Positions 1 through 64,000 of a DNA stretch of 64,000 nt are shown one piece after another; the first letter of the stretch is position 1, and each line of letters begins with the position of its first letter. The notes below the pieces were generated by a model. It had not been told where the DNA came from. It did no database searches and was given only the letters and a program-made list of their open reading frames with translations. This DNA comes from Trichlorobacter ammonificans. Its GTDB lineage: Bacteria; Desulfobacterota; Desulfuromonadia; Geobacterales; Pseudopelobacteraceae. The stretch is from positions 434,001-498,000 of the forward strand of contig NZ_OW150024.1 of the NCBI RefSeq assembly GCF_933509905.1, in the 5' to 3' direction. Made by a program: the position numbers and the translations under genes.

Positions 1-315
1 GTGAAGAACCAACCGGAGCTGCTGAAGGGAGGGCTGTTTGCCAAGGGGCGGATCATTACCGGCAGCCGCGGCACTGTGGTGCAGGTACCCCGCTCCGTGC
101 TGGGTGCCTGGGACAGCACCGCCCGAACGGCCGTGCTGTTTGTTGCGGAAAACGACACGGCCCGGCAGCGCACCGTGAAGACCGGCCTGGTCAGCGGCGA
201 TCTGGTAGAGATCGTGGAGGGGCTGAAGACCGGTGAACAGTACGTGGTCCGGGGCGGCTTCACCCTGCGCGACGGCGACCGGATTCTGGCGCAGACACCG
301 GGGGCAGCCAGGTGA
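1..315 (+). CDS. RND efflux periplasmic adaptor subunit, C-terminal part (5' truncated by window edge)
   Basis: The reading frame is open from base 1, so the N-terminus and hairpin/lipoyl domains lie outside the window. The remaining 104 residues match the end of a membrane-fusion adaptor (AcrA/MexA type): the last beta-barrel strands and the membrane-proximal domain, with the typical VVQVPRSVL (usable-value strand), VKTGLVSGDLVEIVEGLKTG and a C-terminal RDGDRI. Family role: bridges an inner-membrane RND pump and an outer-membrane TolC channel. The stop codon TGA overlaps the GTG start of the RND pump at 312 (GTGA), so the two are translationally coupled. The GTG at base 1 is an internal codon, not a supported start. 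Confidence 0.88.
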   Translation: MKNQPELLKGGLFAKGRIITGSRGTVVQVPRSVLGAWDSTARTAVLFVAENDTARQRTVKTGLVSGDLVEIVEGLKTGEQYVVRGGFTLRDGDRILAQTPGAAR

Positions 316-3300
316 TCCTCGCCGACCTCTCCATCAAACGTCCGATCTTCGCCACGGTGGTGATGCTGGCCCTGGTGGCCCTGGGGCTCTTTTCCTACCG
401 CCGCCTGTCCGTGGAGATGTTTCCCAACGTGGAAATCCCGGTGATCTCCATTGTCACCAAATACCCCGGCGCTTCGCCGGAGACCGTGGAGCGGGAGGTC
501 TCCAAGCGGATCGAGGAGGCGGTGAACCAGGTGGCCGGGGTGAAGCACGTGCTCTCCTATTCCCGGGAGTCGGTTTCCACCGTGGTGGTGGAGTTCCGGC
601 TGGAGGAGCGGATCAACGAAGTCTCCCAGGAGGCCCGGGCCAAGATCAGTTCCATCCGGGGGCAGCTTCCCAAGGAGGTGGAGGAACCGATCATCCAGAA
701 GCTGGATTTCAACGCCATGCCGGTGGCGGCGGTGGCGGTGCAGTCCTCCACCCTCTCCCAGCGGGACCTGACCACTCTGGTGGACAAGAAGATCCGGAAG
801 CGGTTCGAGAGCGTGGCCGGGGTCGGCAAGGTGGACTTGGTGGGCGGAGCCAAGCGGGAGGTGAACGTTCGGGTCGATCCGGTGCGGCTGGAGGCGCTGG
901 GACTGGGCATGAACGACCTGGTCGCCGGCCTGCAGAGCGAAAACGTCAACACCCCCCTGGGGCGGATCACCAGGGGGGGCACGGAATACCCGCTGCGGAT
1001 CGAGGGGAAGCCGGACCGGGCCGAGGAGTACCGCCGGATGGCAATTGTCGGAACCAACGGCCGGCCGGTACGGCTGGGGGAGGTGGCCGAGGTCACCGAC
1101 GGCGTGGAGGAACAGCGGAAACTGGCTCTGGTGGGCGGCCAGCCGGCCATCGGCCTGGATGTTTACAAGCAGTCCGGCGTCAATCAGGTGCAGGTGGTTG
1201 ATAACGTCAAGACGGTGATAGCCGCCCTGCAGCGTGATCTGCCCCAGGGGGTGACGGTACAGCTCGTGCGGGATGCCTCCATCATGACCCGCCAATCCCT
1301 GGCCGATGTGGAGGAGACCCTGATCATCGGCGGCATCCTGACGGTGCTGATCGTGTTCCTGTTCATCAACTCCTGGCGCTCCACGGTGATCACCGGCGTG
1401 ACCCTGCCGATCTCGGTCATCTCCTCCTTCATCGTCATGAACGCCATGGGCATGACCCTGAACGTCATGACCCTGATGGCGCTCTCCCTGGCCATCGGGC
1501 TTCTGATCGACGACGCCATCGTGGTGCGGGAGAACATCGTCCGCCACCTGGAGATGGGCAAGGATCATATGGAGGCCTCCCGGTTCGGCACCGCCGAGAT
1601 CGGTCTGGCGGTCTTTGCCACCACCATGTCGATCCTGGCGGTGTTCGTGCCGGTGGCCTACATGCGGGGCATTGTCGGAAAATTCTTCTTCCCCTTCGGC
1701 ATCACCGTCTCCTTTGCGGTGCTGGTGTCGCTGTTCGTCTCCTTTACCCTGGACCCGATGCTCTCCTCCCGCTGGCACGATCCCTCCATCCATATGCGAG
1801 GCAAACGGACCGGCATCGCCCGCTGGCTGGAGCGGTTCAACGACTGGTTCGACGCCGCCGCCGACCGCTACCGCACACTGATCGCCTGGGCCCTGGCCCA
1901 TCGCCGCGCCGTGGTGGTCAGCGCCGGCATCGCTTTTGTCGTCGGCATCGGGGTGATGGGCACCCTGGAGTCCTCCTTCATGTCCACCGAGGACAAGAGC
2001 GAGTTCCAGGTCTCCTTCCAGACCGCCCCGGACGCGGGGATCAGGGAGACCGAAGGCCGGATGCGGCAGGTGTTGGCCCAGGTGAAGGATATTCCGGAGA
2101 TCAGCCACACCTACGCCACCATCGGCGCCGGCGACAGCGGTACGGTGCGGGACGGGCTGCTCTATATCAAGCTGAAGGAAAAGGCGGAGCGGAAACGGGG
2201 ACAGTTCGAGATTCAGCGCCAGGTGCGGGAGCGGCTGCGCACCGTGGCCGGCATCACCTTCTCCATCGAGGAGGTGGGCGGCGTCGGCTCCTCGGTAAAG
2301 CCGCTCAACGTCAATATCTACGGCGACGACACCGCCCTGCTCAAGACGTACGCGGCCCAGCTCAAGCAGGAGCTGTACCGGGTGCCCGGCATCGTGGACA
2401 TTTCCGCCACCCTGGAGTACGACACCCCGGAGTACCGGTTGCGGGTTGACCGGGAGCGGGCACTGTCCGCCGGGGTGGACAGCGGTACCGTGGTCTCCAC
2501 CCTGTCCCGCCTGGTGGGGGGGGAGGCGATCTCCACGTACGAGGATGAGGATGGCGATGCCGTTGACCTGCGGGTGCGGTTGCCGGAGAGCCTGCGCCAG
2601 TATCCGGCCCAGGTGCGCTCCCTAAAACTGGCGGTAGCGGACGGAAACGGGGGGAGCAAGCTGGTCCCGCTGGCCAGCGTGACCACCGAGCATACCGCCG
2701 CTTCTCCCACCGAGATCAACCGCCGCGACCTCTCCCGACTGGTGACGGTGTCGGCCAACCTGGACGGCATTCCCATCGGCACGGCAGTCAAGCAGGTGGA
2801 ACTGGCGGCGAAAAAGGTCCCGATGGCGCCGGGGTACCGGATCGGCTTTGCCGGCGAGGCCGAGGATATGGCCGAGTCGTTCGCCTTCATGGGGGAATCG
2901 CTGATCCTGGCGGTGCTGTTCGTCTACCTGATTCTGGCGGCCCAGTTCGAATCGTTCTTCGAACCGCTGGCCATCATGTTCTCCCTGCCGCTCTCCATCG
3001 TCGGCATGGCCGGCATGCTGCGGATCACCAACGACACCATCAACATCATGTCCCTGATCGGCCTGATCATGCTGATGGGGCTGGTCACCAAGAACGCCAT
3101 CCTGCTGGTGGACTACGCCAAGGTCCTGCGACGACGGGACGGCCTGCCCCGCACCGAGGCGGTGATCGAGGCGGGCCGGACCCGGTTGCGGCCCATCGTC
3201 ATGACCACCCTGGCCATGATTTTCGGCATGCTGCCGCTCTTCCTGGGGATCGGTGCCGGTGGCGAAGGGCGCGCCCCCATGGCCCGGGCCGTGGTGGGGG

Positions 3301-3410
3301 GCTTGATCACCTCATCGCTTTTGACCCTGATCGTGGTGCCGGTGATGTACACCTATCTGGATGACTTCAGCACCTGGCTGAAGCGGAAGTGGCAAGGGGA
3401 TCATGTCTGA
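312..3410 (+). CDS. Efflux RND transporter permease subunit, HAE1/AcrB-like
   Basis: 1032 residues, the normal length for an inner-membrane proton-driven RND pump. The sequence shows the expected duplicated plan: one N-terminal membrane helix (about 12-32), a large periplasmic loop, a helix bundle, a second periplasmic loop and a second bundle. The proton-relay acidic pair is visible in TM4 as LLIDDAIVVRENIV (DD near residues 400-401). The GLVTKNAILLVDYA segment of the second bundle is also present. The HAE1 class exports organic compounds. The substrate cannot be read from sequence. The GTG start at 312 overlaps the adaptor stop, and the 3' end overlaps the next gene by 8 nt. The matching outer-membrane factor may be the TolC-like gene at 5189. 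Confidence 0.93.
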   Translation: MILADLSIKRPIFATVVMLALVALGLFSYRRLSVEMFPNVEIPVISIVTKYPGASPETVEREVSKRIEEAVNQVAGVKHVLSYSRESVSTVVVEFRLEERINEVSQEARAKISSIRGQLPKEVEEPIIQKLDFNAMPVAAVAVQSSTLSQRDLTTLVDKKIRKRFESVAGVGKVDLVGGAKREVNVRVDPVRLEALGLGMNDLVAGLQSENVNTPLGRITRGGTEYPLRIEGKPDRAEEYRRMAIVGTNGRPVRLGEVAEVTDGVEEQRKLALVGGQPAIGLDVYKQSGVNQVQVVDNVKTVIAALQRDLPQGVTVQLVRDASIMTRQSLADVEETLIIGGILTVLIVFLFINSWRSTVITGVTLPISVISSFIVMNAMGMTLNVMTLMALSLAIGLLIDDAIVVRENIVRHLEMGKDHMEASRFGTAEIGLAVFATTMSILAVFVPVAYMRGIVGKFFFPFGITVSFAVLVSLFVSFTLDPMLSSRWHDPSIHMRGKRTGIARWLERFNDWFDAAADRYRTLIAWALAHRRAVVVSAGIAFVVGIGVMGTLESSFMSTEDKSEFQVSFQTAPDAGIRETEGRMRQVLAQVKDIPEISHTYATIGAGDSGTVRDGLLYIKLKEKAERKRGQFEIQRQVRERLRTVAGITFSIEEVGGVGSSVKPLNVNIYGDDTALLKTYAAQLKQELYRVPGIVDISATLEYDTPEYRLRVDRERALSAGVDSGTVVSTLSRLVGGEAISTYEDEDGDAVDLRVRLPESLRQYPAQVRSLKLAVADGNGGSKLVPLASVTTEHTAASPTEINRRDLSRLVTVSANLDGIPIGTAVKQVELAAKKVPMAPGYRIGFAGEAEDMAESFAFMGESLILAVLFVYLILAAQFESFFEPLAIMFSLPLSIVGMAGMLRITNDTINIMSLIGLIMLMGLVTKNAILLVDYAKVLRRRDGLPRTEAVIEAGRTRLRPIVMTTLAMIFGMLPLFLGIGAGGEGRAPMARAVVGGLITSSLLTLIVVPVMYTYLDDFSTWLKRKWQGDHV

Positions 3411-5148
3411 CGCCACCCCCACCGTACTGCTGGACTCCTGCGCCGAGGGTGCCTACGGCCGCTCCTGGCGCTTTTCCGGCCACCTGGGCACCCTGGCCGC
3501 CATGACGCCGCAGGAGGTGCCGGTGGTGCTGGCCCAGGCCGAGGCTGCCGCGCAGCAGGGGCGGTTCGCCGTCGGTTTCGTGGCCTACGAGGCGGCCCAG
3601 GCCCTGAATCCCCATCTCCCGTCCCTGCCACGGACAGGGCTGCCACTGGCCTGGTTTGCCCTGTTCCGGGAGCGGCAGGCCGTATCCAGCGGGGAAGGGC
3701 TGCCGGAGCCCGGCGGCGCACTGCCGGTACTTGCTCCCCTCCTCAACCAGGAAGAACATGCGGCTGCGGTGCAACGGATTCATGAGGCCATAGCCAGCGG
3801 TGAGAGCTACCAGATCAATTATACCTTCCCGTTGCAGGGCTGTTTTGACGATGACCCGCTGCAGTTGTACCGGCAGCTTTTGCAGAGCCAGCGTCCGGCC
3901 TTCGGCGCCTTTATCCACACCGGCAGCCACACCATCATCTCCGCCTCGCCGGAGCTGTTCTTTGAGCTGAAGGATGGCGTCGTCGTCACCCGGCCGATGA
4001 AGGGGACCGCCGTCCGGGGGCGCCATCCGGCGGAAGACCGGCTGCTGGCCCGCGATCTGTGCCGTTCCGCCAAGGAGCGGGCCGAGAATCTCATGATCGT
4101 GGACCTGCTGCGCAACGACCTGGGGCAGGTGGCCCGTACCGGCACGGTGCGGACCGAACTGCTCTTTGCCTGCGAGTCCTATCCCACGGTGCACCAGATG
4201 ACCTCCACCATCTCGGCGCGGCTCAAGCCCGGCACCGGGGTGGTGGAGCTGTTCCGGGCCCTGTTCCCCTGCGGTTCCGTCACCGGTGCGCCCAAACGGC
4301 GCAGCATGGAGCTGATCGCCGGCCTGGAGCGGCACCCCCGGGGAGTCTACTGCGGCGCCATCGGCTGTCTGGCTCCGGGGGGCGAAGCGGTCTTCTCCGT
4401 GGCGATCCGCACCCTGTTGCTGGACCGGGAGCAGGGTACCATCAGCATGGGGGTGGGCAGCGGCGTTACCTGGGAATCGGACCCGGCCGCCGAGTATGCG
4501 GAATGCCTGGGCAAGGCGGCGTTCCTGCGGCAGGCTCCGCCGCCGCGGCTGCTGGAGTCGCTGCTTTTGGACAACGGCAGGTATCCGCTGCTCGACCGGC
4601 ATCTGGACCGGCTCTGCTGGGCCGCCTCCCGCCTGGGACACCGTTGCGACCGGCAGGCCGTGGCGGCAGAGCTGCTGCGGCATGGCGCGGGAACGACCGG
4701 CCGCCACAAGGTACGCCTGCTGCTTGACATAAACGGCGACATCACCATCGAATCAGCGCCCCTGGTGCCGCTGCCCCAGCCGTTGCGCCTGACCCTGGCC
4801 GCCGAAGCGGTCGATCCGGACGATCCGTGGCTCTACCTGAAGACCGAGCGACGGGAGCGGTATGCAGTCGCCCGTCGCGAACATCCGGCGGCCGACGAGG
4901 TGTTGCTGTGCAACAGCCGGGGGGAGTTGACCGAAGGGACCTTCACCAACCTGGTGCTGAAGCTGGACAACCGGCTGGTGACGCCGCCGCTGGCAAGCGG
5001 CCTGCTTCCCGGCGTGATGCGGGAGGAGTTGCTGCAGCAGGGAGTCATTGTTGAACAGGTTCTCTATCCGGCAGACCTTGAAAAAGCCGAGGAAATCTGG
5101 CTGCTAAACGGCGTGCGCGGCTGGCTGCGGGGAGAGCTGGCCAGTTGA
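3403..5148 (+). CDS. pabBC: Fused aminodeoxychorismate synthase component I / 4-amino-4-deoxychorismate lyase
   Basis: 581 residues with two domains. Residues about 1-370 are a chorismate-binding (PabB) domain with PMKGT at 198-202, whose Lys200 is the position of the PabB nucleophile, and the conserved ERAENLMIVDLLRNDLG and FPCGSVTGAPK blocks. Residues about 380-581 are a PLP fold-type IV (PabC) domain with the expected Schiff-base Lys near 480 (YLKTERRERY) and EGTFTNLVL. Together they would turn chorismate into 4-aminobenzoate for folate; the glutaminase PabA is not in the window. The ATG at 3403 lies inside the last codons of the RND pump gene (8-nt overlap), so it is translated from the pump transcript although unrelated in function. 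Confidence 0.92.
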   Translation: MSDATPTVLLDSCAEGAYGRSWRFSGHLGTLAAMTPQEVPVVLAQAEAAAQQGRFAVGFVAYEAAQALNPHLPSLPRTGLPLAWFALFRERQAVSSGEGLPEPGGALPVLAPLLNQEEHAAAVQRIHEAIASGESYQINYTFPLQGCFDDDPLQLYRQLLQSQRPAFGAFIHTGSHTIISASPELFFELKDGVVVTRPMKGTAVRGRHPAEDRLLARDLCRSAKERAENLMIVDLLRNDLGQVARTGTVRTELLFACESYPTVHQMTSTISARLKPGTGVVELFRALFPCGSVTGAPKRRSMELIAGLERHPRGVYCGAIGCLAPGGEAVFSVAIRTLLLDREQGTISMGVGSGVTWESDPAAEYAECLGKAAFLRQAPPPRLLESLLLDNGRYPLLDRHLDRLCWAASRLGHRCDRQAVAAELLRHGAGTTGRHKVRLLLDINGDITIESAPLVPLPQPLRLTLAAEAVDPDDPWLYLKTERRERYAVARREHPAADEVLLCNSRGELTEGTFTNLVLKLDNRLVTPPLASGLLPGVMREELLQQGVIVEQVLYPADLEKAEEIWLLNGVRGWLRGELAS

Positions 5149-5155
5149 AAGGCAT

Positions 5156-5320
5156 TTTGCCGCAGGGGGCGCAGAGGAGAACCACGAGGTGAAACAGATG
5201 ATTTTGAAAGCAATGGATCTCATGATGGCAGATTATTACGGGGAGCCACCGGCTACCTTTACGGTTGCGCGTAACAAGCGTTTTTCCTCTGTGTGCCTCC
5301 GCGCCCTCTGCGCTGCGCTG
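5156..5320. repeat. Imperfect inverted-repeat element of the GCAGAGGGCGCAGAGG type overlapping the tolC-like 5' end
   Basis: A purine-rich arm at about 5160-5189 (CGCAGGGGGCGCAGAGGAG core) is matched in inverted orientation, with several mismatches, by a pyrimidine-rich arm at about 5283-5316 (CCTCTGTG... CCTCCGCGCCCTCTGCG). About 90 bp of lower-GC sequence lies between them. The right arm is read as the signal peptide of the TolC-like protein. Purine-rich CAGAGG repeats of this look are known as dispersed elements in several environmental bacteria (recollection, not checked). No second copy was noticed in this window. Confidence 0.5.
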
Positions 5321-6643
5321 ATTCTGCTTGGTTGCAGTTTTGTCACACCCCAGGCCCTTGCCGCTCCGCAGGTGCTGACGCTTGACGATTGCCTGCGCAT
5401 CGCGGCTGAAAAGAACCGTGACATCCAGAAGGCCCGTGAATACGCCGCCTATGTGCAGGGCCGCTACGTTGAAGAGCGGGCCGCGGCCCTGCCGCAGCTC
5501 GCCCTGAACGGCGGCTTCGGCTATGCCCGGGATGAAAGCAGCCGCCAGATGTACGGCGGCAAGGCCCCGCTTCAGTCAAGCCGCAGCGTTGACCTGACCC
5601 TTGGCCAGCCGCTCTTTACCTGGGGGAAGATCGGTGCCGCCATCCGGGCTGCCGAGGTGGGGCTCAAAACCGCCGACGAACAGTTGCGGCTGTACCGGCA
5701 GGGGGCCCTGCGCGACGTTTCCGTTGCCTTCTACGACCTGCTGCTGGCCAGGGAGCTGCACCGCCTGGCAGAGGAGAATCTGGCACAGAAGAAGCGCCAT
5801 CAGGAGGAGGCCCGCCGCAAGTTCGCCACCGGTGTGGCCACCGACTATGACGTGCTGGCTGCCGACGTTGAGGTGGAAAATGCCGCTCCCGACCTGATCC
5901 GCGCCGCCAACACCGTCAGGACCGGCCTGGACCGCCTCCGTTTCCTTCTGGCACTGGATGAGGAAGATGTTGACGTAGCCGGCTCACTGGCTGCGGAACC
6001 TGTTTCGGCTCCGGCGTTTGAGGAGGCCCGTGCGCAGGCGCTGGAAAAGCGGCCGGAACTGGGGGATCAGCGGCTTCGGATAGGAATCTACGGTGAACTG
6101 GTCACCATCGCCGAAGCGGAAAACAAACCCCGCCTCGACCTGAAGGGTGCCGCCGGATGGCACCAGCAGGAACTGCGGGATATGACCCCGTCCGGCCGTT
6201 CCGAAGGCTTGGCCTGGAGCGCCGGCGTCTATCTTTCCTTCCCGTTCTTTGACGGCCTGAAGAGCAGCGGCAGAACGGCGCAGGCCAGAAGCGACCTGCG
6301 CACGAAACAGATCGAGGAACTGAAGCTGCGGGACAGCATCGCCCTGGACGTGCGCACGGCCCGCAACGCCCTGGTCGAGGCCGCCGACGTCATGCAGGCG
6401 GTGAAAAGCACGGTACGCCAGGCGCAGCGGCTCTTGCAGATGGCGGAAAAGGGATTTGAATACGGCGTCAAGACCCGCCTTGAGGTGGACGATGCCCAGA
6501 CCAGCCTGTTGCGGGCCCAGACCAACCTGGCCCGGGCCTCGCGGGATTACCACGCAGCCCGCACCAACCTGCAGTGGAGCATGGGGGTGCTGGGGGAGGA
6601 GGCGGTTCAGGGGGTGTCCGTTGCAATATCCCAAAAACCTTGA
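5189..6643 (+). CDS. TolC family outer-membrane efflux channel
   Basis: 484 residues from GTG 5189. The mature part (from about residue 60) has the two OEP repeats of TolC-like channels: LTLDDCLRIAAEKNRDIQKA near the start, long Ala-rich helices, and FFDGLKSSGRTAQARSDL near residue 360. The signal peptide core is LRALCAALILLGC followed by PQALAAPQ, with cleavage probably after ALA. The start is uncertain: about 35 residues precede the signal peptide, and both that leader and the signal peptide overlap a repeat element (5156-5320). A GTG about 100 nt downstream would give a normal-length signal peptide but has no visible ribosome site. Likely partner of the RND pump at 312, although pabBC lies between them. 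Confidence 0.85.
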   Translation: MKQMILKAMDLMMADYYGEPPATFTVARNKRFSSVCLRALCAALILLGCSFVTPQALAAPQVLTLDDCLRIAAEKNRDIQKAREYAAYVQGRYVEERAAALPQLALNGGFGYARDESSRQMYGGKAPLQSSRSVDLTLGQPLFTWGKIGAAIRAAEVGLKTADEQLRLYRQGALRDVSVAFYDLLLARELHRLAEENLAQKKRHQEEARRKFATGVATDYDVLAADVEVENAAPDLIRAANTVRTGLDRLRFLLALDEEDVDVAGSLAAEPVSAPAFEEARAQALEKRPELGDQRLRIGIYGELVTIAEAENKPRLDLKGAAGWHQQELRDMTPSGRSEGLAWSAGVYLSFPFFDGLKSSGRTAQARSDLRTKQIEELKLRDSIALDVRTARNALVEAADVMQAVKSTVRQAQRLLQMAEKGFEYGVKTRLEVDDAQTSLLRAQTNLARASRDYHAARTNLQWSMGVLGEEAVQGVSVAISQKP

Positions 6644-6669
6644 CCTTTTCCTGTGGTGCGTGCTAAAAA
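6640..6669 (+). promoter_or_regulatory. Candidate sigma-70 promoter for ndk
   Basis: TTGACC (6640-6645), 18-bp spacer, TAAAAA (6664-6669). It begins three bases before the stop codon of the tolC-like gene ends and lies about 45 bp upstream of the ndk start. The -10 box is only a fair match. Confidence 0.4.
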
Positions 6670-6712
6670 TACCGATTCGAATTATTGCCATTTCCCACGA
6701 AGGAGACACACC

Positions 6713-7129
6713 ATGGAACGTACCTTTGCCATTATCAAGCCCGATGCCGTCGAGCGCGGTCTGACCGGAAAGATTCTGGACCGGATCGAAGAGAAAGGGT
6801 TCAAGATCGTCGGCATGAAGAAGATCCACCTGACCCGCAGCCAGGCCGAAGGGTTCTACTATGTCCACAAGGAGCGGCCGTTCTTTAACGATCTCTGCAG
6901 CTTCATGTCCCGTTCGCCGGTGGTGGTGCTCTGCCTGGAGAAGGAAAACGCCATCGCCGACTGGCGCACCCTGATGGGGGCCACCAACCCGGCCAACGCC
7001 GAGCCGGGCACCATCCGCAAGGATTTCGCCAAAAACATCGAAGAGAACTCCAGCCACGGTTCCGATGCTCCGGAAACCGCCGCCTTTGAAATCCCCTACT
7101 TCTTCAACAGCTTCGAGCTGGTGGGGTAG
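6713..7129 (+). CDS. ndk: Nucleoside diphosphate kinase
   Basis: 138 residues, full family length. It transfers the gamma phosphate of ATP to NDPs through a phospho-histidine. The catalytic His is His115 in [12 protein letters not shown], and the N-terminal [12 protein letters not shown] and the [12 protein letters not shown] loop are intact. Start chosen at ATG 6713 because AGGAGA (6701-6706) sits at ideal distance; an in-frame GTG at 6653 has no ribosome site and would add 20 non-conserved residues. It stands alone between a candidate promoter and a strong terminator. Confidence 0.97.
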
Positions 7130-7138
7130 TAGCTGCTG

Positions 7139-7166
7139 AAACGGCCCCCGCTCCGGGGGCCGTTTT
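7139..7166 (+). terminator. Rho-independent terminator after ndk
   Basis: Perfect 12-bp stem AAACGGCCCCCG (7139-7150) / CGGGGGCCGTTT (7154-7165), loop CTC, with a T-rich 3' side. It ends only 11 bp before the rlmN start at 7177, so rlmN translation begins right at the foot of the hairpin. Confidence 0.85.
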
Positions 7167-7176
7167 GCGTTTACAC

Positions 7177-8223
7177 ATGATGGAAAAGACTGATCTGAAA
7201 AATCTTTCCCTGCCGATGCTGGAGCAGTTCCTCCAGGGGCAGGGGAAGGAGCGCTACCGCGCCACCCAATTGTTCAAATGGCTCTACCAGCAGGATGCCC
7301 GCACCTTCGGGGAGATGACCAACATCTCCAAGACGCTGCGCGCCGAGCTGGAGCGGACCGCCGTTATCAGCAATCTGGAGGTCGAGGCCGTGGAGGTGGG
7401 GGGGGACGGTACCCGCAAGTACCTGTTCCGCCTTGACGACGGCAATGCCGTAGAGAGTGTGCTGATCCCGGACGAGGACCACAACACGCTCTGCATCTCC
7501 AGCCAGGCCGGCTGTGCCATGGCCTGCGCCTTTTGCCTCACCGGCACCTTCCGGCTGACCCGCAACCTGACCACCGCCGAGATCGTCAACCAGATCATGG
7601 CGGTGCGGCGGGACGCCGAGGTGCGCAACATCGTGCTGATGGGGATGGGGGAGCCGCTGCACAACCTGGACAACGTGATCCCGGCGCTGCAGATCATGCT
7701 GGACGGCAACGGCCTGCAGATTTCCAACCGTCGCCTGACTGTCTCCACCTGCGGGCTGGTGCCGGAGATCGAGCGGCTGGGCCGGGAGGTGACGGTGAAC
7801 CTGGCGGTGTCGCTCAACGCCACCACCGACGAGCTGCGGGACCGGATCATGCCGGTGAACAAGCGGTATCCCATTGCCGTGTTGCTGGCGGCCCTGAAGC
7901 GGTTTCCGCTGCCGGGCAAGCGCAAGATCACCATCGAGTACGTGCTGCTCGGGGGCTTGAACGATACGCCGGAGGATGCCAGACGGCTGGTGCGGCTGTT
8001 GTCGGACATCCCCTGCAAGATCAACCTGATTCCATTCAACCCCCACGAAGGGGCCGATTTCAAGCCACCCACCAGGGCGGCCATCGACTCCTTCCACAAG
8101 TACCTGCTGGACCGCAACTTTACCGTGATTACCCGCAGCAGCCGGGGGGACGACATCTCCGCGGCCTGCGGTCAGTTGAAGGGACGGCTGGAACCGCGTC
8201 CGGTCGTGACTATCGGCAGCTAG
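7177..8223 (+). CDS. rlmN: Dual-specificity RNA methyltransferase RlmN (23S rRNA A2503 / tRNA A37)
   Basis: 348 residues from ATG 7177 (7180 is an equally possible ATG). Radical SAM enzyme that C2-methylates adenosine using two SAM per turnover, one giving 5'-deoxyadenosine. The [4Fe-4S] triad is Cys113-x3-Cys117-x2-Cys120 (CAMACAFC). [16 protein letters not shown], the [16 protein letters not shown] motif, and the late STITRSSRG-like block ([18 protein letters not shown]) carrying a catalytic Cys are all present. No clear ribosome site is visible because the ndk terminator ends just upstream. mtnP follows 30 bp later, so the two probably form one transcript. Confidence 0.95.
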
Positions 8224-8253
8224 ACATTCTCACCCCAGGGGAGCAACCATACC

Positions 8254-9123
8254 ATGATCAGTATCGGCGTTATCGGCGGCAGCGGCCTCTACGAAATGGA
8301 GGGGCTTGAGCAGGTTGAAGAGGTGGCGGTGAGCACCCCCTTCGGCGATCCTTCCGACCCCTACATCACCGGCGTGCTGGACGGCGTCCGGCTGGTCTTT
8401 CTCCCGCGCCACGGGCGGGGACACCGTTACCTCCCCTCGGAGGTCAACTACCGGGCCAACATCTTCGGCATGAAGACGCTGGGGGTGGAGCGGATCATCT
8501 CGGTCTCCGCGGTGGGCAGCTTGAAGGAAGCGATCGCGCCGGGCCACATCGTGATCCCCGACCAGTTCATCGACCGCACCAAGGGGATCCGCAAGGATAC
8601 CTTCTTCGGCGACGGCATCGTCGCCCATGTCATGTTCGCCGACCCGGTCTGCGGCTGCCTGTCCGAAACCCTGTACCAAGCCGCCCAGACGGCCGGGGCG
8701 GTCACCCACAGGGGGGGCACCTACATCTGTATGGAGGGACCGGCCTTTTCCACCCGGGCCGAATCGTTCATGTACCGGCAGCTGGGGGGGGACATCATCG
8801 GCATGACCAACCTGACCGAGGCCAAGCTGGCCCGGGAAGCGGAGATCTGCTACGGCACCATCGCCCTGTCCACCGACTACGACTGCTGGCACGACGCCCA
8901 CGACGACGTCACCGTGGAAGCGATCCTGGAGATCATCCACAAGAATGTGACCATGGCCAAGAACATCATCCGGCATGCCGCGGCTCCTGCGGCGGCAAAG
9001 CGCGGCTGCTGCTGCGCCGCGACGCTGCAGAACGCCATCATCAGCGACCGGGCGCGGGTTCCGGCGGAAACCGTCGCCAAGCTGGGCCCCATTGTCTCAA
9101 AATACTTCGCGCAGGGAGCGTAA
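8254..9123 (+). CDS. mtnP: S-methyl-5'-thioadenosine phosphorylase (MTAP/PNP family)
   Basis: 289 residues. Start at ATG 8254 with a GGGGAG site 12 bp upstream. It opens with IGVIGGSGLYEMEGLE, the phosphate-binding GGSG of the family, followed by RHGRGHRYLPSEVNYRAN and ICMEGPAFSTRAES, which match MTAP rather than trimeric PNP. The expected reaction cleaves methylthioadenosine (and often 5'-deoxyadenosine or inosine) with phosphate to give adenine and a 5-substituted ribose 1-phosphate. About 20 residues near 240-255 (AAAPAAAKRGCCCAATLQNA) are Ala/Cys rich. A PfkB kinase follows after 5 bp, and rlmN, a producer of 5'-deoxyadenosine, precedes it. Confidence 0.9.
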   Translation: MISIGVIGGSGLYEMEGLEQVEEVAVSTPFGDPSDPYITGVLDGVRLVFLPRHGRGHRYLPSEVNYRANIFGMKTLGVERIISVSAVGSLKEAIAPGHIVIPDQFIDRTKGIRKDTFFGDGIVAHVMFADPVCGCLSETLYQAAQTAGAVTHRGGTYICMEGPAFSTRAESFMYRQLGGDIIGMTNLTEAKLAREAEICYGTIALSTDYDCWHDAHDDVTVEAILEIIHKNVTMAKNIIRHAAAPAAAKRGCCCAATLQNAIISDRARVPAETVAKLGPIVSKYFAQGA

Positions 9124-9128
9124 CCACC

Positions 9129-10049
9129 ATGGGAATCGTTGTTGTCGGCACCGTTGCCTTTGATACCGTTGAAACCCCTTTCGGCAAGGGAGAGAATGTC
9201 CTGGGGGGCTCGGCCACCTATTTCGCCACCTCGGCCAGTTTTTTCAGTGATGTCTCGCTGGTTGCCGTTGTGGGCGAGGATTTTCCGGAAGAACATGTGG
9301 CCTTTCTGCGCTCCCGCGATATCAACCTGGATGGCCTGCAGCGGATTGCGGGCAAGACCTTCCACTGGACCGGCAAATACGGCTATGACCTGAACGAGGC
9401 CCAGACCCTGGATACCCAGTTGAACGTGCTGCTGCAGTTCAACCCCGAGCTGCCGGCTGCCTACCGGGATACCGACGTGCTGTTCTTGGCCAACATCGAT
9501 CCCGAGTTGCAACTGCAGGTGCTGGACCAGGTCAAGCAGCCGAAACTGACCGCCTGCGACAGCATGAACTTCTGGATTTCCTCCAAGCCGGAGGCCCTGA
9601 AAGAAGTCATGAAGCGGGTGGACATCGTGGTGATCAACGAAGGGGAGGCCCGCATGCTGACCGGCGAGGCCAATCTGGTCAGGGCGGCGCGGCAGATTAT
9701 TGCCCTGGGCTGCAAGCGGCTGGTGGTGAAGCGGGGGGAGTACGGGGTGCTGATGTTCACCGCCGACACGGTGTTTGCCGCCCCGGCCCTGCCGTTGGAA
9801 GAGGTGTTCGACCCCACCGGCGCCGGCGACACCTTTGCCGGCGGCTTCATGGGGTACCTGGCCAACACCGGCGACTTCTCCGAGGAGGGGCTGCGCCAGG
9901 CCCTGGTGTTCGGCTCGGTGATGGCCTCCTTCAATGTGGAGGATTTCAGCCTCAACCGGCTGAAGCGGCTCAGCTACCCGGAGATCGAGCAGCGCTACCG
10001 CAGCTTCAAGAGCCTGACCACCTTCAGGGATATCGAGCCCCTCGCCTGA
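9129..10049 (+). CDS. PfkB family (ribokinase-like) sugar/nucleoside kinase
   Basis: 306 residues. It starts VVVGTVAFDTVETPFG, then LGGSATYFATSASFF (the PfkB signature 1 region), and has signature 2 as DPTGAGDTFAGGF at 228-240, with Asp234 in the place of the catalytic base. The substrate cannot be told from sequence. Position 5 bp after mtnP suggests a product of nucleoside phosphorolysis or adenosine (inference). Several Geobacteraceae genomes have a similar pairing (from memory). No terminator is seen before the next promoter at 10082. Confidence 0.85.
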   Translation: MGIVVVGTVAFDTVETPFGKGENVLGGSATYFATSASFFSDVSLVAVVGEDFPEEHVAFLRSRDINLDGLQRIAGKTFHWTGKYGYDLNEAQTLDTQLNVLLQFNPELPAAYRDTDVLFLANIDPELQLQVLDQVKQPKLTACDSMNFWISSKPEALKEVMKRVDIVVINEGEARMLTGEANLVRAARQIIALGCKRLVVKRGEYGVLMFTADTVFAAPALPLEEVFDPTGAGDTFAGGFMGYLANTGDFSEEGLRQALVFGSVMASFNVEDFSLNRLKRLSYPEIEQRYRSFKSLTTFRDIEPLA

Positions 10050-10081
10050 GCGGGGCGGTCGCATCCCGTGCCGGGGTTTCG

Positions 10082-10110
10082 TTGACAAGCGGTTCGGTAT
10101 CTGCTAGCTT
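10082..10110 (+). promoter_or_regulatory. Strong sigma-70 promoter for the TPR lipoprotein operon
   Basis: TTGACA (10082-10087), exactly 17 bp, TAGCTT (10105-10110), with TGC just before the -10 (extended -10). It lies 46 bp upstream of the ATG at 10156. Confidence 0.75.
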
Positions 10111-10155
10111 TCTCAAGCCGTTTCGCACGGTTATCATGTGAAAGGAGGAGTCACG

Positions 10156-10902
10156 ATGGTCCGTGGCAGCCTGCTGCCGATTCTGTCCCTTCTCCTCATC
10201 CTTGCGGGATGTGCGGCAACCTCCACCACCGGTAAACCGGCTACCTATCATTACCAGATGGGAATTTCCTATCTGGAGGAACGTAACTATACGGCTGCCC
10301 TGGTGGAGCTGACGGAGGCAGAGAAGCTCGATCCGTCCAACGCCGAACTGCAGTATCACCTGGGACGGACGCTGATCGGCAAACAGCGGCTCGACCTGGC
10401 GGAGCAGCGTTTCCTGCGTGCGCTTGCCCTGCGCCCCGCCTATTCGGAAGCCCGCAATGATCTGGGAGTCGTCTATCTCGACCTGGGGCGCTGGGACGGG
10501 GCCATTCAGCAGTTCAAGGCGGTCAAGGACGATCTCTTCTACCCGCAGCACGATCATGCGGTCATCAACCTGGGGTTGGCCTATCTGGGCAAGGGAGACT
10601 ACGGCAGGGCTCTTGAGGAGCTGGAGGCGCTTCGGTCCGCGTCACCACGGAACCCGATCGTCCGGGTGGCCGTCGGGCGGGTACGTTTTGCCCGGGGGGA
10701 GCTGGAGCAGGCGATCGACGAGTACCAGAAGGCTCTAGAGATAGCGCCGAACTATGCCGCTGCCCATTTTCATCTCGGCTTGGCATTGATGAAGCAGAGC
10801 AAGCAGGCGGCAGCCAGGGCCTCGTTTGGCGAAGTGGTCAGGATTGCTCCCGATACCGAGATCGGCCGCACAGCCCTCCGGTATCTTGAGCTGCTCAGGT
10901 AG
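10156..10902 (+). CDS. TPR-repeat lipoprotein (PilF/PilW-like)
   Basis: 248 residues from ATG 10156, chosen because AAAGGAGG (10141-10148) is perfectly placed; an in-frame GTG at 10138 precedes that site. Signal peptide with lipobox LILAGC, so it is probably outer-membrane anchored. At least five TPR units follow from about residue 33: YHYQMGISYLEERNYTAALVEL, LQYHLGRTLIGKQRLDLAEQ, ARNDLGVVYLDLGRWDGAIQ, VINLGLAYLGKGDYGRALEE and AAHFHLGLALMKQSKQAAA. TPR lipoproteins of this size help assemble type IV pilus secretins (PilF/PilW). No other pilus gene is nearby, so the role is open. The RodZ-like gene follows after 8 bp. Confidence 0.88.
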   Translation: MVRGSLLPILSLLLILAGCAATSTTGKPATYHYQMGISYLEERNYTAALVELTEAEKLDPSNAELQYHLGRTLIGKQRLDLAEQRFLRALALRPAYSEARNDLGVVYLDLGRWDGAIQQFKAVKDDLFYPQHDHAVINLGLAYLGKGDYGRALEELEALRSASPRNPIVRVAVGRVRFARGELEQAIDEYQKALEIAPNYAAAHFHLGLALMKQSKQAAARASFGEVVRIAPDTEIGRTALRYLELLR

Positions 10903-10910
10903 GAGGCGTC

Positions 10911-11753
10911 ATGGAATCATGCCCCCGCGAACCGTCCGAAACGAACGAAACAGCCGCGTCTGTCGGTGAGCGACTGCGCCACTGCCGTGAGGCGGGCGGC
11001 CACACCCTCGAAGAGGTTGCCGAGGCAACCAAGATCAGCAAGACCTACCTGCGGGCCCTTGAGGAAGACCGTTTCCAGGATCTGCCCAGTCCTGCATATT
11101 TCAAGGGATTTTTGAGGCTCTACGCCGATTACCTGGGGATCAACCCCGATGACCTGATGGCCCGGGTTGCCGAATGCCAGGGGAGCGCCGGCGAAACCGC
11201 CGATGAGGCACAGCCCGAACAGGGCGGCAGGCCATGGATGGGGGGGGCGCAACGCTTTGCCCTGCCGCTGATGCTGCTGGCGGCACTGGTTCTTTCTACC
11301 CTGCTCTTCCAGCCGACCGGTCGGGAGGCCGGCCAGTCCGCCCGCCCGGACACGCCACCGCCGGCACCGTCGCCGGTTCCCCGGCAGGCGGTACAGACAC
11401 CTGTTTCCAGTGCCGTCGTTCCGTTGCCGGCCGTTACCGGCGGTGAGCCGTCCCCGGCTCCTGCCGCCGAGGAGCTGCCGGCACCGTCTTTGCAACCCGC
11501 AAGCGGTTTCGTGGTGCGGATGAAGGTGTTGAAAAACGGTACGCTCACCGTTACGATAGACGAAACCGTGTCCCAGAATTATCAGGTCACCGCCGGTGAC
11601 CTGATCGAATGGAAAGCGGTCGAGAACCTGGCTCTGGATATCTCGGATACTGCTGCCGTTGAACTGGAGCTGAACGGCAAGCCACTCAAGCACCAGGCCG
11701 TGCCGGGAAAATCCGCCCACCTGCTGCTGGGACCGGACGGAGTCCGCCTCTGA
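10911..11753 (+). CDS. RodZ-like membrane protein with N-terminal HTH and C-terminal DUF4115 domain
   Basis: 280 residues. Order: HTH_25/XRE-type helix-turn-helix at about 16-82 (GERLRHCREAGGHTLEEVAE, then the ISKTYLRALEEDRF and PSPAYFKGFLRLYADYLG blocks typical of RodZ), acidic linker, single membrane helix about 117-134, a Pro/Ala-rich periplasmic linker, and a beta-rich DUF4115 domain about 200-280. RodZ links MreB filaments to the cell-wall elongation machinery; here the HTH would be cytoplasmic. mreB is not in the window. ATG 10911 lies 8 bp after the TPR gene with GGAGG upstream. Confidence 0.85.
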   Translation: MESCPREPSETNETAASVGERLRHCREAGGHTLEEVAEATKISKTYLRALEEDRFQDLPSPAYFKGFLRLYADYLGINPDDLMARVAECQGSAGETADEAQPEQGGRPWMGGAQRFALPLMLLAALVLSTLLFQPTGREAGQSARPDTPPPAPSPVPRQAVQTPVSSAVVPLPAVTGGEPSPAPAAEELPAPSLQPASGFVVRMKVLKNGTLTVTIDETVSQNYQVTAGDLIEWKAVENLALDISDTAAVELELNGKPLKHQAVPGKSAHLLLGPDGVRL

Positions 11754-11787
11754 CCGTGTCAGGTACCAAACGTCAAGGAGTCTTTCC

Positions 11788-12534
11788 ATGCAGATAGCAG
11801 CCCGCTGCCGCAAGTGCGGCAAGGTCATGAACAGCCAGCGTATCGACAACTACCGGGTCAAGATGACCTGCTCCTGCGGATTTTCCGACTACCGTACCGT
11901 TGCCGAGCGCAGCAAGACGGTCAATCCCTACTACCATAAGGCAAGCTTCACCCCGATGATCGACAGCAGCCGCGAGACCATGGCCCTGACCATGCAGCGG
12001 GCCAACCGCGAGCATATGGAGATCCTTTCCCTGGAAGAGATCAGCATGCTGGTCTCGTCGGACTACGATCTGCCGGAGGTGTTGAGTTCGGTGGCGGAAA
12101 AGCTGGCGCGGCAGCTGAAAGCCAGCGTCTGTAACATCTATCTGGCGGAGGGGGACAGCCTGGTGCTGACCGCCACCTATGGTTTCGACCCCGGCCATAT
12201 CGGCAAGATCAGGATCAAGATCGGTGAGGGGATCACCGGCAACGTGGCCAAGACCATGCAGCCGCTCAATCTCTCCAACGCCAGCCAGGACCCCCGCTAC
12301 AAGGTATTTGCCGAGCTGAACGAAGAGAAGTACAACTCCATGCTTTCCTTCCCGATTGCCGACAAGCAGGATGTCTACGGGGTCATCAACGTCCAGACCA
12401 CCTCCATGCGCACCTTCCCCGACGACGAGATATTCTTCGTCTCCATTATCGCCAATCTGATCCTTTCCGCCATCAAGCTCCGCCGCACCGCCGCCCGGCG
12501 TGCCGACGCCAGGAGCGGAGTGGCCGCCGCTTGA
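11788..12534 (+). CDS. GAF domain protein with N-terminal zinc-ribbon-like segment
   Basis: 248 residues. Residues 7-35 hold Cys pairs CRKCGK and CSCGF, a likely zinc ribbon that would also fit PilZ-like or RNA-polymerase-type fingers. Residues about 75-235 are a GAF domain (ISMLVSSDYDLPEVLSSVAE, then IRIKIGEGITGNVAKT and DVYGVINVQT), a fold that binds small ligands or dimerises. No output domain is attached, so it may pass its signal to the receiver or kinase encoded downstream (inference). Start ATG with AAGGAG upstream. The stop codon lies inside a 17-bp tandem duplication (12520-12563). Confidence 0.82.
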   Translation: MQIAARCRKCGKVMNSQRIDNYRVKMTCSCGFSDYRTVAERSKTVNPYYHKASFTPMIDSSRETMALTMQRANREHMEILSLEEISMLVSSDYDLPEVLSSVAEKLARQLKASVCNIYLAEGDSLVLTATYGFDPGHIGKIRIKIGEGITGNVAKTMQPLNLSNASQDPRYKVFAELNEEKYNSMLSFPIADKQDVYGVINVQTTSMRTFPDDEIFFVSIIANLILSAIKLRRTAARRADARSGVAAA

Positions 12535-12563
12535 CAGTGGCCGCCGCTTGACAGTGGCCGCCG
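12520..12563. repeat. 17-bp tandem duplication spanning a stop codon and a -35 box
   Basis: GTGGCCGCCGCTTGACA occurs at 12520-12536 and again at 12537-12553, followed by a partial third copy, GTGGCCGCCGC (12554-12564). The unit holds TTGACA. The first copy supplies the stop codon of the GAF gene (TGA 12532-12534), the second the -35 box of the next promoter. Confidence 0.9.
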
Positions 12564-12575
12564 CCGTGCTAGACT
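12548..12575 (+). promoter_or_regulatory. Candidate sigma-70 promoter for the receiver-UspA-kinase genes
   Basis: TTGACA (12548-12553), 16-bp spacer, TAGACT (12570-12575), 34 bp before the ATG at 12609. The -35 box belongs to the second copy of the 17-bp duplication. Confidence 0.6.
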
Positions 12576-12608
12576 TTCTCCAACTGCACACGGAGGAGAG
12601 TCACGGGA

Positions 12609-13022
12609 ATGACGGCGGAACGACTGAAGCGCGTACTGGTGGTGGATGACGAGGAAAATACCCGCCTCGCCCTGACACGGCTACTTTCCCGCGAGGGATT
12701 TCAGGTGCTTACCGCCGCCAATGGCAACGAGGCGCTTTGCCAGTTGCGCAGCCAGCCGGCTGAACTGATCATTACCGACCTGCATATGCCCGAGATGAAC
12801 GGGCTGGCCTTTCTGCGGGAACTGAACCGCGAACACCCCATGAGCAACGTGATCATGATCACCGCCTTCGGTGAGGTGGAATCCTATCTGGAAGCCCTCA
12901 ACCTGGGAGTGTTCGAGTATATCAACAAGCCGATCCGGCTGGAGGAGCTGAAGCGGGTCATGAACAAGATATTCCCCGACCTGCATTCTGAACACGGTCT
13001 TGAAAGGAGCACCTCGTCATGA
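12609..13022 (+). CDS. Single-domain response regulator (receiver only)
   Basis: 137 residues, one CheY-like receiver with all key residues: the acidic pair in VVDDEENTR, phospho-acceptor Asp57 in ITDLHMPEMNG, Thr in IMITAFG, and Lys in INKPIRLEE. There is no DNA-binding or enzymatic output, so it probably acts by protein contact. GGAGGAG lies upstream of the ATG. Its stop overlaps the UspA start (ATGA at 13019). The kinase two genes downstream is the obvious candidate partner. Confidence 0.9.
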   Translation: MTAERLKRVLVVDDEENTRLALTRLLSREGFQVLTAANGNEALCQLRSQPAELIITDLHMPEMNGLAFLRELNREHPMSNVIMITAFGEVESYLEALNLGVFEYINKPIRLEELKRVMNKIFPDLHSEHGLERSTSS

Positions 13023-13468
13023 AGCGATTCACCACCATTCTGCTGGCCACGGACTTCTCCGACACCTCGCACCAGGCGGCGGAGTACGCCCTTGACCTGG
13101 CGCGCAGCTTCGAAGCCCGGCTGCTGGTACTGCACGTCATCAACGAGCCGGTGGATCTGCGGGGGTTTTACGTACCCCATATTTCCTTCGAACAGCTGGA
13201 AAAAGAGATTGAAACCGGCGCGGCCCGGATGCTGGAAACGTTCTGTACGGAGCAGTTCGGCGACTATGGCGCCGTTGAAACCGCCCTTGCCACCGGCGTC
13301 CCCTTTGAAGAGATCCTGCGCATGGCCGAGGAACGCTCCGCCGACCTGATCGTCATCGGTACCCATGGGCGCACCGGGCTTGACCACCTCATTTTCGGCA
13401 GCACCGCGGAGCGGGTGGTCCGTTCCGCTTCCTGCCCGGTTATGACCGTCCGGGTGGCGGAAAGCTGA
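13019..13468 (+). CDS. Universal stress protein, UspA family
   Basis: 149 residues, one Usp domain. It contains ILLATDFSDTSHQAAEYALDLA at the start and the ATP-binding signature GTHGRTGLDHLIFGSTAERV near residues 118-137 (G-x2-G-x9-G-S/T), which places it in the nucleotide-binding branch. The start overlaps the receiver gene stop by 4 nt (ATGA), so translation is coupled. Confidence 0.93.
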   Translation: MKRFTTILLATDFSDTSHQAAEYALDLARSFEARLLVLHVINEPVDLRGFYVPHISFEQLEKEIETGAARMLETFCTEQFGDYGAVETALATGVPFEEILRMAEERSADLIVIGTHGRTGLDHLIFGSTAERVVRSASCPVMTVRVAES

Positions 13469-13471
13469 ATC

Positions 13472-14677
13472 GTGGCGGCGTTGTCAGGGGGAGGCCGGCC
13501 TGAGCAGGTGGAGGCTGCCACGACCATTGTGGTGATCGATGATGAACCGGCAATCTGTCATTTGGTATCCCTGTTGCTTGCAGAGCGGGGCTACCGGGTG
13601 ACCACCGCCGCTACGGCGGCCGAAGGATTGGCTGCCGCCCGTACGTACCAGCCGGACTTGGTGCTGATGGACTACCTGCTGCCGGACCTGGACGGCATTG
13701 CTCTGTTGCAGGAGTTGAAGGCAACGGTACCCGATTGCGCGGTGATCATCTGCACCGGCAGGGGAAGCGAGGAGATCGCCGTCCAGCTGATCAAGAACGG
13801 TGCCGCCGAATATCTGCTCAAGCCGTTCAATCCCCGGACCTTTGGCGACCGGATCGATGCGGTCAGGCGCCTGCGCTCCATCGAGCTGGCCAACCGGGCG
13901 CTGCAGCAGGAGCGGGAGCGTCTGTTGCTTGAAATCGAGTCCTGGAACCGCGAGCTGCAGTCCCGGGTCCGGGAGAAATCGGAAGCGCTGCAACGGGCCC
14001 AGGCCGAGATCGCCCAGACCGAAAAGCTGGCCGCGCTGGGTTACCTGGCGGCAGGCATGGCCCACGAAATTCGCAATCCCCTCAACTCCATCGCCCTTTT
14101 TACCCAATTGCTGACTCAGGGAGCCAGCGAAGCGGAAACGCAGGAATTCCTGGACAAGATCCTCAAGGAAGTGGACCGGATCGACGGCATTATCCGTCGC
14201 CTGGTGGAAGCGGCCAACCGGCGGCGCTCGGCTGCCCAGGTGGTGCTGGTGGATCAGGTGGTCCGCGAGGCGCTGGCCATTTTCAAACCCCAGGTGGAGG
14301 CCCGGCAGATCACCGTGGACTTCCGGTGTCCCACGCCCTTGCCCAGCATCAAGGCCGATCCCACCGAGCTGGAGCAGATATTCACCAACCTGTTTCAGAA
14401 CGCCCTGGAAGAGATGGGGGATGGGGGGCGCCTGGCCATCGGACTGAGCGGTTCCGGAAGCGGCATTGAGATCCGGGTCGCCGACAGCGGCGGCGGCATC
14501 CGTCCCGAGGACCGGGAGGCGATCTTCAAACCCTTCTACTCCACCAAAAGCCGCGGTACCGGCATCGGCCTGCCGGTGGCGCAGCGAATTGCCCGGCTCT
14601 ATCGCGGCGATCTTTCGGTCGAACACTCCTCCCCCGCCGGCACCACCTTTCTCGTGACCCTGCCGGTGACCTGCTGA
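13472..14677 (+). CDS. Hybrid protein: N-terminal receiver plus sensor histidine kinase
   Basis: 401 residues from GTG 13472, only 3 bp after uspA; no strong ribosome site is visible, so it may rely on coupling. Residues about 20-130 are a receiver with DDEP, Asp67 (LMDYLLPDLDG) and KPFNPRT; a coiled coil covers about 140-185; HisKA carries His198 (AGMAHEIRNPLNSI); the HATPase domain has the N box (NLFQNALEEM), G1 (VADSGGGI) and GTGIGLPVA. The order receiver-then-kinase is opposite to classical hybrids: such proteins are usually switched by an upstream kinase. There is no transmembrane segment, so it is cytoplasmic. Confidence 0.9.
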   Translation: MAALSGGGRPEQVEAATTIVVIDDEPAICHLVSLLLAERGYRVTTAATAAEGLAAARTYQPDLVLMDYLLPDLDGIALLQELKATVPDCAVIICTGRGSEEIAVQLIKNGAAEYLLKPFNPRTFGDRIDAVRRLRSIELANRALQQERERLLLEIESWNRELQSRVREKSEALQRAQAEIAQTEKLAALGYLAAGMAHEIRNPLNSIALFTQLLTQGASEAETQEFLDKILKEVDRIDGIIRRLVEAANRRRSAAQVVLVDQVVREALAIFKPQVEARQITVDFRCPTPLPSIKADPTELEQIFTNLFQNALEEMGDGGRLAIGLSGSGSGIEIRVADSGGGIRPEDREAIFKPFYSTKSRGTGIGLPVAQRIARLYRGDLSVEHSSPAGTTFLVTLPVTC

Positions 14678-14690
14678 CTCCGGATAGCTC

Positions 14691-16280
14691 ATGCGTTTTC
14701 TGCTTAGAAATCTGACCCTGACGCCGGGGCAGGACGAGGCCGGCCTTGGTGCTCTGGCTGCCCGTACCATTGGCCTTCAGCCCGCCGACCTGCATGATTT
14801 TCACATTGTTCGCAAGGGGGTGGATGCCCGCAAAAAGCCGCGGGTGCTGCTGGTCTATACGGTGACCTTCGCACTCGATCCCGTCCTCGCCTCCCGGCTG
14901 CCCGCCGCCTCCGTTGCCGGCCTGGAGCCCGCTCCTCCGGCGGAAACCCTGCTCCCGCCACCGCGAGCCGTCGCCGCCCCCGCCCCATCCCCCATCATCA
15001 TCGTCGGCATGGGACCGGCCGGCTTGTTCTGCGCCCTGCGCCTTGCCCGGCACGGATTGACCGCAACGGTACTCGAGCGGGGCAAGCCGGTGGAGGAACG
15101 GGTCGGGGATGTTGCCCGTTTCTGGCGTGACGGGCTGCTGGACAGGGAAAGCAATGTTCAGTTCGGCGAAGGGGGGGCGGGCACCTTTTCCGACGGCAAG
15201 TTGACCTGCCGCCTGCGCGACCCCAACAGCGCCTGGGTACTGGAAGAACTGGTCCGCTTCGGCGCGCCGCCGGAAATCCGCTACCTGGCAAAGCCCCATG
15301 TCGGCACCGACCGGCTGCGCAGCGTGGTGGCGGCAGCGCGCCGCCATCTGCAACAGCTCGGCTTCGATCTGCGCTTTTCGACCCGTCTCGACGGCATTGC
15401 TGCGGCGAAAGGAAGTGTGTCGGCCGCCCGACTGGCCGGGGGCGCGGAACTGGCCTGCCGGCACCTGGTACTGGCCATCGGCCACAGTGCTCGTGATACC
15501 TACACCATGTTGGCCCGCTGCGGTCTGCCGATGGAGCGGAAGCCCTTTGCCATCGGTCTGCGGGTCGAGCATCCCCAGGGGGTGATCGACCGCATTCAGT
15601 ATGGTCGCCCCCATCCGGCCCTGCCCCGGGCCGACTACGCCCTGACCTGGAACAATACCGCCAGCGGCAGAAGCTGCTACTCCTTTTGCATGTGTCCCGG
15701 CGGCCTGGTGGTGGCCGGTTCGTCGGAGGAGGGAATGGTGGTAACCAACGGCATGAGCAATCTGGGCAGGGATTCGGGGCTGGCCAACAGCGCCCTGGTG
15801 GTGAACGTGCGTCCGGAGGATTTCGGGGATACCGATCCGCTGGCGGGGGTGCGCTTCCAGCAGACCTGGGAGCAGCGGGCCTTTACGGCAGGGGGGGGCT
15901 CCTACCGGGCGCCCGCCGCCAACCTGTTGACCTTTCTGGGCAGCGGACGGGGGCGGTATGCCTCCAGCTATCGTCCCGGCACGGTGGAGGCCGATTTGAC
16001 CACGGTACTCCCCCCCTATGTGACCGAAACGCTGCGTGAAGGGATTCCGGCGTTTGGGCGGAAAATGAAGGGATTCGTTACCGCCGAGGCGACGCTTACC
16101 GGGGTGGAAACCCGCACCTCGGCGCCGTTGCGTATTCTGCGCGATGAAAGCTGCCAATCCCTCGCGCTGGAGGGGCTCTATCCGGCGGGAGAAGGGGCCG
16201 GGTATGCCGGCGGGATCATGAGTGCGGCCCTGGACGGAGTACGGATCGCCGATCTGATCGCGTTGCGGGTCCTGTCGTAA
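14691..16280 (+). CDS. FAD-dependent oxidoreductase (uncharacterised dehydrogenase, COG2509-like)
   Basis: 529 residues. After an N-terminal domain of about 95 residues (RNLTLTPGQDEAGLGALAAR) comes the dinucleotide fold IIVGMGPAGLFCALRLARHG with Glu of LERG at the end of beta-2. FGEGGAGTFSDGKLTCRL and the C-terminal GEGAGYAGGIMSAALDGVRIA (FAD contact) also match this family. The physiological substrate is unknown; the family is widespread in anaerobes and plastids. ATG 14691 lies 13 bp after the kinase gene, possibly co-transcribed. Confidence 0.87.
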   Translation: MRFLLRNLTLTPGQDEAGLGALAARTIGLQPADLHDFHIVRKGVDARKKPRVLLVYTVTFALDPVLASRLPAASVAGLEPAPPAETLLPPPRAVAAPAPSPIIIVGMGPAGLFCALRLARHGLTATVLERGKPVEERVGDVARFWRDGLLDRESNVQFGEGGAGTFSDGKLTCRLRDPNSAWVLEELVRFGAPPEIRYLAKPHVGTDRLRSVVAAARRHLQQLGFDLRFSTRLDGIAAAKGSVSAARLAGGAELACRHLVLAIGHSARDTYTMLARCGLPMERKPFAIGLRVEHPQGVIDRIQYGRPHPALPRADYALTWNNTASGRSCYSFCMCPGGLVVAGSSEEGMVVTNGMSNLGRDSGLANSALVVNVRPEDFGDTDPLAGVRFQQTWEQRAFTAGGGSYRAPAANLLTFLGSGRGRYASSYRPGTVEADLTTVLPPYVTETLREGIPAFGRKMKGFVTAEATLTGVETRTSAPLRILRDESCQSLALEGLYPAGEGAGYAGGIMSAALDGVRIADLIALRVLS

Positions 16281-16557
16281 CACAGCTCAGAGGCTCCGAA
16301 AGCCGCTAAGGGCAGGGGTATGCAACTGCGTGGATAGCTAGCGGAGCATACTGTCCCTGGCCTCCCTGCCCGCGAGAATCTGCTGGGGCGTCACCGACCT
16401 GCTCAGCTAGTCCTTCCCGAGTCAGCCCCGTCAATTTTGCCAACTTATGCTTCAAGTCAACCACTGTTGTCCGGCAAACTTCCCTGTGTGTCAAATCTTG
16501 CACAATTTGTTGCGCTTCGCTAGAATCAACTCCGTTATTCCACTTACGGAGAAGAGC
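16281..16557. other. Intergenic region of 277 bp, lower GC, holding the promoter of the next gene
   Basis: No start-to-stop reading frame with a ribosome site and no clear hairpin terminator was found for the FAD gene. The right half (about 16430-16557) is clearly poorer in GC than its surroundings. Apart from the promoter at 16498-16526, nothing could be assigned. Confidence 0.5.
16498..16526 (+). promoter_or_regulatory. Sigma-70 promoter of the hydrogenase-like regulator
   Basis: TTGCAC (16498-16503), 17-bp spacer, TAGAAT (16521-16526), 31 bp before the ATG at 16558. Confidence 0.7.
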
Positions 16558-18870
16558 ATGCAACCGATCGTCACCTACAAGGAACGTTGCCGCACCTGCT
16601 ATTCCTGTGTCCGCACCTGCCCGGTCAAGGCGATCAAGGTGGACGGCGGCTATGCCGAGATCATCGACGAGCGCTGCATCGGTTGCGGCAACTGTCTGAA
16701 CTGCCAGCAGAAGGCCAAGGTGGTGGTGGACCGGATGGTCAAGGCCCAGGAACTGCTGACCTCCGGCGACCCGGTGGTGGCGGTGCTGGGCTGCTCCTTC
16801 CCCGCCTTCTTCCACACCTGTACCCCCGGCCAACTGGTCTCGGGGCTCAAAAGCCTCGGTTTCCGTGAAGTGCATGAGGGGGCCCACGGCGCCCGGCTGA
16901 TCGCTCCGCTTTACCGGGAAGCGATCGCCGTTACCGACCGCCCCCTGATCGCCTCCCACTGCCCCGCCGTGGTGGACCTGGTGGAACGGCACTACCCCAA
17001 GCTGCTGCCCAACCTGCTGCCGGCCGTCTCCCCCATGGTGGCCATGGGGCGCTTCATCAAGGAAACCCTGGGGACCGACACCAAGGTGGTCTACCTGAGC
17101 ACCTGCATTGCCGCCAAGTTCGAGATTCAGTCGCCGGAACTGCAGTCGGCCGTTGATGTGGTGATGACCTACGGCGAGATCGATCTCTTCTTCCGTCGCC
17201 GGGGCATCAATCCGGCAACCCTGGCCGAATCGGGCTTTGACGGCATCGAGCCGGCCCACGGCCGGATGTTCACCCTGCACGGCGGTCCGTTCCGCGCCAT
17301 GGAGATTCCCACCGACTTCCTGGACACGGAGACCGTCACCGCCGAGGGGGAAACCCACGTGCTGGATACGGTGCGGGATCTGGTGGCCGGCAGGATCACT
17401 CCCCGCTACGTGGACCTGCGCTTCTGCGACGGCGGCTGCATCGACGGCCCGGCCAAGAACCGGGACCTGACCCACCTCTACAAACGGAACCTGATCATCA
17501 AGTACAACAGCAGCGTGATTCCCTACCGTACCGCGCCGCACTACGCCAGTGCCCCGCCGCCGGCCAACCTGCGGCGCAGCTTCAGCGACAAGTCGAAAAA
17601 ACTGCCGTCGCCGAAACCGGAGGATATTCGCAGGATTCTGCACAGCACCGCCAAGTTCAGTCAGAGCGACGAGCTGAACTGCCGGGCCTGCGGCTACGCC
17701 ACCTGCCGTGAGCATGCGGTGGCGGTGTTCCAGCGCTTTGCCGATACCGGCATGTGCCTCCCCTACAACCTGCGCAAGATGGAGGAGGACCGCGGCATCC
17801 TGCTGCAGAAATACGAGTTGATCTCCCGCGAGTTGAGCAAGCAGCTCGGCGAGGAGATGATCATCGGCGACGACCGTAAAGTGGCCCAGGTGGCGGAACT
17901 GATCCGCCAGGTGGCCCCCACCCCCACCACAGTGCTGATCCAGGGGGAAACCGGCACCGGCAAGGAGCTGACCGCCCGGGCCATCCACCGGCTCAGCAGC
18001 CGGGCCGACAAGCCGCTGGTGACGGTGAACTGTACCACGCTCACCGATTCGCTGCTGGAAAGCGAGCTGTTCGGCCACAAGAAGGGGGCTTTTACCGGGG
18101 CCATCGCCGATCGCAAGGGGCTCTTCGAGGCGGCCAACGGCGGCACCATTTTTCTGGATGAGATCGGCGACATCACCCCCAAGCTGCAGGCGGAGCTGCT
18201 GCGGCTGCTGGACGTCGGCGAAGTCCGGCCGGTAGGCGGCACCACGGTGAAAAAGGTGGATGTCCGCCTGATCGCCGCCACCAACAAAAATCTTGAGCAG
18301 GGGGTTCGGGAGGGCTGGTTCCGCGATGACCTCTTCTACCGCCTCAACGTCTTCACCATCCATTTGCCGCCACTGCGGGAGCGGATGGACTCGATACCGG
18401 TGCTGGTGCAGCATTTCCTGGAAAAGGCCAGCAAAAAGCTGAACAAGCGCCTCACCGGCATGGAAGAGCGGGCCATAACCGCCATGCGCCACTACCCCTG
18501 GCCCGGCAATATCCGGGAGATGCAGAACATCATCGAACGGGCCGCGGTACTGTCCCACGATGGGGTGGTGCGCCTTGAAAATCTTCCCTCGGTCTTCCGG
18601 GAAACCCACGACGCCCATGCCGGCAGCCAGCCCGGCAGCCGGCGCGCTTCCTTCAAGGCCGAGAAGGAAACTCGCCTGAGCCCCCTTGAGCGCAATCTGA
18701 TTCTGCGCTACCTGCAGGAGGCGGGGGGCAACGTCTCCAAGGCGGCCCGCCTGGCCGACCTGCCCCGCAGGAGCTTTTACCGTCTGCTGGAAAAGCACGG
18801 CATCAGTGTTCAGCGAGACCGCCGCCTGACGAGTGCCGCCAGCGAACCTGGCGCTGGTGTTATAAAGTAG
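16558..18870 (+). CDS. Sigma-54 enhancer-binding regulator with N-terminal ferredoxin/[FeFe]-hydrogenase-like sensor
   Basis: 770 residues from ATG 16558 (CGGAGAAGAG upstream). Order: ferredoxin-like domain with Cys11-14-17-21 and Cys40-43-46-49; [FeFe]-hydrogenase large-subunit-like domain (about 70-330) keeping the H-cluster cysteine positions as HCPAVV (Cys135), STCIAAKFE (Cys183) and FCDGGCIDG (Cys290, Cys294); a further four-Cys iron-sulphur motif (Cys375, 378, 383, 400); AAA+ sigma-54-interaction domain with GETGTGKE (463-470) and GAFTGA (510-515, the sigma-54 contact loop); a Fis-type helix-turn-helix at the end (GNVSKAARLADLPRRSFYRLL). It resembles the sensory (HydS/HsfB) hydrogenase-like proteins, but with AAA+ output. 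Predicted to switch sigma-54 promoters in response to H2, CO or redox state (inference). A sigma-54 promoter lies 125 bp downstream. Confidence 0.92.
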   Translation: MQPIVTYKERCRTCYSCVRTCPVKAIKVDGGYAEIIDERCIGCGNCLNCQQKAKVVVDRMVKAQELLTSGDPVVAVLGCSFPAFFHTCTPGQLVSGLKSLGFREVHEGAHGARLIAPLYREAIAVTDRPLIASHCPAVVDLVERHYPKLLPNLLPAVSPMVAMGRFIKETLGTDTKVVYLSTCIAAKFEIQSPELQSAVDVVMTYGEIDLFFRRRGINPATLAESGFDGIEPAHGRMFTLHGGPFRAMEIPTDFLDTETVTAEGETHVLDTVRDLVAGRITPRYVDLRFCDGGCIDGPAKNRDLTHLYKRNLIIKYNSSVIPYRTAPHYASAPPPANLRRSFSDKSKKLPSPKPEDIRRILHSTAKFSQSDELNCRACGYATCREHAVAVFQRFADTGMCLPYNLRKMEEDRGILLQKYELISRELSKQLGEEMIIGDDRKVAQVAELIRQVAPTPTTVLIQGETGTGKELTARAIHRLSSRADKPLVTVNCTTLTDSLLESELFGHKKGAFTGAIADRKGLFEAANGGTIFLDEIGDITPKLQAELLRLLDVGEVRPVGGTTVKKVDVRLIAATNKNLEQGVREGWFRDDLFYRLNVFTIHLPPLRERMDSIPVLVQHFLEKASKKLNKRLTGMEERAITAMRHYPWPGNIREMQNIIERAAVLSHDGVVRLENLPSVFRETHDAHAGSQPGSRRASFKAEKETRLSPLERNLILRYLQEAGGNVSKAARLADLPRRSFYRLLEKHGISVQRDRRLTSAASEPGAGVIK

Positions 18871-18922
18871 TGTATACTTTTGTCCGAATTGTGTCGATAC
18901 TGGCACAGTTTTTGGTTGCTAC

Positions 18923-18947
18923 AATCAGGACGCATTTCGTCCTGATT
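18923..18947. promoter_or_regulatory. Perfect 10-bp palindrome, probable operator or enhancer site
   Basis: AATCAGGACG (18923-18932), 5-bp spacer CATTT, CGTCCTGATT (18938-18947). No T tract follows, so it is unlikely to be a terminator. Its centre is about 85 bp upstream of the expected start of the sigma-54 promoter, the usual place for an enhancer-binding-protein site; it also touches the -35 of a possible sigma-70 promoter. Confidence 0.55.
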
Positions 18948-18974
18948 GGGTAAGTTGTTGATTTAAGTGATAAT
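18946..18974 (+). promoter_or_regulatory. Possible sigma-70 promoter overlapping the palindrome
   Basis: TTGGGT (18946-18951), 17-bp spacer, GATAAT (18969-18974). The -35 box is poor. The spacer holds TAAGTTGTTGATTT, also found in front of ppdK at 36719-36732. Confidence 0.3.
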
Positions 18975-18993
18975 GTCAATGGTCGGCTGGTTT

Positions 18994-19009
18994 TGGCACG
19001 TTTCTGGCT
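18994..19009 (+). promoter_or_regulatory. Sigma-54 promoter for the ribbon-helix-helix gene
   Basis: TGGCACG (18994-19000), 4 bp, TGGCT (19005-19009). GG and GC are exactly 10 bp apart as sigma-54 requires; the -24 element is perfect and the -12 element has one mismatch to TTGCT. The start codon at 19085 lies about 65 bp past the predicted transcription start. Confidence 0.65.
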
Positions 19010-19084
19010 AAGTATACGGCATTCAATTGAACGCAAAAAAAGCGAAACCACCAATATCGACACTGATCAAAGGAGACACAGACC

Positions 19085-19267
19085 ATGGGAAGAATGAGAG
19101 AAAACCCCCGCTACAATGTTATTTCGATGCGCGTCAGCGATTCCGAGCGCGAACAACTGGAATACCTGATGCGCCGCACCCACAAGTCGGTTTCGGACAT
19201 CATGCGCGAAGCGATGCTGAACCTGACCATGCAGCTTGATCACCAGGAGGTCCGCCGGGCCGCCTGA
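19085..19267 (+). CDS. Small ribbon-helix-helix (CopG/MetJ-like) DNA-binding protein
   Basis: 60 residues. The pattern RYNVISMRVSDSEREQLEYLM, followed by THKSVSDIMREAMLNL, fits a ribbon (residues about 8-15) and two helices, as in CopG/Arc-type repressors or antitoxins. No toxin gene is adjacent. AAAGGAG (19069-19075) precedes the ATG. It is the only gene between the sigma-54 promoter at 18994 and a bidirectional terminator, so it appears to be the direct target of that promoter. It could regulate itself or other H2/redox genes (inference). Confidence 0.72.
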   Translation: MGRMRENPRYNVISMRVSDSEREQLEYLMRRTHKSVSDIMREAMLNLTMQLDHQEVRRAA

Positions 19268-19293
19268 GCCGCCCCGGGAGGGATACGCCACAC

Positions 19294-19331
19294 AAAAAAG
19301 CGGCGACGGAATCTTCCGTCGCCGCTTTTTT
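19294..19331. terminator. Bidirectional Rho-independent terminator between the RHH gene and rng
   Basis: AAAAAAGCGGCGACGGA (19294-19310), loop ATCT, TCCGTCGCCGCTTTTTT (19315-19331): a perfect 17-bp stem with T runs on both strands. It serves the plus-strand small gene and the minus-strand rng. Confidence 0.95.
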
Positions 19332-19352
19332 ACCGTCACTGCCGCAGTCGGA

Positions 19353-20864
19353 TCAACTGATCACGATCTCGAACTGTTCCTGATGGAACCCCGGCTTGGC
19401 CCGCACCGTTACCCGTTTCTTGTATTTTTTCTCCAGCTCCTCAAGCCCCCGCCGCTCTTCGTCGTAGAGCAGGTCCGCCACCTGGGGGTTCACCGTCAGG
19501 AGCACCTTGGTCCCCCGGATATCCAGCATCTCGCGGCGCACTTCCCGGAAGATCTCGTGGCAGACCGTGGTCTTGGACTTGACGTAGCCGCGCCCCTCGC
19601 AGTAGGGGCAGGGTTCGCACATCATCCTGCCGATGCTTTCCCGCACCCGCTTGCGGGTCATCTCCACCAGCCCCAGTTCCGAAATTTTCAGGATGTTCGA
19701 CTTGGACTTGTCCCCCTTCAGGGCATCCTCCAGGGCGGCGTAGACCTTGTCCCGGTTGGCCTCCTTCTCCATGTCGATGAAATCGATGATGATAATGCCG
19801 CCGATGTTGCGCAGCCGGAGCTGATAGGCGATCTCCTTCACCGCCTCCAGGTTGGTCTTGAGGATGGTGTCCTCCAGGTTGTGTTTGCCCACGAAGCGGC
19901 CGGTGTTGACGTCAATGGCGGTCAACGCCTCGGTCTGCTCGATGATGATGTAGCCGCCGGACTTGAGCCAGACCTTGCGCCCCAGGGCCCGGCTGATCTC
20001 CACTTCCAGGCCGTAGTAGTCGAAGATCGGCTCTTCCTCGTCGTACAGCTCCACCGAGGATTTCATCTTGGGCATGAAGGTGGACATGAACTGCACGATC
20101 CGGTCGTGGTCCGGCTTGGAGTCCACCACGATCCGGGTGACGTCGTCGGTGACGATATCCCGCACCACCTTCTGCACCACATCCAGGTCGGCATGGATCA
20201 GGGACGGCACCGATGCCTTTTCCTTCTTGCGCACGATCTCGGCCCAGACCTTGGCCAGGTACTGGATGTCGGCCTTCATGTCGTCTTCGGTCTTGCCCTC
20301 GGCGGCGGTCCGTACGATGAAGCCGCACCCCGGCTGCCGCAACCGGTCCACGATCTCCCGCAGCCGTTCCCGCTCTGCCTCATCCTCGATCCGGCGGGAA
20401 ATCCCCACGTGGTCCACCGTGGGCATGTAGACCACGTGACGGCCGGGCAGAGAAATGTGGGAGGTGATCCGGGCTCCCTTGGTGCCGATCGGCTCCTTGG
20501 AGACCTGCACCAGCAGCTCCTGCCCCTCCTGGAGCAGCTCCTCAATGGGGTGCAGGACGCGGTAATCAGGGGCTGCCCCCTCTTCGTCCTGCTCCTCCTT
20601 CTTGCCGTCGTCCAGCAGGTTCTCGTACTCCTCGATGGCGTCGAACACGTCGGCCACGTACAGAAAGGCCGCCTTTTCCAGGCCGATATCCACAAAGGCG
20701 GCCTGCATGCCGGGCAGCACCCGCACCACCTTGCCCTTGTAGATGTTGCCGACGATTCCCTTCTCCCGGGTTCGCTCGATGTACAGCTCGGCGATGGTCC
20801 CCTTTTCGATCAGGGCCAGCCGCGTCTCCTGGGCCGTGACGTTGATAACCAGTTCTGATGCCAT
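19353..20864 (-). CDS. rng: Ribonuclease G/E family endoribonuclease
   Basis: 503 residues, RNase G length without an RNase E-type degradosome tail. It begins with an S1 domain (IVGNIYKGKVVRVLPGMQAAFVDIG) and contains IIEQTEALTAIDVNTGRFVG and IGGIIIIDFIDM with the metal-binding aspartates, then the zinc-link CPYCEGRG. It processes 16S rRNA 5' ends and single-stranded AU-rich RNA in relatives. An acidic insert (about 84-97, DDGKKEEQDEEG) splits the S1 domain, as in some other delta-type RNase G proteins. The radical SAM/DUF2344 gene lies 40 bp upstream on the same strand, a common pairing; rplU and rpmA, often next, are absent here. Confidence 0.93.
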   Translation of the reverse strand: MASELVINVTAQETRLALIEKGTIAELYIERTREKGIVGNIYKGKVVRVLPGMQAAFVDIGLEKAAFLYVADVFDAIEEYENLLDDGKKEEQDEEGAAPDYRVLHPIEELLQEGQELLVQVSKEPIGTKGARITSHISLPGRHVVYMPTVDHVGISRRIEDEAERERLREIVDRLRQPGCGFIVRTAAEGKTEDDMKADIQYLAKVWAEIVRKKEKASVPSLIHADLDVVQKVVRDIVTDDVTRIVVDSKPDHDRIVQFMSTFMPKMKSSVELYDEEEPIFDYYGLEVEISRALGRKVWLKSGGYIIIEQTEALTAIDVNTGRFVGKHNLEDTILKTNLEAVKEIAYQLRLRNIGGIIIIDFIDMEKEANRDKVYAALEDALKGDKSKSNILKISELGLVEMTRKRVRESIGRMMCEPCPYCEGRGYVKSKTTVCHEIFREVRREMLDIRGTKVLLTVNPQVADLLYDEERRGLEELEKKYKKRVTVRAKPGFHQEQFEIVIS

Positions 20865-20904
20865 GACGAGTACCCTCTAGAGCAGAATATAAAATCGTGC
20901 ATTT

Positions 20905-23397
20905 TCACAGTGGCGATGACGCCGAAAACAGTACGTCCAGCTTTGCCACGGGAAGCTGGCGCAGCATGGCTGCCGGCAGCCCCGTCACCGCCGCAGCCAC
21001 CTCGTAGGGTTTGCCCCGGCCGATGACCATCTCCAGGGCCGTGCCATCCGCCACAAGGGATCTGGTCTCGTGACGCAGATCGATCACCTGCTGCTGTCCC
21101 TTTTTGTCGCGCACCAGCTCCCAGGACGACTGTGCCATAAATTGCACACACTGCTCGCGAAGGGTTTCCGGCTCCAGGTCCGGCAGCACCAGCCGGTAGC
21201 GGGTTGCCGCGATCAGGGTGGACAGGGATGGGGTTTTCAGCGCCGGCGAGCAGGCATCAAGCACCTGCATCCCCTCCGGCAGCACCCGGTTCAGGCGGTC
21301 CCGGCATTCGTCCGCACCCATCCGGTCCACGAACAGGTCCAGATATTCGGCCCACGACTCTACTCCCACCGAGGTGGCGGTTGCAAAGGAAAATCGCGGA
21401 TGGGGGTGAAAACCCTGGGTATGGAGCACCGGGATACCGGCCCGGTAGACGGCACGGGTGAACAAATTGATCAGCTCAAGGTGGCTGAGGAAGCGCACCC
21501 TGCCGGTCTTGGAGAAACGGATACGGATGCGACGCGGGTCTGGTTCCGACACCGGCCGTTGCTGCGGTTGCTCCGGCCGGCCGCAGGCGGGGACGGTCCG
21601 GTTCCGTACGGTTGAGAAATCGCAGACGCCGCAACCGCTACAGTGGCCGAACCGGCAATCCGGGGTGGCGGCCTGCTCCAGAGCCCGCTGCAGTTCGGCT
21701 TTCAGGAAGGCCGTGGTTACACCGCTGTCCAGGTGATCCCAGGGGAGCAGTTCGTCCTGCCGCCGCTGCCGCAGGTACCAGTCCGGCTCGACACCGCACT
21801 CTGCAAACGCCTGCAGCCAGCGCTCCAGCGAGAAGTGTTCCCGCCAGCCGTCGAAGCGGCAGCCCAGGTCCACGGCCCGCTCCAGTACCGCGGCCAGACG
21901 CCGGTCGCCCCGGGCAAAGACCCCCTCCATGAAGGAAAGCTCCGCCTCCTGGTATTTGTAGTGCAACTTGCGCCGCTTCAGCTCCTCCCGGAGAAACCGT
22001 TGCCGCTCGCGGGTTTCCTCCAGTGACAGTTGCCGCTCCCACTGGAAGGGGGTATGGGGCTTGGGCACAAAGGTGGAGACCGCCACGTTCACCTCGCCAT
22101 GGCCGCCGGCCCGGCGGGCCTGGGCCTTGACCTGGCGGGCAAGGTCGGCAATGGCGGCAAGGTCCTCCCGCGTCTCGGTGGGCAGCCCCATCATGAAGTA
22201 GAGCTTGATGGCCCGCCAGCCGGCGCCGTAGACGTTGTAGGCCCCCTCCAGCAGGGCTTCTTCGCTGATCCCCTTGTTGATCACCTGCCGCAGCCGCTCG
22301 GTGGCCGCTTCGGGGGCCAGGGTAAAGCCGGTCTTGCGTACCCGTCGGATCTCCTCGATCAGCTCCGGCGTCAGGGTGCCGACCCGTAGCGACGGCAGTG
22401 ACACCGCCACCCGGCTGTCGGCGTACTCCGCCATCAGTTCCCGCAGCAGCGGTTCGATACAGGAGTAATCGCCGCTGGAAAGAGAGAGCAGGGATATCTC
22501 GTCGTAGCCGGTGGCCTCCAGAGAGGCGCGGATCAGGTCGCGAATCCGCTCGGGAGAACGCTCCCGCAGGGGACGGTACAGATAGCCGGCCTGGCAGAAC
22601 CGGCACCCCCTGGTGCAGCCCCGGGCGATCTCCAGGGCGACCCGGTCGTGCACCGTCTTCAGGAACGGGATCACCGGGCTGTCGGGAAAGGGGGCCGTCT
22701 CCAGGTTGGCGAGAAAACGGCGGCGTACCGGGCCGTAGCCCGGCCTGAGCGGTGTTATGGCGGCCACCGTTCCATCGTGGTGATAGGAAATATTGAAAAA
22801 GGAAGGGACGTAGACCCCCTCGATAGCGGCAAGCCGCTCCAGCAGCTCCCGGCGGTCCGGGGTGACGGCACGTTTCCACTCCCGCACCGTGGCGGCGATT
22901 TCAAGCACCGCTTCCTCGCCGTCCCCCAGCAGAAAGGCATCGAAAAAGGGAGCCAGCGGTTCAGGGTTGTAGGCGCCGGGCCCTCCGCCAAGGATCAGCG
23001 GCTGCTCAGGGCCCCGCCGGTCGGCGCGCCGGGGGATGCCGGCCTGATCGAGCATGGCAAGGACGTTGGTACAGGAGAGCTCGTACTGCAGGGTAAAGCC
23101 GAGGATGTCGGTGTCGGCGAGGGGGGTGGCGGTCTCAAGGGTGGCTAGCGGAATACCCCGTTCCGCCATCTGGCCGGCCAAGTCCGGCCAGGGGGCAAAG
23201 ACCCGTTCGGCGGCGACCCCCTCCTGCTGGTTGAGGATATGGTAGAGGATACGCAGCCCCAGGTGGCTCATCCCCACTTCGTAGACGTCGGGGAAGGCCA
23301 ACGCGATGCGCAGCTCCGCGGACGGCTTGACGATACACCCCATTTCGGCCCCCATGTAGCGGGCCGGCTTTTCGACACTGAACAGATCCGGTTCCAT
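20905..23397 (-). CDS. Radical SAM protein fused to DUF2344 (TIGR03960/TIGR03936 type)
   Basis: 830 residues from ATG at 23397 (AAGGAGTG upstream); a longer frame to 23499 crosses the ompA terminator and is not credible. N-terminal cobalamin-binding-like domain (FPDVYEVGMSHLGLRILYHILN), then radical SAM with Cys261-x3-Cys265-x2-Cys268 (GCTRGCRFC), then a Cys-rich joint (CRFGHCSGCGVCDF) and DUF2344 from about 615 (IRIRFSKTGRVRFLSHLELI). The two halves are separate proteins in some bacteria. The function is unknown; consistent linkage to rng suggests RNA modification or ribosome-related work (inference from family context). Confidence 0.9.
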   Translation of the reverse strand: MEPDLFSVEKPARYMGAEMGCIVKPSAELRIALAFPDVYEVGMSHLGLRILYHILNQQEGVAAERVFAPWPDLAGQMAERGIPLATLETATPLADTDILGFTLQYELSCTNVLAMLDQAGIPRRADRRGPEQPLILGGGPGAYNPEPLAPFFDAFLLGDGEEAVLEIAATVREWKRAVTPDRRELLERLAAIEGVYVPSFFNISYHHDGTVAAITPLRPGYGPVRRRFLANLETAPFPDSPVIPFLKTVHDRVALEIARGCTRGCRFCQAGYLYRPLRERSPERIRDLIRASLEATGYDEISLLSLSSGDYSCIEPLLRELMAEYADSRVAVSLPSLRVGTLTPELIEEIRRVRKTGFTLAPEAATERLRQVINKGISEEALLEGAYNVYGAGWRAIKLYFMMGLPTETREDLAAIADLARQVKAQARRAGGHGEVNVAVSTFVPKPHTPFQWERQLSLEETRERQRFLREELKRRKLHYKYQEAELSFMEGVFARGDRRLAAVLERAVDLGCRFDGWREHFSLERWLQAFAECGVEPDWYLRQRRQDELLPWDHLDSGVTTAFLKAELQRALEQAATPDCRFGHCSGCGVCDFSTVRNRTVPACGRPEQPQQRPVSEPDPRRIRIRFSKTGRVRFLSHLELINLFTRAVYRAGIPVLHTQGFHPHPRFSFATATSVGVESWAEYLDLFVDRMGADECRDRLNRVLPEGMQVLDACSPALKTPSLSTLIAATRYRLVLPDLEPETLREQCVQFMAQSSWELVRDKKGQQQVIDLRHETRSLVADGTALEMVIGRGKPYEVAAAVTGLPAAMLRQLPVAKLDVLFSASSPL

Positions 23398-23421
23398 TGC
23401 ACTCCTTGTCGGTACGCGTAC

Positions 23422-23468
23422 CAAAAACAGCGACACCTCCGAAGTCGTGGACCTCAGAGGTGTCGCTG
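23422..23468 (-). terminator. Rho-independent terminator after the ompA-like gene
   Basis: Stem CAGCGACACCTC (23428-23439) / GAGGTGTCGCTG (23457-23468), perfect 12 bp. Read on the minus strand it is followed by TTTTT. It separates the ompA-like gene from the radical SAM gene. A 12-bp palindrome GGTACGCGTACC (23411-23422) lies just past it. Confidence 0.85.
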
Positions 23469-23529
23469 GTTCAGCGGACGAGACGCGGCAGTACGTCACC
23501 GCGCCTCGCGGGAATCAGGCACACTCCGC

Positions 23530-24864
23530 TTACTGCTTCTTGGCGGCAGCCTTTTTCTTGACGGCTTTCTTTGCCGGAGCGGCAGGCGTCGCAACCTTCT
23601 GGGCGGGAGCCTCCTGGAAGACCGCCTCGATGCGGCGGTTCTGGGCACGACCCTCGGCGGTGGCGTTGTCGGCGATCGGCCGGGTTTCGCCGTACCCCTT
23701 GGCGGTCAGGCGCTTGCCGTCGACCTTGAAGTTCTTGACGATGTAATCGCGGACCGCCTTGGCCCGGCGCTGGGACAGCGACATGTTGGAGGCAGCGCTG
23801 CCGACACTGTCGGTATGTCCCTCGATGACGCCTACCAGGTTCTTCTGGGCATTCAGGCCTTCACCGACTTCCTTCAGTTCATCGAAGTACTGCTTCTTGA
23901 TCACCGACTTGCCGGTATCGAACTGGATCTTCAGAACCAGGCGGTTGTCGGCGGCAACAGCCGAGGCTTTCTTACCGGCCCCTTCCTCCATCACCGGCGG
24001 CGGCAGGGTAACGGCCACGCGCGCTGAGCTGTCGGCGCTGCCTCCCTCACCTTTGCAGACCAGGGTGTAGGCGGTGTCGGCGGCAGGGGTCACGGTCCGG
24101 CTCCCCTGCGGACCCACCGGCCCGATGCCGGGCTGAATTTCGCAGCCGCTGGCATTCTGGGAGTCCCAGGAAAGGGTCACGGTCTTGCCCGCCTCAACCG
24201 AGCCGGGGGTCGCCGTCAGGCTGGCACTGGGGGCCGGCGGCGGAACAACGACCACCGGGGCCGCCTTGGGCTTCTCCACCTCCTGGACAGGCGGCGGCGG
24301 AGGCAGGACAGGGGCGGGAGCAGCCTTGGCCGGTCCCAGAACAAAATGCAGCCCCAGGGTGTACTGAACGTTGGTCCGGACGTCGCCAATGCTGTAGTTC
24401 AGGCCGCGGACGTCGGCGCGCAGGGCAACGTCGTCAACCATGAACCACTTGACGCCGCCGCCGTAGTTGAATACGGCTCTGCCGGTGGTCTTGGCGCCAC
24501 TGTCGTTCAGGTCCATACCGCCGAAACCGGCAGCCAGGTAGGGCACCAGACTCTTCGTGGGCCAGAAGTTGTACAGCACGTCACCACCGTAGCGGAGCTT
24601 TTCCGCATGGCCCGGACCGTTGGTCTTGTCGCCCCAGGCGTAGTCGAGTATCGCCTCGAGAGCCCAGTTTTCGGTAAGGTTGTAGCCCAGGCGGGCACCA
24701 AGCACCGGGCCGGTTTCAATCTTCTGCTTTGATTCGTAGGTGTAGCCACCGGCATAGGGCGATAGCGTAAAGGTTTCGGCACGGTTTTCGGCCAGGACTG
24801 TACCGGCCTGCATCAGCATGGCGCAGGCAGCGGCCCCGATCAGCATTCTCGTTTTCTTCTGCAT
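23530..24864 (-). CDS. OmpA family outer-membrane protein with beta-barrel and Ig-like insert
   Basis: 444 residues. Signal peptide MQKKTRMLIGAAACAMLMQA ending near VLA-EN. Residues about 30-185 form an OmpA-like eight-stranded barrel (FTLSPYAGGYTYE, VLGARLGYNLTENWALEAIL); then a Pro-rich hinge (VLPPPPPVQEVEKP), an immunoglobulin-like domain of about 80 residues (LTATPGSVEAGKTVTLSW), the OmpA peptidoglycan-binding domain (about 310-420: IQFDTGKSVIKKQYF, VIEGHTDSVG, NRRIEAVF), and a Lys/Ala-rich tail. It ties outer membrane to wall. AAAGGAGG precedes the ATG; single-gene transcript with its own terminator. Confidence 0.9.
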   Translation of the reverse strand: MQKKTRMLIGAAACAMLMQAGTVLAENRAETFTLSPYAGGYTYESKQKIETGPVLGARLGYNLTENWALEAILDYAWGDKTNGPGHAEKLRYGGDVLYNFWPTKSLVPYLAAGFGGMDLNDSGAKTTGRAVFNYGGGVKWFMVDDVALRADVRGLNYSIGDVRTNVQYTLGLHFVLGPAKAAPAPVLPPPPPVQEVEKPKAAPVVVVPPPAPSASLTATPGSVEAGKTVTLSWDSQNASGCEIQPGIGPVGPQGSRTVTPAADTAYTLVCKGEGGSADSSARVAVTLPPPVMEEGAGKKASAVAADNRLVLKIQFDTGKSVIKKQYFDELKEVGEGLNAQKNLVGVIEGHTDSVGSAASNMSLSQRRAKAVRDYIVKNFKVDGKRLTAKGYGETRPIADNATAEGRAQNRRIEAVFQEAPAQKVATPAAPAKKAVKKKAAAKKQ

Positions 24865-25038
24865 TGTGTCCTCCTTTCGGTCTCCGAGGGCTGCGGGCGC
24901 AGCCGTCTTCCAGAACTGTACCTCTTATCACAGCGTCATTCGTTTATGCTAACACTTTTTCCGCGGGCCGCAAGTGACGAATTCCGACAAAAACCCACAT
25001 CGGGATCGTGGCCGGAACAGCCGGCCGCCATGACATTC

Positions 25039-25068
25039 TTGCGTCGACGAGTATCTTTCGGCTAGTAT
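25039..25068 (+). promoter_or_regulatory. Candidate sigma-70 promoter for hemB
   Basis: TTGCGT (25039-25044), 18-bp spacer, TAGTAT (25063-25068), 38 bp before the ATG. The rest of the 241-bp gap 24865-25105 must also hold the ompA promoter, which I could not pinpoint. Confidence 0.45.
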
Positions 25069-25105
25069 TGGCCGGTATGCCACCAATCAGCAAGGAGACA
25101 TCCCC

Positions 25106-26080
<975 letters not shown>

Positions 26081-26087
26081 TCGTTGT

Positions 26088-26137
26088 GAGCGTGCCGCAC
26101 GCCTCTCCGGTTCAGGCCGGGAGCGTGCGGCACGCTC
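26088..26137. terminator. 15-bp perfect inverted repeat between hemB and uvrC, overlapping the uvrC 3' end
   Basis: GAGCGTGCCGCACGC (26088-26102) and GCGTGCGGCACGCTC (26123-26137), loop 20 nt. No T run follows on either strand, so it is not a textbook terminator, but position between convergent genes favours transcript ending or 3' end protection. The right arm encodes part of the last uvrC codons. Confidence 0.5.
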
Positions 26138-27947
26138 CGGCGATCGTTACCGCCAGTTCCGGCCCGATTCCTTCCACCGCTGCCAGCTCCTCCGGTGTTG
26201 CCCGACGCACCCCCTCCAGAGAGCCGAAGTGACGCAGCAGCAGCCGTTCCCGCCGCGGCCCGACGCCGGGGATGTCCCGCAGCGCCGACAGCAGCAGTTC
26301 CCGTTCCCGCAGGATGCGGTGATAGCCGACGGCAACACGGTGGGCCTCATCCCGGATAGCGGCCAGCAACCTGAGGGGGGCGCCGTCCTGGCGCAGCCTG
26401 ACCGGATTGCGGCGTCCCGGCAGAAACACCCGCTCCTCACTGCGCTCCACCGCAGCATCCCTGCCCCCCCCCCGCACCCGGCTCTTGGCCAGGGAAACCA
26501 CGGCAAACCGCTCCGCCATGCCCAGCTCTTCCAGTATCGCCAGGGTGCTGTTCAACTGGCCGATGCCGCCGTCCACCACCACCAGGTCCGGCACCCCCCA
26601 GCTCTCGATCCGCTCCGGGCTGAAGCGTCGGGCAAAGACCTCCCGCAGCATCGCAAAGTCGTCCTGTCCGGCAACACCCCTGATCCGGTAGCGCCGGTAG
26701 GCGGTGCGGTCCGGGGCCCCGTCGCGGAAGGCCACGCCGCTGCCCACCGAGTGGGCTCCCTGCAGGGTCGAGATGTCGTAGCACTCGATCCGGCGCGGCA
26801 GCGCCGGCAGCAGGAGCTTCCGTTGCAGCTCCTCCAGGGTTCGGGCGACCGATGACTCGGCAACCTCCCGCTCCTGCAGCGCAGCCTGGGCGTTGCGGAC
26901 CGCCAGCCCCACCAGCTCCGCCTTTGTCCCTCGCCGGGGACAGGAGAGCCGCACACTCTTCCCCTTCAGTTCCGTCAGCCATTCAGCCAGCACCGCGCCG
27001 TCCTCCGGCTCCAGCGGCAGCAGCAGTTCGTCCGGTATGGCCCGTTCACCGTCGTAGTGACGCCGGATGACGGCGGAGAGGGCATCGGCATCGTCCATGG
27101 CGCCGGAGCCGTGCAGCACCGTGCTGCCGGAAAGCACGCCGCCCCGCACAAAGAGCAGCGCCACTGCCAGCCGCTCCCCGTCGCGGGCCATCCCCAGCAC
27201 ATCGCAGTCCCCCCCCGTCGTCACCACCTTCTGGCGTTCCAGGGTCATGTCGACGGCCGTGAGCAGGTCCCGCCAGCGGGCCGCCTCCTCGTAGCGCAGC
27301 TCATCGGCGGCCCGCTTCATCCGCTGCCGGAAGCCGGCCACCAGATCGCGGCTTTTCCCCTCCAGAAACAGTGTTGCCCCCTCCACCAGCGACGCGTACT
27401 CCTCGGCCGAAATGAGGTTGTGGCAGGGGGCGCCGCACTGGCCGATCTGATGGTAGAGGCAGGGGCGGGGACGATTCATGCAGATCTTCAGGGGGTAGTG
27501 GCGCAGGGGAAACATCCGCTGCACCTGGCGCAAGACGTCCCGCGCCGCCGAGGCCGAGGCGTAGGGGCCGAAGTAACGGGCACCGTCGCGGACAACCTTG
27601 CGCACCACCGTAAAGCGGGGAAACCGCTCCCGCTGGTCGATCCGCAGTGAAAAGTAAGTCTTGTCGTCCTTCAGGTTGAGGTTGTAGCGGGGCTGATGCT
27701 GCTTGATCAGGGTGTTTTCCAGCAGCAGCGCCTCTTTTTCGGTGTCGGTGACCGTGAAGGTGATCTCGGCGACCCGGGCCATCAGAAAGCGCACCTGGGG
27801 GCGGCCGTCGGTGCTGCCGAAGTAACTCCGCACCCGCTGACGCAGGTTGCGGGCCTTGCCCACGTACAGGATCTCCCCCCGTTCGTCCTTCATCAGGTAG
27901 ACCCCCGGCTGGGTCGGAAAACGTCCTATGCTCTGCTTCATCTCCAT
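26112..27947 (-). CDS. uvrC: UvrABC excinuclease subunit C
   Basis: 611 residues from ATG 27947; a longer frame to 28037 adds 30 non-conserved residues and no ribosome site. N-terminal GIY-YIG nuclease (GVYLMKDERGEILYVGKARN), UVR motif (about 205-240), RNase H-like 5' nuclease domain (RIECYDIS, VVDGGIGQLN), and tandem helix-hairpin-helix at the end (DIPGVGPRRERLLLRHFGS, VEGIGPELA). It makes both incisions in nucleotide excision repair with UvrB. uvrA and uvrB are not in the window. Confidence 0.96.
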   Translation of the reverse strand: MEMKQSIGRFPTQPGVYLMKDERGEILYVGKARNLRQRVRSYFGSTDGRPQVRFLMARVAEITFTVTDTEKEALLLENTLIKQHQPRYNLNLKDDKTYFSLRIDQRERFPRFTVVRKVVRDGARYFGPYASASAARDVLRQVQRMFPLRHYPLKICMNRPRPCLYHQIGQCGAPCHNLISAEEYASLVEGATLFLEGKSRDLVAGFRQRMKRAADELRYEEAARWRDLLTAVDMTLERQKVVTTGGDCDVLGMARDGERLAVALLFVRGGVLSGSTVLHGSGAMDDADALSAVIRRHYDGERAIPDELLLPLEPEDGAVLAEWLTELKGKSVRLSCPRRGTKAELVGLAVRNAQAALQEREVAESSVARTLEELQRKLLLPALPRRIECYDISTLQGAHSVGSGVAFRDGAPDRTAYRRYRIRGVAGQDDFAMLREVFARRFSPERIESWGVPDLVVVDGGIGQLNSTLAILEELGMAERFAVVSLAKSRVRGGGRDAAVERSEERVFLPGRRNPVRLRQDGAPLRLLAAIRDEAHRVAVGYHRILRERELLLSALRDIPGVGPRRERLLLRHFGSLEGVRRATPEELAAVEGIGPELAVTIAGACRTLPA

Positions 27948-28097
27948 GGGGGCCGATTGTACCCCGCTCCACCCCAAAAGGGAAGGAGCCGTGCTGCCTG
28001 TTATCGAAGCAGTGCTGCACAGAAACCGCGCAGGCACCGCCGCCTAAAAAATCACCATCTGCCAGTTTTGTCGGCTACTTAGGTGGAAAATCCAGCT

Positions 28098-28113
28098 TGG
28101 CTGCCTTTTTGCA
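28098..28113 (+). promoter_or_regulatory. Sigma-54 promoter for amt
   Basis: TGGCTG (28098-28103), then TTGCA (28109-28113); GG and GC are exactly 10 bp apart and the -12 element is perfect. It lies 65 bp before the amt start at 28178, which fits nitrogen-regulated (NtrC-type) control. Confidence 0.65.
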
Positions 28114-28177
28114 AAGGTTACGCCGCTGCCGCCATCACCGGCAGGCATGCACACTTTTCCTTCAGGAGGCAACAACA

Positions 28178-29395
28178 ATGGAGTTGTCACCCCTTACCCC
28201 CTTGAAGCAAAGCGGCGATGTACTTTTCCTGATGCTGGGCGCGGTCATGGTCTTTGCCATGCATGCCGGCTTCGCCTTTCTGGAGGTGGGCACGGTCCGC
28301 AAGAAGAGCCAGGTGAACGCCTTCGTGAAGATTCTCACCGACTGGTCGGTCTCCACCGTGGTCTACTTCCTGATCGGCTTCCCCCTGGCCTACGGTATCT
28401 CCTTTCTCAAGCCGGCCGATGAGCTGCTCAAGGCGGCCCAGGGATACGACCTGGTCAAGTTTTTCTTCCTGCTCTGCTTTGCCGCCTGCATCCCGGCCAT
28501 CATCTCCGGCGGCATCGCCGAGCGGGCCAAGTTCTGGCCCCAGGTGATCGCCGGCGCCGTATTCGCCGGACTCTGCTATCCGCTGTTCGAATCCCTGGTC
28601 TGGGGCAGGAACGCCTCCTTTCTGCAGGGGCTGTTCAAGAGCATCGGCGGTGCGGAATTTCACGACTATGCCGGCTCGGTGGTAGTCCACTCCATTGGCG
28701 GCTGGCTCGCTCTGCCGGCGGTCCTGCTGCTGGGTGCCCGCCGGGGGCGCTACAGCCACGGCAGATCCCACCCGATTCCGGTCAGCAACATCCCCTTCCT
28801 GGCCCTGGGTTCCTGGATTCTGGCCATCGGCTGGTTCGGCTTCAACGTGATGAGCGCCGGCAACCTGGAAAAGATTTCCGGTCTGGTGGCGGTCAACTCG
28901 CTGCTGGCCATGGTGGGAGGGGTGTTGGCGGCACTGGTGGCGGGCAGAAACGATCCCGGCTTCATCCACAACGGCGCCCTGGCCGGCTTGATCGCCGTCT
29001 GTGCCGGCAGCGACCTGATGCATCCCCTGGGGGCACTGGCCACCGGCGCCATCGCGGCGGTGATCTTCGTCTACGGCTTCCAGTACGAGCAGGAAAAACT
29101 GAGGATCGACGACGTACTGGGGGTCTGGCCGCTGCACGGCGTGATCGGCACCTGGGGCGGCATTGCCGCCGGCATCTTCGGCCAGACTTGGCTGGGGGGG
29201 ATCGGCGGGGTCAGTTTCGTCTCGCAGGTGGCCGGCAGCCTTGTAGCCGTCCTCTTCGCCTGCGTCAGCGGTTTTGCCGTCTACGGCCTGCTGAAAAAGA
29301 CCATCGGCATCCGTCTCGACGATGAGGATGAGTTCAACGGACCGGACCTGGCGATCCACAAGATCGGCGCCTATCCCGAGGACAATATCCGCTGA
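28178..29395 (+). CDS. amt: Ammonium transporter, Amt family
   Basis: 405 residues from ATG 28178 (CAGGAGG upstream); the open frame from 28097 would overlap the sigma-54 promoter. About eleven membrane helices. The pore twin histidines are His171 (GSVVVHSIGG) and His320 (WPLHGVIGTWGG). FMLGAVMVFAMHAGFAFLEVG-type start and ISGGIAERAKFW are typical. Channel for NH4+/NH3 uptake across the inner membrane. No glnK/glnB gene follows, unlike the usual glnK-amt pair; the next gene starts 130 bp later with its own promoter. Confidence 0.94.
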   Translation: MELSPLTPLKQSGDVLFLMLGAVMVFAMHAGFAFLEVGTVRKKSQVNAFVKILTDWSVSTVVYFLIGFPLAYGISFLKPADELLKAAQGYDLVKFFFLLCFAACIPAIISGGIAERAKFWPQVIAGAVFAGLCYPLFESLVWGRNASFLQGLFKSIGGAEFHDYAGSVVVHSIGGWLALPAVLLLGARRGRYSHGRSHPIPVSNIPFLALGSWILAIGWFGFNVMSAGNLEKISGLVAVNSLLAMVGGVLAALVAGRNDPGFIHNGALAGLIAVCAGSDLMHPLGALATGAIAAVIFVYGFQYEQEKLRIDDVLGVWPLHGVIGTWGGIAAGIFGQTWLGGIGGVSFVSQVAGSLVAVLFACVSGFAVYGLLKKTIGIRLDDEDEFNGPDLAIHKIGAYPEDNIR

Positions 29396-29424
29396 ATCGT
29401 CACTATTCACGCCGCTTTCCACGG

Positions 29425-29454
29425 TTGACAAGGGACGGCGATCAATGCTATGAG
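29425..29454 (+). promoter_or_regulatory. Candidate sigma-70 promoter of the TPR/coiled-coil protein operon
   Basis: TTGACA (29425-29430), 18-bp spacer, TATGAG (29449-29454) preceded by TGC. It lies 72 bp before the GTG at 29526. Confidence 0.55.
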
Positions 29455-29525
29455 ATACGCATTTTATCCAAGTGTTTCTTGGCAGTTATCGTCTCTATCC
29501 CTGTCAACCGAGGAAAGGGTTTCCC

Positions 29526-31979
29526 GTGAAGATGCTCAAATACTGCCGCGCGGCGGCATCAGTGTTTGCATGCCTGGTTTTCGTCGTCCTGCTGAGCGTC
29601 TCCCCGGTTTCTGCCCAGGATACGGAAGATTCACGGCTTTTTCTCAGTGGTTTCAACGCCTACCAGCAGAAAGACTACGCCACTGCCGTCACCAGCCTGA
29701 ACGAAGTGCTCCAGAAATATCCCGACACCCCCCTGCGCGACATGACGCTCTTCTGGTTGGCCCGCGCCCATTTCAAGTCCGGAAACCAGCAGGAAGCAGC
29801 CCGTTTCATGGCTCGCTTCAACCGCGAGTATCCCGACAACCCGTTGCGCCAGACCGCCGAGGAGGAGCTGCAGGCGCTGGCCGCCCGGTACGAGCAGCAG
29901 TATCCCGCCGGTTCCGAGCCGGCTGATACCCGGGCTGTCGCGGCGGCCCGCGCGGCGGAACAGGAGCGGCTGCAGCGGGAGGCGGCCGAACGGCAGCGGC
30001 TGGCTGCGGCCAAGGCGGCAGAGGAGCAGGCCGCCCGCGAAAAAGCTGAGGCCGAGCGACGTGCAGCAGCGGAACGAGTGGCTCGCGAGAAGGCAGCCGC
30101 CGAACAGGCGCAACGGGAAGCGGCTGAAAAGACCGAGAAAGCTCGCTTGCAAAAGGTTGAGGAGGAACGGCTGGCCCGCGAACAACAACAGCGGGACGAA
30201 GCGGAGCGCGCACGGATTCTGAAGGCCAAGGCCGAAGAAGAGCGGCTGGCCCGCGAACGGGCTGAACGGATCGCCCGGACACAGGCGGAAGCCGAGAAGC
30301 AGGCCGCTGAGAGGGCGGAGCAGCAGGCCGCGGCCCAGAAGGCGGCAGCCGCCGAGCACGAGCGCCAGGTTCTGCGGGAAAAGGCCATTGCCGAGTACAA
30401 GGGGATCCTGGAACGCTATCCCGACTCCCCCGCAGCCCGCACCGCCGTCAACCGTCTCAAGGCACTGGGAGTCACCGTCGCCCAGCCGCAGCCGCGCGCT
30501 GCCGCCCCTGCACCGGCAGTCGCCGGCACGCAGGTACTGACCCTGGAGGTGGCACAGTACGCTGCTTTCGAATTCAAGCCGTCACTGCCGCTGCCCCCCG
30601 TGGAAGTGGCCAAACCGACGGTCCTTCCCTTCGAGATCGTCAACCGGGGTAACGGGCGGGACAGCTTCTTCCTCGCTTCCGGCTTCCCCACGGAGTTCGG
30701 AGTCCGCTTCGCCGCAGAAAGCGCGCCGGACCAGTCCATCAACCAGACGCCGCCCTTGGCGCCGGGCGAGACCTTCAGGGGACGCATGATCCTGACCGTC
30801 CCCGCCGCCACCATCGACGGCCTGCGCATGACCTACCCGATTCAGGCCGCGTCCCAGTACATGGCCGAAGCGAGCCAGAGCCGCGAGATTGCGCTTACCG
30901 CCTCTGCCCCGCTGCTGCGGGCGGTTGTGAAAACCGACAAGACGAACCTGATGCCCGGTGAGCGGACCCAGTACCGGATCACCGTCCTGAACGTCGGCTC
31001 GGCCGTGGCCCGCGACGTGACCCTGCGTATCAGCCATCCGCCCCAGCTTGAGCCCCAGGAGCCGACGGCCGGTGGCCTCCGCCAGGAGATGAAGGCCGCC
31101 CTGGTGCTGGACGGCATTCAGCTGAAACCCGGCGAACGGCGCGACGTCACCATCCCCTTTGCGGTGCGTGAGGACGCCCTGGCCCGCGAGGAGCTGATGG
31201 TGCGGGCCGACCTGATCAATACGCCGCTGCAGACCCGCAGCGCCTTCCTCTCCAACGTGGCCCATGTCCAGCCCGTGAGTTCGGTGGCGGTCCAGGTGGC
31301 GGATAGCCGGATTACCACCATCCCCGGCCAGGTGGTACGGGTACCGGTGACCGTGACCAACCGCGGCAACCTGCGGGAAAGTTTCAGCGTGGTGGCCGAT
31401 GTCCCCTCTTCCCAGAAGGTGACGGTCTACCACGACCTGAACCGCGACGGCAGCCGGCAGGCGGATGAACCGGAAATCGCCGCCATCGGCCCGCTGGGGC
31501 CCCGTGAGGAGGCGATGCTGCTGCTGGAAATCACCACTCCCCGCTCCGCCCAGGATGGTGCCGAGGCCGGGATTTCGGTCAGCGTGGCTCCCCAGTCCGG
31601 CAGTGCAACTCCCACCGTGGCCGCCAGTCGCATGATTTTCTCCCGCCCCGTGGTGCAGTTGGCCATGAAGGGACGGGACGGCCGCCTGATCCCGGGGGAG
31701 CTGCTGACCGTGGAGCTGGCCGTGGTCAACCAGGGCTCCAACCTGGCTCGTCTGGTGGAGGTTGCCACCACCTGGCCCGAGCAGATGGAGCTGGTAGCCA
31801 CCGAAGCGGCATCACAGAATGCAACCGGCGGCCTGACCTGGCGTTTCACCGAGCTGGGTGCCGGTGAGAAGCGGCTGGTCAAGGCATCCTTCCGTGTCAA
31901 GCCCAACACGGTGGTCGGCACGGGGCTGCAGTTGAAAAGCGTGCTGAGCTACCAGGATCAACTGGGGAACAGGTACTGA
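29526..31979 (+). CDS. Exported TPR / coiled-coil protein with repeated CARDB/DUF11-like beta domains
   Basis: 817 residues from GTG 29526 (GAGGAAAGGG site); ATG 29532 is possible. Signal peptide (SVFACLVFVVLLSVSPVSAQ). Residues about 37-130: tetratricopeptide repeats of the YbgF/BamD style (FLSGFNAYQQKDYATAVTSL). About 140-290: a highly charged Ala/Glu/Arg coiled coil (AAERQRLAAAKAAEEQAARE). A short TPR follows (IAEYKGILERYPDSPAA). The rest (about 330-817) is beta-rich with several NEW-type or CARDB-like domains (ITVLNVGSAVARDVTLRI, VTVTNRGNLRESFSV, LAVVNQGSNLARLVEV). Probably a large periplasmic or surface structural protein. No named family fits the whole. It is followed by the LysM gene after 2 bp. 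Confidence 0.8.
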   Translation: MKMLKYCRAAASVFACLVFVVLLSVSPVSAQDTEDSRLFLSGFNAYQQKDYATAVTSLNEVLQKYPDTPLRDMTLFWLARAHFKSGNQQEAARFMARFNREYPDNPLRQTAEEELQALAARYEQQYPAGSEPADTRAVAAARAAEQERLQREAAERQRLAAAKAAEEQAAREKAEAERRAAAERVAREKAAAEQAQREAAEKTEKARLQKVEEERLAREQQQRDEAERARILKAKAEEERLARERAERIARTQAEAEKQAAERAEQQAAAQKAAAAEHERQVLREKAIAEYKGILERYPDSPAARTAVNRLKALGVTVAQPQPRAAAPAPAVAGTQVLTLEVAQYAAFEFKPSLPLPPVEVAKPTVLPFEIVNRGNGRDSFFLASGFPTEFGVRFAAESAPDQSINQTPPLAPGETFRGRMILTVPAATIDGLRMTYPIQAASQYMAEASQSREIALTASAPLLRAVVKTDKTNLMPGERTQYRITVLNVGSAVARDVTLRISHPPQLEPQEPTAGGLRQEMKAALVLDGIQLKPGERRDVTIPFAVREDALAREELMVRADLINTPLQTRSAFLSNVAHVQPVSSVAVQVADSRITTIPGQVVRVPVTVTNRGNLRESFSVVADVPSSQKVTVYHDLNRDGSRQADEPEIAAIGPLGPREEAMLLLEITTPRSAQDGAEAGISVSVAPQSGSATPTVAASRMIFSRPVVQLAMKGRDGRLIPGELLTVELAVVNQGSNLARLVEVATTWPEQMELVATEAASQNATGGLTWRFTELGAGEKRLVKASFRVKPNTVVGTGLQLKSVLSYQDQLGNRY

Positions 31980-31981
31980 CG

Positions 31982-32614
31982 ATGAGAAACGACATCTTCC
32001 TGACGGCAGCCGCACTTTCCCTGCTTCTCGCTTCCGTGGCCGGCAGCAGGGAGTACCTCTACACTCCCGCTCCGGCAGACCCGTCGGCCGCACCAGCCGC
32101 CGACGGCGTGCTGGTGCGCGAAGTTACGGTCAGAAAGGGAGATACCCTCTACCAGCTCTCCCGGCAGTTTTCCGGCAGGGGGAGTTACTACCCCCAGATC
32201 CTCCTCTTCAATGAGCTGAAGAATCCCAACCTCATCTATCCGGGTAATGTCTTGCGCATACCGGTCGGCCACCGCGGTGTCACGGCGGAGACCTCCTCCG
32301 CCAGACATGCGGCAGAGCCGCCGGCATCCCGCCACCCCGTGGCGGCTCCGGCGAAGCAGCAGCCCGGCACGTCGCCGGTGTCGCGGAAAAAGGCCGCAGA
32401 GCGCACGCCAACGGCTTCCCCTGCCCAGCCACCCACCCCAACCGCAACGGAACGCAGTCGCTACGCCGGTATCGAGGCAGCCCTGCGCGCGGGGGACTGC
32501 CGGGCTGCACTGCCGCTTCTGGACAGCTTTATCGCAGACTACCCCGACTCTCCCCTGACCCCGGAAGCAGCCCTGAACCGGGCCGAATGCTATCTGAAAA
32601 TTTCCTCGCCGTAA
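31982..32614 (+). CDS. LysM-domain exported protein
   Basis: 210 residues. N-terminal hydrophobic segment (FLTAAALSLLLASVAGS), then a LysM domain at about 44-95 (VTVRKGDTLYQLSRQFSG, NPNLIYPGNVLRIP) that binds peptidoglycan, a Pro/Ala-rich linker, and a C-terminal single TPR-like piece (GDCRAALPLLDSFIADYPDSPLTPEAAL) of YbgF type. ATG lies 2 bp after the previous stop, so it is coupled to the large TPR protein. The pair likely works at the cell wall. A hairpin follows at 32615. Confidence 0.83.
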   Translation: MRNDIFLTAAALSLLLASVAGSREYLYTPAPADPSAAPAADGVLVREVTVRKGDTLYQLSRQFSGRGSYYPQILLFNELKNPNLIYPGNVLRIPVGHRGVTAETSSARHAAEPPASRHPVAAPAKQQPGTSPVSRKKAAERTPTASPAQPPTPTATERSRYAGIEAALRAGDCRAALPLLDSFIADYPDSPLTPEAALNRAECYLKISSP

Positions 32615-32657
32615 CGGCGTCCGGAACCGGAGCGGTGCCGGTCCTTCCCGGACGCCG
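32615..32657 (+). terminator. Hairpin after the LysM gene
   Basis: CGGCGTCCGG (32615-32624) and CCGGACGCCG (32648-32657), perfect 10-bp arms with a 23-nt GC-rich loop that can pair further. There is no T run, so termination is uncertain. Confidence 0.4.
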
Positions 32658-32731
32658 CACCGGCGGCGCCTGACGGCGCTTCGCCCCCTCACCCGTCGCA
32701 TGGAAGCGGCATATCGCACGCGAGGTCTGCC

Positions 32732-34702
32732 ATGCCCCTTGTTCGCCTGATTGTGATTGTTTCCCTCCTGCTGCTCACCCATCAACCACTGCTCGCTCTT
32801 CCGGCCGCCCCGCCGGCAGGCTCCTACAAGGAACGGGAGCTGATTGTCCGCTTCAGGGACCAGCGCCAGGCGGCGTCAACCGTTGCGGCCCGCACGTCAT
32901 CGGTCATGCGTGCCTATAAGCGCCTTTCCCTGCACCATATCCGACTGCCGGCCGGAACTTCCGTCACCGATGCCCTGGCAGCGTACCGCAACGACCCCAA
33001 CGTGCTCTACGCCGAGCCCAACTACCGGGTGCGCAAGCTGGCCATCCCGAACGATCCCCTCTTTTCGCAGCAGTGGAATCTGGCCCTGACCTCCGCCGGC
33101 AGCGCGTGGGATCTGACCACCGGCAGCAGGAACATAAACGCCGTCATCGTGGCGATCCTGGACACCGGCATCGCCTATACCCATCCCGATCTGGCCCAGA
33201 ACCTCTGGACCAACCCCGGCGAGATCTGCAACGACGGCATCGACAACGACGGCAACGGCATCGTGGACGACTGCTACGGCGCCAATTTCAAGGGCACCAC
33301 CACCAGCGGCAACCCCTGGGACGACGATACCCGCGACAGTCACGGCACCCACCTTGCCGGTATCGTCGGTGCGGTGGGCGGCAACGGCCTGGGAGTAAGC
33401 GGCATCAACTGGGCGGCCCGGATCATGGCCGTCAAATTCCTCCATGGGCCGGACGGGCTCGGCGATCTTTCCGATGCCCTGGAGGGGGTCGAGTACGCCC
33501 TTGCCAAAGGTGCGCGGATCATCAACATGAGCTTCGAGGTGGAAAGCGACTCCCGGGCGTTGCGTGACGCCGTTGCCGCCGCCGACGCTGCCGGTGTGCT
33601 GGTGGTCAGCGCTGCGGGAAACGCTGCCCAAAGCCTGGACCTGTTCCCCGTCTACCCCGCCGCGATCCGCTCCGCCAACAACATCGCTGCGGCCGCCTCC
33701 ACCGTGACCGACATTCTGGCGTCCTACTCCAACTACGGCCGCCGCACCGTCGATCTGGCGGCCCCCGGCGGAGAGCTCACCGGCACCACGCGCGCCATTC
33801 TGAGTACCGCCTGGCTGGATGGCGGCACAACCCTCTATTACGCCATCGCCGGCAGCTCCATGGCTGCTCCCCATGTAAGCGGCGCAGCGGCGCTGCTCTG
33901 GAACCTGCATCCTTCCCTGTCGGCCTACCAGGTCAGGGCCCGTCTGATGAACGGTGTCGACCAGCTCGCTCCCTTTGGCACGACCACCCTCAGCGGCGGC
34001 CGGCTGAACCTGGTCAAGGCGCTGAACACCGGCGATCTGCCGACAATTTTTAACGTGACCCCCTGGACCCTGACGGCCGGCGGTACCGTTAGCATCAGCG
34101 GTGTCAACTTCGGCAGCAGTTCGGGCCTGCTCTCGCTGGGCAGCATGCCGCTCAATATTCTTACCTGGACTGACAGAACCATCACGGCGACCGTGCCCCC
34201 CACGGCGACAAGCGGTGTGCTTTCCGTCAACGGCAGTAACGGCTTTCCCCTCACGGTTACCAGCAGCACCACTGGCGGCGGTAGCGATGGCGGGGGCAGC
34301 AGCGGCGGTGATACCGGTAGCGGCGGCGATACCGGGGGCGGCAGCAACGGCAGCACCGGCGGAGGGGGGGGCGGCGGTGGCGGCTGTTTCATCGCCACGG
34401 CTGCCTGGGGCAGTCCGCTGCATCCCAAGGTGGCACTGCTCAGGTCATTTCGCGACCAGCACCTGCTGACCAACGGGCCGGGGCGTCTCTTTGTGCGGGC
34501 CTACTACGCCGTGAGCCCCCCGCTGGCCGACGTCATTGCCCGGCACGAGCAGTTGCGCAGTGCTGCCCGCTGGGCATTGACCCCGCTGGTGCTGACGGTC
34601 GAATATCCGCTCCCGGCGTGCGTACTCCTGCTGGCAGCTGTCCTGCTGGGTGCGGCGCCGCTCCTGTACCGGAGATTGCCGCCCTCCCGCACGACACCGT
34701 GA
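32732..34702 (+). CDS. Exported S8 (subtilisin-like) serine protease with IPT/TIG domain and CFI-box C-terminal signal
   Basis: 656 residues. Signal peptide ([17 protein letters not shown]), inhibitor-I9-like propeptide (about 30-100), peptidase S8 with Asp144 (ILDTGIA), His204 (SHGTHLAG) and Ser376 (GSSMAAPH), and a calcium-type loop [18 protein letters not shown]. Then an IPT/TIG immunoglobulin-like domain (about 430-510), a Gly/Ser-rich stretch, and from Cys552 the [11 protein letters not shown] box with [10 protein letters not shown] and a terminal hydrophobic helix ([16 protein letters not shown]). This C-terminus matches the CFI-box-CTERM sorting class. Cell-surface or secreted protease. 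Its stop overlaps the GTG start of selB by 4 nt (GTGA). Confidence 0.9.
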
Positions 34703-36609
34703 AGCACCTCATCCTCGGCACGGCCGGACATATCGATCACGGCAAGACCTCCCTGGTGAAGGCGCTGACCGGTATCGACACCGACCGTCTGAAGGAAGAG
34801 AAAGTCCGTGGCATCACCATCGAACTTGGCTTTGCCCACCTGGAGCTGCCCGGCGACATTACCTTCGGCATCGTGGATGTGCCGGGCCATGAACGGTTTA
34901 TCCGGACCATGGTCGCCGGCGTGGCCGGCATGGACCTGGTGATGCTGGTGATCGCTGCCGACGAGGGGATCATGCCCCAGACCCGCGAGCACCTCGACAT
35001 CCTGCGACTGTTGGGGGTCAAGCGGGGGCTGGTGGTTCTCACCAAACGGGACCGGGTGGAGCAGGACTGGCTGGAGCTGGTGACCGAGGAGGTACGGGAG
35101 TTTGTGACCGGCACCTTTCTTGAGGGGGCGCCGATCATAGCGGTCTCTTCCCGTAGCGGCGAAGGGCTTGCATGCCTGACCGCCGAACTGGCGCGGCTGG
35201 CCGAGGGGAGTGCTACAAAGGACCGGGAGGGGAATTTCCGGCTGCCGGTGGACCGGGTCTTCACCGTGGCCGGCTTCGGCACCGTGGTGACCGGCACCCT
35301 GTTGGCCGGCACCGTCACGGTGGGCGACGAGCTGGAGCTGCTCCCCTCCGGGCACCGGGGGCGGGTGCGGGGCATCCAGGTCCACGGCAGTGCCGCCGAG
35401 CAGGGCCACGCCGGCCAGCGTCTGGCCATCAACCTGCAGGGGATCGCCCTGGATCAGGTGGCCCGGGGAGACGTGGTGGTGCCGCCGGCTGTTTTCCGCA
35501 CCACCCGGCGGGTCGATGTGCGGTTGGATCACCTGGTTTCCGCCCCCCGTGCCCTACGTCACCGTGCCCGTGTGCGGCTCCACGCCGGCACCCGCGAGGT
35601 GGCGGCCCAGGTGGTGCTGCTTGACCAGGACCGCCTGAAAGCCGGCGAAACCGCCTATGCGCAGTTCCGTCTCGCCGAACCGCTCCTGCTGGTCTCCGGC
35701 GACCTCTGTCTGCTCCGTACCGTCTCCCCTGCCGCAACCATCGGCGGCGCCATGGTGCTGGATCCGTTCCCGCCGGCACGCCGGCGGCGCGGCAGCGATG
35801 CGCTGGCCCTGCTGGCTGCCCTGGATGCGGCGGAACACCAGCGCACCTGTGCCCTGATCGTATCCCAGTCGCTCTTGTCCGGCATCTCTCTGGAGGAGAT
35901 TCTGCTCCGTTCCGGCATCCCCCGCCGCCAGGCCGAAACAGCCCTGCAGCAGTTGCTGGCCCGAGGCGAACTGGTACAGATGACCCGCGAACCCCGCATG
36001 TTTCTCTCGGCTGCCGCCGTTGCCTCCCTCAAGCAGTTACTTGGCGAGGAGCTGGCGGCATTCATGACCGCCACCCCCCTTGCTAGCGGTATCAGCCGGG
36101 AAGAGCTGAAAAGCCGGCTGCCCCGCCGCAGCGACCCGCGTTTCTTTGCCTCGCTCCTGGCCGACCTGGAACAGGAAGGAACCGTGGTCACCGACCGCGA
36201 GCTGGTCCGCCTCCCCGGCTTTGTCCGCCGAAGCGCCGACGATCATCGAACCATGGCGGGCAGAATCTGCGTACGTCTGGCCGAGCGCGGTTGTGAGCCG
36301 CCGCTGGTCAAGGAACTCGCCGCCTCCTTGGGCTGCACGGAAAAAGAGTGCCGTGCCCACCTGGCCACCCTGGTCCGGGAAGGGCTGGTGAGCCGGGTGG
36401 CCAGCGACCTTTACTACGACACCGCGGTGCTGGACGGTATCAGAGAACAGCTGGTCGGCTTTCTGCGGGAACGCAACGAGATCACCCCGGCTGAGTTCCG
36501 CGACCTGACCGGCCTGTCACGGAAGTTCATGATTCCGATGCTGGAATATTTCGACCAGCAGAAGGTGACCATACGGGTCGGGGACAAGCGGGTGCTGCGC
36601 AGCAGATGA
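34699..36609 (+). CDS. selB: Selenocysteine-specific translation elongation factor
   Basis: 636 residues from GTG 34699 ([17 protein letters not shown]). GTPase motifs: [14 protein letters not shown], and TKRD in place of NKxD. Three EF-Tu-like domains follow, then four winged-helix modules at the C-terminus (about 375-636) that bind the SECIS hairpin in mRNA. It delivers Sec-tRNA at UGA. selA, selD and tRNA-Sec are not in the window. It is unusual that it is translationally coupled to a secreted protease. A strong terminator follows. Confidence 0.95.
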
Positions 36610-36631
36610 ACCGATGCCGGCTTGAGACAGC

Positions 36632-36657
36632 GGGGGGCAGGCGCCCCCCTTTTTTTT
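36632..36657 (+). terminator. Rho-independent terminator after selB
   Basis: GGGGGGC (36632-36638), loop AGGC, GCCCCCC (36643-36649), followed by eight T (36650-36657). Confidence 0.95.
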
Positions 36658-36718
36658 ATGGTATAAGGATCATTACAAGAATTCCCTTGAGCTGCCCCCC
36701 TAAATCCGTTATGGTACA

Positions 36719-36741
36719 TAAGTTGTTGATTTCACTATAAT
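36719..36741 (+). promoter_or_regulatory. Promoter region of ppdK
   Basis: A perfect -10 TATAAT at 36736-36741 with no good -35 at 17 bp (GGTACA). Immediately upstream sits TAAGTTGTTGATTT (36719-36732), identical to 18951-18964. A weak -35 suggests activator dependence. Confidence 0.5.
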
Positions 36742-36790
36742 TAAAACCTTTTCACACTGAATAAAATCACCACACCCAAGGAGGAGAGAC

Positions 36791-39469
36791 ATGGCAGCAA
36801 AGTATGTGTATTTCTTCGGTAACGGCCAGGCCGAGGGCAAGGCCGACATGAAAAACCTGCTGGGGGGCAAGGGAGCCAACCTGGCGGAAATGACCAGCAT
36901 CGGCCTGCCGGTCCCGCCGGGCTTCACCATCAGCACCGAAGTATGCACCTATTATTACGCCAACAACGAGACCTATCCCGCCTCGCTGACCGCCGAAGTG
37001 GAGGCGCACCTGAAGCAGGTTGAAGCCATCATGGGCCGGACCTTCGGCGATGCCCGCAATCCGCTGCTGGTTTCCGTCCGTTCCGGGGCCCGGGCCTCCA
37101 TGCCCGGCATGATGGATACCATCCTCAACCTGGGCCTGAACGATACCACCGTGCAGGGAATCATCGCCCAGTCCGGCGACGAGCGCTTCGCCTACGACGC
37201 CTACCGCCGCTTTGTGCAAATGTATTCCGATGTGGTCATGGGCATGGACAAGCATACCCTGGAACAACTTCTGGATCAGAAGAAGGCGGAAAAAGGAGTC
37301 CATCTGGATACGGACCTCACTGCTGCCGACTGGCAGGATCTGGTGGGACAGTTCAAGGCCCGGATCAAGGCCGATCTGGGCAAGGAGTTCCCGGAAGATC
37401 CGAAGGAGCAGCTCTGGGGGGCCATCGGCGCCGTGTTCGGTTCCTGGATGAACCAGCGGGCCATCACCTACCGCAAGTTGAACAACATCCCGGCCGACTG
37501 GGGCACCGCCGTCAACGTTCAGGCCATGGTCTTCGGCAACATGGGCAATGACTGTGCCACCGGCGTGGCCTTTACCCGCGACCCCTCCACCGGGGAAAAC
37601 TACTTCTACGGCGAATACCTGGTGAATGCCCAGGGCGAGGATGTGGTGGCCGGTATCCGTACCCCGCAGCCGATCAACCTGCATCAGAAGAAACCGGGCG
37701 ACCTGCCGGCCATGGAAGAGGTGTTGCCGGAATGTTACAAACAGTTGGCCGATATCCGCTCCATCCTGGAAAAGCATTACAAGGATATGCAGGATATCGA
37801 ATTCACCATTGAAAAGGGCAAGCTGTTCATGCTGCAGACCCGCAACGGCAAGCGCACCGCCCATGCCGCCATCAAGGTGGCGGTGGACATGGTGAAGGAG
37901 GGGCTGATCGACGAGAAGACCGCCGTGCTGCGGGTGCTCCCTTCCCAGCTGGATCAGTTGCTGCACCCCTCCCTTGATCCCAAGGCAGAGAAGAAGATCA
38001 TTGCCAAGGGCCTGCCCGCCTCCCCCGGCGCTGCCGGCGGCACCGTGGTCTTCACCGCCGACGAGGCGGAAGAGCTGGCCAAGAACGGCAAGAAGGTGAT
38101 TCTGGTGCGGATCGAGACCTCGCCGGAAGATATCCACGGCATGCACGCTTCGCAAGGTATCCTCACCGCCCGGGGCGGCATGACCTCCCACGCGGCGGTG
38201 GTGGCCCGGGGCATGGGCAAGTGCTGCGTGGCCGGCTGCGGCGACATTAAGGTCAACTACGCAGAGCAGAGCTTTACCGCCTGTGGCGGCGTGGTGGTCA
38301 AAAAAGGGGACACCATCACCCTGGACGGCTCCACCGGCCAGGTGATGCTGGGCGAGGTGCCCACGGTACCGCCCCAGATGACCGGCGACTTCGGCACCCT
38401 GATGGGCTGGGTTGATAGGTTCCGCACCCTGAAGGTGCGCACCAATGCCGACACCCCCCACGACTCCAAGGTTGCCCGCGAGTTCGGTGCCGAAGGGATC
38501 GGACTGTGCCGCACCGAGCATATGTTCTTTGAAGCGGAGCGGATCGCCGCGGTACGGGAGATGATCCTGGCCGCCGACGTGGAAGGGCGTGAAAAGGCCC
38601 TGGCCAAGATCCTGCCGATGCAAAAAGGTGACTTCATCGGCATCTTCCGCGAGATGAAGGGGCTGCCGGTCACCATCCGGCTGCTGGATCCGCCGTTGCA
38701 CGAATTCCTGCCCCAGGAAGACAAGGATATCGACGAATTGTCCAGGACCATGGGGGTGCCGGCCGCCACCCTCAAGCACAAGGTGGAATTCCTGCACGAG
38801 TTCAACCCGATGCTGGGGCACCGCGGCTGCCGCCTGGGAATCACCTTCCCGGAGATTTACGACATGCAGGTGCGGGCCATCATGGAGGCGGCCTGTGAGC
38901 TGGTGAAGAACGAAGGGTTCAGTATCGTGCCGGAGATCATGATTCCGCTGATCGCCACGGTCAAGGAGCTGGCAGTGCTGAAGGCCAATGCCGTCAGGGT
39001 CTGCGACGAGGTCATTGCGAAGTACGGCGTGCAGGTGGAGTACCTGATCGGCACCATGATCGAACTGCCCCGGGCAGCGCTGACCGCCGACGAGATCGCG
39101 GTTGAGGCGGAATTCTTCTCCTACGGCACCAACGACCTGACCCAGACCACCTTCGGCCTGTCCCGGGACGACGCCGGCACGTTCCTGCCCTCCTACGTCG
39201 ACGCCGGCATCCTGCCGGAAGACCCCTTCGTCTCCCTGGACCAGAACGGCGTGGGCCAGCTGTTGAAGATGGGCTGCGAAAGGGGGCGGTCCACCCGGCC
39301 GAACATCAAGCTGGGCATCTGCGGTGAGCATGGCGGCGATCCCGAGTCGGTGATCTTCTGCCACAAGATCGGCCTGGATTACGTCTCCTGCTCCCCCTTC
39401 CGGGTGCCCATCGCCCGGCTGGCTGCAGCCCATGCCGCGCTGGGGGGCGGAACGGACCAGACAAAGTAG
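36791..39469 (+). CDS. ppdK: Pyruvate, phosphate dikinase
   Basis: 892 residues, standard length. It interconverts pyruvate + ATP + Pi and PEP + AMP + PPi, feeding gluconeogenesis in anaerobes growing on acetate or ethanol. N-terminal nucleotide-binding domain ([20 protein letters not shown]), swivelling domain with catalytic His467 ([15 protein letters not shown]), and C-terminal barrel with Cys867 ([10 protein letters not shown]) and [15 protein letters not shown] precedes the ATG. Monocistronic between its own promoter and terminator. Confidence 0.97.
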
Positions 39470-39505
39470 CACATGGCTCACCAGCCGCCAGCGTAACGAG
39501 CACCT

Positions 39506-39552
39506 ACAAAAGCCCACACGTCCGGACAACATCCGGGCTTGTGGGCTTTTGT
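39506..39552. terminator. Bidirectional terminator between ppdK and the M16 peptidase gene
   Basis: ACAAAAGCCCACA (39506-39518) and TGTGGGCTTTTGT (39540-39552), with inner pairing TCCGGA/CCGG in the loop. A-rich and T-rich flanks on both sides fit termination of the two convergent genes. Confidence 0.9.
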
Positions 39553-39649
39553 ACTTCACAACGGGTACCCTTTATTCGCTTTTCATCCGCGGTTCGGCAG
39601 ACGGACGGGATCGGCCAACGTGTCCCGGTCTTTGGAGAGTGCCCTACGT

Positions 39650-40927
39650 CTACGCCATTGCCAGCAGCCGTTCCAGAGCAGCGCGGTTAACCCCCTCCTG
39701 GGGGCCGATCACCCCCAGAAAGCGGTTGTCCGGCTTAAACAGTTCCTCCGCCAGGCCCCGGACTCCCTCCGCCGTTACCTCCCGCACCAGCCGCTGGTCA
39801 TCGTCGATCTCCCGCACCACCCCCATCAGGGTACCCCAGCCGTAGCGCACCGCCATGTCGGTCACCGAATCCCGGCTGTAGTCCAGCTCCGCCAGGTACA
39901 CCGTCTTCACCCGCTCCAGCTCCTCCTGCACCGCCGGTTCATCGGCAAGCCGCCGCAGCTCCGCCAGGGTGGTCTCCAGCACCGCGCAGAGGTTTTCCGG
40001 CGCCGTGGCGAGGTCGATGGTGAGGCAGCCGGTCTCGTCATAGGCGCCGAAGCCGGCATCCACCGAGTAGACCAGCCCCAGGTTTTCCCGCAGCGCCAGG
40101 TGCAGCCGGGAGCAGCCGCCGCCGGCCAGCAGGCGGCGCAGCACCTTCTGGGTGATCAGGCGGGAGGAGTCCCGTTGGCAGGCCCGGAAGGCCAGTTGTA
40201 CCGTCACCTGGCTGTCCGGGTTGCGCACCAGTGCCAGAGCCGGGCCGTCAGGCAGGGCAGTTACCGGGAGCTGATCCGGCAGGGGAGCGGCCTGCCATCC
40301 CCCCAGACAGTCCGCTGCGGCGGCCACCAGCTCCTCGTGTCGCACCGGTCCGGCCGCCACCACCACGGCGTTGTTGGGACGGTACCAGGCGGCCAGGTGA
40401 CGGCGCAGGCTCGCGTCGCTGATCCGCTCCAGGTCTTCCAGGGTTCCCAGGGTGGAGCCCCCCAGGGGGTGAGCCGGCCAGAGCAACTGCCCCACCACCA
40501 CGTCGGGATTGATCTCCTCCCCCTCCTCGTTTAAGTCCTGCAGCGCCTCCTCGCCGATGATCCGCCGCTCCAGGTCGACCCCCTCCAGCCGGGGCCGCAA
40601 CAGCATTTCCGCCAGAATCGCCAGTCCGCTGCTCACGTGACGGGGATGAATCCGTCCGAAGAAGCAGGTGGAATCGGCGTCGGTGGCGGCGTTGACCGAG
40701 CCTCCCAGGGATTCGAAGGCCGCCTCGATCTCCAGTGACGAGCGGTAGGGTCCCGCCCCCCGGAAGAGCATATGCTCCAGAAAGTGGGCCAGACCGGATT
40801 CCCCGGGGGGATCGTTGCGCCCTCCCACTTTCAGGTACACCGCCACCTCGGCACTGTGCAGGTGGGGCAGCGGCACCGTCACCATCCGCAGGCCGTTTTC
40901 CAGGGTCGTCATGCCGATGGCCGTCAT
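39650..40927 (-). CDS. M16 family zinc peptidase (processing-protease-like)
   Basis: 425 residues. Inverted zinc motif HFLEH at 48-52 in GLAHFLEHMLFRGAG, with the downstream Glu expected in the SVNAATDADSTCFFG region, so the catalytic subunit is active-type. It resembles the single-chain bacterial homologues of mitochondrial processing peptidase (YmxG/PqqL branch). The ATG overlaps the HIT gene stop by 4 nt (40924-40927). No signal peptide, so cytoplasmic. Confidence 0.92.
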   Translation of the reverse strand: MTAIGMTTLENGLRMVTVPLPHLHSAEVAVYLKVGGRNDPPGESGLAHFLEHMLFRGAGPYRSSLEIEAAFESLGGSVNAATDADSTCFFGRIHPRHVSSGLAILAEMLLRPRLEGVDLERRIIGEEALQDLNEEGEEINPDVVVGQLLWPAHPLGGSTLGTLEDLERISDASLRRHLAAWYRPNNAVVVAAGPVRHEELVAAAADCLGGWQAAPLPDQLPVTALPDGPALALVRNPDSQVTVQLAFRACQRDSSRLITQKVLRRLLAGGGCSRLHLALRENLGLVYSVDAGFGAYDETGCLTIDLATAPENLCAVLETTLAELRRLADEPAVQEELERVKTVYLAELDYSRDSVTDMAVRYGWGTLMGVVREIDDDQRLVREVTAEGVRGLAEELFKPDNRFLGVIGPQEGVNRAALERLLAMA

Positions 40928-41349
40928 GCCGCCTCCAGGGCCTGCCGGATGGCGGCGGTCCGCTCACGGTACGCTTCCGGGGTGAGCAGCAGCTCCCGGT
41001 GCGGCTCGGCCCAGATCGGGCGGGGCCAGAGCGGATCGTCGCCCCGGCGGGGCACCAGGTGCCAGTGGATGTGGGGCACCATGTTGCCCAGCAGTTCGTA
41101 GTTGATCTTGTCCGCCCTGAACAGCGGAGCAAGCACCGCAGCTACCCGGCAGACCTCCTCCATCAGCTCCTGCCTGACCTGCCGTTCCAGGTGGAACAGC
41201 TCGGTCACGTGCTCGCGGGTGAAGAGCAGGCAGTAGCCGGGAAAGAACTGGTCCCGGTTCAGCACCAGGTAGCTGTGGGAAAATTCCATGATCCGCAGGT
41301 CAACGTCGTCGGTCCAGCGGGTACACATACTGCAGGGAAGAACGCTCAT
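40924..41349 (-). CDS. HIT family hydrolase (Ap4A hydrolase/galT-like)
   Basis: 141 residues. Histidine triad HIHWHLVPR, with His93, His95 and His97, the last two flanking the nucleophile position. N-terminal Cys6-x2-Cys9 may bind zinc as in FHIT-like bacterial proteins. Expected to hydrolyse dinucleotide polyphosphates or nucleoside phosphoramidates. Overlaps its neighbours by 4 nt on both sides (kinase stop at 41346 and M16 start at 40927), so all three are co-translated. Confidence 0.92.
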   Translation of the reverse strand: MSVLPCSMCTRWTDDVDLRIMEFSHSYLVLNRDQFFPGYCLLFTREHVTELFHLERQVRQELMEEVCRVAAVLAPLFRADKINYELLGNMVPHIHWHLVPRRGDDPLWPRPIWAEPHRELLLTPEAYRERTAAIRQALEAA

Positions 41350-42311
41350 TTTTTCTCCAGAAGGGGTAGCTGCAGGGTAATGGTGCAGCCGGTGCCGGGA
41401 CCGGCGCTCTCCGCGGTCACCGAGCCGCCGCAGTTTTTGGCCACGCTCTGCACGATGTAAAGTCCCAGGCCGGTGCCGCGGATACGGTCGCCGGGCGGTT
41501 CCACCCGATAGAAGCGGTTGAAGATTTTTTTCAGGTGCTCCGGGGCGATCCCCTGGCCCTGGTCCCGGACCGCCAGCAGGACGGTGCGTCCCTGCCGGGA
41601 GAGCCGTACCGTGATCTCCGCCTGTCCCGGCGAGTACAGCACGGCGTTCTCCAGCAGGTTGCGCAGCACCGTTCCCATCTCGTCCGGCTCAACGGCCGCC
41701 CGCAGCGCCGGTTCGATGTCGGCCACCAGGCGGGTGCCGGGGGGCAGGCGATCGCGGTTTTCCTCCAGGTAGCGGCTGACGAAGGCGGAAAGATCGATTT
41801 CCCGCCGCTCCGCCGGCCGTCGCCGCTGTTCGAGGCGGGCCGCCAGCAGCAGGTTGTCGATCTGGGAATGGAGTCGCCGGGTGTCGTCCAGCATGGTCTC
41901 CACGAAGGCGTCCAGGCGATCCTCCGAGGGCCGGCGCAGGCGGATGGTTTCCAGGTGCAACTGGATCGAGGCCAGGGGAGACTTCAGCTCGTGGGTCACC
42001 TGGGTGATGAACTCCCGTTGCTGCTGGTACAGCCGCGACTGGCGCCGCCAGAACAGGAACAGGGCATAGGCGCCGGCCAGCAGGATGGAGAGCAACACCA
42101 GCCCCTGGAAGAGATCGAACCAGCCGGCGCCCCGCACCAGCAGCTCCGTCCGGTAGCGGCCCGCCAGTTCCTGCAGCTCCCGGTTGCGTCCCAGAAACCA
42201 GGTGATCCAGAGCACCACCAGTACCACCCAGACCACCTGGACCGCCACCAGGGCGCTGACCGGCCCGAATATGCGTCGCGTTGATTTCACGAGGCCGCGT
42301 TTCTCCTTCAT
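41346..42311 (-). CDS. Membrane sensor histidine kinase
   Basis: 321 residues. TM1 about 17-40 and TM2 about 68-88 enclose a very short periplasmic loop of about 27 residues, so it probably senses in or at the membrane. HisKA with His107 (VTHELKSPL), N box (NLLENAVLYSP), G1/G2 (VRDQGQGI, GTGLGLYIV). No HAMP domain. No response regulator is adjacent; the lone receiver at 12609 is an untested candidate. First gene of the kinase-HIT-M16 minus-strand operon. Confidence 0.92.
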   Translation of the reverse strand: MKEKRGLVKSTRRIFGPVSALVAVQVVWVVLVVLWITWFLGRNRELQELAGRYRTELLVRGAGWFDLFQGLVLLSILLAGAYALFLFWRRQSRLYQQQREFITQVTHELKSPLASIQLHLETIRLRRPSEDRLDAFVETMLDDTRRLHSQIDNLLLAARLEQRRRPAERREIDLSAFVSRYLEENRDRLPPGTRLVADIEPALRAAVEPDEMGTVLRNLLENAVLYSPGQAEITVRLSRQGRTVLLAVRDQGQGIAPEHLKKIFNRFYRVEPPGDRIRGTGLGLYIVQSVAKNCGGSVTAESAGPGTGCTITLQLPLLEKK

Positions 42312-42313
42312 GG

Positions 42314-42342
42314 TTGTGGGAACGGCAGGGTTCTGTTATAAC
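42314..42342 (+). promoter_or_regulatory. Sigma-70 promoter for the membrane protein gene
   Basis: TTGTGG (42314-42319), 17 bp, TATAAC (42337-42342), 52 bp before the ATG at 42395. It starts inside the divergent kinase gene's upstream region (kinase ATG at 42311). Confidence 0.6.
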
Positions 42343-42394
42343 CCGAAGCCGCCTTGCATGACAAAATCTGTTTGAGCCCCGGAGGTACGATCCC

Positions 42395-42880
42395 ATGGCA
42401 GCCTATGACCTGACCCGCCTGAAGCGGCTGGTAATCATCTACCGGACCATCCAGGTGGCCCTGGTGGGCCTGTTCCTGTTCATGGCCTACAACTTCATTC
42501 TGCTCTTCGGGCGCCAGGGAACGCCGGAGTTCTTCACCAAAGCGCTTCTGCTGGCCATGGTGGTGCAACTGCTGCTGCTCTACCCCGCTTGGTGGCTCGC
42601 CGGGCGGGACCTGGCGGTGGAGGTGGAGGCCGGCCTGGTGGGAATCACCCCGGAGCAACTGGTGACCCTGCGGCGGCGGCGGCTCCTGGGGGACCTCTGG
42701 AAACTCAGCGCCCTGGGCTTCTTCATCGTCTTCATCATCATGGTGCCCGATGCCGGCAAGGGGCGGGGCGTCTCGCTGATCCTCGCCGCCTCCTACTTTT
42801 CCTTCCTGCTGGCCACCCTGACCTACCTGCAGTGCTTCAACCTGCGGGCCGGCCGCAAACGGAAGGAACTGTCAGGCTGA
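42395..42880 (+). CDS. Hypothetical membrane protein with four predicted helices
   Basis: 161 residues. Hydrophobic segments at about 15-35 (IIYRTIQVALVGLFLFMAY), 48-68 (KALLLAMVVQLLLLYPAWWL), 105-122 (LGFFIVFIIMVP) and 130-150. Between helices 2 and 3 lies an Arg-rich cytosolic patch (LVTLRRRRLLGD). No family was recognised. CCGGAGG lies upstream of the ATG. It ends 8 bp past the stop of the opposite-strand helicase gene (42872), so the two 3' ends overlap. Confidence 0.75.
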   Translation: MAAYDLTRLKRLVIIYRTIQVALVGLFLFMAYNFILLFGRQGTPEFFTKALLLAMVVQLLLLYPAWWLAGRDLAVEVEAGLVGITPEQLVTLRRRRLLGDLWKLSALGFFIVFIIMVPDAGKGRGVSLILAASYFSFLLATLTYLQCFNLRAGRKRKELSG

Positions 42881-45397
42881 CCGCAGCCCCATGCCGTTGA
42901 AAAACTCCTCAAGCCGTCCGAACACCCGTTCCGCCGGGGCGATCACCTGGGCCGACGCCGGCAGCGACTTCAAAAATCGCGAACCGTAGTTCTTGGTGAC
43001 GATCCGGCTGTCCAGGATCAGCACCGCCCCGTGATCGTCGCGGCTGCGGATCAGCCGGCCGAACCCCTGGCGCAGCTTGAGGACCGCCTGGGGGAGGGAC
43101 AGCTCCCGGAAGGGGTCTCCCCCCTGGCGGGTCACCCGCTCGGCCCGGGCCTGCTGGATCGGCTCCGTGGGCACCTGGAACGGCAGGCGGGCGATGATCA
43201 CCAGCCGCAACGCATCCCCCTTCACATCCACCCCCTCCCAGAAGGAGTCGGTGCCGAACAGCACGGCGTGCCGCTCCTTGCGGAAGCGGGCCAGCAACTG
43301 GTGCCGCCCTCCTCCTTCTCCCTGGCGCAGCACGGTCAGCCCCAGCCGTTCCAGGTCTCCCTTCAGGGCGCTCCAGGTTTGCCTGAGCAGGTCGAAGGAG
43401 GTGAAGAGCACAAAGGCTCCCCCCCGGGAGAGGGCCACGGCCCGCAGCACCGCGTCGGCCAGGGCCTGGCGGTAGGCGGGGGTGGCGGGATCGGGCAGGT
43501 CGTTGGGAATCCCCACCACCGATTGCTCGGCGAAGTTGAAGGGGGAGGGAAGGGCAAGCTCGGAGAGCCGCGCCGGTTCCAGCAGGTCCAAGCCGGTGCG
43601 GCGGCGCTGGTAGCCGAAGGAGCCTCCCACCGTCATGGTGGCCGAGGTCAGCACCACCGTGGGGATCGGCTCCAGCAGCGCCCCATGGATGGTGGCGGCA
43701 ACCTCCAGGGGGGCACTGCAGATGGCGGCCTGCATCCCCCGGCCGCTCTTCTTCAGTTCCAGCCAGCGGCAGACCTCCTCATCCTCCCCGCAGAACCCCA
43801 GCAGCTCGTCCGAGGTCGTTGCCAGGCGGCGGCCGATGCCGACGGCATCGGTCAGCCAGCCGTCCAGAGCCTGCCGCACCGGGTCCGGCAGTTTGGCCGC
43901 GGCCCGGTCCAGGGCCCCCAGGCCGGCGGCCAGTTCGGCCAGTTTTTCCGCCAGCCCGGTCAGTCGCGGCGCCAGTCCCGTCCAGAAGGGGGTCTGCCGC
44001 ACCGCCGGCGTGATCCGGCGCCGTACCTCGCTTCCCCGCAGATCGTCCCCGGCCAGCTCCTCCTGCAGCGCCTGGGCCAGCCAGTCCAGCTCCCGGTCCA
44101 GAATCCCCGCCAGTTCCAGGGTCTGGGGCAGCAGCGCCCCTTCCACAATGGCGGACAACTCCTGGTAGAGCCCGTCCAGATGTTCGGGCAGCTCCCGCCC
44201 CAGGCGGTTATTCAGCACCGCCAGGATACCGCTTCTGCCGCCGGCGGGCGCCAGCCGGGCCAGGTGCCGCATCAGCCCGGAGCGGCTGATCCGTACCGAA
44301 AGGGCGCCGGTGGCCGCCTCCTCCAGGTGGTGCCCCTCGTCGACGATCAGGCGGGTGAACGGCGGCAGGATCGCCACCGCATCGTAGCCGCTTTCCCGGC
44401 GCAGGGCGATGTCGGCCAGCAGCAGGGCATGGTTCACTACCAGGATGCGGGCCGTGGCCGCCTCCCGCCGGGCACGGTAGAAGAAACATTTCTGGAAATG
44501 GGCGCAGCGGGAGCGGCTGCACTGGTCCGCCTCGCAGCGCAGGTCGTCCCAGACCTCCCAGGAGGGATGGAAGGAAAGATCGCTCAGGCAGCCGCTCTGG
44601 CTGGTCTCGTTCCAGGCGGCCAGGGCGTTCAGCTCCTCCGTGGCGGCATCGGGAAACAGGGCCGGTTCGGCCACCGCCGCCTCCAGCTTCCGCTTGCAGA
44701 GGTAGTTGCCCCGTCCCTTCACCAGGCAGGCGGAAAACGTCACGGTGCTGTGGCGCTGCAACAGGGGGATATCCTTCTTGATCAACTGTTCCTGCAGGTT
44801 GATGGTGTTGGTGGAGATCACCACCCGCTGTTCGTTGCGCACCGCCCAGAGTACCGCCGGAATCAGGTAGGCCAGGGATTTGCCGGTGCCGGTGCCGGCC
44901 TCGATCATGGCCACGCCGTCGCCGTTGAAGGCCGCTGCCACGGCCTGGGCCATGCGTACCTGCTCCTCCCGCTCTTCGTACCCCTTGAGATGACGGGCCA
45001 GGACGCCGTCGGCACCGAAGGCCCGCGCCAGTTCGTCGCCGGCGATCAGCTCCCGTTCCCGGGGCAGGTGCGGCGCCACCACCAGGTAGCAGTCAGCGCA
45101 CTGGTTGTCGATGATGGCAAAGCCGATGCCGTTGTTGCCGGTGATGGAAGCGATATCCAGGTCGGCATCGGAAGGGGTCAGGTCGCCGGAAGGGTGGTTG
45201 TGCAGCACCACCTGGCCGGCAACGGCCCGGGAGATGATGGCCGGCACCGCCGTCCTGCCGCCCCGGGCCACCGCCTCAACGGCGGTCACGCAGCCGGTGG
45301 CGTCGCAGTCGGCGATGAAGAACACCTCGTTGTGGTTGGCCTGCTCGATCTCGTGACGAATCAGGGCACGGCAGTCGGGGGAGAAGGAAAGGATCAT
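42872..45397 (-). CDS. Fusion of RadC-like JAMM domain and DinG/XPD-type helicase
   Basis: 841 residues from ATG 45397 (MILSFSPDCRALI). Residues about 1-120: RadC/MPN(JAMM) domain with Glu24, His66-x-His68, and HNHPSGDLTPSDADLD, which keeps the zinc-protease-like ligands. Residues about 140-841: superfamily 2 helicase of the DinG family with Walker A EAGTGTGKS (166-174), iron-sulphur cysteines (in GNYLC, CEADQCSRSRC and KCFF), DEAH box as DEGHH, and C-terminal motifs (TDSFWEGVDVKGD, QGFGRLIRS). DinG unwinds 5'-3' at D-loops and R-loops. The RadC-type domain has no proven activity. Upstream ribosome site is weak. Overlaps the convergent membrane protein gene by 9 nt. Confidence 0.93.
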   Translation of the reverse strand: MILSFSPDCRALIRHEIEQANHNEVFFIADCDATGCVTAVEAVARGGRTAVPAIISRAVAGQVVLHNHPSGDLTPSDADLDIASITGNNGIGFAIIDNQCADCYLVVAPHLPRERELIAGDELARAFGADGVLARHLKGYEEREEQVRMAQAVAAAFNGDGVAMIEAGTGTGKSLAYLIPAVLWAVRNEQRVVISTNTINLQEQLIKKDIPLLQRHSTVTFSACLVKGRGNYLCKRKLEAAVAEPALFPDAATEELNALAAWNETSQSGCLSDLSFHPSWEVWDDLRCEADQCSRSRCAHFQKCFFYRARREAATARILVVNHALLLADIALRRESGYDAVAILPPFTRLIVDEGHHLEEAATGALSVRISRSGLMRHLARLAPAGGRSGILAVLNNRLGRELPEHLDGLYQELSAIVEGALLPQTLELAGILDRELDWLAQALQEELAGDDLRGSEVRRRITPAVRQTPFWTGLAPRLTGLAEKLAELAAGLGALDRAAAKLPDPVRQALDGWLTDAVGIGRRLATTSDELLGFCGEDEEVCRWLELKKSGRGMQAAICSAPLEVAATIHGALLEPIPTVVLTSATMTVGGSFGYQRRRTGLDLLEPARLSELALPSPFNFAEQSVVGIPNDLPDPATPAYRQALADAVLRAVALSRGGAFVLFTSFDLLRQTWSALKGDLERLGLTVLRQGEGGGRHQLLARFRKERHAVLFGTDSFWEGVDVKGDALRLVIIARLPFQVPTEPIQQARAERVTRQGGDPFRELSLPQAVLKLRQGFGRLIRSRDDHGAVLILDSRIVTKNYGSRFLKSLPASAQVIAPAERVFGRLEEFFNGMGLRSA

Positions 45398-45446
45398 GGA
45401 AGGTACCCTACCATCAGTGGCGAAAATTTGGAACCGTACTGCGGGG

Positions 45447-46223
45447 TCAGCCCCCTCCCGCGTCCTCCATCCGCACCTCGAAGCGCCGGCAGGGGGCGCC
45501 GGGCAGGTCGTGGTTCTGCTCCACAAAGGTGACCCGGCCGTCGTAGTCGGCCAGGATCAGGGTGGTGGTGCGGGTGCCGTACGTGCTGCCGGCGATGAAG
45601 AGGGGGGAGAGCAGCCGTTCCCGCTCCAGGCCGATGCCGGTGTCGGGAAGCAGGTGGTCGCCAAAGGGGGCGGGATCGGCAAGGCAGCCCATCAGGTCGG
45701 CCACGGCCGGGTCGGGCTGCTCCAGCAGCGCCTCAAGCCGCTGCCGGGCCGCCGTCACCTTGGGCCAGGCGGTGTCCAGCAGGTGATTGGAGAGGGCATG
45801 GATGCCGGGCGGCACTGGGCCGGAGGAACCGCCCCGGTTGGTGAAGTAGTGCAGCCCGTCCAGGGAGCCGTAGAGCAGGTTGAAGCCGTCGTACCGGCTG
45901 CCGCTGGCGGCAAGGGTGGCGTGGAACCGGGCCGGCGTCAGCGATCCGTCCCGCAGGTAGGCGGTCACCAGGGAACCGCGGGAGGGGGGATCGCTCACCT
46001 GCTGCCGGGCATCGCGGTAGTTGGTGAGGGCCGCCAGCCTGCCGCCGGTGGTGAGCCCCAGCCAGGTTCCCCCCGCCTGCCGGTCCCGACCGGCCAGCAG
46101 GTGGGGGATGTCGTCCCAGAACCGGGCCGGGTCGCTGGGGCGGCTGCGGTATTCGTCCCGGTTGGCCACCAGCACCAGGCGGTAGCGGGGATGCCGCCCC
46201 AGGGCGAAGGCGATCAGGCACAT
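45447..46223 (-). CDS. NRDE family protein (TANGO2-like)
   Basis: 258 residues. It begins MCLIAFALGRHPRYRL with Cys2 conserved and shows LVLVANRDEYRSRPSDPA, the NRDE signature of the family. The fold is thought to be Ntn-hydrolase-like; the human homologue TANGO2 has been tied to haem and lipid handling, but no bacterial function is established. Its start lies within the end of the thioesterase gene (10-nt overlap). Confidence 0.88.
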   Translation of the reverse strand: MCLIAFALGRHPRYRLVLVANRDEYRSRPSDPARFWDDIPHLLAGRDRQAGGTWLGLTTGGRLAALTNYRDARQQVSDPPSRGSLVTAYLRDGSLTPARFHATLAASGSRYDGFNLLYGSLDGLHYFTNRGGSSGPVPPGIHALSNHLLDTAWPKVTAARQRLEALLEQPDPAVADLMGCLADPAPFGDHLLPDTGIGLERERLLSPLFIAGSTYGTRTTTLILADYDGRVTFVEQNHDLPGAPCRRFEVRMEDAGGG

Positions 46224-46705
46224 CCGTTGCCCGCTGTCTCCTCCGCCACGGCGCCGGGGAACAGCGCCTCCTTCTTCCGGTACACCGTCCCCTGGAAGAG
46301 GGCCACCACCTCGTCGCCGTCATTGGTGACGGTGACGGTGTAGGTGGCCAGCCGGGGAGTGCGCGCCACTTCCCGTGCTTCGGCAAAAAGACGGCCGGTG
46401 CTGGCCCCCTTGAGGAAGGAAATGCTGGTGCTGATCCCCAGGGCCAGGGTGCCGTGGGAGTTGGAGGCTACCGCGAAGGCGAAGTCGGCCAGGGTGAAGA
46501 TGGCGCCGCCATGGACGGTGCCGGCGGCGTTCAGGTGAAACGGCCTGATCTCCATCGTTACCCGCGCCTGTCCCGGCGCCGCCTCCAGCAGCTCGATGCC
46601 GCTATGGCGGGCAAACCGGTCCTCGGCGGAGAACAACGTCCGAATCCGCTCCATGGCGGGAGCCTGCTCCGGCTGTTCCTCCACCTGGGGCCTACTTCCG
46701 GACAT
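46214..46705 (-). CDS. PaaI/YdiI-like hotdog thioesterase
   Basis: 163 residues. Hotdog fold with AGTVHGGAIFTLADFAFAVAS, the acidic catalytic position being Asp in LAD, as in acyl-CoA thioesterases of the PaaI group. ATG 46705 has GGAG 7 bp upstream; a later ATG at residue 19 (MERIRTLF) would remove a poorly conserved leader. Overlaps the FKBP gene by 14 nt and the NRDE gene by 10 nt. Confidence 0.88.
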   Translation of the reverse strand: MSGSRPQVEEQPEQAPAMERIRTLFSAEDRFARHSGIELLEAAPGQARVTMEIRPFHLNAAGTVHGGAIFTLADFAFAVASNSHGTLALGISTSISFLKGASTGRLFAEAREVARTPRLATYTVTVTNDGDEVVALFQGTVYRKKEALFPGAVAEETAGNGCA

Positions 46706-47123
46706 CGAGCAACTCCACGTCGAAATGCAGGGTGGCGTTGGGGGGGATCACCCCACCGGCGCCACGGGCGCCGTAGCCCAGGGATGCGGGAATGATCAGC
46801 CGGCGCTTGCCCCCTGTCTTCATCCCCATCACCCCTTCGTCCCACCCCTTGATCACCTGGCCGGTGCCGATGACAAAGGAAAACGGCCGGCCGCGGTCAA
46901 CGGAGCTGTCGAATTTCTTGCCGTTTTCCAGGGTACCGGTGTAGTGCACCGTCACCAGGTTGCCCTTTTCCGGTGCAACGCCGGTTCCCACCACCCGGTC
47001 GATATACTTCAGGCCCGAGGCCGTGGTGACGGCTTCCCCCTTTTGGGGCGGCGCGGCCAGGGCCGGGGTCAGAAACAACGGGGTCACCAGTGCTGCCGTT
47101 ACCAGCTTCATCCACACCTTCAT
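46692..47123 (-). CDS. FKBP-type peptidyl-prolyl cis-trans isomerase, exported
   Basis: 143 residues from ATG 47123 with GAGGAGG upstream; the open frame continues to 47234 but without a ribosome site. Signal peptide (LVTAALVTPLFLTPALA-AP), then one FKBP domain of about 110 residues with VTVHYTGTLENGKKFDSS, PFSFVIGTGQVIKGWDEGV and IPASLGYGARGAG, the active-site aromatic residues being present. Periplasmic folding helper. First gene of the FKBP-thioesterase-NRDE operon. Confidence 0.93.
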   Translation of the reverse strand: MKVWMKLVTAALVTPLFLTPALAAPPQKGEAVTTASGLKYIDRVVGTGVAPEKGNLVTVHYTGTLENGKKFDSSVDRGRPFSFVIGTGQVIKGWDEGVMGMKTGGKRRLIIPASLGYGARGAGGVIPPNATLHFDVELLDVRK

Positions 47124-47244
47124 TGTGCGTATCCTCCTCGATGGAATATGTCCGATGCCGCGCTTTCGCCGGGCAGCACGCGAGATAGCACAGAGGCGGC
47201 CAAATGGCAAGCGTGCGTCCCTCCGGAGTGGCATCCTCGGACGT

Positions 47245-47772
47245 TCATGATCGGGTCAGGCGCCGGATGATTCCCTCGTGGGCCGGAAGCTGTCGCGCCA
47301 GCAGGGGGCCGTCGGCCAGTTCGAAATCGGCGAACTCGAAGCCGGGAGCAACCGTGCAGCCCACCAGGGTGTACGGCGCGTTTCCGTCCGGCTCGGCACC
47401 GAACCAGGCACCGGCGGGAACCGCCACCTGCAGCGCCTCCCCGGCGCACAGGTCGCTCCCCAGGGTGCGTGCCAGGTACCTGCCGTCCGGCAGCAGCATA
47501 TGGATCGTCAGCGCTCCGCCGAGGTGAAAATGCCACAATTCGTCCGACCTGATCCGGTGCAGGGCCGAGAACTCCCCCGGTTCCAGCAGAAAGAGAATCG
47601 CCGTGCAGCAGGATCGCGGACCGTCAAAGCGCGCCGGCAGAGCGGCGGCCGGCAGCAGCTCGGCGCAACGGTAGGTTTCCCGGAACCAGCCTCCTTCGGG
47701 GTGGCGGGCGAGGTCAAGGGTGCGGATCAGGTCGGCGGCGCCGGGCTGACAATTGCGGTCTGGCTGCTCCAT
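47245..47772 (-). CDS. Cupin, DUF985 family
   Basis: 175 residues from ATG 47772 (AGGAGA 7 bp upstream); a longer frame to 48021 overlaps the MBL gene and is not credible. RmlC-like cupin with HPEGGWFRETYR near the start and FLLEPGEFSALHRIRSDELWHFH, the beta-strand holding the metal-type histidines. DUF985 proteins are structurally cupins without proven activity. Last of the DUF3750-MBL-cupin operon. Confidence 0.9.
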   Translation of the reverse strand: MEQPDRNCQPGAADLIRTLDLARHPEGGWFRETYRCAELLPAAALPARFDGPRSCCTAILFLLEPGEFSALHRIRSDELWHFHLGGALTIHMLLPDGRYLARTLGSDLCAGEALQVAVPAGAWFGAEPDGNAPYTLVGCTVAPGFEFADFELADGPLLARQLPAHEGIIRRLTRS

Positions 47773-47797
47773 GGTGGATTCTCCTGCGTGGCGTGGA

Positions 47798-48913
47798 TCA
47801 GAAAGGCCGAGGGGCGGCCGTGATGGCACCGGCCAGCCGGTGAAGCTGCAGTGCCTCCGCCGCGCAGAACGGTCGGGGCGGCAGGTGCTCCGGCAGCCTG
47901 ATGACGGTGGTTCCGGCCGGCGGGGACAGCTCGTCGTACAGCTCATCGCTGCGCCCCAGATAGGTCTTGGAGAGGTGCAGCGGCAGAAAGAAACGGGGAC
48001 GTATCTGCCGCAGCAGTTCATTGACGTCGTCGGTGCAGAGGTGGTGCGACCTCCGGGCCTTGTGCCGTTCGCCGCGCAGAAAGGCGCACTCCCCCACCAG
48101 CAGGTCGACCCCGGCCAGAAACCGTTCCGCCCGCTCCCGGTTCTGCCCGGTGAAACCGATATCGGTCAGGTAGCCGATGCCGGCGGCGTTGACCCTGCCG
48201 CGAATCGAGCGGTAGAGCAGGCGGGCATCCTCCCGCAGCTCCTCCCGCCGGCCGTTGCCGAGTTCCCGCATCACCACCAGCGGTGCCGGTTCCTGCCAGT
48301 CCGTGAAGAACCGCCGCTTCAGCTCCACCATCCAGGGGCCCGGCACCAGGCCGCGGGCCGCCAGCTTTCGCGGATCGATCCTGAACATCTTCCGCTCCCG
48401 GACCCGGAAGCTCAGCACCGGTATGCCGTGGTCCAGCAGCTCGGCGGCCACCTCCAGATGGTTGAAGCGGTAGATCGTCGCCTTGCGGGGCCGGCTGCCG
48501 GCTTCGCTGCGGGCAAAGGCATGGGGGCCGGAAAAGCGGCTGCTGCGCAGCTCCCCGGCGTGTACTTCATGCACCAGTACCGTGCACCAATAGGGTTCGG
48601 CCAGGTTCCAGTCATACCCCGCCAGCCGGGCCTGCACGCGGTCGGCACAGCCGGGGGGGCCGAACAGTTCGACGGTGCGGGGGCTGGCGTGGACCTGACG
48701 GAGGAAGGCGTCGAACCCCATGAAATGATCCATGTGGGCGTGGCTGACGAACAGGGCCCGTACCGGATTGAGCTCCCGCTTGGCCACGTGGGCGAGACTG
48801 CCGCAGTCCAGCATGATGCTGGCATGAACCGGACGATCCCGCACGATCAGGCAGGGATCGTCGATCAGGCCGGAAAAACAGGTCGGCTCCAGGTAGCGGA
48901 ACAGGCGGGGCAT
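47798..48913 (-). CDS. MBL-fold hydrolase (RNase Z-like)
   Basis: 371 residues. SHAHMDHFMGFDAFL gives the HxHxDH zinc site; further likely ligands are in GECAFLRGERHKARRSHH and LPLHLSKTYLG. The overall layout resembles the RNase Z/arylsulfatase branch but without the long exosite arm, and it is longer than RNase Z (about 310). Activity unknown; the context of a lipoprotein and a cupin gives no clear clue. Gap of 25 bp to the cupin gene, 9 bp from DUF3750. Confidence 0.87.
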   Translation of the reverse strand: MPRLFRYLEPTCFSGLIDDPCLIVRDRPVHASIMLDCGSLAHVAKRELNPVRALFVSHAHMDHFMGFDAFLRQVHASPRTVELFGPPGCADRVQARLAGYDWNLAEPYWCTVLVHEVHAGELRSSRFSGPHAFARSEAGSRPRKATIYRFNHLEVAAELLDHGIPVLSFRVRERKMFRIDPRKLAARGLVPGPWMVELKRRFFTDWQEPAPLVVMRELGNGRREELREDARLLYRSIRGRVNAAGIGYLTDIGFTGQNRERAERFLAGVDLLVGECAFLRGERHKARRSHHLCTDDVNELLRQIRPRFFLPLHLSKTYLGRSDELYDELSPPAGTTVIRLPEHLPPRPFCAAEALQLHRLAGAITAAPRPF

Positions 48914-48922
48914 GCGGCCTGG

Positions 48923-49462
48923 TCACTGCGACCGTGTGTCGATGTAGCCGCTGCCGATGGCGGAAAAGGGAAGTTCCAGCGCCAGTTCCGGCACCTGGCG
49001 GCCGATCCAGGCGATGAAGGTGTTGCTGTTGGGCCCCGGAAACGCCTGGTAGCGATCGGGCCAGGGATAGCTGCGGGCCGCCCGGTCCACCCCGGCAATG
49101 AGCCGTTCGGCCTCCGTTCCCCGCAGCTCCTTGATCAGGCGCGGTCGTTCCCCGTACCAGTAACGGTCGGGCAGGTCCTGTTCGATCCGCACCACCGGCA
49201 GTCCCCGCCTCAGCCGCCAGCCCACCACCTCGTACACGGTGTAGGCCGCCGCATCGGCGGGCTTGGCGGCGATCCAGGTATGGATGGCGAACCAGCCGCG
49301 CCAGCCCCAGGCGTCAGCGCCGTAGACCTGGAGCACCGCCTCCCGTACCGTCGCCGGAGACGGCGCAATGCCGGCCGAATCCCGGCGTGCGGTCCGCCAG
49401 TCCTGTGCACTACAGGCCGTGAGGGTAACGGATATGGCAAGGCAGAGCAGCAGCGTTCGCAT
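48923..49462 (-). CDS. DUF3750 lipoprotein
   Basis: 179 residues. Signal peptide with lipobox LTACSAQ. The body matches DUF3750 in GWRGWFAIHTWIAAKPADA, YTVYEVVGWRL and FPGPNSNTFIAWIGRQVPEL, the Asn-Ser-Asn-Thr-Phe block being highly conserved in the family. No biochemical function is known. First gene of a three-gene operon; a 16-bp inverted repeat (49512-49548) lies in the divergent upstream gap. Confidence 0.85.
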   Translation of the reverse strand: MRTLLLCLAISVTLTACSAQDWRTARRDSAGIAPSPATVREAVLQVYGADAWGWRGWFAIHTWIAAKPADAAAYTVYEVVGWRLRRGLPVVRIEQDLPDRYWYGERPRLIKELRGTEAERLIAGVDRAARSYPWPDRYQAFPGPNSNTFIAWIGRQVPELALELPFSAIGSGYIDTRSQ

Positions 49463-49511
49463 GGTCGGGACCCTCGCATCGTTGATCAGCCGGTGCTGTA
49501 CTATAGCACAG

Positions 49512-49548
49512 GCGAAGCGGCCGCCGGAAGTCCCGGCGGCCGCTTCGC
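49512..49548. repeat. Perfect 16-bp inverted repeat in a divergent promoter gap
   Basis: GCGAAGCGGCCGCCGG (49512-49527), loop AAGTC, CCGGCGGCCGCTTCGC (49533-49548). No T tract on either strand. It lies between the start of DUF3750 (49462, minus) and DUF3300 (49639, plus), where a terminator is not expected; it could be an operator or a dispersed palindrome. Confidence 0.6.
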
Positions 49549-49638
49549 ATCACGTGGAAAACTATTTCCGTGGCGATTCCCGATAATGGGGATACACTTG
49601 AGAAGACAGGCATCACGGCCTGCATCGGAGGAATCGCC

Positions 49639-50892
49639 ATGAAAATGCTCGGACGAATACTCTCTGGAGCGGCGCTGCTCATGACCGCCCTGTGCGCGCT
49701 GCCGGCGGCGGGGATGGCGGACGAGGTGCGGGAGACGGAACAGACCGTGCGGTTCAGTACGGAAGAATTGAACCAGCTGGTGGCATCCATCGCGCTGTAT
49801 CCCGATGCGCTGGTCGCCCAGATCCTGATGGCCGCCACCTACCCGCTGGAGGTGGTGGAGGCGGAGCGCTGGCTGGGCCGGAACCCGCAGTTGAGCGGAC
49901 AGGCCCTGGACGCGGCGTTGCAGGAACAGCCCTGGGATCCCAGCGTCAAGGCGCTCTGCCATTTTCCCGGTATCCTCGCCTCCATGAGTGACAAGCTGGA
50001 CCAGACCCGTACACTGGGTGATGCCTTTCTGGAGCAGGAGCAGGAGGTAATGGCCACGATCCAGGCGCTGCGCCGCACCGCCTTGCAGCAGGGGAACCTG
50101 AAAAGCGGCAGCGAGCAGACCGTGACCGTGGAACCGACCTACATCCGGATCGAGGCGGCCCGGCCCGGGGTGGTCTACGTGCCGGTCTACGACCCGGCGG
50201 TGGTCTACGGCGCCTGGTGGTATCCGGCCTACCCTCCCTACGTCTGGTATTACCCGTCGGGCGTGTACGGCAATCTTGTCATCGGTTTCGGCCCCCCGGT
50301 CTTCCTCGGTGTCGGCTATCTGTCCTGGGTGTGGTTCGACTGGGGGGCGCCCCGCATCCGTATCGACGGCTCCCGCACCATCCGCTTCCACCGTCCCCCG
50401 CCCGTCCCCCGCGAAACCGGACCGGTCTGGCACCACGATCCACGGCACCGCAAGGGGGTCGCCTACCGCACCTGGCAAACGGGGGAACGCTTCGGCGCCC
50501 GCCCCCCGGGGATACGTCCGCCCCTCCGGGAACTGCGTGCCCCGCAGTACCGGCCCCCCCAGGCTTCCCCAGCCCCGGAGCGGCTTGAGAAACGACCGCC
50601 AGCAGCCGCCCCCGCGCTGCCGCAGCGGCCGCCGACGGTACGCGACAGTCCTTTCAGGGGAGTCGGCGAAGGCGGCTTCGAACGCAGGGCCGCGGAACGG
50701 GGCGGCAGCAGCAGTCGCGGCATCGAGGCCCCGCGCCGCAACCGCGTCCCCGGCAACACCGCCGTCAAGGCGCCGGTACCGGCGCCCCCCCGCGCCGGCC
50801 AGGTGCAGCAGCCCGCTCCCGGAGTCTCCACGGGTGCCGGCCGGTCGCAGCGACCGGCATCGCCCCGGCAGGAAGGAGGTGGACGCAGATGA
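49639..50892 (+). CDS. DUF3300 exported protein
   Basis: 417 residues from ATG 49639 (CGGAGGAA upstream). Signal peptide MKMLGRILSGAALLMTALCA. Core DUF3300 about 38-240: QLVASIALYPDALVAQILMA, YPLEVVEAERWL, WDPSVKALCHFP. Then a Tyr/Trp/Pro-rich beta segment (VYVPVYDPAVVYGAWWYP) and a low-complexity Pro/Arg tail (about 265-417) probably disordered. Envelope protein of unknown role. Overlaps the next gene by 4 nt (ATGA). Confidence 0.88.
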   Translation: MKMLGRILSGAALLMTALCALPAAGMADEVRETEQTVRFSTEELNQLVASIALYPDALVAQILMAATYPLEVVEAERWLGRNPQLSGQALDAALQEQPWDPSVKALCHFPGILASMSDKLDQTRTLGDAFLEQEQEVMATIQALRRTALQQGNLKSGSEQTVTVEPTYIRIEAARPGVVYVPVYDPAVVYGAWWYPAYPPYVWYYPSGVYGNLVIGFGPPVFLGVGYLSWVWFDWGAPRIRIDGSRTIRFHRPPPVPRETGPVWHHDPRHRKGVAYRTWQTGERFGARPPGIRPPLRELRAPQYRPPQASPAPERLEKRPPAAAPALPQRPPTVRDSPFRGVGEGGFERRAAERGGSSSRGIEAPRRNRVPGNTAVKAPVPAPPRAGQVQQPAPGVSTGAGRSQRPASPRQEGGGRR

Positions 50893-51896
50893 CCCCGATC
50901 CTTTCCGGACGTTTTGTGAGCAGCGGTCTGAGGCACGGTTTTCTGCTGCTGATCCTTGCCGGCGTGCTGCTGGTGACGACGGCTGCTACCGCCGAATGCC
51001 GCGGCCCCGGCCCCCGGCAGCAGCATTTCCGGAGCCCCGAACAGGCGGCCCGGGCACTGGTTGAAGCCTGCCGGAAGGATGATCTGCAGGCCCTGCTGAC
51101 CATACTGGGACCAGGCAGCCGACAACTGGTGGCATCCGGGGACGGCGTTGCCGACAACGCCGGCAGGGACCGCTTTGTCGCCGCCTACGACCACAAGCAT
51201 CGTATCACCCCGCAGGGGCCGACCGCCATGATCCTGCAGATCGGGAATGATGACTGGTCATTGCCGATCCCGATCGTCAGGAAGCGCGGCGGATGGGCCT
51301 TTGATATCGGTACGGGAAAGCGGGAGATGCTGAAACGCAGAATCGGGCGCAACGAGCTGCGGGCCCTCGAGTTGCTGGAGCGGTATGTGGCGGCACAGCA
51401 TGACTACGCCGGCAGGAACCGTGGCGACAACGGCACGGTAGAGTTCGCCCAACGGCTGGTCAGCAGTCCGGGCAGACGGGACGGCCTGTACTGGAAAGCA
51501 CAGGAAGGGGAGCCGGAAAGCCCCTTCGGCCCGCTGGTGGCCCAACTGACGGCTGATGGCTACTCCGTCACGGAGGCTCCCTTTGCCCCCTTCCACGGCT
51601 ACCATTTCAGGATTCTGACCGGCCAGGGTGAGCAGGCCGGCGGCGGAGCCTACCCCTACCTGGTCAAGGGGAGGATGATCCTGGGATTTGCCCTGGTGGC
51701 CTATCCGGCGGCATACGGCAGTTCCGGGGTCATGACCTTTCTGGTCAATCAGGAGGGGATTGTCTACGAAAAGAACCTCGGCAGACAGACCCGGCGGCTT
51801 GCCGAAGCCATGACCCTTTTCAACCCGGATTCGACCTGGCGGCGGGTACAACCGCCGGAACCACCGGCCAACGGGGCAGCAACGAAACAGCCCTGA
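50889..51896 (+). CDS. DUF2950 exported protein
   Basis: 335 residues. Signal peptide (GFLLLILAGVLLVTTAATA). DUF2950 features: FRSPEQAARALVEACRKDDL, NDDWSLPIPIVRKRGGWAFD, RRIGRNELRALELLERYVAAQ, and the late YPAAYGSSGVMTFLVNQEGIVYEKNLG. It starts inside the DUF3300 stop codon; the DUF3300-DUF2950 pair recurs in many proteobacteria and the two proteins very likely act together, in an unknown envelope process. Confidence 0.9.
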   Translation: MTPILSGRFVSSGLRHGFLLLILAGVLLVTTAATAECRGPGPRQQHFRSPEQAARALVEACRKDDLQALLTILGPGSRQLVASGDGVADNAGRDRFVAAYDHKHRITPQGPTAMILQIGNDDWSLPIPIVRKRGGWAFDIGTGKREMLKRRIGRNELRALELLERYVAAQHDYAGRNRGDNGTVEFAQRLVSSPGRRDGLYWKAQEGEPESPFGPLVAQLTADGYSVTEAPFAPFHGYHFRILTGQGEQAGGGAYPYLVKGRMILGFALVAYPAAYGSSGVMTFLVNQEGIVYEKNLGRQTRRLAEAMTLFNPDSTWRRVQPPEPPANGAATKQP

Positions 51897-51918
51897 AAGA
51901 CACTGGCCGATGAAACGA

Positions 51919-51950
51919 CAGGGGCCGCCCCGTTGGCGGAGCGGCCCCTG
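51919..51950. terminator. Terminator-like hairpin between DUF2950 and the Nudix gene
   Basis: CAGGGGCCGC (51919-51928) and GCGGCCCCTG (51941-51950), perfect 10 bp, 12-nt loop. The 3' side is TGTTGTGT, only partly T-rich. Sits between convergent genes. Confidence 0.6.
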
Positions 51951-51975
51951 TGTTGTGTGACGGCAACCGGTCGTC

Positions 51976-52485
51976 TCAGGACGTTTCCAGGTAGCGCCGC
52001 ACCGCATGTTGCAGCGACGGAAACCCGATCCGCCCGAAGTCGATCGCATCGCGACTGAGCCACAGGACCGACTCCAGGTCGTCCCCCGCCGTGATGGCGG
52101 GCGGCGTGTCGAACCGCACCAGAAAGATCAGGTCCAGGGTGTCGTACTCGATGCCGCGATAGAGGTAGCGGTTCGGGAAGGAGAACAGGTAGTGCGGGTT
52201 CGGAACGTCGATCTGCAGTTCCTCCCGCAACTCCCGCCGCAACGCCTCTTCCGCTGTTTCATCCGGGTCGACGAATCCCCCCGGCAGATCGAGCATCCCC
52301 CGTGCCGGTTCGTGCTTGCGGACACCGAAGAGCAGCCTGCCCCGGCATTCGATGATAACGGCCACGGCGGCGGCGACGTTCAGGTACAGCAGAAACCCGC
52401 AGTCGTCACAGGAAAACTGCTTGCGCGACGGCCAGGAGAGCCGAACGCCGCCGCACTGCGGGCAACGTGTTATTGCCGGCACCAC
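51976..52485 (-). CDS. Nudix hydrolase with zinc ribbon
   Basis: 169 residues. N-terminal zinc ribbon Cys8-x2-Cys11 and Cys26-x2-Cys29 (CPQCGG, CDDCGF), similar to NADH pyrophosphatase NudC but shorter. Complete Nudix box from Gly70: GFVDPDETAEEALRRELREE, with Glu88 and Glu89 for metal. Cleaves a nucleoside diphosphate linked to some moiety; substrate unknown. It lacks the SQPWPFPxS motif of NudC, so NAD(H) is not implied. 4 bp after the nitroreductase gene. Confidence 0.92.
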   Translation of the reverse strand: MVPAITRCPQCGGVRLSWPSRKQFSCDDCGFLLYLNVAAAVAVIIECRGRLLFGVRKHEPARGMLDLPGGFVDPDETAEEALRRELREELQIDVPNPHYLFSFPNRYLYRGIEYDTLDLIFLVRFDTPPAITAGDDLESVLWLSRDAIDFGRIGFPSLQHAVRRYLETS

Positions 52486-52489
52486 CGGC

Positions 52490-53050
52490 TTACTGCCGCC
52501 AGGTCCCGTAGTGGACGAACTCCTCCAGCGGCTTGCGGGGCGGACCGCCTTTCAGTTCACCGGCGGGGTAGCCCAGGGGGAAGAGTCCCACTACCTTGAG
52601 AGCGGCCGGTATCCCCAGCAGGGCTTTCACCTGCTCCTCGTCGTACACCCCCACGAAGACGGTGCCCAGCCCCTGGTCGTGGGCCGCCAGCATCAGGTTC
52701 TGCGTGGCGATTCCCAGATCGGCCATGTAGTAGGGCTGGTCGTGCAGCGCACCGGACTTGGCCGGATCCGCGCAGGCCACGATCACCACCGGCGCCTGGG
52801 CGATCCCCTTCTGGGCCGGGTTGGATTTGTAGCCGTAGGCGGCAAAGAACGACTCAACAAAGGAGAGCTCGCTGAGCTTCTCCCGCACTGCCGGATCGGT
52901 CACCACCACCAGGCTCCAGCACTGCAGGTTGGACCATGACGGCGCCCGGCGGACCGCCTCCAGCACCGCGGTCAGCTTTGCCGGCTCAACCGGTTGTTCC
53001 GAAAACCTGCGCACGCTCTGTCGTGTTCTGATCGCTTCCAGTGTCTCCAT
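52490..53050 (-). CDS. Nitroreductase family FMN protein
   Basis: 186 residues from ATG 53050 (AAGGAGG upstream); an open frame to 53137 has no ribosome site. FMN-binding start [31 protein letters not shown], and [20 protein letters not shown], then FPLGYPAG. Oxidoreductase of unknown substrate. Transcribed with the Nudix gene; both lie 96 bp downstream of the cadA stop and might be read from the metal operon. Confidence 0.92.
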
Positions 53051-53146
53051 GGCATCCTCCTTTTTACCTCGGTTTTCAGGAACCGCACTATACCGGGGTT
53101 GCTCAAAAATAGCCAGATCGCTGCACCCGCGAAGCACAGGCGCTTG

Positions 53147-55051
53147 CTAGCGTCGCAGCAGGCGCAGGCCGTTGCCCACCACCAGCAGGCTGGTGCCCAT
53201 ATCGGCGAACACCGCCATCCACATGGTGGCATGCCCCGTCACCGCCAGCAGCAGGAATGCCCCCTTGATGCCCAGGGCCAGGGTCACGTTCTGGCGCAGC
53301 AGCCGCACCGTGGCGCGGGAGAGCCGGATGAAGACCGGAATTTTGCGCAGGTCGTCATCCATCAGCGCCACATCGGCGGTATCGATGGCCGTATCGGACC
53401 CGGCGGCCCCCATGGCGAATCCGATGTGGGCCCGGGCCAGTGCCGGCGCGTCGTTGATGCCGTCCCCCACCATCCCCACCGGGCCGTCGGCTCCGAGCCG
53501 TTCGATGACGCGCAGCTTGTCCTCCGGCAGCAGTTCCCCCTCTACCCGGTCGATGCCGGCCTGGAGGGCGATACTGCGGGCGATCTCGACGCTGTCGCCG
53601 CTGAGGATCACGGTGTTGACTCCCAGGGAGTGCAGGTCGGCAACGGCCTCGCGGCTGGTTTCCCGCAAGGTGTCGGCCACGGCGAACAGCGCCAGGGCAC
53701 CGTGCTCGCCGGCCAGGAACACCACGGAATTTCCCGTTGCCACGAGCTCGTCGCGGCGCAGTGCCAGTGCCGGTGTCGCACACCCCAGATCCTGCAGCAA
53801 CCGGTAATTGCCCAAGTGGTACAGGGAGCCGTTGCTCAGCCCCCGTACCCCCCGGCCGGGCAAGGCGGTAAACGCCTCGATCTCCGGCAGGGGCGCCACG
53901 ACGCTGCCGTTGTCCCCGGCAACCGCACGGGAGACCGGATGGTCGGAACGGGCCGCCAGTGCGGCGGCCAAGCTGCGGCAGCGTTCCGGATCGGCGTCAG
54001 CCCAGGGGATGAAGGCGGTCTGTACCGGCTCGCCATGGGTCAGGGTGCCGGTCTTGTCCAAGGCCAGCCAACGTAATGAACGGCCAGCTTCAAGGTACGC
54101 CCCCCCCTTGATCAGGATGCCGTGACGGGCTGCGGCCGCCAGACCGCTGACGATGGTGACCGGCGTGGAAATGACCAGGGCGCAGGGGCAGGCGATCACC
54201 AGCAGCACCAGGGCACGGTAGATCCACTCCCCCCAGGGAGCGCCGCCGGCCAGGGGCGGCAGCAGGGCCACGGCCAACGCCACGGCGAATACGGCCGGGG
54301 TATAGCGGTGGGCAAACCGGTCCACCAGGCGCTGGATCGGGGCGCGGCCGGCCTGGGCCCCTTCCACGGCCCGGATGATGCGAGCCAGGGTGGAGTGGTC
54401 CGCCGGGGCCGTGGTCCGGAACTCCAGCTCCCCCTCCTGGTTGATGGTGCCGGCAAAGAGTCGGTCGCCGGCTGATTTTTCCACCGGCAGGCTCTCGCCG
54501 GTGATCGGTGCCTGATTCACGCTGGAGCAGCCGGACAGTACGATACCGTCCAGGGGAACCCGCTCCCCCGGCCTCAGGCGTACCCGACTCCCCACGGCCA
54601 CCCCCCGGGCTGCCGCCTCCTGCCAGCTTCCGTCCGGCTGCTGCACCGTGGCCTGCTCCGGCGCCAGGGCGAGCAGTCGGTGCACCGCCCGGCGGGCACG
54701 ATCCAGGGCCCGTTCCTCCAGGCGCTCGGCCAGGGTGAACAGGATCATCACCATGGCCGCCTCCGGCCACTGCCCGATGGCCAGGGCGCCGGTCACGGCG
54801 AGGGACATGAGAGCGTTCATGTTAAGGTCGGCCCGACAGAGCGCCCGCCACCCCTTCCGGAAGGTGTCCAGGCCGCCGAGGGCGATGGCGCAGAGCGCCA
54901 GCAACAGCCCGGCCCGGTGGTAGTCGCCGGGGAGCCAGTGCGCGCCTTCCGCGGACAGCGCCAATGCCCCGGCCAGACCAAGGCGCCACCAGGGCACCGG
55001 CCGGCCGCCATCACCGCCGCCGCAACAGCTGTCCGCGCAACAACCGCTCAT
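53147..55051 (-). CDS. cadA: Zn2+/Cd2+/Pb2+-exporting P1B-type ATPase
   Basis: 634 residues from ATG 55051 (AGGGAGG upstream, ATGA overlap with cadC). No HMA domain; instead the N-terminus has a Cys cluster (MSGCCADSCCGGGDGG, Cys4, 5, 9, 10), which may bind soft metal. Actuator motif PITGESLP, TM6 IACPCALV with STPV, phosphorylation site DKTGTLTHGEP, SDHPVS, GDGINDAPAL. TM7 Asn-x7-Lys (QNVTLALGIK) and TM8 FADMGTS (Asp-x-Gly) define the P1B-2 group, i.e. divalent Zn/Cd/Pb. Inner membrane. Reads from the CadC-regulated promoter. Confidence 0.93.
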   Translation of the reverse strand: MSGCCADSCCGGGDGGRPVPWWRLGLAGALALSAEGAHWLPGDYHRAGLLLALCAIALGGLDTFRKGWRALCRADLNMNALMSLAVTGALAIGQWPEAAMVMILFTLAERLEERALDRARRAVHRLLALAPEQATVQQPDGSWQEAAARGVAVGSRVRLRPGERVPLDGIVLSGCSSVNQAPITGESLPVEKSAGDRLFAGTINQEGELEFRTTAPADHSTLARIIRAVEGAQAGRAPIQRLVDRFAHRYTPAVFAVALAVALLPPLAGGAPWGEWIYRALVLLVIACPCALVISTPVTIVSGLAAAARHGILIKGGAYLEAGRSLRWLALDKTGTLTHGEPVQTAFIPWADADPERCRSLAAALAARSDHPVSRAVAGDNGSVVAPLPEIEAFTALPGRGVRGLSNGSLYHLGNYRLLQDLGCATPALALRRDELVATGNSVVFLAGEHGALALFAVADTLRETSREAVADLHSLGVNTVILSGDSVEIARSIALQAGIDRVEGELLPEDKLRVIERLGADGPVGMVGDGINDAPALARAHIGFAMGAAGSDTAIDTADVALMDDDLRKIPVFIRLSRATVRLLRQNVTLALGIKGAFLLLAVTGHATMWMAVFADMGTSLLVVGNGLRLLRR

Positions 55052-55440
55052 GGCCGTACCTCCCTGCGCTCCTTTGCCGGAAGGAGACACTCCCTGATAT
55101 GGTCTACCCCGGCCTGCAGCAGGTTGCGCACATGGGCGTCATCCAGGGTGTAGTAGACGATCTTGCCGGACTTGCGGAACCTGACCACCTGCATGCTGCG
55201 CAGAAGGCGCAACTGGTGGGAAACCGCCGAGATGCTGGCCCCCAGCAGGGCCGCGATATCGCAGACACAAAGTTCCTCCAGGGACAGCGCCTGGATGATC
55301 CGCACCCTGGTGGGGTCCCCCAGCAGCCGGAAGGTCTCGGCCAGACGCACGGTTGCCTCTGCGGAGAGCAGGTGCGGCGCAACGGCATTGATCTTTTCTT
55401 GGTCGATGCAGCTCACATCGCAGCAATAATCGCTTGACAC
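55048..55440 (-). CDS. cadC: ArsR/SmtB repressor of CadC type
   Basis: 130 residues from GTG 55440, with CAGGAG 6-7 bp upstream; the longer TTG start (55470) would overlap the operator. N-terminal CCDVSCIDQEKIN mirrors the C-x3-C of staphylococcal CadC, and ELCVCDIAALLGAS supplies the two Cys of the alpha3N site (Cd, Pb, Bi). Winged helix with recognition helix SAVSHQLRLL. Metal binding should release it from the operator at 55460-55481. Stop overlaps cadA start. Confidence 0.92.
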   Translation of the reverse strand: MSSDYCCDVSCIDQEKINAVAPHLLSAEATVRLAETFRLLGDPTRVRIIQALSLEELCVCDIAALLGASISAVSHQLRLLRSMQVVRFRKSGKIVYYTLDDAHVRNLLQAGVDHIRECLLPAKERREVRP

Positions 55441-55459
55441 GGGCGACTCCTGAAAACTA

Positions 55460-55481
55460 CATTTGAGCAATCATTCAAATG
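55460..55481. promoter_or_regulatory. CadC/SmtB-type operator
   Basis: CATTTGA (55460-55466), 8 bp, TCAAATG (55475-55481): perfect 7-bp arms in the layout bound by ArsR/SmtB repressors (ATTTGAx8TCAAAT). It sits 19 bp upstream of the cadC start and 90-110 bp upstream of the divergent gene at 55571. Confidence 0.7.
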
Positions 55482-55533
55482 AAGGGTAGCTGATTCCGCT
55501 TTGTCATGCAAGAGCACGGAACGCGTTTTGCGC

Positions 55534-55563
55534 TTTACAGTTCCACCGGATCTTTATTATAAG
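55534..55563 (+). promoter_or_regulatory. Candidate sigma-70 promoter for the Cys/His-rich peptide and efflux genes
   Basis: TTTACA (55534-55539), 18 bp, TATAAG (55558-55563). Transcription would then start around 55570, at or beside the ATG at 55571, leaving no room for a leader. Confidence 0.45.
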
Positions 55564-55570
55564 CTAGGTC

Positions 55571-55912
55571 ATGCTTCGTCTCGTCACCGCCATCATACTG
55601 CTGGTCAGCCTGCTGACCACCACCGTCTGCATCGGTGCGGACAGCAGTGCCGCAACCGCGGCCGCGGGGTCGGACTGCTGCCCGGTTGTCGTTTCCGGCG
55701 GCCAGGACAGTCACCACCCCTGCAGTACCGACGGCGGCAGCTCCCACGGCGCCCACTGCTGCGACATTCACACCCATCCGCAGGGCGTCACCGGCCCCCT
55801 GCCGACGCTGTCCCATCCCCCCCAGGAGTCACCGCAGCGTACCGCGGTGGTCCCGCACCTGGTTCCCCAGGATTTTTCACGCATTCCCTTCATACCGCCT
55901 CGAACCGTCTGA
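55571..55912 (+). CDS. Small exported Cys/His-rich protein
   Basis: 113 residues. Hydrophobic start MLRLVTAIILLVSLLTTTVC with cleavage near IGA-DS, then CCPVVV, HHPCSTD, HGAHCCDIHTHPQG: clustered Cys and His that could hold metal or act as a sensor. The C-terminus is Pro-rich without a known domain. No clear ribosome site (only AGG at 55565). Similar unnamed His/Cys peptides often start Cus/Czc-type efflux operons in Geobacteraceae (from memory). The predicted promoter could make it leaderless. Function unassigned. Confidence 0.55.
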   Translation: MLRLVTAIILLVSLLTTTVCIGADSSAATAAAGSDCCPVVVSGGQDSHHPCSTDGGSSHGAHCCDIHTHPQGVTGPLPTLSHPPQESPQRTAVVPHLVPQDFSRIPFIPPRTV

Positions 55913-56159
55913 TCAACACCCCGTTTCTCCCCGCTGCTCACAACTGAATACTGAGGAACTCGGAATGTGCCGATGCGCCGGTTTTTACGCTGGTACATCC
56001 CTACTGCTACTTTGTCGCATTCTGTTTCCCCTTCCCTAACCCTCCCCCGCTGGGGGAGGGAATGACTGCTCCTCCCCCCAGTGGGGTGCGGTTGGGAGGG
56101 GGGAAGCAACCGGCGAACTAATGTGACAAAGTAGCCTTACTTACCCAAGGAGTACGACC
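55913..56159. other. Gap of 247 bp, holding a MITE-like palindrome and the tolC ribosome site
   Basis: No gene was seen. The left 90 bp hold nothing recognisable. Positions 56006-56135 form the palindromic element described separately, and 56147-56151 (AAGGAG) is the ribosome site of the next gene. Confidence 0.6.
56006..56135. mobile_element. MITE-like palindromic element, 130 bp, no coding capacity
   Basis: Terminal inverted repeats GCTACTTTGTCGCATT (56006-56021) and AATGTGACAAAGTAGC (56120-56135) match at 15 of 16 positions. Inside them the inversion continues imperfectly (TTCCCCTTCCCTAACC against GGTTGGGAGGGGGGAA), with a central stem CCCTCCCCC/GGGGGAGGG (about 56040-56060). Such a structure fits a non-autonomous MITE or REP-like element in the leader of the efflux operon. 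Its transposase and target duplication were not found. Confidence 0.6.
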
Positions 56160-57476
56160 ATGCGATTGTTTCTTGTCGTAAGCGTCGCCGTTCTCTGGGC
56201 CCTGCCGTCCTTTGCGCTGGAGTCTTCCGCTCCCGCAACAACGCCGCTTGCATTGGCGGATGCCGTGACGCTGGCCCTGAAGCAGAACCGCGAGCTTGCC
56301 GCAGCACGTGAAGAACTGGCCGGTCTGACAACAGCCGCCGGATATGCCGGTACCCTGCCCAATCCGGTGCTGGAACTGGAAGGGAAAACCGGGGCTTTGA
56401 CCAACAGTCCCGATGAAAAGGGGTTTGGGATATCCCTGGCCCAGGAGATTCCGCTGATGCCGGTCGGCGCGCGGCGCATGGCCGTGGCGCAGGCAGAGGC
56501 GGACGTTGCCCAAGCCCGATTGAAGGGGCAGGAACGCGAACTGGCTGACCAGGTACGCCGGGCCTGGCTGGAGGCGGCGCTGTCGCAGAAACGGCTGCTC
56601 CTGCTCCGGGAACAGCAGGCGATTGCGGCAACGCTGCTGGAGATGGCAACCATCCGCTTCAAGGAGGGAGACATCCCGGAATTTGAACTGCAGCTTGCCG
56701 GTCTTGATCAGCGCAGGAGCAGCCTGCGCCATGAGGAAGCCGTTGCAGCCGCCGCCTCGCACAGCAGGCGGCTTGCCGGGCTTCTGGGGCTTGACGGACC
56801 GGGCAGCCTGCCGCCGCTTGCCGACCTGCCGGAGGTCCGGGCGATTGCCGGAACCGACGAGTCACTGATTGCCAACGCCCTGGAACAACGCCCGGATCTG
56901 GCCGCTCTCCGGCACGAACTGCGCCGGGAGGATGCCGCCCTGTCGCTGGCCCGGGCCGAGGCGGTGCCGTCGCTGACCGTGGCGCTGTCCTACAGCAACG
57001 AACGCTCGACCCAGAACGCCTATGAGCTGAGCGGCGCAGCCCTGACCGCGGGTAAGGAGCGCACGAACGACCATATCCTGGGGCTCAAGCTGTCAATGCC
57101 GCTGCCGCTTTTCTCCCACAACCAGGCTGAACGGATAAAGGCCGCAGCCCGGTCCAATGCTGCCCGCCAGCGCCTGGAAGCCGGCCGCCGCGCTGCTGAA
57201 AGCGAGCTGCGCGAACTGCTGGCGCAGCATCAGTTGGCCCGCAGGGCCCTGGAACTGCACCGCAGCGCCCTGGGGCCGACGGCCCGCGAAAACCTGAAGA
57301 TTCAACAGGAGGCGTTTCATCTGGGAGAGATCGGCATGCAGCAGGTGCTGGACGAAAAACGGCGGCTCGCCGAACAGCAGGAGGCTGAGCTGAACGCCCT
57401 GCAGACGGCAGTTGAGACCTACGTTCGATTGGAAAACGCGGTTGGCGTTTCAGTAACACCGGGAGGAAAACCATGA
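56160..57476 (+). CDS. TolC/CusC-like outer-membrane channel of a metal RND system
   Basis: 438 residues. Signal peptide MRLFLVVSVAVLWALPSFA-LE. Two OEP repeats: LALADAVTLALKQNRELAAA near the start and IANALEQRPDLAALRHEL, then a second helical hairpin (NAARQRLEAGRRAAESELREL). AAGGAG precedes the ATG. Stop overlaps the adaptor start by 4 nt. The CusC/CzcC type connects the pump to the outside. Confidence 0.92.
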   Translation: MRLFLVVSVAVLWALPSFALESSAPATTPLALADAVTLALKQNRELAAAREELAGLTTAAGYAGTLPNPVLELEGKTGALTNSPDEKGFGISLAQEIPLMPVGARRMAVAQAEADVAQARLKGQERELADQVRRAWLEAALSQKRLLLLREQQAIAATLLEMATIRFKEGDIPEFELQLAGLDQRRSSLRHEEAVAAAASHSRRLAGLLGLDGPGSLPPLADLPEVRAIAGTDESLIANALEQRPDLAALRHELRREDAALSLARAEAVPSLTVALSYSNERSTQNAYELSGAALTAGKERTNDHILGLKLSMPLPLFSHNQAERIKAAARSNAARQRLEAGRRAAESELRELLAQHQLARRALELHRSALGPTARENLKIQQEAFHLGEIGMQQVLDEKRRLAEQQEAELNALQTAVETYVRLENAVGVSVTPGGKP

Positions 57477-59254
57477 GGCAGTTGAGCAGACTCTTTTTCA
57501 TACTGATGATGACGGTGGCTGTTGGCTGTTCCAGCAGCGCGGACAAGCACGCCAAAGCACCAGCAGCGGCCGACGAGCCGGTACAGGTGACGGCCTGGAC
57601 AGCCAAAAGCGAACTGTTCATGGAGTACGCCCCGCTGCAGCCGGGCAAAAAAAGCAGGTTTCTGATCCACCTGACCCGGCTTGTTGATGGAAAACCGGTC
57701 ACCGAGGGGCCGCTCAAGCTGGAACTGCATCCTGCAACAGGCCAGCCGTTGACGTTCAGTGTGCCCGCGCCGGTGCGTCCCGGTATCTTCGAGGCAGAGC
57801 TGAGCGTACCGGAAGCAGGTGTGTACGCCCTGGAAGCAGTGCTGGAAGGGAAGACGTTCAGCGACCGGATCACCGTGTCCGGCATCCGGGCCGGAGCGCC
57901 TGCCCCGGCGCAGACAGTCAAAAAGGAAGAGCATACCGAACACGCCAAACCGGAAAAGCATGACGATCATGCCCCTGCCGGGAAGAATAAGCACAGCAAG
58001 GCAGAGAAACATGACGACCATGACCATGCTGACACAAAGAAGCATGGCAAGCCGGAACAGCATGATGACCATGACCATGGGGAGAAGAACAAACCTGCCG
58101 TGGTGCAAAAACATGACGATCACGATGATCATGATGACCACGGCCATGACGGCGAGCACGATCATCATGCCCCTGCCCAGGTGAGCGGTGACGGCAGCGG
58201 CAGCATCTCCCTGTCGAAAGTACAGCAGTGGAGCCTTGATATCCTGATGCGTCAGCCGGAGAAGAAAAAACTGGCCGGACAGATCATTGCCAGCGGCGAG
58301 CTGGTGGCGGCGGCCGATGGTGAAGCCACGGTGGCTGCGCCGCTGTCCGGCCTGCTGTCCGTTACCAGGCCGCTGCCCTATCTGGGCAAGCGGGTGGCCA
58401 AGGGGGAGGTGATCGCCCTGATTGAACCGCCGATACGGCCCGATGGCGGGGCCGGTCAGCTTTCAGCAGCCCACGCCGAGGCCCGTAACCGGGTCACCCT
58501 GGCCCGGCAGGAGCATGAACGGGCCCAGCGGCTGTATGACGCCAAGATCGCCCCCCGCAAGCGGGTGGAGGAGGCGGCCGCCGCCCTGGACAACGCCAAG
58601 GCGGCCCTTGCGCCGCTGGAGCGTTCGGCAGCGCTGCTCGGCGGCGACGGCGCAGGCCGTCTGGCCGTGCGCGCGCCGGTCAGCGGCACCGTGGTGGAAC
58701 TGTTTTCCGGCACCGGCAAGGGGATTGAGGCGGGCCAGCCGATTGCGCGCATCGTCAATACCGCCACCCTCTGGCTGAAGACCAGCCTGCCCGCCATTGA
58801 CGCCGGTCGCCTGCCCCGTCAACCGGTTGCCGGTTTTACGGTGGCCGGACAGGAGGGCAGCTTCAAGGCCGGCCGCCTGGTCTCGGTGAGCGGCATGCTT
58901 GATCCCCAGAGCCGCACCCTGCCGGTGATCTTCAGCGTTCCCAACCCCGATGCCCGTCTGAAGGTGGGTATGTTTGCCACGGTAGCGGTTTCCACCGGTT
59001 CCGTCACTGAATCTCTGGTGCTGCCGGCAGAGGCGCTGACCGAGGACGAGGGGCGCTACTTCGTGTTCCTGCAGACCGCAGGTGAGCGTTTTACCCGCCG
59101 GGAAGTGCAGACCGGCGCACGCCGGGACGGCCTGGTCCAGATCGTCAAAGGGCTGCGCGAGCATGACCGCGTGGTGGTGAAAGGCAGCTACTATGTAAAG
59201 CAGGCCGTTTCAACAGGCGCGAAGGAGGATCCCCATGCCGGACACGCCCACTAG
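57473..59254 (+). CDS. RND metal-efflux adaptor lipoprotein with His/Asp-rich tandem repeats
   Basis: 593 residues, far longer than the usual 380-420. Lipobox VAVGCSS (Cys19). Residues about 35-140 form an extra beta domain (VTAWTAKSELFMEYAPLQPG). Residues 161-228 are four 17-residue repeats with core KHDDHDH; 20 His lie between 154 and 232. From about 240 comes the membrane-fusion adaptor proper: lipoyl/barrel-sandwich (VAAPLSGLLSVTRPLPYLGK), long helical hairpin (HAEARNRVTLARQEHERAQ), second lipoyl half (VRAPVSGTVVELFSG) and beta barrel. The C-terminal DPHAGHAH adds more His. Probably a periplasmic metal buffer or sensor built into the adaptor (inference). Overlaps the pump gene by 20 nt. 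Confidence 0.9.
   Translation: MRQLSRLFFILMMTVAVGCSSSADKHAKAPAAADEPVQVTAWTAKSELFMEYAPLQPGKKSRFLIHLTRLVDGKPVTEGPLKLELHPATGQPLTFSVPAPVRPGIFEAELSVPEAGVYALEAVLEGKTFSDRITVSGIRAGAPAPAQTVKKEEHTEHAKPEKHDDHAPAGKNKHSKAEKHDDHDHADTKKHGKPEQHDDHDHGEKNKPAVVQKHDDHDDHDDHGHDGEHDHHAPAQVSGDGSGSISLSKVQQWSLDILMRQPEKKKLAGQIIASGELVAAADGEATVAAPLSGLLSVTRPLPYLGKRVAKGEVIALIEPPIRPDGGAGQLSAAHAEARNRVTLARQEHERAQRLYDAKIAPRKRVEEAAAALDNAKAALAPLERSAALLGGDGAGRLAVRAPVSGTVVELFSGTGKGIEAGQPIARIVNTATLWLKTSLPAIDAGRLPRQPVAGFTVAGQEGSFKAGRLVSVSGMLDPQSRTLPVIFSVPNPDARLKVGMFATVAVSTGSVTESLVLPAEALTEDEGRYFVFLQTAGERFTRREVQTGARRDGLVQIVKGLREHDRVVVKGSYYVKQAVSTGAKEDPHAGHAH
57953..58156 (+). repeat. Four tandem 51-bp units encoding 17-residue His/Asp repeats
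   Basis: Units start at residues 161, 178, 195 and 212 of the adaptor: EKHDDHAPAGKNKHSKA, EKHDDHDHADTKKHGKP, EQHDDHDHGEKNKPAVV, QKHDDHDDHDDHGHDGE. The HDDH core recurs at exactly 17-residue spacing. Confidence 0.85.
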
Positions 59255-62200
59255 CAGTTCCCTGCTGGATAAACTGATCCGGCTGGCCCTGGAAAACCGG
59301 CTGGTGGTGGTGATCGCCATGGTGCTGGTGCTGGCCGTCGGCACCGTAACCGCCATGAAGATGCCGGTGGATGTCCTGCCGGACCTGACCGCCCCCACCG
59401 TAACCATCCTGACCGAAGCCAAAGGGATGGCCCCGGAAGAGGTGGAGACGCTGCTCACCTACCCGATTGAAAGTAACTTAAACGGCGCCACCGGCGTGCG
59501 GCGGGTCCGCTCGGTCTCCATGCCGGGGCTCTCCACGGTCTGGGTGGAGTTCACCTGGGGCACCGACATCTACCGCGCCCGGCAGGTGGTGAATGAAAAG
59601 CTGCAACTGGTTTCCGGCAGCCTGCCCGCCGGGACCGTGCCGACCCTGGCGCCGATCTCCTCCATCATGGGGGAGATCATGTATCTCGCCGTGGCCAGCG
59701 ACAGCCACAGCCTGATGGAGGTGAAGGAGCAGGCTGAGTTTGTGGTCAGGAAACGGTTGATGGCCACCACCGGCGTTGCCCAGGTGGTGACGGTGGGGGG
59801 CGAGACCAAGCAGTATCAGGTGGAGATCGACCCCTTGCGGCTACAGGCCTTCGGCGTGACCGTGGGCCAGGTGACCGGCGCGCTGAAGGGCAGCAACGAG
59901 AACTTTGCCGCCGGTGTGATCAAACAGCAGCACCAGGACTACCTGGTGCGGGGCATGGGACGGTTCCGCTCCGTGGCCGACATCGAGCAGACCGTGGTGC
60001 AGAGCAAAGACGGGCTGCCGGTGCTGGTGCGCGACGTGGCCACCGTGACTACCCGCGCGGCCTTCCGGGTGGGGGACGCCTCGGCCAACGGCAAACCTGC
60101 GGTGGTCATCTCGGTGCAGAAACATCCCGACGCCAACACCCTGGAGCTGACCGGGCGGATCAAGCAGCAGCTTGCCGATATTCAGAAAACATTGCCCCCG
60201 GGGATGCGGATCGAAAGCGACCTGTTCCAGCAGGCCGACTTCATCACGCGGGCCATTGCCAACATCAAGCGGGTGCTGCTGGAAGGGGCCCTGCTGGTGG
60301 TGGTGATCCTGTTCCTGTTCCTGGGCAACCTGCGCACCACCATGATCTCGCTGGTGGCCATGCCGGTGTCGCTTCTGTGCGGGATCTTTGCGCTGAAGCT
60401 GTTCGGCGGCTCCATCAACACCATGACCCTGGGCGGCATGGCCATTGCCATCGGCGTGATCGTGGATGACGCCATCATCGACGTGGAAAACGTCTACCGC
60501 CGCCTGCGGGAAAACGCCGCCCTGCCGGAGGGGGAGCGCCGCCCTGCCCGGCTGGTGATCTTCGAGGCCTCCCGCGAGATCCGTTCCTCCATTGTCAACG
60601 CCACCCTGATCATCCTGGTGGTATTCCTGCCGCTCTTCTTCCTGTCCGGGGTGGAGGGACGCCTGTTGCAGCCGCTGGGGATCTCCTACATGGTCTCCAT
60701 CGGCGCCTCGCTGCTGGTGGCCCTGACCGTGACCCCGGCGCTCTGCTCCTACCTGCTGTCAAAGAGCGGCTATCTGGCCGAGCATGGCGACAGCCGCACC
60801 ATGCTGTGGCTCCTGTCCCGCTACCGGCCGCTGCTGGAGCAGCTGCTCAACCACCCCCGCCGGGTCATGGCCGGGGCGGCAATCACCTTTGTGCTGGCCC
60901 TGGGGCTGCTCTTCCTGACCGGGCGTTCATTTCTTCCCGCCTTCAACGAGGGGGCGCTGACGGTGATGGTGGTCACCGGCCCCGGCACCTCGCTGGAAAA
61001 GTCGTCGGAGATCGCCAGCAAGATAGAAACGCTGATGCTGACCCATCCGGCGGTGAAAAAGACCTCGCGCCGCACCGGCCGGGGAGAGCAGGACGAACAC
61101 GGCAAGTTTCCCAACGCCAGCGAGATCGAGGTCAGCCTCGATATGGACGGCAGGCGGCTCGGCACCGTAATGAGCGAACTGCGTGCGCTTACGGCGGTGA
61201 TCCCCGGCGTCTCCATCACCTTCGGCCAGCCGATCGGCCACCGCATCGACCACATGCTCTCCGGCACCATGGCCAACCTGGCCATCAAGATTTACGGCCC
61301 GGAGCTGTCGCTGCTCAAGCAGGCGGCCGATCAGATCAAGGCGGAAATCGAGGGCATTCCCGGCCTGGCTGACCTGTCGGTGGACCAGCAGGCCGATATT
61401 CCGCAACTGCGCATCATTCCCCGCCGCGAAGAGCTGGCCCGTTACAACCTGACCATGGCCGGCGTTGCGGAAGGGATGGAGGTGGCCACAGCCGGACAGG
61501 TGGTCTCGCGCACCCTGGAAGGGGACCGCGGCTTTGACGTGGTGGTCCGCTTCCCGGCCTCCGCGGGCCGGGACACGGCGGCCATCGGCCAGATCCTGCT
61601 GGATACCCCCACCGGCCGGAAGGTGCCGCTGGCGGCAGTGGCCGATATTGTTTCCGGCAAAGGCCCCAACAGCATCAGCCGCGAAAACGTGCAGCGCAAG
61701 GTGGTGGTGCAGGCCAACACGGCCGGTCGCGACCTGCGCGCCGTCTACCAGGATGTGCGCAACCGGATCGACACGCTCACGCTGCCGCCGGGCTATTTCG
61801 TGGAGTACGGCGGCCAGTTTGAGAGCGAAGCCGGGGCCACCCGCACGATCGGCCTGCTCAGCATCGTCTCCATCAGCCTGATCCTGCTGATTCTGTACCT
61901 GGAGTTCAGATCGTTCCGGGCCGCCTCCCTGGTGATGGTCAACCTGCCGCTGGCCTTCATCGGCGGCATCGTGGCGGTGGTGCTGACCGACCGGGTGATC
62001 AGCGTCGCCTCGCTGGTGGGCTTCATCACCCTCTTCGGCATTGCCACCCGCAACGGCATCCTGCTGGTCTCCCACTACCGCTACCTGATGGAGACCGAAG
62101 GGCTGGCGCTGCGCGAGGCCGTGGTCAAGGGGTCGCTGGAACGGCTGCGACCGGTGACGATGACCGCCCTGGCCGCCGGTCTGGCCCTGGTCCCCTTTGC

Positions 62201-62375
62201 CATTGCCGCCCACAAACCGGGCAACGAGATCCTCTCGCCCCTGGCGGTGGTCATCCTGGGCGGACTGGTCAGCGCCACCATCCTGAACATGCTGGTGCTG
62301 CCGGTCCTCTACCTGCGCTTCGGCGCTCAACACAGCAACCTGAGTTTGGGCTTAGAATCTGAAAAGGAGCAATAA
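59235..62375 (+). CDS. Heavy-metal RND transporter permease (HME family, CzcA/CusA-like)
   Basis: 1046 residues, full length. Inner-membrane proton-driven pump. TM4 reads AIGVIVDDAIIDVENVYRRL, which is neither the DFGxxxDGAxxxVEN of Zn/Co/Ni pumps nor the CusA-type copper signature; it resembles the HME5 class of unsettled substrate (from memory). DVLPDLTAPTVTILTEAKGM near the start is typical for the HME group. ATG 59235 lies inside the adaptor 3' end. The preceding cadC-cadA genes suggest a divalent soft metal (inference). Confidence 0.93.
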   Translation: MPDTPTSSSLLDKLIRLALENRLVVVIAMVLVLAVGTVTAMKMPVDVLPDLTAPTVTILTEAKGMAPEEVETLLTYPIESNLNGATGVRRVRSVSMPGLSTVWVEFTWGTDIYRARQVVNEKLQLVSGSLPAGTVPTLAPISSIMGEIMYLAVASDSHSLMEVKEQAEFVVRKRLMATTGVAQVVTVGGETKQYQVEIDPLRLQAFGVTVGQVTGALKGSNENFAAGVIKQQHQDYLVRGMGRFRSVADIEQTVVQSKDGLPVLVRDVATVTTRAAFRVGDASANGKPAVVISVQKHPDANTLELTGRIKQQLADIQKTLPPGMRIESDLFQQADFITRAIANIKRVLLEGALLVVVILFLFLGNLRTTMISLVAMPVSLLCGIFALKLFGGSINTMTLGGMAIAIGVIVDDAIIDVENVYRRLRENAALPEGERRPARLVIFEASREIRSSIVNATLIILVVFLPLFFLSGVEGRLLQPLGISYMVSIGASLLVALTVTPALCSYLLSKSGYLAEHGDSRTMLWLLSRYRPLLEQLLNHPRRVMAGAAITFVLALGLLFLTGRSFLPAFNEGALTVMVVTGPGTSLEKSSEIASKIETLMLTHPAVKKTSRRTGRGEQDEHGKFPNASEIEVSLDMDGRRLGTVMSELRALTAVIPGVSITFGQPIGHRIDHMLSGTMANLAIKIYGPELSLLKQAADQIKAEIEGIPGLADLSVDQQADIPQLRIIPRREELARYNLTMAGVAEGMEVATAGQVVSRTLEGDRGFDVVVRFPASAGRDTAAIGQILLDTPTGRKVPLAAVADIVSGKGPNSISRENVQRKVVVQANTAGRDLRAVYQDVRNRIDTLTLPPGYFVEYGGQFESEAGATRTIGLLSIVSISLILLILYLEFRSFRAASLVMVNLPLAFIGGIVAVVLTDRVISVASLVGFITLFGIATRNGILLVSHYRYLMETEGLALREAVVKGSLERLRPVTMTALAAGLALVPFAIAAHKPGNEILSPLAVVILGGLVSATILNMLVLPVLYLRFGAQHSNLSLGLESEKEQ

Positions 62376-62378
62376 ATC

Positions 62379-62957
62379 ATGAAAAGAATCATCATACTCG
62401 TGGCAGCGGTGGCCCTGTTTTCCGGCTGCGCTTCCACTGAAACCATCAAACGGCTGGAAACGCAAAGCGGGCACGGCATGTACACCGCGCTTGCCGACAC
62501 GCAGGCACCGGCGCCGGCAGGGTACGGCGACTTGCAGCTCAGCCTCAGCCTCAAGACGAGAAACCCCGGCAGCGTCCTGATGGACACCACCGATTACGGT
62601 ACCGAGCGCTACAGCCTGCTGGTGGGGATCAGCGGACAGACCCTGCGACTGACCGGCGCCAGAACCCCGGAAAGCGGCGACTACCACGGCAGCAGCGATC
62701 CCGAAGCAGGGAACGGTGTGCGTTATCACTTCACCGCGACCCTGCGACTGCCGGTGGGCAGCCACCGTATCACCGTTGCCTTGCCGGGCGACGGCGTGGT
62801 GCTCGAACACGATGTGACCGTGCACCACGGCATGAACCGGCTGGAGCTGAAGCCGGTCTATGGCATGAAGAGCAGCTATACGCTGCTGGGATTCCGGGGA
62901 GAGCGCACCTATTACGAAGGAGTGACGGCACTGGTCGTGAGCGGCCAGTCCGATTAG
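62379..62957 (+). CDS. Hypothetical lipoprotein, end of the metal-efflux operon
   Basis: 192 residues. Signal peptide with lipobox LFSGC (Cys17). Mature part is beta-rich (LQLSLSLKTRNPGSVLMDTTDYG, YHFTATLRLPVGSHRITVAL, DVTVHHGMNRLELKPVYGM), suggesting an immunoglobulin-like or transthyretin-like sandwich. No family recognised. AAAGGAG lies just upstream, 3 bp after the pump stop, so it belongs to the operon. A 21-bp inverted repeat follows. Confidence 0.78.
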   Translation: MKRIIILVAAVALFSGCASTETIKRLETQSGHGMYTALADTQAPAPAGYGDLQLSLSLKTRNPGSVLMDTTDYGTERYSLLVGISGQTLRLTGARTPESGDYHGSSDPEAGNGVRYHFTATLRLPVGSHRITVALPGDGVVLEHDVTVHHGMNRLELKPVYGMKSSYTLLGFRGERTYYEGVTALVVSGQSD

Positions 62958-62960
62958 ACG

Positions 62961-63012
62961 GCATGCTGCCACGGCCGCCCGGGGAACAGCGCGGGCGGCC
63001 GTGGCAGCATGC
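62961..63012. terminator. Perfect 21-bp inverted repeat after the metal-efflux operon
   Basis: GCATGCTGCCACGGCCGCCCG (62961-62981, 21 bases with 21-bp arms) pairs fully with 62992-63012; loop 10 nt. No T run follows. It is in the right place to end the operon and the convergent gph mRNA (ending 63096), but termination would need Rho or another factor. Confidence 0.55.
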
Positions 63013-63095
63013 GGGTATGGTGGCGTGCAGTGTCCGCCGGTCGAAAACGTGTCGAAGCGGCTGACGGGACACGACACGGTACCCTGGGCCGAAAG

Positions 63096-63767
63096 CTAGA
63101 AGGGAAGCGGCAGCAGTGCCTCCAGCGAATCGATCCGGCTGTCGGCCAGCTCCATCTCCCACGGCTCGCCAAAGCCGAAGGTGCAGGCGATGGACCTCAC
63201 CCCGGCAGCGCGGGCGGCATCGAAGTCATTACTGCTGTCGCCGATCATCACCGCGGCAGGGGCCACGACTCCGGCCTGCTCCATGGCCAGCAGCAGCGGG
63301 TCCGGCCACGGTTTGCACTGCGCCACCGCATCCCCCCCCAGAACCGTGCCGAACCAGTCGGCAACCTCCAGGACGTCCAGCAACTGCCGGCAGAGCACGG
63401 TGGGCTTGTTGGACACCACGGCCAGGAAAACACCGGCATCCCGCAGGGCGGCCAGCAGGGGCAGGACACCGGGGTACAGCCGGGAATGCACGGCGATGTT
63501 GGCGCCGTTGTGCTCAAGAAAAAGGTCGAGCCCCCGGTCCAGGTCATCGGCCCGCTCCGGCAGGGTCCTGCCCACCAGATTGCGGGCTCCCTTGCCGATG
63601 CACTGGCGGACGGTTTCCGTAGCAAGCGGCGGCAGGCCGAAGCTGCTACGCATGAAGTTCACCGAAGCGGCAAGGTCGGCAAGGGAATCCACCAGGGTGC
63701 CGTCAAGGTCGAACATGACCAGTGAAGGGGCGGTCATCACGCCCCAGGGATTTTGTGTCGTATCCAT
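63096..63767 (-). CDS. gph: HAD-family phosphatase, phosphoglycolate-phosphatase-like
   Basis: 223 residues from ATG 63767 (GGAG 9 bp upstream); the frame opens at 63782 and a third ATG lies 10 residues on. Motif I MFDLDGTLVDS with nucleophile Asp, motif II VVSNKPT, motif III/IV KPWPDP and MIGDSSNDFDAARAAG. The cap region of about 60 residues is the alpha-helical type of Gph/PGPase. Clears 2-phosphoglycolate or other small sugar phosphates. It lies 49 bp downstream of the Bcr/CflA-like gene. Confidence 0.85.
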   Translation of the reverse strand: MDTTQNPWGVMTAPSLVMFDLDGTLVDSLADLAASVNFMRSSFGLPPLATETVRQCIGKGARNLVGRTLPERADDLDRGLDLFLEHNGANIAVHSRLYPGVLPLLAALRDAGVFLAVVSNKPTVLCRQLLDVLEVADWFGTVLGGDAVAQCKPWPDPLLLAMEQAGVVAPAAVMIGDSSNDFDAARAAGVRSIACTFGFGEPWEMELADSRIDSLEALLPLPF

Positions 63768-63815
63768 TGTCTGCGACTCCATGTCATCTGACGGTCAGTC
63801 CCGCCGACGGCGGGG

Positions 63816-64000
63816 TCAGGGGGAAGCTTCCGCGCCGCATTCGCGCAACAGCGGCTGCGGCTTCCGGGCAACAACGGCGGCAACCGTCCCGGCCACGGCG
63901 CAGCCCGCCATGGTCAGCGCCATCGGCAGACCGGTGCCGTTGTGGAACATCCCCACGCAGGCCCCGGCCGTGGCCCCCAGCGTGTACTGGATCGTTCCCA
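63816..64000 (-). CDS. Bcr/CflA-like MFS exporter, C-terminal end (truncated by window edge)
   Basis: The stop is TCA at 63816-63818 on the plus strand. The 60 residues before it read GTIQYTLGATAGACVGMFHN at the upstream end, then LPMALTMAGCAVAGTVAAVV, then a Pro-rich tail. The GTIQYTLGA-type last helices are typical for the end of Bcr/CflA drug exporters of the major facilitator superfamily. The N-terminal eleven helices lie outside the window. Confidence 0.72.
   Translation of the reverse strand, partial: GTIQYTLGATAGACVGMFHNGTGLPMALTMAGCAVAGTVAAVVARKPQPLLRECGAEASP

Follow-up and report, generated by a model that had tools for sequence, protein, structure and literature searches.

The DNA analysed here is a 64,000-nucleotide stretch (the window) of the Trichlorobacter ammonificans genome, which is one contig of 3,058,983 bases. 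In it the gene of an iron-sulfur enhancer-binding protein is followed by the gene of a 60-residue ribbon-helix-helix (RHH) protein, and from a comparison of the locus across the order Geobacterales we consider it quite probable that the first protein is an autorepressed activator with, in essence, a single sigma-54 target, and that this target is an RHH regulator typical of the order. In the mechanism that we propose the regulator, an iron-sulfur protein resembling [FeFe]-hydrogenases, would bind palindromes of the form TGTGYC-N6-GRCACA through its Fis-type helix-turn-helix (HTH). Bound at 18890-18907, about 100 bp upstream, it would activate the sigma-54 promoter of the RHH gene, with an IHF-like site lying between the two, and bound at 16487-16504 it would cover the -35 box of its own sigma-70-type promoter and repress itself. 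The 60-residue RHH protein would be essentially the sole sigma-54 target of the regulator and would probably control its own gene through the GTATAC repeats around its promoter; the genes that it targets would together be the output of the switch. The regulator would most probably sense not H2 but the redox or oxidative state of its [4Fe-4S] clusters.

The locus and its conserved elements

The features of the locus, in window coordinates, are the following.

16487-16504, + strand: copy of the activator site, TGTGTCAAATCTTGCACA, one mismatch, upstream of the regulator start; predicted autorepression site
16498-16526, + strand: predicted sigma-70-type promoter of the regulator; -35 box TTGCAC (16498-16503) inside the site, 17-nt spacer, -10 box TAGAAT (16521-16526)
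16558-18870, + strand: regulator gene, 770 aa
Between the regulator and RHH genes: gap of 214 bp
18870-18882, + strand: distal element GTGTATACTTTTG, which includes GTATAC; either an RHH operator or a portion of another activator-like site
18890-18907, + strand: predicted upstream activator site TGTGTCGATACTGGCACA, TGTGYC-N6-GRCACA
18922-18948: palindrome CAATCAGGACG-N5-CGTCCTGATTG, 11-bp arms, this genome only; might form an RNA hairpin 3' of the regulator gene
18951-18963, + strand: IHF-like site TAAGTTGTTGATT, between activator site and promoter, adjoining the palindrome
18994-19009, + strand: sigma-54 promoter TGGCACGTTTCTGGCT (-24/-12), GG-N10-GC
19012-19017: proximal GTATAC, just 3' of the -12 box; candidate RHH operator
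19085-19267, + strand: RHH gene, 60 aa; orthologues in 72/76 family genomes (63 bits or higher)
19294-19331: inverted repeat (18 bp, perfect, A/T ends) separating the RHH gene from the convergent rng; likely bidirectional terminator
19353-20864, - strand: rng, RNase E/G

The preliminary description had placed the RHH gene alone in front of a bidirectional terminator, and this arrangement was found again: the 60-aa open reading frame is followed by the terminator-like inverted repeat, and no second gene was recognised between the two in the window. The terminator scan did not list the 19294-19331 repeat. Upstream of the regulator gene (11788-16280) the window encodes a GAF protein, a response regulator, a universal stress protein, a hybrid histidine kinase and an FAD-dependent protein. 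No Pfam match was obtained with a translated sequence from upstream of the regulator, and no Rfam match at the gathering threshold over 18700-19400.

For the comparison within the family the regulator was searched in 76 genomes and the stretches downstream of it were then fetched. Among the 74 loci given, the regulator stop could be paired with a downstream RHH start in 60, which are the family gaps referred to below. The 14 unpaired loci were five regulator paralogues, eight loci with no RHH gene in the fetched stretch, some of them at contig ends, and one locus (G040) in which the regulator end was not recognised. The sample from the other families of the order consisted of 40 RHH promoters, all parsed, taken from 61 genomes with an RHH match; in a separate survey of order loci three loci remained unparsed. 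Shuffle controls, for the family gaps as for the regulator loci described below, preserved single-base composition only, and this applies to all comparisons with shuffled sequences.

The well-spaced sigma-54 promoter proposed earlier for the RHH gene was borne out by its conservation. GG-N10-GC, present at 18994-19009, is kept in 60/60 family gaps, at 51-78 nt before the RHH start in 59 of them as picked (G019 aside), and all 40 fetched promoters of the other families have a -24/-12 site of the TGGCA type. The sequence resembles TTGGCACGGTTTTTGCT, the consensus that a study of G. sulfurreducens gives for RpoN (PMC2725144). It must be noted that a loose -24/-12 pattern with 2 mismatches occurs 30 times in the window, with 34 expected, that is, not above chance, so the weight of this promoter comes from its conservation before the same gene.

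The second conserved element of the gap is the predicted activator site. TGTGYC-N6-GRCACA was found with at most two mismatches in 58 of the 60 family gaps (16 exact, 35 with one and 7 with two mismatches), and in 56 of the gaps it lies 101-105 nt upstream of the TGG of the -24 box (shuffles: mean 0.2 genomes, maximum 2). Named genomes from other families have it as well, for example Geobacter argillaceus and Geomobilimonas luticola. Among the promoters of the other families whose genome has a regulator orthologue, it stands 111-117 nt before the TGG in 29/31, with at most two mismatches in all 31 and none or one in 30, whereas among the nine promoters from genomes without an orthologue only one has 0-1 mismatch, the other eight having 2-5 (Mann-Whitney p 2.7e-6, uncorrected for relatedness). 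Relatedness inflates these counts, and the nine promoters without regulator may mean only three or four independent losses. Within a single genus (g14) the site has no mismatch in the two genomes with the regulator (G224, G227) and four in the genome without it (G226). Five genomes without an orthologue (G268, G269, G270 and G275 of g28, and G230) nevertheless have the site at the same place with 1-2 mismatches, thus another activator may use it there.

The two elements also accompany RHH genes that lie away from the regulator. In five genomes the RHH gene is displaced, about 10-12 kb from the regulator on the same contig (G057, G042) or on another contig (G044, G043, G030), and in all of them the promoter is present and the site, placed at -102 relative to the TGG, deviates by one base at most. 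Where the gap between the genes measures 470-810 bp (G008, G033, G045, G055) the site still has at most two mismatches. In G041 and G048 the genes are on different contigs and the regulator stands at a contig end, which makes an assembly break the likelier cause. Judged by these comparisons, a conserved palindromic site and a -24/-12 promoter appear to be tied to the regulator. The earlier suggestion of a complete, self-contained circuit can be kept in part: sensor-activator, site, sigma-54 promoter and RHH gene do form one conserved unit, but the circuit is less self-contained than proposed, because its output is a DNA-binding protein and some RHH genes are displaced as described. Paralogous RHH genes in G073 and G062 have no such elements in the 330 bases upstream; by eye they sit behind a tatA-like gene, and their promoter may precede that gene. 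In L080 (G045) the distal element and the activator site occur twice, at about 50-90 and 492-530 counted from the regulator stop, and these copies, about 440 bp apart with the second before the RHH promoter, look like a duplication.

The same motif recurs in front of the regulator gene. In a sample of 40 loci of the regulator, made up of the best 30 from the family and 10 on named contigs, it was found with at most two mismatches before the gene in 37, compared with a mean of 0.06 in single-base shuffles. In 29 of the 40 it occurs without mismatch, with TTGCAC as a possible -35 box, and a -10-like hexamer (at least 4 of 6 bases) follows the -35 box by 16-19 nt in 26 loci, none being recognisable in the other 14. 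In the window a promoter scan match at 16499-16526 (+) overlaps the predicted promoter. Since the site covers the -35 box of the regulator's promoter, we propose that the regulator represses itself, a prediction made from the sequence of these promoters.

How many other promoters the regulator might serve was approached with a strict composite pattern (the site, 76-106 bases, and a -24/-12 element with TGGCAY), run on 141 genomes of the order. It matched 47 times in 47 genomes, never more than once in each, the reversed-pattern control giving 0, and all 47 matches end 51-77 bases before an RHH match on the same contig and strand. A narrower run on the family gave 27 matches in 27 of 76 genomes, of which 26 recur among the 47; the remaining one (G062) also precedes its RHH gene. 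The strict pattern misses 94 of the 141 genomes, hence weaker extra targets are possible. In the genome of the window TGTGTCGATACTGGCACA is the sole exact copy among the 100 places listed (about the first 1.19 Mb of 3.06 Mb), where six others have one mismatch, and at two mismatches the whole genome has 255 sites vs 221 in the control, so from these searches neither a regulon nor genome-wide uniqueness of the site can be claimed. A third near copy of the activator site in the window, TGTGCCATAAATTGCACA, lies at 21131-21148 inside the gene upstream of rng, and no promoter was recognised around it by eye; of the seven sites with at most one mismatch among the places listed (about the first 1.19 Mb), this locus has three inside 5 kb.

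The IHF-like site that lies between the activator site and the promoter was scored against the IHF consensus YAA-N4-YTGATW. The motif is exact in 9/60 family gaps, always at -42/-43 from the TGG (shuffles: mean 0.5, maximum 3) and never on the opposite strand; with one mismatch it is found in 25/60 gaps (shuffles: mean 9.6, maximum 18; opposite strand 12). Participation of IHF in the activation would fit this position.

The palindrome and the GTATAC repeats

The preliminary description had singled out another palindrome, AATCAGGACG, as the binding site of the regulator. The perfect 10-bp palindrome does exist, at 18923-18947, and its arms even reach 11 bp (18922-18932 and 18938-18948, separated by N5). 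It is single both in the window and in the 3.06-Mb genome with up to three mismatches allowed. The window contains five distinct perfect inverted repeats with arms of at least 10 bp and loops of 3-8, which makes the palindrome unusual for one 214-bp gap, yet unremarkable in itself. It was not found in any of the 59 other family gaps, where the next best match has 7 mismatches in 20 positions, nor specifically in the gap of the nearest relative, where the regulator shares 88% identity with that of the window (the regulator of Trichlorobacter thiogenes is 82% identical). Any perfect inverted repeat with arms of at least 9 between activator site and promoter occurs in 2/60 family gaps. Across the 60 gaps the palindrome is therefore unconserved where the regulator is present, an outcome that had been named in advance as speaking against its role, and the idea that it is the activator site is not supported. 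The possible sigma-70 promoter thought to overlap it was not recovered either: the scan of 16300-19400 gave two sigma-70-type sites, 16499-16526 (+) and 18897-18869 (-), neither of them over the palindrome.

What then could the palindrome and the GTATAC repeats be? That the palindrome (18922-18948) is nonetheless bound by the regulator might be argued from its perfect 11-bp arms, its position between regulator and promoter and its single copy in the genome, but it is absent from the 59 other gaps although column identity in the HTH averages 0.84 (40 sequences), and a different palindrome is conserved at a nearly fixed distance; we regard this reading as extremely improbable. If the palindrome has a use, the likeliest is as an RNA hairpin peculiar to this species at the regulator transcript's 3' end, where it would provide end protection or reduce read-through into the RHH gene. 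It begins 52 nt past the end of the regulator's stop codon and would form a stable RNA stem, the 115-nt fold having a z-score of -3.5 (a second stem in this stretch is formed by the conserved site). However, the stem lacks a U-run and so is not a canonical intrinsic terminator, the terminator scan found none there (the same scan missed the 19294-19331 repeat, too), and the hairpin is unconserved and has no Rfam match. Arguments on the two sides seem to us evenly balanced. GTATAC, by comparison, is the commonest 6-bp palindrome of the region, occurring in 59/60 family gaps in 102 copies vs 4.4 in single-base shuffles; it is distal in 57, proximal in 42 and at both places in 40 of the 60. We think that it is probably the RHH operator, through which the RHH protein would regulate its own gene. 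A genome-wide search with GTGTATACTTTTG alone was uninformative (13 matches vs 21 in the control). The repeats could instead be part of a second, tandem activator site: in four g20 genomes (L271, L272, L274, L275) the distal position, 20 bp upstream, is occupied by another activator-like site, which has 1-2 mismatches, and in the other families GTATAC is present in 19/31 promoters with the regulator vs 2/9 without. Nevertheless, in 42/60 family gaps another copy of GTATAC stands close to the -12 box or directly behind it, a position ill-suited to an activator, and the repeat is retained in G215 and G226, which both lack the regulator. We consider the tandem site possible but rather doubtful, and prefer the RHH operator.

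The iron-sulfur sensor and the ribbon-helix-helix protein

The regulator contains two Fer4-type clusters, an Fe_hyd_lg_C domain (73-298) and an FeS motif Cx2Cx4Cx16C (C375-C400), followed by a sigma-54 AAA+ domain (435-602), an AAA lid and HTH_8 (708-746). With a Sigma54_activat AAA+ domain (PF00158, 229.5 bits), the GAFTGA loop present in the translation and a C-terminal HTH (PF02954, 32.2 bits) it is a sigma-54 enhancer-binding protein. Its best NCBIfam match, NifA (TIGR01817), reached 363.4 bits and did not pass the cut-off of 528.85, and the 25 of 51 NCBIfam matches listed are all below their cut-offs. A second paralogue of the regulator, about 57-67% identical to that of the window, occurs in five genomes (G014, G011, G035, G045, G046; L069-L072, L082), where the place of the RHH gene is taken by an open reading frame of about 285-332 residues that runs convergently on the opposite strand.

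Compared with solved structures, the H-domain matches [FeFe] hydrogenases (HydA2 of 7qv7, E 1.1e-17). In 40/40 sequences the H-cluster cysteines C135, C183, C290 and C294 are kept, likewise the Cx2Cx4Cx16C motif, and the eight Fer4 cysteines are kept in 39 or 40. Immediately ahead of the first H-cluster cysteine, 39 of the 40 sequences have H and one has Q, instead of C. In [FeFe] hydrogenases the second-sphere lysine at C+3 of the MPCxxK motif has a role. HydA2 has this Lys; all 40 sequences have A (31) or G (9) at this position. The structure model of the sensor, with a mean pLDDT of 54, was too poor for use. As regards maturation of an H-cluster, neither HydF nor HydG scored over its cut-off in the genome of the window. 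Over the order HydF passed in 14/141 genomes, namely in 3 of the 119 with the regulator (G056, G233, G267) and in 11 of the 22 others, while HydG passed in 3/76 family genomes, two of them without the regulator. The 119 are genomes with regulator orthologues, those with only a roughly 30%-identical match being left out (G268-G275, G229, G059); G074 was counted among the 22 in spite of a contig that starts with the regulator C-terminus, and many of the genomes are incomplete drafts. The rarity of HydF in regulator-bearing genomes makes a finished H-cluster unlikely in most regulators.

These data bear on the nature of the signal, and the conservation of the RHH protein bears on the nature of the output. 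A genuine sensor of H2 in which the H-cluster is complete, on the model of the putative sensory HydS hydrogenases, would agree with the domain order, which in the excerpted text of PMC8163306 is also that of the group C/D putative sensory hydrogenases with Cx2Cx4Cx16C, with the H-cluster cysteines in 40/40 sequences and with HydF in three regulator-bearing genomes. The contrast of 3/119 with 11/22 for HydF, the scarcity of HydG in the family and the loss of the C+3 Lys in every sequence argue against it, and we think H2 sensing improbable. Sensing through the redox state of the [4Fe-4S] clusters, or of O2 or NO, would be our choice. The wider proposal, in which an [FeFe]-hydrogenase scaffold without the diiron subcluster serves as a pure Fe-S redox (or O2/NO) sensor, and the autorepressed single-target sigma-54 activator built on it sets a conserved, order-wide RHH switch in Geobacterales, is put forward tentatively, as slightly less than an even prospect. 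For the RHH protein a function as antitoxin of a toxin-antitoxin pair could be read from a weak RelB-family match (NF046040) and from weak fold matches that include RHH antitoxins, none with E below 0.3. The RelB score, at 23 bits, is under the curated cut-off of 50, no partner gene was recognised in the window between RHH gene and terminator, and orthologues are present in 72/76 family and 61/65 other genomes of the order; an antitoxin is therefore very unlikely in our opinion, and a regulator of the RHH class remains preferred.

Distant relatives of the sensor part (about 30% identity, about 600 aa) were noticed within about 5 kb of HydF in four genomes (G056:C79, G059:C16, G269:C38, G270:C78). 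Standing beside maturation genes, these are possibly genuine sensory hydrogenases.

The RHH protein just passes the gathering score of Pfam RHH_1 (PF01402, the RHH_1/CopG family) with 21.6 vs 20.5 bits, and differs from that family by its N-terminus, MGRMRENPRYNVISMR, which is strongly conserved in the rows aligned. Helices are predicted at 19-32 and 36-59. By sequence no solved relative was found with E up to 0.1, and the fold search gave no match below E 0.3, so that it supports the RHH fold only weakly. The four family genomes without an RHH orthologue (G007, G038, G058, G059) also lack the sensor part of the regulator or have a distant match only. The counts for the rest of the order, 61/65, come from a profile search; outside the order the best match in the genomes of the class searched had an E of 8e-16. 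A second RHH protein (L201, G000:C1:1759316-1759465, - strand), 64% identical over 47 residues to the first, is encoded in the same genome, and no -24/-12 site was recognised by eye in the sequence inspected there.

Relation to known systems

NifA, NorR and PspF are one-component enhancer-binding proteins, and the NifA site is TGT-N10-ACA. The regulator resembles this type in combining an AAA+ domain with a Fis HTH, in its palindromic sites and in the IHF-like site before the promoter. It differs from NifA in the spacing of the site (TGT-N12-ACA vs TGT-N10-ACA), in the sensor and in having a small regulator as output.

It is also instructive to compare the regulator with proteins having a similar sensor. 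According to the excerpted text of PMC6615313 enhancer-binding proteins with Fer4, Fe_hyd_lg_C and FeS domains are listed among the sigma-54 activators of Clostridiales, thus the protein is of a known kind; the sensor domain names are alike. That excerpt gives domains only, while the site, promoter, target and autoregulation are what we infer here, in another phylum. As described in the excerpt of PMC8163306, the group C/D putative sensory [FeFe] hydrogenases TmHydS and TamHydS share with the regulator two N-terminal [4Fe-4S] motifs, the H-domain, the C-terminal Cx2Cx4Cx16C and the lack of the proton-transfer Cys299. Unlike these, the regulator is fused directly to a sigma-54 AAA+ domain and an HTH, mostly occurs without HydF and has its C+3 Lys replaced. 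The main text of the G. sulfurreducens RpoN study (PMC2725144) contains none of the terms ribbon, CopG or Arc family. A literature search, made without preprints and most subscription papers, led to no paper that we recognised as describing the regulator-RHH pair, nor to one with the site, the autorepression signature, the RHH target or the scarcity of HydF.

The Geobacterales, an order of anaerobes in much of which the promoter layout is conserved, include metal-reducing and electroactive bacteria. For this order the present work would provide a defined and testable circuit, with one sensor, two sites of one motif and one strict sigma-54 target, which is itself a regulator. It would also provide a natural set of hydrogenase-like sensors in genomes without HydF above the cut-off, and such a set may allow a direct test of whether 'sensory hydrogenases' must sense H2.
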